Source of the DNA: a virus
Direction: 5' to 3' (one strand)
Length of the DNA: 23,929 nucleotides
IMG/VR virus record: IMGVR_UViG_3300047557_003291
Span: 1 to 23,929 of that record
The position numbers and the translations under genes were made by a program. Shown piece by piece: positions 1 to 23,929 of the stretch; position 1 is the first letter of the stretch; the number at the start of each line of letters is the position of its first letter. Under the pieces are notes generated by a model. The model was not told the origin of the DNA, searched no databases, and saw only the letters and a program-made list of their open reading frames with translations.

Positions 1-582
1 CCCGAAAGCGCCACCCCCAGACCCTCAGTCGGTGAGGCGCCTGACACGGCGCCTCCCTCCATCGGGGAGTCGAGTCGATCATTCTCAAGTCTTCTCTTCG
101 ACCTCGCGAAGCAGAGCGACGGACGCTTCGCGATGGCCGGAAGCGTCGACCAACAGGAGGACGTTGCGACGGTCTTCCGAGAGAGCGGCCTGTCGGACGA
201 AGCCCTTCTGAGCGCGCTTCGCTGCCCCTCGAAGGCCCTCGCCGGGTTCGAGATGGTGACTCGCAACAACTTCGTGAGCGTGGCGATGCTTGCGGGCAAG
301 CGCGGCGCTGATGGTCGTCACCCGTGCGATGCGGCGCACTCGCTGGTCGCATACGTCCGCGCGCAGGCCGCGGCTCCGATTGAGGAGCCCTACGGCATGG
401 CCTCGGTGCCCACCGTCGAAGAGACGCGCGCGGCGAACGCAGGGCGCCTCGAGCGCCAGAAGCGCGGGCGTGAAGTGGTCGCGAAGATGCTCTCCGAGGG
501 ATGGCGGCCGCCGCCACTGAAGAGCCGCGCGACCGAGCAGAAGACCGAGGCGAGCGAGACGCAGGAGGCGACCGGTGGCTGA
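1..582 (+). CDS. Unidentified phage protein upstream of the helicase, 5' end cut by the window
   Basis: The reading frame is open from the first base of the window to the stop at 580-582. An ATG at 133 is possible but has only a weak ribosome site, and the codons just before it (reading FDLAKQSDGRF) look coding, so the gene probably starts outside the window. The visible protein is about 193 residues. The middle is mixed alpha-helical in character, and the last 60 residues are rich in Arg, Glu and Lys and probably disordered. I recognise no domain. Its stop overlaps the GTG start of the DnaB-like helicase, so it is probably translated in the same operon. A replication accessory role (loader, initiator) fits the position, but this is inference only. 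Confidence 0.6.
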   Translation, partial: PESATPRPSVGEAPDTAPPSIGESSRSFSSLLFDLAKQSDGRFAMAGSVDQQEDVATVFRESGLSDEALLSALRCPSKALAGFEMVTRNNFVSVAMLAGKRGADGRHPCDAAHSLVAYVRAQAAAPIEEPYGMASVPTVEETRAANAGRLERQKRGREVVAKMLSEGWRPPPLKSRATEQKTEASETQEATGG

Positions 583-1978
583 CGGACACGGCAAGGATAC
601 GCGGCTCATCGACATCGCAGCGGAGCGCGCGGTGCTCGCCTCGATGATGCTCGACAACGACACCATCGCGGTCATTGCGGCGAAGGTCGCGCCCCGAGAC
701 TTCTACGAGCCCCGGCACTCGGTGATCTTCGAGGGCATCGTCGCGGTGCGCGCCAGGCGCGAGCCGGTCGACATCCTCACTCTCACCGCAGAGCTTCGGG
801 ACCGCGAGCGCCTCAACGCGGTGGGCGGAGCTCAGTACCTGGGCGAGATCACCGATTTCATCCCCACGACTGCGCATTGCGAGACTCACGCGAGCATCGT
901 GGCGGACCTCGCCGGGCGTCGCCGCATCCTCGCGGTGGGTCCCGAGCTCATCGCCAAATCGCGCGAGCTCAAGGCTGATGAGCTCCTCGCGCTCGCCGCA
1001 AAGCTCCTGCGCGACGTCGCGCCCGAGGGAGACGCGAAGCTTCAGACCGCGTCCCAGGTGGCGGCGACCCTCTACGCTCAGCACGCGGTGCCGCGTGAGC
1101 CCGACGCGCCCTGCATCTCGCTTCCCACCGGCTTCGACGAGCTCGACGCAGCGTTCTCGCTCGACCCCGGGCGTTTGTACATCTTCGCCGCGCGCACGGC
1201 GATGGGGAAGTCTGCGCTCACCGGCCAGATCGCTCACCACGCGGCGAGCCTGAAGCGAGGGCGGGTGATCTTCTTCTCGCTCGAGATGAAGGCGTCGGAG
1301 GTCGCGCATCGAGAGGTCGCGGGGAGCGCTGGGCTCGACGTCCGCGAGATGGAGCACGGTCTCGAGATCGGCGACGAGTACGCGCGCGAGATCGCCCAAG
1401 GGAAGATCGTGAGCTATGTCGAGAGGCTCAATACCTTCGACGGGCTCGATATCATCTACTGCGACACGCCCAGCGTGAGCGTCGACCGCGTCGAGGCCGT
1501 GTGTCAGCGCGAGGCGCTCTCGGGCCCGGTCGCACTCGTGGTGATCGACTATCTCCAGCTCATGCGCGTCGAGGAGGCAGAGCGCCATGACCTCGCGATC
1601 GGCAACGTCACGCGCCGAATGAAGGCTCTCGCGATGTCTCTGGGGTGCCCCGTCATCGTCGTCTCGCAACTCAATCGAGAGCTCGAGCGTCGCCCCAACA
1701 AGCGCCCGACGCTCGCCGACCTCCGCGACTCGGGCAACATCGAGCAGGATGCGGACGGTGTCGTGATGATCTATCGCGACGAGGTCTACCACCGCGACTC
1801 GAAAGACAAGGGTATCGCGGAGATCATCGTCGCGAAGCAGCGCAACGGGCCTCCCGGCATGGTGCGCATGAAGTGGCGCGCGGAGCAGGTGCGCTTCGAA
1901 GAGCTCGGTGACGACTCGGAGAGCTACCGCGTCGCAGGGTGGAAGCCGGGCGCAGGCGCAGCGCGGAGAGGCGAATGA
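575..1978 (+). CDS. dnaB: Replicative DNA helicase, DnaB family
   Basis: 467 residues, the usual size for a phage or bacterial DnaB. It should form the hexameric 5'-3' helicase that unwinds DNA at the phage replication fork. Residues about 14-115 match the N-terminal DnaB domain and 180-440 the RecA-like ATPase. The Walker A variant AARTAMGKSA lies near 205-214, and FSLEM near 234-238 supplies the catalytic Glu. Walker B LVVIDYLQLM is at 321-330, the sensor VSQLNRELERR near 363, the LRDSGNIEQDADGV stretch near 383-396, and the arginine-finger region KQRNGPPG at 421-428. No intein is visible. The GTG start at 575 has a strong AGGAGG 6 bases upstream and overlaps the previous stop. The stop overlaps the next ATG. 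Confidence 0.95.
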   Translation: MADGHGKDTRLIDIAAERAVLASMMLDNDTIAVIAAKVAPRDFYEPRHSVIFEGIVAVRARREPVDILTLTAELRDRERLNAVGGAQYLGEITDFIPTTAHCETHASIVADLAGRRRILAVGPELIAKSRELKADELLALAAKLLRDVAPEGDAKLQTASQVAATLYAQHAVPREPDAPCISLPTGFDELDAAFSLDPGRLYIFAARTAMGKSALTGQIAHHAASLKRGRVIFFSLEMKASEVAHREVAGSAGLDVREMEHGLEIGDEYAREIAQGKIVSYVERLNTFDGLDIIYCDTPSVSVDRVEAVCQREALSGPVALVVIDYLQLMRVEEAERHDLAIGNVTRRMKALAMSLGCPVIVVSQLNRELERRPNKRPTLADLRDSGNIEQDADGVVMIYRDEVYHRDSKDKGIAEIIVAKQRNGPPGMVRMKWRAEQVRFEELGDDSESYRVAGWKPGAGAARRGE

Positions 1979-2226
1979 CCACCGAGGCCACCGAGGCCAC
2001 CGAGGAGGCGAAGTGCGTGTGGTGTGCGCTGCGGAAGCCCTTCCGGCGCGACCTCTGCCGCGCGTGTCACCGTAAGGCGCTCGCGTGTCGCGTGAGGCTC
2101 CCGCCGCGTCGCCACGGGGGGCCGCGTCGGTGGAGTCGCGAGGAGCGCCTGGTCTCGTGGCTTTCGAAGCTCCCGCGTCGCAGCCGTGAAGCACTCGTGG
2201 CGGCGCTGGTGAAGGTGCCGCAATGA
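1975..2226 (+). CDS. Small Cys4 zinc-finger-like protein
   Basis: 83 residues starting at an ATG that overlaps the helicase stop (ATGA). Four cysteines are arranged CVWC (14-17) and CRAC (28-31), a likely zinc-binding knuckle. The rest is strongly basic (many Arg and Lys, about residues 32-72), which suggests nucleic acid binding. The N-terminus is a short Thr/Glu/Ala repeat made by tandem copies of ACCGAGGCC near 1980-2003. It lies between the replicative helicase and the small terminase. I cannot assign a family. A role in replication or packaging initiation is only a guess from the context. Confidence 0.7.
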   Translation: MTTEATEATEEAKCVWCALRKPFRRDLCRACHRKALACRVRLPPRRHGGPRRWSREERLVSWLSKLPRRSREALVAALVKVPQ

Positions 2227-2702
2227 CCATCGAAAAGCGCCGAAAAGCGACGGGAACTCACACCCCGGACAAGCGCGACGAGGCCATGCGGCTCCTTGCC
2301 GAGGGGAACACGGTCGCCTTCGTGGCCCGAGAGCTGAGGCTCCGATACAACACCGTGATCGACTGGCGCGACTCGCCTGAGGGGCAACAGATCCTCGGGG
2401 AAGCGCGAGCGAAGCGTGCGGCGGACCTTAGCAGCGCTGCGGCGCGCGCTCGCCAGATCCTCGAAGACAACGCCACGCGAGCCGCCCAGACGCTCGTCGA
2501 CCTCATGGACTCGAAGGCTCCGAGCGTCCGCGCGAGTGCAGCACGCACTCTGCTCGACCGCGTCGGCGTGCCGGTGGTGAAAGAGGTCAGGGCCTCGGTG
2601 AGTGCTCGTGGCTTCGACCTCTCGAAGCTCTCCACCGAGGAACTCCTCTCGCTCGACCGGATCACCGAGAAGGCGCGCACTGAGGAGGGCGAGAGCGAGT
2701 GA
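2223..2702 (+). CDS. Terminase small subunit-like helix-turn-helix protein
   Basis: 159 residues. The N-terminal part (about 15-50) reads as a helix-turn-helix (DEAMRLLAEGNTVAFVAREL, then a recognition helix with YNTVIDW), as in small terminases and transposase-like DNA-binding domains. The central part (about 60-120) is long Ala/Arg-rich helix suitable for oligomerisation. The C-terminus is acidic. It directly precedes the large terminase and overlaps it, the classical TerS position. It would recognise the packaging site and load TerL. The family is inferred from the domain type and the gene order, not from a specific signature. Confidence 0.8.
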   Translation: MTIEKRRKATGTHTPDKRDEAMRLLAEGNTVAFVARELRLRYNTVIDWRDSPEGQQILGEARAKRAADLSSAAARARQILEDNATRAAQTLVDLMDSKAPSVRASAARTLLDRVGVPVVKEVRASVSARGFDLSKLSTEELLSLDRITEKARTEEGESE

Positions 2703-4156
2703 GCGCCCTCGTGCCGCAGCCGCTGATCGACCGCGAGCTAGTGAAGCGACTCGGGTTCGCGGAGTTCATCCGGCGCGCGTGGCCCCAGGTGGAGGCTTCG
2801 CCGCTCGTGTGGTCGTGGCACATCGACGCACTCGCGGAGCACCTCGAAGCGGTCGCGAAGCGACAGGTGCGAGACCTGGTTATCAACATCCCGCCGGGCC
2901 TGTCCAAGTCGCGCGTGGCCTCGGTGCTCTTCCCCTCGTGGGTGTGGAGCTTCGACCCCGGCAGACGCTTCTTCGCGGCGAGTTTCAGCGAGAAGATCGC
3001 GCTCCGCGACGCGAGGGCGATGCGCTCGCTCTGTGGCGACGACTGGTACCGCGCGCGCTGGCCCGGGGTGGAGTTCCCGCGCGACGACAGCGCGAGCACC
3101 GCGACAGCGCTGTTCGCGAACACCCGCGGTGGCTTTCGCAAGAGCGACACGATCCGCGGCCAGTGGACCGGCGAGCATGGCGACGACGTCATCGTCGATG
3201 ACCCGCTTGACCCCCAGGGCGCCGCGGGCTCCACCGAGCTCGACGCGGTGCTTGAGTGGTGGTGCGGGACGATGCCCACGCGCTTCCGCAGCCATGCGAC
3301 GAGCACCCGCACGCTCATCATGCAGCGACTCCACGAGGCGGACCTGACGAGGGAGTTCATTCGCGCCGGCGCGACCGTTCTCTGTCTCCCGATGCGCTTC
3401 GAACGCGCGCACCCTCACCGATGGGCGCGTGACCCTCGCACGGCGGAGGGCGAGCTCCTCTGCCCTGTGCGCATCGACGAGGCCGCGACGAAGCGCATGG
3501 AGGACATTCTAGGGCCTGCGCGCGCCGCGGCGCAGCTCCAGCAGCGCCCATCGCCCGCAGGCGGTGCGGTCTTCAAGGCCGAGTGGTTCCGTTGGTGGAC
3601 CGAGCTCCCCGCGGGCGGCGTGTGGAGCATCGACGTAGACGCGACCTTCAAGGCCACCGACGACGGGAGCTACGTGGTGATCCAGGTGTGGTGCGACGAC
3701 GGCGCGCGCCACTACCTCGTCGACCAGATCCGCCGCCGCATGGGCTTCGCCGACACGGTCGCAGCGATCCGCGTCGCGCGAGCTCAGTGGCCGAAGGTCA
3801 GGACCGTGCGCATCGAGGACAAGGCCAACGGTCCGGCCATCATCGAGGCCCTGCGCGACGAGATGACGGGCGTGGTCGCGGTGTCGCCCGAGGGGGGGAA
3901 AGAGGCGCGCGCGAATGCCGTGCAAGGCATCGTCGCGGGCGGCGGCGTGTACCTGCCCGACGAGCAGCACGCGAAGTACGACGACGGGCGCCGCGGGGCC
4001 CCGTGGGTGGCGAGCTTCATCCACGAGGCCGTGACGTTTCCGAAGGGCGAGAGCGATGACCAGGTCGACGCCATGACACAGCACCTCAACGCGAGCGCGG
4101 GCAGCTTCGCCGCGCGACTCAAGAGCGCATTCGGCAAAGGGGCAGAGAAGAAATGA
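2699..4156 (+). CDS. terL: Terminase large subunit (packaging ATPase and nuclease)
   Basis: 485 residues, normal for TerL. The protein drives ATP-dependent DNA packaging into the prohead and cuts the concatemer. The ATPase domain has a Walker A-like IPPGLSKSR near 64-72 (a terminase-style P-loop with Leu-Ser in place of the usual residues), Walker B DVIVDDPL at 163-170, and a coupling motif QRLHEADL near 209-216. The RNase H-like nuclease half shows its acidic residues in SIDVDATFK (D312), RIEDKANG (E373) and DDQVDAM (about 453-459). It starts at a GTG overlapping the TerS stop, with GAGGAGGG about 9 bases upstream, and ends overlapping the portal ATG. Confidence 0.95.
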   Translation: MSALVPQPLIDRELVKRLGFAEFIRRAWPQVEASPLVWSWHIDALAEHLEAVAKRQVRDLVINIPPGLSKSRVASVLFPSWVWSFDPGRRFFAASFSEKIALRDARAMRSLCGDDWYRARWPGVEFPRDDSASTATALFANTRGGFRKSDTIRGQWTGEHGDDVIVDDPLDPQGAAGSTELDAVLEWWCGTMPTRFRSHATSTRTLIMQRLHEADLTREFIRAGATVLCLPMRFERAHPHRWARDPRTAEGELLCPVRIDEAATKRMEDILGPARAAAQLQQRPSPAGGAVFKAEWFRWWTELPAGGVWSIDVDATFKATDDGSYVVIQVWCDDGARHYLVDQIRRRMGFADTVAAIRVARAQWPKVRTVRIEDKANGPAIIEALRDEMTGVVAVSPEGGKEARANAVQGIVAGGGVYLPDEQHAKYDDGRRGAPWVASFIHEAVTFPKGESDDQVDAMTQHLNASAGSFAARLKSAFGKGAEKK

Positions 4157-5628
4157 CGACGTTCAAGGAGAGGTTTCGCAACGCACTCGCGCGCGTCGAT
4201 TCGTGGGTGAACGTCGCGACCGGGGTGGGTCAAGCGCTCGGGCGCAGCGGTCGCGGCTCATACGACTGGGAGCCTGCCGGGCGCATCGGTGATGGGCTCC
4301 TCGAAGAGCTCTACAACTCCGACCCCTTCGCGGCGCGCATCTGCGACGCAGTGCCGAAGCACGCGCTCCGTCGCGGATTCAGCGTGAAGTGCGGCTCGAC
4401 GGATCTCGAGACGAAGATCGGTGACGCGATCCGCGAGCTCCAGGTGACTCGCGTCGTGCGCGAGGCGTGGACGTGGAGCAGGGTGTTCGGCGGCGGCGCG
4501 GTGCTCATCGGGGCCGACGACGGACGCGACGCGAGCAAGCCTCTCGACGAGGTCTCACTGCGCCGTGTGCTCTACCTCAGCGCCGTGCACTCGCGCGAGC
4601 TCTGGCCTGAGGCCTGGGAGCTCGACCCGCTTTCGAAGCGCTTCGGCGAGCCGACGCTATACCGACTGACGCGTCAGGGCGGCGGCGGCGCGAGTGACTA
4701 CTCCCTCGTGCATCACACCCGCCTCGTGCGCTTCGAAGGGCTCACCACCACGCGCGCGCGGCGCATCGCGCTCAAGGGGTGGGGAGAGAGCTACCTCCAG
4801 CGCACCTACGACCTCCTGCGCGAATGGAACGGCGCGCACGCTGCCGTCGCCGATCTTCTTCAGCAGGCGTCCATCGGCGTCCTGAAGATGAACAACCTCA
4901 TGGAGATCGTGGGCGGCGACGACGGCAGCTTCAAGGAGCGCATGGCTGCGATGGATGAGGCGCGCAGCGTCGCTCGCTCCGTGCTCATCGACGCACAGGG
5001 CGAGAGCTACGAGCGTGTGGAGGTCGGTGCCCTGAGCGGCATCCCCGACGTCATCGACCGCTTCTCCTACCGCCTCGCGGGCGCGCTGGAGATCCCCGTG
5101 AGCATCCTCCTCGGGCGTGAGCCCGCGGGCCTCAACGCAACCGGGGAGAGCGATATCCGCTCCTGGTACGACACCCTCGACGCCGACCGCGAGACCGTGC
5201 TCAAGCCCGCACTCCAGCGGGTCGTTCGCCTGCTCCTCGTCTCGCAGCAAGGCCCGACGTCGGCGCAGGTGCCCGAGGGGTGGTCGATCGAGCTCCCGCC
5301 GCTCTGGGAACCGAGCGAGAAGGAGAAGGCCGAGCTCCGCAAGCTCGTGGCCGACAGCGATGACGTGTACCTCAGGAACGGCGTCGCGCGTGCCGACGAG
5401 GTTGCGCGCTCCCGTTTCCGCAAGGAGGGCTGGAGCATGGAGACGGAGATCGACCTCGATGCGCTCGAAGAGCCCCCGGCGAGCTCGCCCGCGACGCAGC
5501 CTACGCCCGAGCAGGAGCCCGACGGAGCGCCCGACCCGACGAGGAGCGGCATGGGTGGAGCCGGTGGGCCCACGAAGCCCGCCGGGCTGCTCCCCATCCC
5601 GGCGATGAACACGGAGGGGCAGAAGTGA
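4153..5628 (+). CDS. Portal protein, DUF1073 family
   Basis: 491 residues. It forms the dodecameric ring at the unique capsid vertex through which DNA passes. Family hallmarks are the N-terminal region with LYNSDPFAARICDAVPKHALRRGF (about 55-78), the YDLLREWN helix near 222-229, and GREPAGLNATGESDIRSWYD near 323-342, typical of DUF1073 portals. Pfam has renamed that family after anti-CBASS Acb1, but position and length support a portal here. Residues from about 435 onward are Pro/Glu/Thr-rich and probably disordered. Starts at ATGA over the TerL stop. Confidence 0.9.
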   Translation: MTTFKERFRNALARVDSWVNVATGVGQALGRSGRGSYDWEPAGRIGDGLLEELYNSDPFAARICDAVPKHALRRGFSVKCGSTDLETKIGDAIRELQVTRVVREAWTWSRVFGGGAVLIGADDGRDASKPLDEVSLRRVLYLSAVHSRELWPEAWELDPLSKRFGEPTLYRLTRQGGGGASDYSLVHHTRLVRFEGLTTTRARRIALKGWGESYLQRTYDLLREWNGAHAAVADLLQQASIGVLKMNNLMEIVGGDDGSFKERMAAMDEARSVARSVLIDAQGESYERVEVGALSGIPDVIDRFSYRLAGALEIPVSILLGREPAGLNATGESDIRSWYDTLDADRETVLKPALQRVVRLLLVSQQGPTSAQVPEGWSIELPPLWEPSEKEKAELRKLVADSDDVYLRNGVARADEVARSRFRKEGWSMETEIDLDALEEPPASSPATQPTPEQEPDGAPDPTRSGMGGAGGPTKPAGLLPIPAMNTEGQK

Positions 5629-5795
5629 TCCGAGCGCCGTGCGACTCGAAGCCGCCGCCCCTGTGGGCCCAGGTGCTGCTCGCCGTCGCTCCCGTGATCG
5701 TGGGCGGCGTTGTCGAGATGGTGAAAGACCACATCGCGCACAAGCGAGAGCAGAGCGCGCGGCAGGAGCCGCAGAAGAAGGATAGACCATCGTGA
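5625..5795 (+). CDS. Small single-pass membrane protein
   Basis: A 56-residue frame with GTG start at 5625 overlapping the portal stop, preceded by GGAGGGG with a spacer of about 5 bases. The stop at 5793-5795 overlaps the next GTG. Residues about 13-31 (LWAQVLLAVAPVIVGGVV) form one hydrophobic segment. The last 25 residues are highly charged (Lys, Arg, Glu, Gln). The double overlap, good ribosome site and high GC at third codon positions argue that it is expressed. A type III holin-like or other small membrane protein is possible. A hydrophobic protein between portal and MuF is unusual and I cannot name its function. Confidence 0.7.
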   Translation: MIRAPCDSKPPPLWAQVLLAVAPVIVGGVVEMVKDHIAHKREQSARQEPQKKDRPS

Positions 5796-6205
5796 AGACC
5801 ACTGACGAAGAGGAGCTCGCACGCCGGATGTTCGCCGCCTACAACACGCAGGCGGGCGGCCTGACGTGGGATGGCAAGCCCATTCCTCCGTGGCATGACA
5901 CCGGGCCGAAGGTGCAAGCGAACTGGTGCGCAGCGGCGCGGGAGGCTCTCGCGTTCGCGCGAGAGCGGCTCCTCCCGCGCCTCGTGTCCGCGGTGTTCGA
6001 GGAAGAGTTTGTCGCGCTGTTCAAACGCATTCACCCCGAAGAACCCGCGGTGCCTGAGGTGCTCGTGGTCGATGACGAGAGATGGGTCGCGCTCGACATG
6101 CGGCTGATGGAGATCGAGAGCAACGTGAGCCTGATGAGGGGCCGCGTGTACGAGCGCGAGATGCACGACGGCGTCAACACATGGCGCCTCAAGGTGAAGC
6201 CGTGA
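5792..6205 (+). CDS. Hypothetical phage protein
   Basis: 137 residues. GTG start at 5792 overlaps the preceding small gene's stop, with CAGAAGAAGGA upstream. The N-terminal 65 residues read like a small helical module (AYNTQAGGLTWDGKPIPPW followed by NWCAAAREALAFARERLLP), a pattern seen in phage proteins in which a Trp-rich loop precedes an A/R-rich helix. The C-terminal 60 residues are mixed, containing VLVVDDERWVALDMRLMEIE. No catalytic motif is seen. It sits between the portal and the head morphogenesis gene, so a head-related accessory role is possible but unproven. Confidence 0.7.
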   Translation: MKTTDEEELARRMFAAYNTQAGGLTWDGKPIPPWHDTGPKVQANWCAAAREALAFARERLLPRLVSAVFEEEFVALFKRIHPEEPAVPEVLVVDDERWVALDMRLMEIESNVSLMRGRVYEREMHDGVNTWRLKVKP

Positions 6206-7068
6206 CCCCAGGCGCGCGCGGCATCGCTGCTCCTCGCGGCGCGCGCCGCGCTCCCCTGCGCACACCCGCGCCACGACCTACGGGCCTGCGCGCAACACCT
6301 CCCCTCGCCACCGCAGCGGGCTACGCCGTGGCCCTCGTCGGTGTCGTCGGCGCGGTCGAGCGCGAGGTTGACGAGATCCTCCGTGCGGAGGGCCTCCCGA
6401 TCGTCCGCACCGACGCGGCGGCAGATGGCGATGGTCCGTCGATCTTCCCCGACGCACTCGCGCGCATTCAGCGCAAGCTCGACGAGTTCAGGGAGCGACT
6501 CGCCTCGCGCGAGCCTCACCCGCTCGCCGCGATCGAGACGTGCGCCGCGCAGGTGGACAGGCACACCGAGGGGCAGTGGAAGCAGCAGCTCGCTCGCCTC
6601 GGGGTGAAGCTCTCCGACGTGCGAGCTCCTCACCTCGAGCACCTGCGCGCTCTCTGGCAGCACCGCAACCTGGATCTAATCAAGACCCTGCGCCTCGACG
6701 TGGTCGACCGTGTACGCGCTGCACTCGACGAGCACCGCGGCGCGCGCGTGGAGACACTCGCGAGGCGCATCGAAGAGGCGACAGGATCTTCGAGGAGCTA
6801 CGCGCGCTTCGTGGCCCGCGATCAGGCCTTGAAGCTCGCGAACCAGATCACGCAGGCTCGCCATCAAGCCGCGGGCGTGACGGAGTACGTGTGGCGTGCG
6901 AGCCGTGACGAGCGCGTGCGCAAGCGTCACAAGGAGCTCGACGGCACACGCCAGAGCTACGCGCACCCGCCCATCGTCGACGAGCGCACCGGGCGACGAG
7001 CTCACCCCGGCGATGACTACCAGTGCAGATGCACCGCTGACCCGATCATTCCCGGCGTCGACCTCTGA
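6202..7068 (+). CDS. MuF-like head morphogenesis protein (SPP1 gp7 family)
   Basis: 288 residues from the GTG at 6202, which overlaps the previous stop. The same frame is open further upstream, but that part shadows the neighbouring gene. The C-terminal domain carries the MuF signature: W231, then DERVRKRHKELDG (236-248), then PGDDYQCRC (269-277) with the terminal Cys pair. Members are minor head proteins, thought to be carried near the portal and sometimes injected. The N-terminal 40 residues are Pro/Arg/Ala-rich, followed by about 150 residues of predicted helix. It ends this packaging block; a 69-base gap follows before the capsid genes. Confidence 0.88.
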   Translation: MTPGARGIAAPRGARRAPLRTPAPRPTGLRATPPLATAAGYAVALVGVVGAVEREVDEILRAEGLPIVRTDAAADGDGPSIFPDALARIQRKLDEFRERLASREPHPLAAIETCAAQVDRHTEGQWKQQLARLGVKLSDVRAPHLEHLRALWQHRNLDLIKTLRLDVVDRVRAALDEHRGARVETLARRIEEATGSSRSYARFVARDQALKLANQITQARHQAAGVTEYVWRASRDERVRKRHKELDGTRQSYAHPPIVDERTGRRAHPGDDYQCRCTADPIIPGVDL

Positions 7069-7070
7069 TC

Positions 7071-7105
7071 GCGTCCCCTCGATCGCGTGCCACCGTGCTC
7101 TAGCG
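7071..7105 (+). promoter_or_regulatory. Candidate late promoter/operator element, copy 1 of a 35-bp repeat
   Basis: The gap 7069-7137 holds a 35-base segment that recurs at 20239-20273 with 32 of 35 identical positions. Its core reads GTGCCACCGTRCTCTAGCG. It ends 32 bases before the ATG of the protease/scaffold gene, and copy 2 ends about 31 bases before the wedge gene start. These are the only two clear + strand breaks in the gene array. Equal spacing and the absence of coding suggest a shared transcription start signal or operator. No standard -35/-10 pair is obvious, so a phage-specific activator or sigma preference would be needed. A weak TAAGGG lies about 20 bases before the start codon. 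Confidence 0.6.
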
Positions 7106-7137
7106 ATCGCGCGTAAGGGCCTCGCACCATCCCGGCG

Positions 7138-8328
7138 ATGCCTCATACCGCACGAGTCCACCGCCGCGACTTCGGGGGCGTCACCAGCAAGGTGACGCGC
7201 ACTCCCCAGGGCGGCGTGCGTCTCGACGCGGCCCTGACCCGCACGGGCGTTTTCACCTACCGCGATCACGAGGGGCGATCATGGCGTGAGTACCGACCGG
7301 CCGAAGAGGTCTTTCGCGACGACTCGCTTGCGACCCTCGAAGCGGCCCCCGTCACCGAACTGCACCCCGAGAAGATGGTCGACGCAGAGACGTGGTCGAG
7401 CGTCACCGTGGGCACTCTCGCGGGAAGCCCTCGGCGCGACGGCATCTTCGTGGTGGCGCCCCTCACGGTGCAGCGCGCTGACGCCGCGGCGAAGGTCGAG
7501 CGACGCGAGCTTCACGACGTGAGCGCGGGCTACACCTGCCGCGTCGACTGGACCGCTGGTGTCTCGCCCGAGGGCGAGCGCTACGACGCGATCCAGCGCG
7601 ACATCCAATACAACCACTTCGCGCTTGGCCCCGAGGGGTGGGGCCGCGCCGGAACCGATGTCTCGCTGCGCATCGATGGCGCAGCGGAGCAGGTGCGCGG
7701 TGAGTCCGCGCCGAAAGGGATCACCGTGAGGAAGATCAAGATCAAGGGGCGAGAGTACAAGCTCGACGCCGACGACGAGGTCGCAGCGGCGCAGCAGGCC
7801 GTCGAAGAGCAGACCGCGGCCGTCGACTCGATGGGCGCAAAGCTCCAGGCTGCCGAGGAGGCGCTCAAGGGCGCCATCGGCGAGATCGCCGCCCTCAAGG
7901 CGAAGATCGAGGCCGAAGAGAAGAGCGAGCCGAAGGTCACCGAAGACATGGTCTCCGAAGAGGTCGCCGACGCGATCGCTTCGAAGCGCATCGCCCTGCG
8001 TGAGCGTGCCGCTCGCGTGCTCGGTGAAGAGAAGCTCGACGGGCTTTCGGCCCACGAGATCCACCGCAAGGTGATCGCGAAGACGCTGCCCACGGTGAAG
8101 CTCGACGGCATCGACGCGAAGGCGCTCGAGGGGATGTTCATCGCGGCCACCGAGGGCGCCACCGAGACGAAGCGCGCGGACTCGCTCCGCAACGCGCACC
8201 CGGGGCCCGCGACTCCGCGCGCCGAGCACGACGACAGCGAAGACAACCTCTCGCCCGCGGCGGCGCTCAACCGCCGCACGCACAACCACTTCGACAGCCG
8301 CGGCCGCGCCGCGACCACTGAGGCCTGA
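7138..8328 (+). CDS. DUF2213 prohead protease fused to a scaffold-like C-terminus
   Basis: 396 residues. Residues about 15-180 match the DUF2213 protease-type domain: TELHPEKM with H76, ELHDVSAGY with S129, then YDAIQRDIQYNHFAL (149-163) and GWGRAGTDVSLRID (167-180). H76 and S129 are the probable catalytic His/Ser of a U35-like head maturation protease. From about 197 the protein becomes a long charged coiled coil (215-265) and a helical tail, as expected of an internal scaffold. It lies just before the decoration and capsid genes and is the first gene after the 35-bp element. The ribosome site is poor for such an abundant product. Confidence 0.88.
   Translation: MPHTARVHRRDFGGVTSKVTRTPQGGVRLDAALTRTGVFTYRDHEGRSWREYRPAEEVFRDDSLATLEAAPVTELHPEKMVDAETWSSVTVGTLAGSPRRDGIFVVAPLTVQRADAAAKVERRELHDVSAGYTCRVDWTAGVSPEGERYDAIQRDIQYNHFALGPEGWGRAGTDVSLRIDGAAEQVRGESAPKGITVRKIKIKGREYKLDADDEVAAAQQAVEEQTAAVDSMGAKLQAAEEALKGAIGEIAALKAKIEAEEKSEPKVTEDMVSEEVADAIASKRIALRERAARVLGEEKLDGLSAHEIHRKVIAKTLPTVKLDGIDAKALEGMFIAATEGATETKRADSLRNAHPGPATPRAEHDDSEDNLSPAAALNRRTHNHFDSRGRAATTEA
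7726..8328 (+). CDS. Possible nested scaffold protein from an internal in-frame GTG
   Basis: Inside the protease gene, an in-frame GTG at 7726 follows AAAGGGA with a spacer of about 5 bases. It falls exactly where the protease domain ends and the coiled coil begins (residue 197, context GIT-V-RKIKIK). Initiation here would yield a 200-residue scaffold without the protease. Lambda C/Nu3 and related phages use this nested arrangement. The sequence shows a well placed start; use of that start is inference. Confidence 0.4.
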   Translation: MRKIKIKGREYKLDADDEVAAAQQAVEEQTAAVDSMGAKLQAAEEALKGAIGEIAALKAKIEAEEKSEPKVTEDMVSEEVADAIASKRIALRERAARVLGEEKLDGLSAHEIHRKVIAKTLPTVKLDGIDAKALEGMFIAATEGATETKRADSLRNAHPGPATPRAEHDDSEDNLSPAAALNRRTHNHFDSRGRAATTEA

Positions 8329-8330
8329 TC

Positions 8331-9170
8331 ATGGCGACCGCAGTCCAGACCGGCTCCTACGATTTCGCTCCCGCCACGGGCCTGCCCGGCCAGATCGCGC
8401 GCGTGAAGCCCGGCCAGCTCCTCCGCGCCTTCATCGCAGCCGCTGCGATGGCCCCCGGCCTCATCGCCTTCACGGGTCGCGCGGCCGGTGGCGACCCCGG
8501 TGAGGCCGGTCCGATGACCGCCCCCGCGGCGAGCGCCACCGCGCTGATCGCCTCGGGCGGCGCGAGCTCGGGCAGCATCCAGACGATCGCCGCGGCCGAC
8601 ATGAACGGCGACCTCGCGGAGACCGAGCTCTTCCCGCCCCGCAACGTCACGCTGACCCTCTCGTCGCACGCCGACTGGGACGCCACCACGGCGGTCGTCA
8701 CCGGCACCGACGAGAACGGCGCGACGGTCACCGAGTCGCTGAGCATTCCCAACGGTGGCAACGCCACCGTCACCGGCACGCAGATGTTCCGCACGGTCAC
8801 GCAGCTCGTCATCCCGGCGCAGTCGGGCACCGGCGGGACCTTCACCTTCGGCGTCGGCTCGACCTTCGGCACCGTCGACCACATCGTCGCTGGCGCCACC
8901 GTGCGCGACAACACGCGCAGCGCGGTGAACTACGCCGAAGGCGACCTGATGCCCGTCGCGCGCGACGCGGAGATGTGGGTCACCAGCGAGACCGCCGTGA
9001 AAGACGGAGACCCCGTGTACGTGCGCGTGCGCGTGGCGTCGAGCGAGACCATCGGCGCGGTCCGCGCAACGCCGTCGAGCGGCTACACCGTGCGGCTCAA
9101 GAACGCGCGCTTCACCTCGACCAACAGCGCGGGCCTGAGCCGCGTCGACCTCAACCTCCCGGCGGGCTGA
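8331..9170 (+). CDS. Head decoration/cement-type protein carrying a beta-rich domain shared with the sheath
   Basis: 279 residues, starting 3 bases after the protease stop. Residues 1-60 (GLPGQIARVKPGQ, then a small-residue hydrophobic run) and about 183-279 (AVNYAEGDLMPVARDAEMWV, AVKDGDPVYVRVRV, a C-terminal VRLKNARF) resemble the phage structural cement (gp24-like) fold placed just before major capsid genes. Between them, residues 103-175 form an extra domain closely similar to sheath residues 172-244. The extra domain probably projects from the capsid. Name by fold similarity and position; the extra domain is not part of the usual short cement proteins. Confidence 0.72.
   Translation: MATAVQTGSYDFAPATGLPGQIARVKPGQLLRAFIAAAAMAPGLIAFTGRAAGGDPGEAGPMTAPAASATALIASGGASSGSIQTIAAADMNGDLAETELFPPRNVTLTLSSHADWDATTAVVTGTDENGATVTESLSIPNGGNATVTGTQMFRTVTQLVIPAQSGTGGTFTFGVGSTFGTVDHIVAGATVRDNTRSAVNYAEGDLMPVARDAEMWVTSETAVKDGDPVYVRVRVASSETIGAVRATPSSGYTVRLKNARFTSTNSAGLSRVDLNLPAG
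8637..8855 (+). repeat. Shared virion-surface domain, copy in the head decoration gene
   Basis: Encodes about 73 residues (103-175 of the decoration protein) aligning without gaps to 12395-12613 in the sheath gene, about 44 residues identical. Shared landmarks are SSHA-WDATTA, IP-GGN-TVT and IPAQSGT-GTFT-GV. It is a Thr/Ser/Gly-rich, alternately hydrophobic sequence typical of a small beta sandwich. It lies inside a longer gene, not as a separate ORF. Confidence 0.8.
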
Positions 9171-9175
9171 TCACC

Positions 9176-10177
9176 ATGAAGACCCCTCTCAACCGCAAGA
9201 TGACGCCCGCCCGAAAGCGGCGCCTCGACACGCTCTTCACGCCCGCGGCGCGCGATGTCGTGCGCATGGCCGACGCGCTCGGCGAGCGCATGGACGCGAG
9301 CTCCACGCTCTTCCTCGCGAGGCTTCTAGAAGAGCTCGACAACGAGCTCTTCTACGTCGAGTACCCCGAGCACGTCGGCGTGCAGATCCTGCCCATCAAG
9401 AGCAACGTCAACCCCGGCGCCGACAACTACACCTACCAGGCGCGCGACCGCGTCGGAGCGTTCGCCCCGAGCGCGAACCTCGCCGACGACTCGCCCAACC
9501 AGGAGATCGCGGGTGACTACGTCACCGCGCCGCTCTACTCGTACCGCGGGCACTACGCCTACAGCATCCAGGACATGCGCCGCGCTGCGATGGCGGGTCA
9601 GCCCCTCGAGAACGAGAAGGCCGTTGCGACGCGCGAGAACTCGGAGACGAAGCTCGACGAGATCCTGGCTGTGGGCGACAGCTCGCTGGGGATCAAGGGC
9701 TTCTACAACAACGCGAACGTGACCTCGGTCAGCGCCGACACCGGCGACTGGACGAACAGCAGCACGGACGCCGACGAGATCGTGAACGACCTCAACAAGG
9801 TCGTGCGCGGCATCATCACGGACACGAAGGGCCGTGTGATCCCCAATGCGATCATCCTCACGCCCACGCAGTACGCGGCGGCGGACACGAAGCGTCTGCC
9901 CAACACCGAGATCAGCGCGCTCGACTTCTTCAAGAAGAAGAACCCGCAGATGATGGTGTCGCAGTGGGCGCGCGGCGAGACCGCGGGCGCTGCGAGCGTG
10001 CGTCGCCTCATGTGCGGACGCATGGACCGCCGCACCCTCGAAGCGCTCGTGCCTGTGCGCTTCGAGACGTTCCCGCCCGAGATCAAGGGCCTGGTCTACA
10101 AGGTCGAAGCGCACATGCGCGCGGGCGGCGTGATCTTCCGATACCCCGGCGCGTGGCGCTACATGGACGGGTGCTGA
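9176..10177 (+). CDS. Major capsid protein, DUF2184 family (HK97 fold)
   Basis: 333 residues from the ATG at 9176, five bases after the decoration gene's stop. The same frame is open further upstream, but those codons overlap the decoration gene and encode Arg-rich shadow sequence. Family features include LPIKSNVNPGADNYTYQARD (about 72-91), YSYRGHYAYSIQDMRRAAM (about 121-139), and LAVGDSSLGIKGFYNN near 165-180. The end, with PPEIKGLVYKVEAHMRAGGV, matches the P-domain strand region. It assembles the icosahedral shell. There is no long N-terminal delta domain, consistent with a separate scaffold in the gene upstream. Confidence 0.92.
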   Translation: MKTPLNRKMTPARKRRLDTLFTPAARDVVRMADALGERMDASSTLFLARLLEELDNELFYVEYPEHVGVQILPIKSNVNPGADNYTYQARDRVGAFAPSANLADDSPNQEIAGDYVTAPLYSYRGHYAYSIQDMRRAAMAGQPLENEKAVATRENSETKLDEILAVGDSSLGIKGFYNNANVTSVSADTGDWTNSSTDADEIVNDLNKVVRGIITDTKGRVIPNAIILTPTQYAAADTKRLPNTEISALDFFKKKNPQMMVSQWARGETAGAASVRRLMCGRMDRRTLEALVPVRFETFPPEIKGLVYKVEAHMRAGGVIFRYPGAWRYMDGC

Positions 10178-10178
10178 G

Positions 10179-10499
10179 ATGAGGGCGCGCGTCATCAAGC
10201 ACGCGGTCGACGGCGTCGCCCCCGGTGGCATCGTCGAGCTCGTCGACAACCTCGCCAACCGCACGCTCATCACGGCGGGTGTGATCGAGCCCCTGGAGCC
10301 CCTGCCCGAGCAGGTGCCCCCGAAGTGCGTCAAGCCCTCGCCCAAGAGCGAGCTCGCCGACCTCCGCGCGCGCTTCGACGCGTCATGGGCTGAGGCGCAG
10401 AGGCGCATCGTGGAGCTCGAGGGCGAGAACGCCGACCTCCGCGCGCAGCTCGCCGCGAAGAAGCCCTCGAAGAAGACCGACGCCCCCACCCAGGAGTGA
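10179..10499 (+). CDS. Small head-associated protein with C-terminal coiled coil
   Basis: 106 residues, ATG one base after the capsid stop. Residues 1-42 form a compact module (RVIKHAVDGVAPGGIVELVDN then LITAGVIEPLEP), like small phage proteins found just after capsid genes. Residues 60-93 (LRARFDASWAEAQRRIVELEGENADLRAQL) are heptad-like and likely trimerise or dimerise. The tail is Lys/Pro-rich. Candidate roles are a head fibre base or head-completion accessory; no direct motif decides. Confidence 0.65.
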   Translation: MRARVIKHAVDGVAPGGIVELVDNLANRTLITAGVIEPLEPLPEQVPPKCVKPSPKSELADLRARFDASWAEAQRRIVELEGENADLRAQLAAKKPSKKTDAPTQE

Positions 10500-10502
10500 G
10501 CC

Positions 10503-10814
10503 GTGTCTGTGACGCTGGCCTCCCTTCGTGAGCGATATCCCGAGATCGAGGCTACGCCCGATGCGGTGGTGACGCGCGCGATCGGGGAGGCCACGCGTCG
10601 CACTCACGCCTCCGTCTTCGGCGAGCGTCGTGACGACGCGATCGCCCTCCGCGCCATGCACCTCCTCGCGGTGTCACCCCAAGGCATCAACGCGCGCATC
10701 GAGGGCGCGAAGCCGGGCTCGATGGAGTCGACGCTCTACGGCTGCGAGCTCCTCCAGATCATCCGCGAGGCATGTGGCGGCGCTCACATGACCGGCGTGG
10801 GGCCGCTGCGATGA
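10503..10814 (+). CDS. DUF4054-like head-tail connector
   Basis: 103 residues, GTG start with AGGAG just upstream. The pattern LRERYPEIEATPDAVVTRAIGEA followed by a helical segment with AIALRAMHLLAVS fits the DUF4054 adaptor fold (small helical head-tail connectors). These sit beneath the portal and form the neck. The position right after capsid and accessory genes agrees. Overlaps the next ATG by four bases. Confidence 0.72.
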   Translation: MSVTLASLRERYPEIEATPDAVVTRAIGEATRRTHASVFGERRDDAIALRAMHLLAVSPQGINARIEGAKPGSMESTLYGCELLQIIREACGGAHMTGVGPLR

Positions 10815-11293
10815 GCTCGCGCGTCACCATCAAAGACAACGGCGCCGCGAAGCTCATGGAGCGCGCGCGCGCGCTCGCCAAGGGCGCGACCGTGCGCGTG
10901 GGCGTGCTCGATGATGCACCCAAAGAGGTCGGCGAGGGCGAGCGCGAAGGGCCTTACTCGCTGCTCGAGGTCGCCGCGGTTCACGAGTTCGGGGCGCCTG
11001 ACGCGGGCATCCCGCAACGCAGCTTCATCCGCGCGACGATCGACCTCAAGCGCACCGAGATCGAGGCGCTCCAGACGTCACTCGCGCAGCGTGTGGTCGC
11101 GGGCGAGCTCGATCCCTCGCAGGCCCTGGAGCAGCTCGGCGCGAAGGTAGCGTCGATGTGTCAGCTCCGCATCGCTGAGGGCATCGAGCCTGCGCTGAAA
11201 CCCGAGACGATCGCGCGCAAGGGCTCCTCGAAGCCGCTGATCAACACCGGGCAGCTCCGCGCGTCGATCACCCATCGCGTGATGGGAGGCTGA
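10811..11293 (+). CDS. Tail completion/neck protein (HK97 gp10-like or Mu gpG-like)
   Basis: 160 residues from the ATG at 10811 (overlap ATGA). An earlier in-frame start exists at 10772, but it would lie inside the connector gene. The signature is VRVGVLDDAP, then VAAVHEFGAPDAGIPQRSFIRATID (about 56-80), and the end KPLINTGQLRASITHRV. This is the typical order (hEFG, IP.RsF, LidTG.L..SI) of phage virion morphogenesis and tail completion proteins. It caps or joins tail and head. Confidence 0.85.
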   Translation: MSSRVTIKDNGAAKLMERARALAKGATVRVGVLDDAPKEVGEGEREGPYSLLEVAAVHEFGAPDAGIPQRSFIRATIDLKRTEIEALQTSLAQRVVAGELDPSQALEQLGAKVASMCQLRIAEGIEPALKPETIARKGSSKPLINTGQLRASITHRVMGG

Positions 11294-11297
11294 GGCC

Positions 11298-11885
11298 ATG
11301 GACTTCGCCGCCATCGAAGAGGCGCTCCGCACGATCGTGTCGAACTGCACCGGCATCGAGCGCCCCTGCGTCATCTTCGAGAACGCACCGCGCCCTCGCC
11401 ACAACGGACGCACGGCGCTGCTCTCGTGGGTGTCGATGGCGGGCCCCGCGCTCGACTCCGCCGCGTGGGAGTACGCCGAGAACACCGACCCCTTGCTGGA
11501 GATGACCCCGAGCGCGGAGGGCGCTCGCGAGGTATCGCTCCAGGTGGGCGTAGAGGTCTACAACGACGCGCGCCCTGGTCACTCCGCAGCCGCCATCGCA
11601 GAGCGCGCGCGCACTCGCCTCGCGTGGCCCTCGTCGCTCGCAGCGCTCGCAGCGGTCGACCTCGCGCTTGCGACGGTGGGCGCCTCGACGCAGGCCGACT
11701 ATCGCGGCGACGGCGGGCGCATGGTCTCGCGCCGCGTCTTCGAAGTGCGTCTGAACGCGGTCTCGCGCGAGGTCGATGAGGCAGGCCGCACGAGCTATAT
11801 CGCCACCGCAGAGGTCACGGGCACCGTGGTCGACGCGGCGAGCGCTTCAGTCTCCGACTCGATCCAGCCCCAGGAGTGCCCATGA
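11298..11885 (+). CDS. Neck/tail terminator-like protein
   Basis: 195 residues, ATG after GAGGC. Short motifs such as AIEEALRTIVSNCTGI at the start and the internal SLQVGVEVYNDARP then AAIAERARTRLAW suggest the alpha/beta fold of tail terminator proteins, which stop sheath and tube growth and join tail to neck. It precedes the sheath gene, where gp12-type neck terminators are found in DUF3383-sheath phages. The last 20 residues overlap the sheath start. Assigned by size, pattern and order; no decisive motif. Confidence 0.65.
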   Translation: MDFAAIEEALRTIVSNCTGIERPCVIFENAPRPRHNGRTALLSWVSMAGPALDSAAWEYAENTDPLLEMTPSAEGAREVSLQVGVEVYNDARPGHSAAAIAERARTRLAWPSSLAALAAVDLALATVGASTQADYRGDGGRMVSRRVFEVRLNAVSREVDEAGRTSYIATAEVTGTVVDAASASVSDSIQPQECP

Positions 11886-13510
11886 GCTTTCTCGACGACA
11901 TCGTTACGCTCTCGATCACGCGCTCCACGCGCACCCCTACGCGCGCGGGCTTCGGCGTCGCGCTGCTCCTCGCCTACCACACGCTGAACGCCGATCGCGT
12001 GCGCGAGTACTCGTCGCTTGATGGCATGGTCGACGACGGGTTCACGCCGTACGACCCGGCCTATCTCGCGGCGCAGAGCTACTTCGCGCAGTCGCCCGCA
12101 CCCACGCGCATCAAGGTCGGTCGGCGCGCGCTCGCCCCCACGCAGGTGGTCGAGCTCACTCCGTCGAGCCCGAGCGCGAGCGAGGTCTCCACCGTCAAGA
12201 TCGACGGTCTCACCGCGACCTTCACGGCGGACGGGACGCCCACGGTAGCGGAGGCGTGCACCGGCATCGCGGCCGCGATCAACGCGCTCGCCGACGTCGA
12301 CGCGATCGTCGCGACGGGCGCGAGCTCGGCCAGCGAGCAGGAGCTCAGCGGCTCGCAGCTCGATGGCGTGACGGGCTACGCGTCGATGAGCATCCCGCGC
12401 AAGATCACCTTCACCTTCAGTTCTCACGCGAACTGGGACGCGACCACCGCGACCCTCGCGGGGATCGACGGCAACGGCCTGGCGCAGTCGGAGTCGATCG
12501 CGATCCCCGACGGCGGCAACACCACCGTCACCTCGACGAAGAAGTATCTCCAGGTCACCTCGATCACGATCCCTGCGCAGTCGGGCACGTCGGGCACCTT
12601 CACGGTGGGCGTCGCGAAGCCCGTGACCGCGGACGGCACGAGCACCACGAAGGTGGTCTGCACCGCGAGCTCTGGTGAGCTTCATAGCTTCGAGCTCGTG
12701 ACGCCGAACCTCTCGCTCCACGACGCGACGACGAACCCCGGCGTCGCCACCGACCTCGCCGCGATCGTCGCGGCCGACAACGACTGGTACGGCCTGCTCC
12801 TCGACAGCAACTCGCCCGCGGAGGTCACTGCCGCGGCCGCGTGGACCGAGACTCACAAGAAGCTCTTCGGGTACCAGACGAGCGAGACCGCGCACCTGAG
12901 CGCGGGCTCCACGTCGGTGCTCGCGTACACGCTCAGGGCCGCGGGCTACGCTCGCACCGAGGGCATCTTCGCGAAGAAGCTCGGGACGAGCGATGCGTGG
13001 CTCGCGGCCGGGTGGATGGGCGCGCGATTCGCGAAGGATCCCGGCGCCGCGACGTGGAAGTTCGCGAGCCTCGCGGGCTCATCGGTCTACGACCTCACCG
13101 ACTCGCAGCGCGCTGCACTCGACGGCTACCGACTCAACTACTACACGACCGCGGGCGGCGTGGGCATCACCGCTGAGGGCGTCACCGCGTCGGGCGAGTT
13201 CATCGACGTCACGCGCGACCTCGACTGGCTCTCCGCGCGGATCCAGGAGGGCGTCTTCGGAGCCCTGATCAGCAACGACAAGATCCCCTTCACCGACGCG
13301 GGGATCTCAGCCGTGCTGAGCTCGGTACGCGCGGCGCTCAACGGGGCCGTGCGCGTCGGAGTGCTCGCGAGCTTCACCCTCTCAGCGCCGCGCGCTGCGG
13401 ACGTGTCGAGCGGCAACAAGGCGATTCGCCATCTGCCCGACGTGACCTTTCAGGCGACCCTCGCGGGCGCGATCCACTCTCTCACCATCACCGGCCGCGT
13501 GAGCGTCTGA
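11882..13510 (+). CDS. Tail sheath protein, DUF3383 family, with an inserted domain
   Basis: 542 residues from the ATG at 11882, which overlaps the previous stop and has CAGGAG 5 bases upstream; a GTG two codons earlier is less likely. The contractile sheath signature is clear: NDWYGLLLDS (about 300-309), ARTEGIFAKK, DPGAATWKFASLAG (386-399), NYYTTAGGVGIT, FIDVTRDLDWLSARIQEGVF (440-459), and KIPFTDAGISAV. Residues 172-244 hold the domain shared with the decoration protein, inserted within the variable outer part. Sheath subunits stack around the tube and contract at infection. Confidence 0.92.
   Translation: MSFLDDIVTLSITRSTRTPTRAGFGVALLLAYHTLNADRVREYSSLDGMVDDGFTPYDPAYLAAQSYFAQSPAPTRIKVGRRALAPTQVVELTPSSPSASEVSTVKIDGLTATFTADGTPTVAEACTGIAAAINALADVDAIVATGASSASEQELSGSQLDGVTGYASMSIPRKITFTFSSHANWDATTATLAGIDGNGLAQSESIAIPDGGNTTVTSTKKYLQVTSITIPAQSGTSGTFTVGVAKPVTADGTSTTKVVCTASSGELHSFELVTPNLSLHDATTNPGVATDLAAIVAADNDWYGLLLDSNSPAEVTAAAAWTETHKKLFGYQTSETAHLSAGSTSVLAYTLRAAGYARTEGIFAKKLGTSDAWLAAGWMGARFAKDPGAATWKFASLAGSSVYDLTDSQRAALDGYRLNYYTTAGGVGITAEGVTASGEFIDVTRDLDWLSARIQEGVFGALISNDKIPFTDAGISAVLSSVRAALNGAVRVGVLASFTLSAPRAADVSSGNKAIRHLPDVTFQATLAGAIHSLTITGRVSV
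12395..12613 (+). repeat. Shared virion-surface domain, copy in the sheath gene
   Basis: Second copy of the domain described at 8637-8855, starting at PRKITFTF and ending near TFTVGV. The third codon bases differ more than the residues, so the duplication is not recent, or it came through separate acquisition. Confidence 0.8.
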
Positions 13511-13520
13511 GGCAACGACC

Positions 13521-13952
13521 ATGAGCACCCCGAGCATCAAGGTTCACGATTCGAAGCAGGTTCACCTTTCGCTCGCCGGTCGCCTCATCGAGAGCGGACG
13601 CGATGAAGCGGCGTTCGTGACGACGGAGTTCACGAGCGAGGTTCTCAACACCACGAGAGACGCACACGGCAACCTCGTGGTGAGCCGCACCAACGACGAG
13701 AGCGCCACCATCAAGATCAAGCTCCTTCAGAACAGCGAGTCGCATCGGCTCATGGAGCAGCTCTTCGCGACGCAGCAGGCAGCGCCGAACGGATCCCCGA
13801 TCCCCTTCGAGCTCCGCGACATCCTCGGTGAGCGCGTCGAGCACGCGGAGACCTGCATGTTCTCGAAGCGCCCGAGCATCTCCTACGGCGCGACCGTCGC
13901 GGCTGTGGAGTGGGAGCTCATCACCAACCGCCTCATCCGTGAGGTGGTGTGA
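13521..13952 (+). CDS. Tail tube protein, DUF3277 family
   Basis: 143 residues, ATG 10 bases after the sheath stop. The sequence shows the compact tube pattern: DSKQVHLSLAGRLIESG at the start, then VVSRTNDESATIKIKLLQNSESHRLMEQL (about 53-81), FELRDILGERVEHAETCMFSKRPSISYG, and the end WELITNRL. It builds the inner tube through which DNA passes. The order sheath, tube, chaperone, tape measure is that of a complete contractile tail. Confidence 0.9.
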   Translation: MSTPSIKVHDSKQVHLSLAGRLIESGRDEAAFVTTEFTSEVLNTTRDAHGNLVVSRTNDESATIKIKLLQNSESHRLMEQLFATQQAAPNGSPIPFELRDILGERVEHAETCMFSKRPSISYGATVAAVEWELITNRLIREVV

Positions 13953-14395
13953 TGCTGCTCGCTCAGCCCGAGACGAAAGACATCGACGGCGTGCGCTACG
14001 TCGTGCTCCCGCTCCCCACGCGCGCCGCAACGCGCGTGGCTGCGCGGCTGCTCAAGATGGCCGGCCCCGCGTTCGGCGACGTCGCCTCGCTCATCGCTGC
14101 GTCGAAGGCGGTCACCAGCGCGCTCGAAGCTCTCGTCGCGGGCATCGCCACCGACCTCGACGACGACGCGATCGTCTTCGCGATGGAGCACTTCGCGCGC
14201 GTCACGACCTACCAGGACGGATCGCGCGTTCTGCCGCTCATCTCGGACAAGAGCGACGACCTCGACGAGCACTTCCGCGGACGCTTCGTCTCGCAGATGA
14301 AGTGGCTCGCGTTCGCCGCGTCGGTGTCGTTCCCTTTCGTGAAGGCGACCGCGGAGCCGACCGCGTCCGCCGCTCCTCCCCCCGCGGCTCAGTGA
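13952..14395 (+). CDS. Tail assembly chaperone (first frame)
   Basis: 147 residues from the ATG at 13952, with GAGGTGG upstream; a GTG directly before it is also in frame. It is largely helical (about 25-80), with a small-residue Ala-rich hydrophobic stretch and a Pro/Ala-rich end (TASAAPPPAAQ). Its place between tube and tape measure, followed by an overlapping short frame, is that of the gpG/gpGT chaperones that guide tube polymerisation around the tape measure. Sequence alone gives no strong motif. Confidence 0.7.
   Translation: MLLAQPETKDIDGVRYVVLPLPTRAATRVAARLLKMAGPAFGDVASLIAASKAVTSALEALVAGIATDLDDDAIVFAMEHFARVTTYQDGSRVLPLISDKSDDLDEHFRGRFVSQMKWLAFAASVSFPFVKATAEPTASAAPPPAAQ
14378..14383 (+). 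other. Candidate -1 ribosomal frameshift site (C6 run)
   Basis: Six C bases read as CCC CCC in the chaperone frame, four codons before its stop. A -1 slip here enters the frame of the 14392-14577 ORF with no stop in between and would yield a protein of about 208 residues. The tRNA in the P site would mispair at its first position, so the slip is imperfect by the usual heptamer rule. No stimulatory structure was calculated. Confidence 0.35.
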
Positions 14396-14577
14396 CGATC
14401 GAGGTACCGGGCCACATCTTTTGGCCTGCGCACCGGGTCGCCACGAGCGGCTACTACCACGACAGCCTGGAGACCATCATGGACCGCTGGAGCCTCGCGG
14501 ACCTCGTCGACGCATGGGACTTGTGCGAGGCATTCGACGTCGCGCGCGCTGAGTCCCCGAGGGGAGCGCAGCGATGA
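14392..14577 (+). CDS. Tail assembly chaperone, second frame (extension or separate small protein)
   Basis: 61 codons if started at the GTG at 14392, which overlaps the first chaperone stop. The preceding bases are pyrimidine-rich with no Shine-Dalgarno sequence, unlike most neighbours, so it may be made mainly as the -1 frameshift extension of the upstream gene. Content: IEVPGHIFWPAHRVATSGYYH, then a helical SLETIMDRWSLADLVDAWDLCEAF. Its stop overlaps the tape measure start. A gpT-like role is inferred from position. Confidence 0.7.
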   Translation: MTIEVPGHIFWPAHRVATSGYYHDSLETIMDRWSLADLVDAWDLCEAFDVARAESPRGAQR

Positions 14578-16247
14578 GCGAGGCGCTTCGACAGGTATTC
14601 GCGGAGCTCGGCTTCAAGGTCGACCTCCCCACGCTCGAGGGCGCGGAGAAGAAGCTCCGCGAGGTGCTCGGTGTCACCGAGAAGACCGCGAAGGCCAGCG
14701 ACAAGGCAGGGGCGAGCACGAAGAAGCTCACTGAGGAAGAGAAGAAGGCCGCGAAGGCTGCGGAGGAGCTCGGCAAGAAGCTCAGCACCTACAGCGGCAT
14801 CCTCGAGCACGTCAGCGATGCCGCACACACGCGCTTCGGAGAGTCGCTGATCAAGCGCTTCCCGAAGATCACCGAGGTGCTCACGAAACAGGGCGTCACC
14901 GCTCAGGGCGTGGGCAAGGTGGTGACGGGTGCGACGGCTGCGATCGCCGCGGGGCTCGCAGTCGCCACGCGCGCAGCACTCTCCTTCGCCGATGCCTTCG
15001 CGGCGGACTCCGAAGCCCTGCGCGACGTCGCGCGAGAGAGCCGCGTCACGACGACACAGCTTCAAGAGCTCGATCACGCGGCCGCTCAGGGTGGCGTGGG
15101 CGTCGAGAGGATGCGCTCGGGGGTGCTTACCTTCGGGCAGTCGCTGCGCGCCGCGGAGCGCTGGGGCAACGGCACGACGTGGACGCTTCGACGGCTCGGC
15201 ATCCAAGCGCGCGATGCGTCGGGGCACATCCGGCCGACGGGCGAGCTCCTCGACGAGCTCGCCGTGGCGTTCGAACACGTTGAGTCTCCGACCCGTCGCG
15301 CGCGCCTCGCGGTGCATCTCTTCGGCGAGAGCGGCCGTCGGATGCTCGACATCCTCCACACCGGGCCCGGCGGCATCGCTGCCCTGCGCGCGGAGCTCGC
15401 GGAGCTCGGTGGCGGCGTGACGCCCGAGGCCACCGCGGCGGCGAGGGAGTACACCCAGACCACCGAGAAGATGGGGCGCGCGACAGATTCGCTCCGCAGC
15501 GTGCTCGCGGTGTCGCTGCTCCCTGCGCTCTCGTGGCTCGTCGAGAAGGGCGCCAAGGTGGCCGGGCTCATGGCGCGGCTCACCCAGGGAACGCACGTCG
15601 CTCAGATTGCTCTCGTGGGCCTCGCGGCGGCGGCAGTGGCGGCGGCTGCTCCGGTGATCATCGCGTGGGCTCCCGTGGTCGCGCCCTTCGCCGCGGCGGC
15701 CGCGGCCATCGCTGCTGTGGTGGCGGTGCTCGATGACCTCGTGACCTTCGTGGAGGGCGGTGATAGCGCCCTCGGACGCTTCATCGACCAGCTCTTCGGC
15801 GTGGGCACCGCGACGCAGTATGTCCATGAGCTCCGTGAGGAATGGGAGACAGTGGTGTCTGCGATCGAGAGCGCGATCAGCGCCGTCGCACGCTTCACCG
15901 GCATCGGAGAGGAGCAGGCGCAGGGCACGCTCCGAGGCCCTGTGATCGGTGGTCGACGCGTCACCCCGAGGGGCACGACTCCCGCGGTGCGCGCGATCCC
16001 CACGAGTCAGATCGCGGTCGCACCTGCCACGCGCACCGTCGCAGCGCCCGGGAGCGTCACGCAGCGCTCGTCGACGAGCTCGGTCACACGGTCGACTTCG
16101 AACACCTTCCACATCGCGACGAGCGATCCTCGCGCGGCTGCAGCCGAGGCAGTGCGGCTCATGGAGCAGCGCGAGCGAGAGCGCCGCGACGCTGATCACC
16201 CGGTCGAAGACGACGACGGCGGTGCGGTCGCCTACGGAGGTGCGTGA
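14574..16247 (+). CDS. Tail tape measure protein
   Basis: 557 residues, ATG in an ATGA overlap with GAGGGGAG upstream. Residues about 20-75 are a charged coiled coil, 108-140 an Ala-rich hydrophobic helix. A lytic-type phage minor-tail region follows (LRDVARESRVTTTQLQEL near 150-167, ending at FGESGRRMLDIL near 249). A long hydrophobic segment rich in Ala and Val lies at about 335-395, and a basic, disordered tail at 440-557. It sets tail length and may span the host membrane. At roughly 0.15 nm per residue (established rule of thumb) the tail would be short to medium, near 80 nm. Confidence 0.87.
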   Translation: MSEALRQVFAELGFKVDLPTLEGAEKKLREVLGVTEKTAKASDKAGASTKKLTEEEKKAAKAAEELGKKLSTYSGILEHVSDAAHTRFGESLIKRFPKITEVLTKQGVTAQGVGKVVTGATAAIAAGLAVATRAALSFADAFAADSEALRDVARESRVTTTQLQELDHAAAQGGVGVERMRSGVLTFGQSLRAAERWGNGTTWTLRRLGIQARDASGHIRPTGELLDELAVAFEHVESPTRRARLAVHLFGESGRRMLDILHTGPGGIAALRAELAELGGGVTPEATAAAREYTQTTEKMGRATDSLRSVLAVSLLPALSWLVEKGAKVAGLMARLTQGTHVAQIALVGLAAAAVAAAAPVIIAWAPVVAPFAAAAAAIAAVVAVLDDLVTFVEGGDSALGRFIDQLFGVGTATQYVHELREEWETVVSAIESAISAVARFTGIGEEQAQGTLRGPVIGGRRVTPRGTTPAVRAIPTSQIAVAPATRTVAAPGSVTQRSSTSSVTRSTSNTFHIATSDPRAAAAEAVRLMEQRERERRDADHPVEDDDGGAVAYGGA

Positions 16248-16891
16248 TGCGGACGCTCATCGAATGGACGGACGCAGGCGGCGCCGCGGGCGCGCTCGAG
16301 GTCGACTGCACTCCGACGCAGGGGCTCGAGCTCACCGCGGAGGTGACCGACTTCCCGGTCGAGCAGGGGAGCGCGATCACCGACCACGTGCGGCCGATGA
16401 ACGGAACCATCACCCTCGAAGGGGTGATCTCAAACACTCCCTTCGTGCTGCCCTCGACGCAGATGCAGGGGATCACCCTCGCGCCGGCGTCAGTGGTGCT
16501 CGAGGGGGGCAGCGGTCAGGCGCGCGCGACGATGCTTCGCTGGAGCGACGTCTTCGACCGCCGGAAGGTGTGCGACACGATCCTCGCGGGGCTCGTGTCG
16601 AGCGCGACGCCCATCAACATCACGACGCCGCTGCGCACCCTTGCCGGGCTCGCGATCACCCGATACCGCGTCGACGAGCGCGCCGACACCGGGCAGGCGC
16701 TTCACTTCGTACTCGACCTCAAGGCCCTGCGCATCGCCACCACGGCGCGCGCTCCGGTGCCTGCGGTACGACGGCTCCAGGTGCCCCAACAGCGCGCCGC
16801 GCAGCCTGTGGATAACAGATCGTTTCTCGCGCGCGTGTGGGACGGAGGAGCGCCTGCGGAAGCGGCGCGACAGAGAGCGAGGGGCCAGTGA
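16247..16891 (+). CDS. Baseplate Dit-like/distal tail protein
   Basis: 214 residues from the ATG at 16247, with CGGAGG 6 bases upstream; the adjacent GTG at 16244 is too close to that site. The N-terminal half carries VTDFPVEQGSAITDHV (33-48), a pattern seen in Dit-like N-terminal domains of myovirus baseplates (conserved DxPVExGxxIxDH), followed by the beta-strand GTITLEGVIS. The C-terminal 50 residues are basic and probably flexible. It would sit at the tube end, joining tube to hub. Confidence 0.75.
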   Translation: MRTLIEWTDAGGAAGALEVDCTPTQGLELTAEVTDFPVEQGSAITDHVRPMNGTITLEGVISNTPFVLPSTQMQGITLAPASVVLEGGSGQARATMLRWSDVFDRRKVCDTILAGLVSSATPINITTPLRTLAGLAITRYRVDERADTGQALHFVLDLKALRIATTARAPVPAVRRLQVPQQRAAQPVDNRSFLARVWDGGAPAEAARQRARGQ

Positions 16892-17220
16892 GCGAGTTCG
16901 TCCCGTGCACCCCCAGTGGCGTCTCTCGGTGGACACAGACCACCACGCTCGACGGCGTCAGCTTCGTGCTCACCTTCGCCTGGTCGCAGCGCGAGGGTCG
17001 ATGGATCCTCGACATCGCAGACGCGGAGGGCGCTGCGATCGTCTCGGGTCTCGCGCTCGTCACGTCGCAGCCGCTGCTCCGTGGTGTCGTCGACCCGCGG
17101 CGCCCTCGTGGTGAGCTCATCGTGATGGACACGAGCGGCGCGGAAGACCTCGACCCGGCTTTCGCTGATCTCGGGGACCGCTTCGCGTTGATGTACGTGA
17201 CCGCAGCGGAGCTCGCGTGA
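16888..17220 (+). CDS. Baseplate plug protein (DUF6983-like)
   Basis: 110 residues from the GTG at 16888 overlapping the previous stop. The stretch LDGVSFVLTFAWSQREGRWILDIADAEG (about 22-49), then VSGLALVTSQPLL, matches the compact beta-barrel of baseplate plug proteins seen in cyanophage and related small contractile baseplates (W.LDI.D..G..i..G..LV pattern). These plug the central hub channel. It sits between the Dit-like and hub genes as expected. Confidence 0.75.
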   Translation: MSEFVPCTPSGVSRWTQTTTLDGVSFVLTFAWSQREGRWILDIADAEGAAIVSGLALVTSQPLLRGVVDPRRPRGELIVMDTSGAEDLDPAFADLGDRFALMYVTAAELA

Positions 17221-18083
17221 GACTCTTCGATCGCCGGTGGCGTGTGCAGGTGGGCTCGCTCGACACGAGTGCGCTCGCGTGCTCCTTCGAAGTGGAGCGC
17301 TCGCTCATGGGCTACGCTGGCACCTGCTCGCTCACGATCAAGAACCTCGACGAGCAGCACCGACGTGAGATCATCGCAGCGCCGCGGCGCGCGACCTTCG
17401 TGGAGGTGATGGCGGGCTACGCAGACGGGATGTCGTTGCTCTTCCGCGGCGACAAGATCAAGGCCGTCCCGGCGCGTGAGGGCACTGACTGGCTCCTCAA
17501 GGTCACCGCGGGAGACGGCGTTCACGCGCTTCGAAGTGCTCGCGTCGCGCGGAGCTTCGTGAGTGGCACGAGGCTCTCTCAGGTGGTGCAGCACATCGCT
17601 GACGCGATGGGTGTTGGCGTGGGCAACGCGCTCGCTGCGATTCGCGGTGCGAGTCTCGGCGGCCTCGACGACGTCTTCCCCGAGGGCACTACGCTCCACG
17701 GTCTCGCAGCCGCGGAGCTCACGCGGATCACTGACAGCGCAGGGCTGACGTGGAGCATCCAAGACGGCGTGATGCAGGTGCTCCCGCGCGGCGGCGCGCT
17801 CGCTCGAGAAGCGATCCTCTTGTCACCAGACACCGGCCTCGTGGGTGCGCCCGAGGTTGTGAATCGGTGGACGATCACCGCGAAGTCGCTGCTCATCCCT
17901 GGGCTCGTGCCGGGTCAACAGGTGGTGCTCGACAGCGCTATCGCGCGCGGAACATGGCGCATCTCGCACGCGAAATATGTGGGTGACACGCACGGTCCTG
18001 ACTGGACCGCGACGCTCACCTGCCATCGCCCGCGGCCGCCGCTTCTCTCATCGACGACGACTCAGAACACCGGAGTGGAGTGA
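17217..18083 (+). CDS. Baseplate hub protein (gp27/gpP-like)
   Basis: 288 residues, GTG start overlapping the plug stop. The order of beta-rich segments (RWRVQVGSLDTSALACSFEVERSL near 7-30, GTCSLTIKNL, VEVMAGYADGMSLLFRG near 62-78) is the first barrel of hub proteins. Then a helical insert (SGTRLSQVVQHIADAMG near 116-132) and a second barrel (about 180-275, with GQQVVLDSAI) follow. The hub connects tube to spike. The nearest decision point is its location before the gp138-like spike. Confidence 0.82.
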   Translation: MRLFDRRWRVQVGSLDTSALACSFEVERSLMGYAGTCSLTIKNLDEQHRREIIAAPRRATFVEVMAGYADGMSLLFRGDKIKAVPAREGTDWLLKVTAGDGVHALRSARVARSFVSGTRLSQVVQHIADAMGVGVGNALAAIRGASLGGLDDVFPEGTTLHGLAAAELTRITDSAGLTWSIQDGVMQVLPRGGALAREAILLSPDTGLVGAPEVVNRWTITAKSLLIPGLVPGQQVVLDSAIARGTWRISHAKYVGDTHGPDWTATLTCHRPRPPLLSSTTTQNTGVE

Positions 18084-18856
18084 TGGAGCGCCCCCCGTTT
18101 CCGACTGAGCGCGACGTGCTCGATGCGCGCGAACAACAGATGGAGCTTCGCACGCACGTCGCCTATCCAGGGCGAGTGCAGAGCTACGACGCTGCGACGC
18201 AGACGGCTGACATCGTGCCGCTCATCCGTCAGCAAGTACCGCAGCCCGACGGCTCTTACGTCATGGAAGAGTTGCCGGTGATCCCCTCGGTGCCGGTGCT
18301 CTGGCCTCGCGTCGGGCGGTGGTTCATGGCGATGGCCCTTCAGCCAGAGGACACAGTGCAGCTCCTCGTGAACACGTCGGCGATCGGACACTGGCGCACC
18401 GGCACCGGGGACGTCACCGACCCCGGAGACCTTCGACGCCAGCACATCTCACATGCGGTCGCGATCCCTGGCCTCTTCACGCGCGGCCGCGCGCTCAGCA
18501 GGGCTCCACGCGGCACCGGAGGCCAGGGCGAGATCCTCAGCACAGACGACGCGCTCGTGATCGGGAGCGACAGCGATGGGCCGCGCATCACCATGCGCCC
18601 CAACGGTTCGCTCACGATCGCGTGCGGTAGCACTGTCGTCGCGCAGCTCGATGCCGATGGGACGTGGCACTTCGGCGGCGCCGCGGGAGATTTCGTCGCG
18701 CTCGCCAGCCTCGTAAGCGCACGCCTCGAATCGATGAGGTCGTACATCAACGCGCACACGCATCCGGTCGCGTCAGCACCGGGTACGTCGGGCGTTCCGA
18801 CGGCGCCTCTCTCCGCGCAGGACTCCGTCGCCGCGACAAAGGTGAGGGCTACCTGA
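18083..18856 (+). CDS. Central spike protein, gp138-like N-terminal OB domain
   Basis: 257 residues from the ATG at 18083, preceded by CGGAG. Residues about 20-125 match the gp138 N-terminal OB-type domain (PGRVQSYDAATQTADIVPLI, LPVIPSVPVLWPRVG, QPEDTVQLLVN, AIGHW, RRQHISHAVAIPGL). A beta-helical middle follows (DGPRITMRPNGSLTIACGS, then DGTWHFGG), and an apex INAHTHPVASAPGTSGVPT with a HxH pair that may bind a metal ion, as in known spike tips. It pierces the outer membrane on contraction. Its stop overlaps the convergent lipoprotein gene by 8 bases. Confidence 0.88.
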   Translation: MERPPFPTERDVLDAREQQMELRTHVAYPGRVQSYDAATQTADIVPLIRQQVPQPDGSYVMEELPVIPSVPVLWPRVGRWFMAMALQPEDTVQLLVNTSAIGHWRTGTGDVTDPGDLRRQHISHAVAIPGLFTRGRALSRAPRGTGGQGEILSTDDALVIGSDSDGPRITMRPNGSLTIACGSTVVAQLDADGTWHFGGAAGDFVALASLVSARLESMRSYINAHTHPVASAPGTSGVPTAPLSAQDSVAATKVRAT

Positions 18857-19529
18857 CCTCGCAGCCGAGGGCGATGAGCTCGACACTCACGCGCGGACCG
18901 CACGCGGTAGAAGAGCGGGTACCCACCGCGCGACCGTTGATGCGTCGCATCCCGGCGGTCTCGTAGATCGCAGAGAGCTCGAACGTTGCCCCGGCGATCA
19001 CCTGCGAGGCGCCACCGCAGCGCTCTGCGAGCGTGCTGAGCGACAGGGAGAGGCGCTGGAACACCGCGTAGACCATCGGCGCGTCGACGGTGGGCGAGTA
19101 GATGTGCAGGCCACCGCCAGGATCGACGCCACACACGCCCTCGATCCTGCGCGGAGTCTCCCCTCCGACCGAAAGCCACACCTGGGGGCGATCGACTCGG
19201 GCCTCTAGCGTCGGGCGCGTCGATGCGTCGGAAGCGTCGCCAACTGCGGCGACATCCCGCGCGGCATCGACCGGGCCCGCGTCGGGGCTCGCGTCCCGGA
19301 GCACATCGCCAACTGCGGCGACGTCGCCCCCCTGCGAATCATGGCTCACGTCCTGGAGCACTTCGGGCGCGTCGTCGGCCGTTGCCGTGTCGCCCGGGGC
19401 GTCGGGGGCGTCGGGGGGCGCATCGGGAGCGGCGTCGACCGGGGCGGCGTCGGGAGGTGACTGCGACGGCTCGGAGCCGCACGCGACGAGGAGCAGGGCG
19501 AGGAGGATGGCGGGGAGAGGGTAGCGCAT
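18849..19529 (-). CDS. Secreted lipoprotein with Asp/Ala/Pro-rich linker
   Basis: 226 residues on the minus strand, ATG at 19529. The signal peptide has a short n-region, hydrophobic core AILLALLLVAC and lipobox LVAC with Cys at position 17. After the Cys come about 80 residues rich in Asp, Ala, Pro and Thr, then a folded C-terminal domain (about 105-226) with four Cys, which may form disulfides. The linker style is common in Myxococcota/Polyangia outer-membrane lipoproteins. In a phage it might be an outer-membrane spanin, a superinfection exclusion lipoprotein, or a moron. It is last in a minus-strand cassette and convergent with the spike gene. Confidence 0.72.
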   Translation of the reverse strand: MRYPLPAILLALLLVACGSEPSQSPPDAAPVDAAPDAPPDAPDAPGDTATADDAPEVLQDVSHDSQGGDVAAVGDVLRDASPDAGPVDAARDVAAVGDASDASTRPTLEARVDRPQVWLSVGGETPRRIEGVCGVDPGGGLHIYSPTVDAPMVYAVFQRLSLSLSTLAERCGGASQVIAGATFELSAIYETAGMRRINGRAVGTRSSTACGPRVSVELIALGCEVR

Positions 19530-19540
19530 CGAGGGCGATC

Positions 19541-19636
19541 CTACGGGTCACCCCGGTCGCGGGCGACGAAAAGGTTCCGGCACACCGCGCACGTCGCGGT
19601 GTCGGTGCGCACGGGGACGTCGGGGAAGTGGATCAC
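19541..19636 (-). CDS. 31-residue CxxC peptide
   Basis: GTG start at 19636 overlaps the stop of the upstream membrane protein, and the lipoprotein gene starts 11 bases after its stop. The frame is short but nearly all codons end in G or C, which fits coding. The protein contains TATCAVCRNLF (one CxxC pair) and acidic/basic flanks. No Shine-Dalgarno sequence is visible, so it may rely on coupling. It could also be made as the end of a fused protein if the upstream T9 tract slips. Function unknown. Confidence 0.5.
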   Translation of the reverse strand: MIHFPDVPVRTDTATCAVCRNLFVARDRGDP

Positions 19637-19851
19637 AGGAAGCGCACCCAGAGCAGGCGCGGCTTGCGGGCGCGGGTGACGTAGACGTAGTCGCCCCACC
19701 AGCCCGTCAGGGGCACGACCCCAAAAAAAAAGCCGAGCGACGTCACCGTGTCGTCCTCCTCGACGGTCGCGAAGAGCCGCACGAACAGCCACTGGAGCAG
19801 CAGGACGTTCAGCCACTTCACGGACGACTTGATCTCCTCGAACTTGGTCAT
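19633..19851 (-). CDS. Small two-segment membrane protein with a T9 tract
   Basis: 72 residues, ATG at 19851, with AGGA about 9 bases upstream and 10 bases after the previous stop. Residues about 13-30 (WLNVLLLQWLFVRLFATV) and 38-58 (TSLGFFFGVVPLTGWWGDYVYV) are hydrophobic, separated by EEDD. That hairpin shape allows a holin-like or exclusion role, but no family is recognised. Codons are GC-rich at third positions throughout, except three adjacent TTT codons for F41-F43 in a gene whose other Phe codons are TTC. Confidence 0.7.
   Translation of the reverse strand: MTKFEEIKSSVKWLNVLLLQWLFVRLFATVEEDDTVTSLGFFFGVVPLTGWWGDYVYVTRARKPRLLWVRFL
19723..19731 (-). other. T9 homopolymer slippery tract in the membrane protein gene
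   Basis: Nine consecutive T on the minus strand, read as TTT TTT TTT. In a genome with over 65% GC and Phe elsewhere as TTC, this is improbable by drift. A slip of -1 (10 U in the RNA) continues open for 60 codons in the frame of the downstream CxxC peptide, giving a 103-residue fusion. A slip of +1 stops within four codons of the tract. Confidence 0.5.
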
Positions 19852-19861
19852 GCCGCAGATC

Positions 19862-20098
19862 CTACTTCACGCCGGCTGCCCTGGCGATCGTCGCCATGTT
19901 GCGCAGGACGCGCGCCTCGTCGTCGGGCCCGAGGGGGATCGGGATGGAGGCCTGGAGGATGCCGGCGTACGGCTTGGTGACGAGCCGTAGACGGGCAGCA
20001 CGCGGTCGCCCCGTCGGTAGGCGGCGTCGCATCCGCCGCAGCGCGTGTCGGTGTCTCTGACGCCGGGGTCGCCCGGTCTTTCCCCGGGGCCGTGTCAC
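19862..20098 (-). CDS. Small CxxC/basic protein with two apparent compensating frameshifts
   Basis: 78 codons on the minus strand from a GTG at 20098 overlapping the stop of the helix-turn-helix ORF. The last 40 codons (LVTKPYAGILQASIPIPLG, ending ARAAGVK) are plainly coding. In the middle, however, the coding-like frame is a different one, reading DTRCGGCDAAYRRGDRVLPVYG with strong G/C third bases. A +1 change near 20072-20085 and a -1 change near 19981-19990 would restore a continuous zinc-ribbon-like protein. As written, the middle is Arg-rich. Either assembly errors, decay, or a true compensated shift. Function unknown. Confidence 0.5.
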   Translation of the reverse strand: MTRPRGKTGRPRRQRHRHALRRMRRRLPTGRPRAARLRLVTKPYAGILQASIPIPLGPDDEARVLRNMATIARAAGVK

Positions 20099-20250
20099 TC
20101 GTCAGGCCCAAGCCACCCCCCGCGGTCACGCCAGCGGGCGAGGGTGGCGCGGCCCACGCACATGGCGTCTGCGGCGTCGGTGGGGGTGCGGATCTGACCC
20201 GCGGTCCCCTCCGTGGCTGCACCGGGCGCGAGCGCCCTGCGTCCCCCCGA
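20095..20250 (-). pseudogene. Helix-turn-helix DNA-binding ORF without a standard start
   Basis: A minus-strand frame of 51 codons ending at 20095, open back to a stop at 20251-20253. The C-terminal part reads IRTPTDAADAMCVGRATLARWRDRGGW, a helix-turn-helix of the excisionase/Nu1/MerR type. No ATG, GTG or TTG is available until an internal ATG at 20163. A GTG at 20261 would join if one more G were present in the G6 run (minus strand) near 20243-20248. It may be a truncated or misassembled regulator, or start elsewhere. Its stop overlaps the next gene's GTG, which argues for an operon. Confidence 0.4.
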
Positions 20251-20273
20251 TCACGTGCCACCGTACTCTAGCG
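20239..20273 (+). promoter_or_regulatory. Candidate late promoter/operator element, copy 2 of a 35-bp repeat
   Basis: Matches 7071-7105 at 32 of 35 positions (differences at the 9th, 15th and 27th bases). It lies about 31 bases before the GTG of the gp25-like wedge gene, and covers the upstream edge of the minus-strand helix-turn-helix ORF. It includes a CACGTG palindrome that copy 1 has as CGCGTG. It could restart late transcription after the inverted accessory cassette. Confidence 0.6.
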
Positions 20274-20304
20274 CCCCCCTCGCGCGCGCGAGCACGGTGC
20301 GGCC

Positions 20305-20670
20305 GTGCGGACCCTCGCTCTCGACCCTGTGACTGGAGACCTCGTGATCACGGGCGGCGCGCTCGGTGTGGTCGATGGAGCCGACACCGTGCGGCAGATG
20401 CTCGACCTTCGCCTCTCGATTTGGCAGGGCGAGTGGTTCGCTGACACCGCGATCGGCGTCCCCTACAGGAGCTTTCTCGGGGTGAAGGGCGCAGAGCGTA
20501 TCGCAGAGGCGCAGCTTCGACGCGCGATCGCGACGTGCCCCGGTGTCGCCTCGCTCAGGAGCTTCACCTTCGCCGTCGACGAGCGACGCCGCGCGGCCTG
20601 CTCCTTCGAAGTGACGACCATCACAGGCGAGCCCCTGAGCGTCTCGGGCTACATCGCAGGTGACGCATGA
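20305..20670 (+). CDS. Baseplate wedge protein, gp25-like
   Basis: 121 residues. The pattern LRLSIWQGEWFADTAIGVPY (about 35-54) followed by IAEAQLRRAIATCPGV and strand-rich end fits the gp25/GPW lysozyme-like wedge family. The protein initiates sheath polymerisation at the baseplate. The GTG start lies within a GC-rich hairpin (GCACGG, loop TGCGG, CCGTGC) with no ribosome site. Its stop overlaps the next ATG by 4 bases. Confidence 0.85.
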   Translation: MRTLALDPVTGDLVITGGALGVVDGADTVRQMLDLRLSIWQGEWFADTAIGVPYRSFLGVKGAERIAEAQLRRAIATCPGVASLRSFTFAVDERRRAACSFEVTTITGEPLSVSGYIAGDA

Positions 20671-21857
20671 GCTACGGCCTCACGAGCACCGGGTGGAGCG
20701 CGAAGAGCGCTGCGACGATCGAGGAAGAGCTCGCCGCGGCGCAGCGTGCGTCGAGCGCCCTCGGTCCCACCTGGGTGACATCGCCCGAGTCGGTGGGAGG
20801 TCAGCTCAACGCGGTTTTCGCGCCGAAAATCGCTGAGCTCTGGGAGCTCGGCGGCGTGGTGTTTCGCTCGCGCGATCCTCGCGCGGCAAGCTATGCAGGC
20901 CTTGATGCGGTGTGCTCCCTCACCGGCACCACGAGGCGCGCGGCCACGAAGGGCACCGTCACACTCACTGTGACGCTCGGGGCCGGGCGCACGCTCCCGG
21001 CCGGTGCGGTCGCGCACGTCAGCGGCCAGGCGGGCAATCGATGGGTCACACTCACCAGCGTCACCAACAGCAGCGGCGGCACCGCTACGCGCACGGTCGC
21101 CGCGGAGGCCGAGAGCGCGGGCGTCTATGTCGCCAACGCGGGCACGATCACCGGCATCGCAACTCCGGTCACGGGGTGGCTCAGCGTCACCAACGCCGCC
21201 GACGCGGCGCAGGGCATCACCGCCGAGAGCGACCCGGTGCTGCGCACGCGACGAGAGCGCGAGCTCTCCGCGGGTGGGACGTCGCCCGTCGACGCGGTGC
21301 GCGCCGCACTCTCGCGCGTGAGCGGAGTGAGCGTCGCTGAGGTCGCGGAGAACCCGACAGGATCGACGGCCGGCGGTCTCCCGCCGCACTCCATCGAGGC
21401 CATCGTCCAGGGCGGCACCGACGCAGACGTCGCGCTCGCGCTCTGGCGCGCGAAGGCCGGTGGCGTCGAGCTCTACAGCAGCGCGGCGAGCCCCACGGTG
21501 GTCACGATCACCGACGCGGGAGGCTTCTCGCGCGACGTCACCTTCACGCGCCCGGCGGCAGTGAACTGCTACGCGGAGCTCACCATCGTCATCGACGCGG
21601 GCATCTATCCCGGCGACGCATCGCTCCAAAGCGCCGTCGCGCTCGTCACCGCCGGTCAGCGCGCGGGGCAGACGCTGCGCATGAGCGACGCGATCATCGC
21701 CGCGCGCGGCGTCGCAGGCGTGCGAGACGTGACGCGCGTGAGACTCGGTCGCACCGCGGGAAGCCTCGCAGAGACGAACCTTCTCGCTACGCCGCGCGAC
21801 GTGCTCAAGCTCGCGAGCGATCGCGTGAGTGTGGTGCTTGATTTGGTGCAGCGGTGA
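20667..21857 (+). CDS. Baseplate J-like wedge protein
   Basis: 396 residues, start in an ATGA overlap. Residues 10-130 contain the J-like N-terminus (LTSTGWSAKSAATIEEELAA, VGGQLNAVFAPKIAELWELG, AGLDAVCSLTGTTRRAATKGTVTLTV). A typical beta region with AGAVAHV and TVAAEAESAG follows, and the SDPVLRTRRERELSAGGTSPVDAVRAAL motif (about 193-220) is characteristic of baseplate J/gp47 proteins. A final Ser/Thr-rich domain (300-390) completes it. It forms the wedge ring. Confidence 0.9.
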   Translation: MSYGLTSTGWSAKSAATIEEELAAAQRASSALGPTWVTSPESVGGQLNAVFAPKIAELWELGGVVFRSRDPRAASYAGLDAVCSLTGTTRRAATKGTVTLTVTLGAGRTLPAGAVAHVSGQAGNRWVTLTSVTNSSGGTATRTVAAEAESAGVYVANAGTITGIATPVTGWLSVTNAADAAQGITAESDPVLRTRRERELSAGGTSPVDAVRAALSRVSGVSVAEVAENPTGSTAGGLPPHSIEAIVQGGTDADVALALWRAKAGGVELYSSAASPTVVTITDAGGFSRDVTFTRPAAVNCYAELTIVIDAGIYPGDASLQSAVALVTAGQRAGQTLRMSDAIIAARGVAGVRDVTRVRLGRTAGSLAETNLLATPRDVLKLASDRVSVVLDLVQR

Positions 21858-22468
21858 CGGAGCCCACGCGGATCACCGAGCACGCGCACGACGATGCGCA
21901 CGTCGCGGAGGGGCTCGCGCTGCTCACCTCGAGGCTCAGGGGTAAACCGGCCATCGAGGCGTTCCTCTCATCGGTGCTCGAGCAGGTGCAGGAGGTCGAG
22001 GATGCGCTCTGGAGCCTCTACGGACTCGCGATCGACGACAGCAGTGACGTCGCGCTCGACCAGATCGGTGCGGTGCTCGGTCAGCCTCGCCCCGACGGGA
22101 TGGACGACACGACGTATCGGCTCGTGCTCGGTGGCGTGGTGGTCGCGCTCACGAGCTCGGGCACAGGCGATGATCTCCTGCGCGCGACGCACGCGCTTCT
22201 GGGCTCGTGGGACTTCTCGCTCACCGAGGCATTCCCCGCGGCAGTCCTGATCGAGCCCGACGCGCACCCGAGCGTTCCCGCGGCGGTGATTCACGCAGTG
22301 CTTCGAAGGGTGAAGAGCGGTGGCGTGGGGCTCCAGGTGATCGACGTCCCGAGCGGTGATCTCTTCACGCTCTCGTCGAGCGTGGAGCTCGAAGAAGACG
22401 ACGCGGACCGGGGCTTCAGTGACACGGATCGAGCGGCCGGTGGGCTGCTCGTCGGGGTGATCGAATGA
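21854..22468 (+). CDS. Wedge protein, DUF2612-like
   Basis: 204 residues, GTG start overlapping the J-like stop. Residues about 60-95 carry VALDQIGAVLGQPRPDGMDDTTYRLVL, the signature of DUF2612/phage wedge proteins (LDqIG..lG.pR). The downstream part (100-150) is helical, and the end is acidic. It links the baseplate wedge to tail fibres and lies, as usual, between J and fibre genes. Its stop overlaps the fibre ATG. Confidence 0.85.
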   Translation: MTEPTRITEHAHDDAHVAEGLALLTSRLRGKPAIEAFLSSVLEQVQEVEDALWSLYGLAIDDSSDVALDQIGAVLGQPRPDGMDDTTYRLVLGGVVVALTSSGTGDDLLRATHALLGSWDFSLTEAFPAAVLIEPDAHPSVPAAVIHAVLRRVKSGGVGLQVIDVPSGDLFTLSSSVELEEDDADRGFSDTDRAAGGLLVGVIE

Positions 22469-23929
22469 GTGCGAAGAGACCTACTCAAGTGCCTCGATGG
22501 GCCTTCGGCGATGCGGCGGTGCGAGTGCAGCCCCCGACGCTCAGCGCGAGTGAGGGCTTCCGAGTGGGCACGCGCGTGCCGGGGCCGTGGCTCAACTGGC
22601 AGTTCAACGCGCTGGGAGGGTGGATCGACTTCCTCCGCGCGCCCAACGTCAACGCGTTCGCGCGCGTCTCGTGGGCGACATCGCCGGGCTCTTACGACTC
22701 GAGCTCGCCGGTGCTCCTCGCGTGCGACGCCGACACGATCGAGACGACGGGCGCGGCCTATCGCATCGTGATCGCGGGGTGGGAGACCTCGGGGCCCACG
22801 AGCTCGCTCCAGGTCTCGCAGACGGGCAACGCCTGGACGCGTCGCACCAACACCCCGGGGGGCTTCGGCAGGCCCACGGCGCTCGCTCACATCGCGTGCG
22901 CACCTCGGTGGGTGATCGCCGACGACGGGCCGGGCCTTTATTACGCACCGCACGACGCAGGCGCAGGGACGTCACCCATCGGGGGGTCGAGCTCGGGGTG
23001 GACCGCTGCGACTGCGGCCGACGACGGCAGCGGCGGCGTGACGGCGATCAAGGCCATCGCGTCGAGCACTTCGAAGGCCGTCGCGATCACCGCAGCGGGC
23101 GGCCTCTGGAGCGCAGACGGGATCACATGGAGCGCGATCACCGAGGGCACCGCGCGCACAGGCAACGGCCTCGATGTCGTGTGGACGGGCAGCGCGTTCG
23201 TCTACGTCACGAGCGACGGCGAGGTCTACTCGTCGCCCACGGCGGACGGTAGCTTCGCGCTCAAGGGCACGCTCCCCGATGGCGCCGCAGACTGGCGCCT
23301 CGCAGCGGGCGACGCGGGCGAAGTGCTCGCCTACCAGCACAACAACGGGAGCGCGTCGGACCTCTTCCGCAGCACCAACGACGGCGCCTCGTGGTCGACG
23401 CTCACGCCGCTCGCGGTCGGACGCGATGTGCTCCGTCTCACGTGCGTGCGCTGGCGTGACGGCGTGTGGATGGCGACGAGCAGCGTGGCGCCGTTCCTCT
23501 GGACCTCGAACGACGCGGTGAACTGGACGGCGCTCAGGGTCGACGTGAGCGGCTCGGGCGCGCTCCAGTCGATCGCGTGGGATGGGAGCGCGTGGATCGC
23601 GGCGGGCAATGGTTTCGTGGTGCGCTGCCCTCGCGGCGCGGACCCTGCGCCCGGTGACTACGTCGCAGACGGAGACCCTGCGACGCTCGCGGACGCGGCC
23701 TCGCTGCGAGGTCGACGCATCGAGACCGGCGACCCGAGCGACGGCGATACGCTCGTCTGGAATGCCGCAGATGAGCAGTGGGAGTACGGCGCCGGTGGCG
23801 GGTCGGCGGCGACGCCGCCGCTCGCGCTCCCGTCGAGCGTGCGCGACGCAGTGGCGTGGCTCGACCCGGAGACGCTGCCCGACGTCGCAAACGGCACGTC
23901 GCTGCGTACGTGGGTCGGGCTGCACGGTG
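22465..23929 (+). CDS. Tail fibre/receptor-binding protein with Asp-box beta-propeller, 3' end outside the window
   Basis: Starts at the ATG 22465 (ATGA overlap) and stays open to the window end, at least 488 residues. The N-terminal 55 residues (PRWAFGDAAVRVQPP, then PGPWLNWQFNALGGWIDFL) are a fibre baseplate anchor. Residues about 60-400 are repeated strands with Asp-box/BNR-like motifs: WSADGITWSA near 214, STNDGASWST near 302, WTSNDAVNWTAL near 345. This suggests a beta-propeller binding glycans. Near 420-445 comes SDGDTLVWNAADEQWEYG, a common fibre linker. After 459, VAWLDPETLPD then GTSLRTWVG opens a LamG-like lectin domain that is cut off. Confidence 0.85.
   Translation, partial: MSAKRPTQVPRWAFGDAAVRVQPPTLSASEGFRVGTRVPGPWLNWQFNALGGWIDFLRAPNVNAFARVSWATSPGSYDSSSPVLLACDADTIETTGAAYRIVIAGWETSGPTSSLQVSQTGNAWTRRTNTPGGFGRPTALAHIACAPRWVIADDGPGLYYAPHDAGAGTSPIGGSSSGWTAATAADDGSGGVTAIKAIASSTSKAVAITAAGGLWSADGITWSAITEGTARTGNGLDVVWTGSAFVYVTSDGEVYSSPTADGSFALKGTLPDGAADWRLAAGDAGEVLAYQHNNGSASDLFRSTNDGASWSTLTPLAVGRDVLRLTCVRWRDGVWMATSSVAPFLWTSNDAVNWTALRVDVSGSGALQSIAWDGSAWIAAGNGFVVRCPRGADPAPGDYVADGDPATLADAASLRGRRIETGDPSDGDTLVWNAADEQWEYGAGGGSAATPPLALPSSVRDAVAWLDPETLPDVANGTSLRTWVGLHG

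Follow-up and report, generated by a model that had tools for sequence, protein, structure and literature searches.

The described systems closest to the one reported here are the Ig-like domains of phages, among them those of Hoc, T5 pb10 and the additional domains of tail sheaths. In the account given of them by Evseev 2022 (PMC9230969), these beta-sandwich domains are optional additions to the abundant proteins on the outside of heads and tails; they pass from phage to phage, are suspected of binding carbohydrates weakly and sometimes stand in tandem. The same source analysed 112 sheath models, in which additional domains were located away from the tube contact, and proposed that Ig-like domains of heads and sheaths act in adhesion (PMC9230969). 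For the two structural proteins themselves, phage E217 provides a scale and a geometry: its virion carries 180 cement and 204 sheath copies (figures for E217, not for the phage studied here), its cement protein makes surface protrusions, and an omega loop of this protein, gp24 (residues 58-75), contacts the N-terminal arm of the adjacent subunit (PMC10329688).

We analysed a 23,929-nt stretch of viral DNA, referred to below as the window, in which one domain occurs in both the head decoration (cement) protein and the contractile tail sheath (Table 1). Whereas phage surface domains are usually described protein by protein, here one uncatalogued family occupies fixed, optional sites in two proteins of the same phages, the cement of the head and the sheath of the tail. 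We read this domain, or module, as an optional surface sandwich on cement and sheath that most likely serves weak glycan adhesion, and give this explanation as a whole a probability of about 0.5; its anatomical part we hold with high confidence. The module adds to what is known of promiscuous sandwich domains on phage surfaces, for which the Ig-like domains are the precedent. It differs from them in that one closely related, loop-nested unit is carried by both cement and sheath of a single phage, that no Ig-type family matched any of 45 copies beyond a weak scatter (e.g., Big_9 in 1 of 45, E 0.062), and that the best structural likenesses listed are of jelly-roll type. The sequence-only reading knew of no standard example of one module on both head and sheath; the class of promiscuous Ig-like domains, as presented in PMC9230969 (citing Fraser 2006), foreshadows such an arrangement, while the present family is indeed uncatalogued.

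Table 1. Carrier genes, module copies and a context gene in the window (residue numbers refer to the respective protein).
Feature	Position	Strand	Basis or remark
Head decoration (cement) protein, 279 aa	8331..9170	+	PF22758-type body plus insert; PF22758 Phage_cement E 2.2e-10
Module copy A, decoration residues 66-177	8526..8861	+	Full homologous unit, edges approximate; upstream homology and model
73-residue segment of the sequence-only reading, decoration 103-175	8637..8855	+	44/75 identical to sheath copy
Major capsid protein, HK97 type	9176..10177	+	PF09950 E 9.8e-46; context gene for family tree
Contractile tail sheath, 542 aa, DUF3383	11882..13510	+	PF11863 E 9.7e-32; phrog_205 tail sheath E 2.8e-93
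Module copy B, sheath residues 135-246	12284..12619	+	Full homologous unit, edges approximate; relatives with and without insert aligned
73-residue segment of the sequence-only reading, sheath 172-244	12395..12613	+	E 7.6e-27 to decoration copy

Profiles (PF22758, PF11863/phrog_205) and folds agree with the initial naming of the carriers as a cement protein and a DUF3383 sheath. In Pfam searches the decoration protein scored 41.2 bits against PF22758 (curated cut-off 27) and the window sheath 110.9 bits against PF11863 (cut-off 34.9); seven of eight cement relatives also exceeded the PF22758 cut-off, with the match split around the insert. AlphaFold2 models (mean pLDDT 89.9 for the decoration protein, from 31 sequences, and 89.0 for the sheath, from 26) grouped the decoration body with the PF22758 cements of Pam3 (gp6; 8hdt_G, Z 17.2 over 150 residues) and E217 (gp24; Z 14.4) and give it the beta-tulip cement fold. 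By profile and fold, the sheath body resembled the DUF3383/phrog_205 sheaths of Sf14, Bas63, PhiTE, phi92 and 9zdk gp76, at Z values of roughly 29-35 for Sf14, PhiTE and Bas63 and the closest fit to Sf14 (9c3b; Z 35.5, rmsd 2.1, 321 residues). The solved members of this sheath group differ in lacking the module, their site being empty, and the Pam3 cement differs in having a short loop at the place where the window decoration protein holds it.

The decoration and sheath copies were 59% identical in an ungapped alignment. Local alignment of the two proteins scored 287 against a maximum of 93 over 2000 shuffles, far beyond chance similarity. When the decoration copy was used to search the complete virus record in six frames, two places only were hit, with no third copy. 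The match had been described from sequence alone as 73 residues of about 60% identity in otherwise unrelated proteins. Its coordinates are exact and its percentage is right, but the boundary is wrong at the upstream edge, where a further 36 residues are homologous too (P 1.1e-18 in a profile-profile comparison of 26 decoration and 17 sheath copies). When copies were aligned with their flanks, the upstream motif DADAI-ATG-ASSA-QTL-GA-LDG--G was common to both kinds. The module is thus a unit of about 110 residues rather than 73. Independent support for this length comes from the 669-aa sheath of a relative (L028, 5482-7488) with two tandem modules, whose 73-residue parts (174-245 and 287-359, 60% identical to each other) recur with a period of 113 residues. 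The decoration model agrees with the longer unit, in that its residues 64-179 align separately to other structures.

The module is acidic and Thr/Ser-rich, with a pI of 4.05 in one copy and 4.51 in the other, and sits in carrier bodies of rather different charge. Across 45 copies, 11 columns were at least 90% conserved. Two loops, HADWDAT and IPAQSGTGGT, were among the best conserved columns and are common to head and tail copies, with the apparent conservation of HADWDA inflated by its having belonged to the search seed. Amino-acid change in the module was smaller than elsewhere in the sheath and roughly matched that elsewhere in the cement; Nei-Gojobori dN/dS ratios were set aside as a test because third positions exceeding 90% G+C distort dS.

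Relatives gathered by scanning viral contigs and bacterial genomes showed that the module is an optional insert with one fixed site per carrier protein, and that the carrier cores are intact without it. In the cement it comes after the first strands and before the GV/GI-x-x-R strand and splits PF22758 near profile position 40-57. In the sheath it follows the domain A helix ending AAAINAL, at a point where module-free relatives skip the insert, and the 73-residue part begins at residue 168-177 in every complete module-bearing sheath. Module-free sheaths were mostly 424-445 aa long (shortest complete one, 376), and one-copy sheaths 542-571 aa. The two sites are natural acceptor points for a foreign domain in these structural proteins. 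One relative (L010, 2326-3183) encodes a module-free cement that carries a different, beta-rich-looking extension at its C-terminus, which suggests that these cements take other additional domains too.

In the models the module is predicted to form a beta-sandwich of its own, set into a loop of the cement and into domain A of the sheath as an insert that belongs to neither core. The proposal of a beta-sandwich module in two outer virion proteins therefore stands as to predicted fold and insertion, with its length corrected as above. The domain A stretch of the sheath aligned to the Sf14, Bas63, phi92 and 9zdk sheaths; the minimal Pam3 sheath lacks the whole stretch that holds the module (profile position 86-279), and domain A is absent from the pyocin sheath as well (PMC10329688). 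The sheath module is an insert within an insert, and the extra domain appears to match domain A of E217. The cement insertion site may equal the E217 omega loop, in a gp24 that was not alignable to the cement by sequence. Since additional sheath domains have been published as lying away from the tube, outward display of the module can be inferred strongly for the sheath and less strongly for the cement.

The natural relatives occupy all four possible states and so allow direct comparison on the purpose of the extra domain. In 73 phages whose cement, capsid and sheath genes were all visible, a set collected in part by searching for the module, it was present in both proteins in 15, in the cement only in 8, in the sheath only in 2 and in neither in 48. 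Scans seeded outside the module gave the same pattern, whether with a sheath motif (both 4, cement only 3, sheath only 2, neither 26) or with a capsid-protein motif (6, 5, 0 and 27, respectively). Of 92 related cement ORFs, 61 lacked the module; of the 117 related sheath ORFs that are distinct, 98 lacked it, so that it is far from a constant part of DUF3383 sheaths. Eight longer records with the module in both proteins, two of them over 40 kb (G003, G009), carried it in cement and sheath and nowhere else; in two others (G006, G008) the cement had it and the sheath did not. On a quick tree of capsid proteins, the cement insert changed state at least five times and the sheath insert at least six. 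Raw Fisher tests of co-occurrence in cement and sheath, which ignore kinship, were significant; the tree offers too few independent pairs to support co-occurrence beyond that expected from shared ancestry.

Searching 50,697 phage records with the module by tblastn gave a single match, in a head-region protein of MW202476. Two bacterial genomes held a close form, both in the phylum group searched around a Myxococcales genome, and the window phage may for this reason infect Myxococcota. A Myxococcales genome contig (L058, 5666-6403) contained a broken cement gene with module and cement body in different frames, which probably reflects either the remains of a prophage or faulty assembly.

The history of the copies was evaluated on a 48-copy tree, many forks of which are unresolved owing to the shortness of the module. 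Cement and sheath labels were strongly clustered on it (11 changes versus 18.0 for shuffled labels); the window sheath copy fell within a supported sheath-only clade (100/99), and the nearest neighbours of the window decoration copy were other decoration copies. Because copies cluster mainly by gene, the inserts appear to have been inherited side by side in most lineages, with no recent copying. Copies of the same phage shared 53% mean identity versus 50% between phages (permutation p 0.02). Concerted evolution was rejected as a general rule, as a clear pairing of the two copies of one phage is seen in a single relative (L056, support 96/86). The resulting picture would be one of old double occupation and separate inheritance in most lineages; now and then the module would have been gained, lost or copied. 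The description of the module as mobile is accordingly apt for its optional presence and not for recent jumping between the two genes, which gene-wise clustering in most lineages shows not to be the rule. Two relatives (L030 and L066) had almost identical capsid proteins and differed in the presence of the sheath insert, while the L066 sheath was 88% identical to that of a third (L037); together these likenesses make exchange of the sheath gene by recombination likely.

A search of profile collections with the 73-residue segment, proposed along with the sequence-only reading, led to no named family: neither Pfam nor PHROGs holds one for the module, whether queried alone or as 45 copies, and only scattered weak matches were returned. 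Sequence searches of the PDB found no solved relative, and no CBM family was among the Pfam matches of the 45 copies (74-residue part). A wider family was found with hhalign (probability 98), as a domain of phage and prophage proteins that differ in other respects and are about 200-500 residues long; those scanned had no Pfam or PHROGs family either. On a 195-kb phage contig (L046, 5371-6453), two tandem copies of this wider family make up part of a 360-aa protein with no family match, a possible surface protein of a large phage.

The structural matches listed for the module were mostly jelly-rolls of middling Z, and the Ig fold, a Greek-key sandwich, is compatible too. Decoration residues 64-179 matched CBM6, CBM35, CBM36 and CBM29 at Z 5.3-6.2 over about 90-100 residues, a Bdellovibrio fibre domain at Z 6.8 and XepA, an exported protein of the PBSX prophage, at Z 6.0; a Z of about 6 is within reach of common beta-sandwich arrangements, and CBM-like folds are plentiful in the PDB. 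The module shares its size and overall beta-sandwich arrangement with CBM6, CBM35 and CBM36 (jelly-roll, galactose-binding-like fold) but has only about 5-17% sequence identity to them and no Pfam CBM match, so that the likeness may be one of common arrangement only. The predicted resemblance fits weak glycan adhesion and is no proof of it.

Weak polyvalent adhesion to glycans is nonetheless the best-supported working idea for the function, and one that we put forward tentatively, at somewhat below even odds. It draws on the optional presence of the module, the outer position of the carrier in both cases, the predicted sandwich, jelly-roll-like and resembling CBMs, and the acidic, Thr/Ser-rich composition. 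The module would be an autonomous domain, probably a jelly-roll, set into one fixed loop of a cement protein that presumably forms trimers at the three-fold axes of the capsid, as in its PF22758 relatives, and into one fixed turn of the outer domain A of the sheath. Facing outward on head and tail, it would be present in many copies per virion and may bind glycans, whether on host cells, in biofilm or on some other surface, keeping the particle close to its host until the tail fibres take hold. The entire outer surface of the virion is probably clad in this one module. That an undescribed, lectin-like jelly-roll family turns the whole particle, beyond its fibres, into a polyvalent adhesin with a single glycan as target is a bolder and more doubtful extension.

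The strongly conserved loops could speak against adhesion, since they could be structural and serve neighbour contacts rather than a ligand. If the cement insertion site does correspond to the E217 omega loop, which packs on the neighbouring subunit's N-terminal arm (PMC10329688), a structural role would be favoured: modules would touch neighbouring modules or bodies on cement trimers and sheath subunits and stiffen head and tail, the fold being a good generic clamp with no ligand. A tail-cementing role has been suggested for extra domains of sheaths (PMC9230969), and loop motifs common to head and tail copies fit such a clamp. We nevertheless consider reinforcement unlikely, as the module is optional at both sites and has changed state repeatedly at each, several phages hold it in just one of the two proteins, and the same acidic domain sits in bodies of rather different charge. 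The patchy presence, the tandem copy in one sheath and the wider family in otherwise different small phage proteins would also suit a promiscuous passenger, dropped by recombination into permissive loops of abundant surface proteins with no specific function. This is improbable given the highly conserved columns kept despite wide divergence and the restrained amino-acid change, which speaks against drift; most lineages have, moreover, kept each copy in its own gene long enough for gene-wise clustering. Finally, the richness in Thr, Ser and Gly might hint at convergent low-complexity similarity, or the segment might be integral to both host folds with no domain inserted. Against this stand the 59% identity over 75 columns, an alignment score far above the shuffle maximum, and solved sheaths without the module; the distribution among relatives refutes it, and we regard it as next to impossible.

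Compared with these alternatives, an adhesive surface sandwich on cement and sheath remains our preferred reading. Two other ORFs of the window, neither with a Pfam match, deserve mention. Within the baseplate gene cluster, a minus-strand ORF (18849-19529) combines a lipoprotein-like signal (LLLVACGS) with a Pro/Asp/Ala-rich linker and is a possible lipoprotein moron. A tail protein truncated at the window end (22465-23928) contains Asp-box-like repeats (SADGITW, STNDGASW, SNDAVNW) that are suggestive of a beta-propeller.
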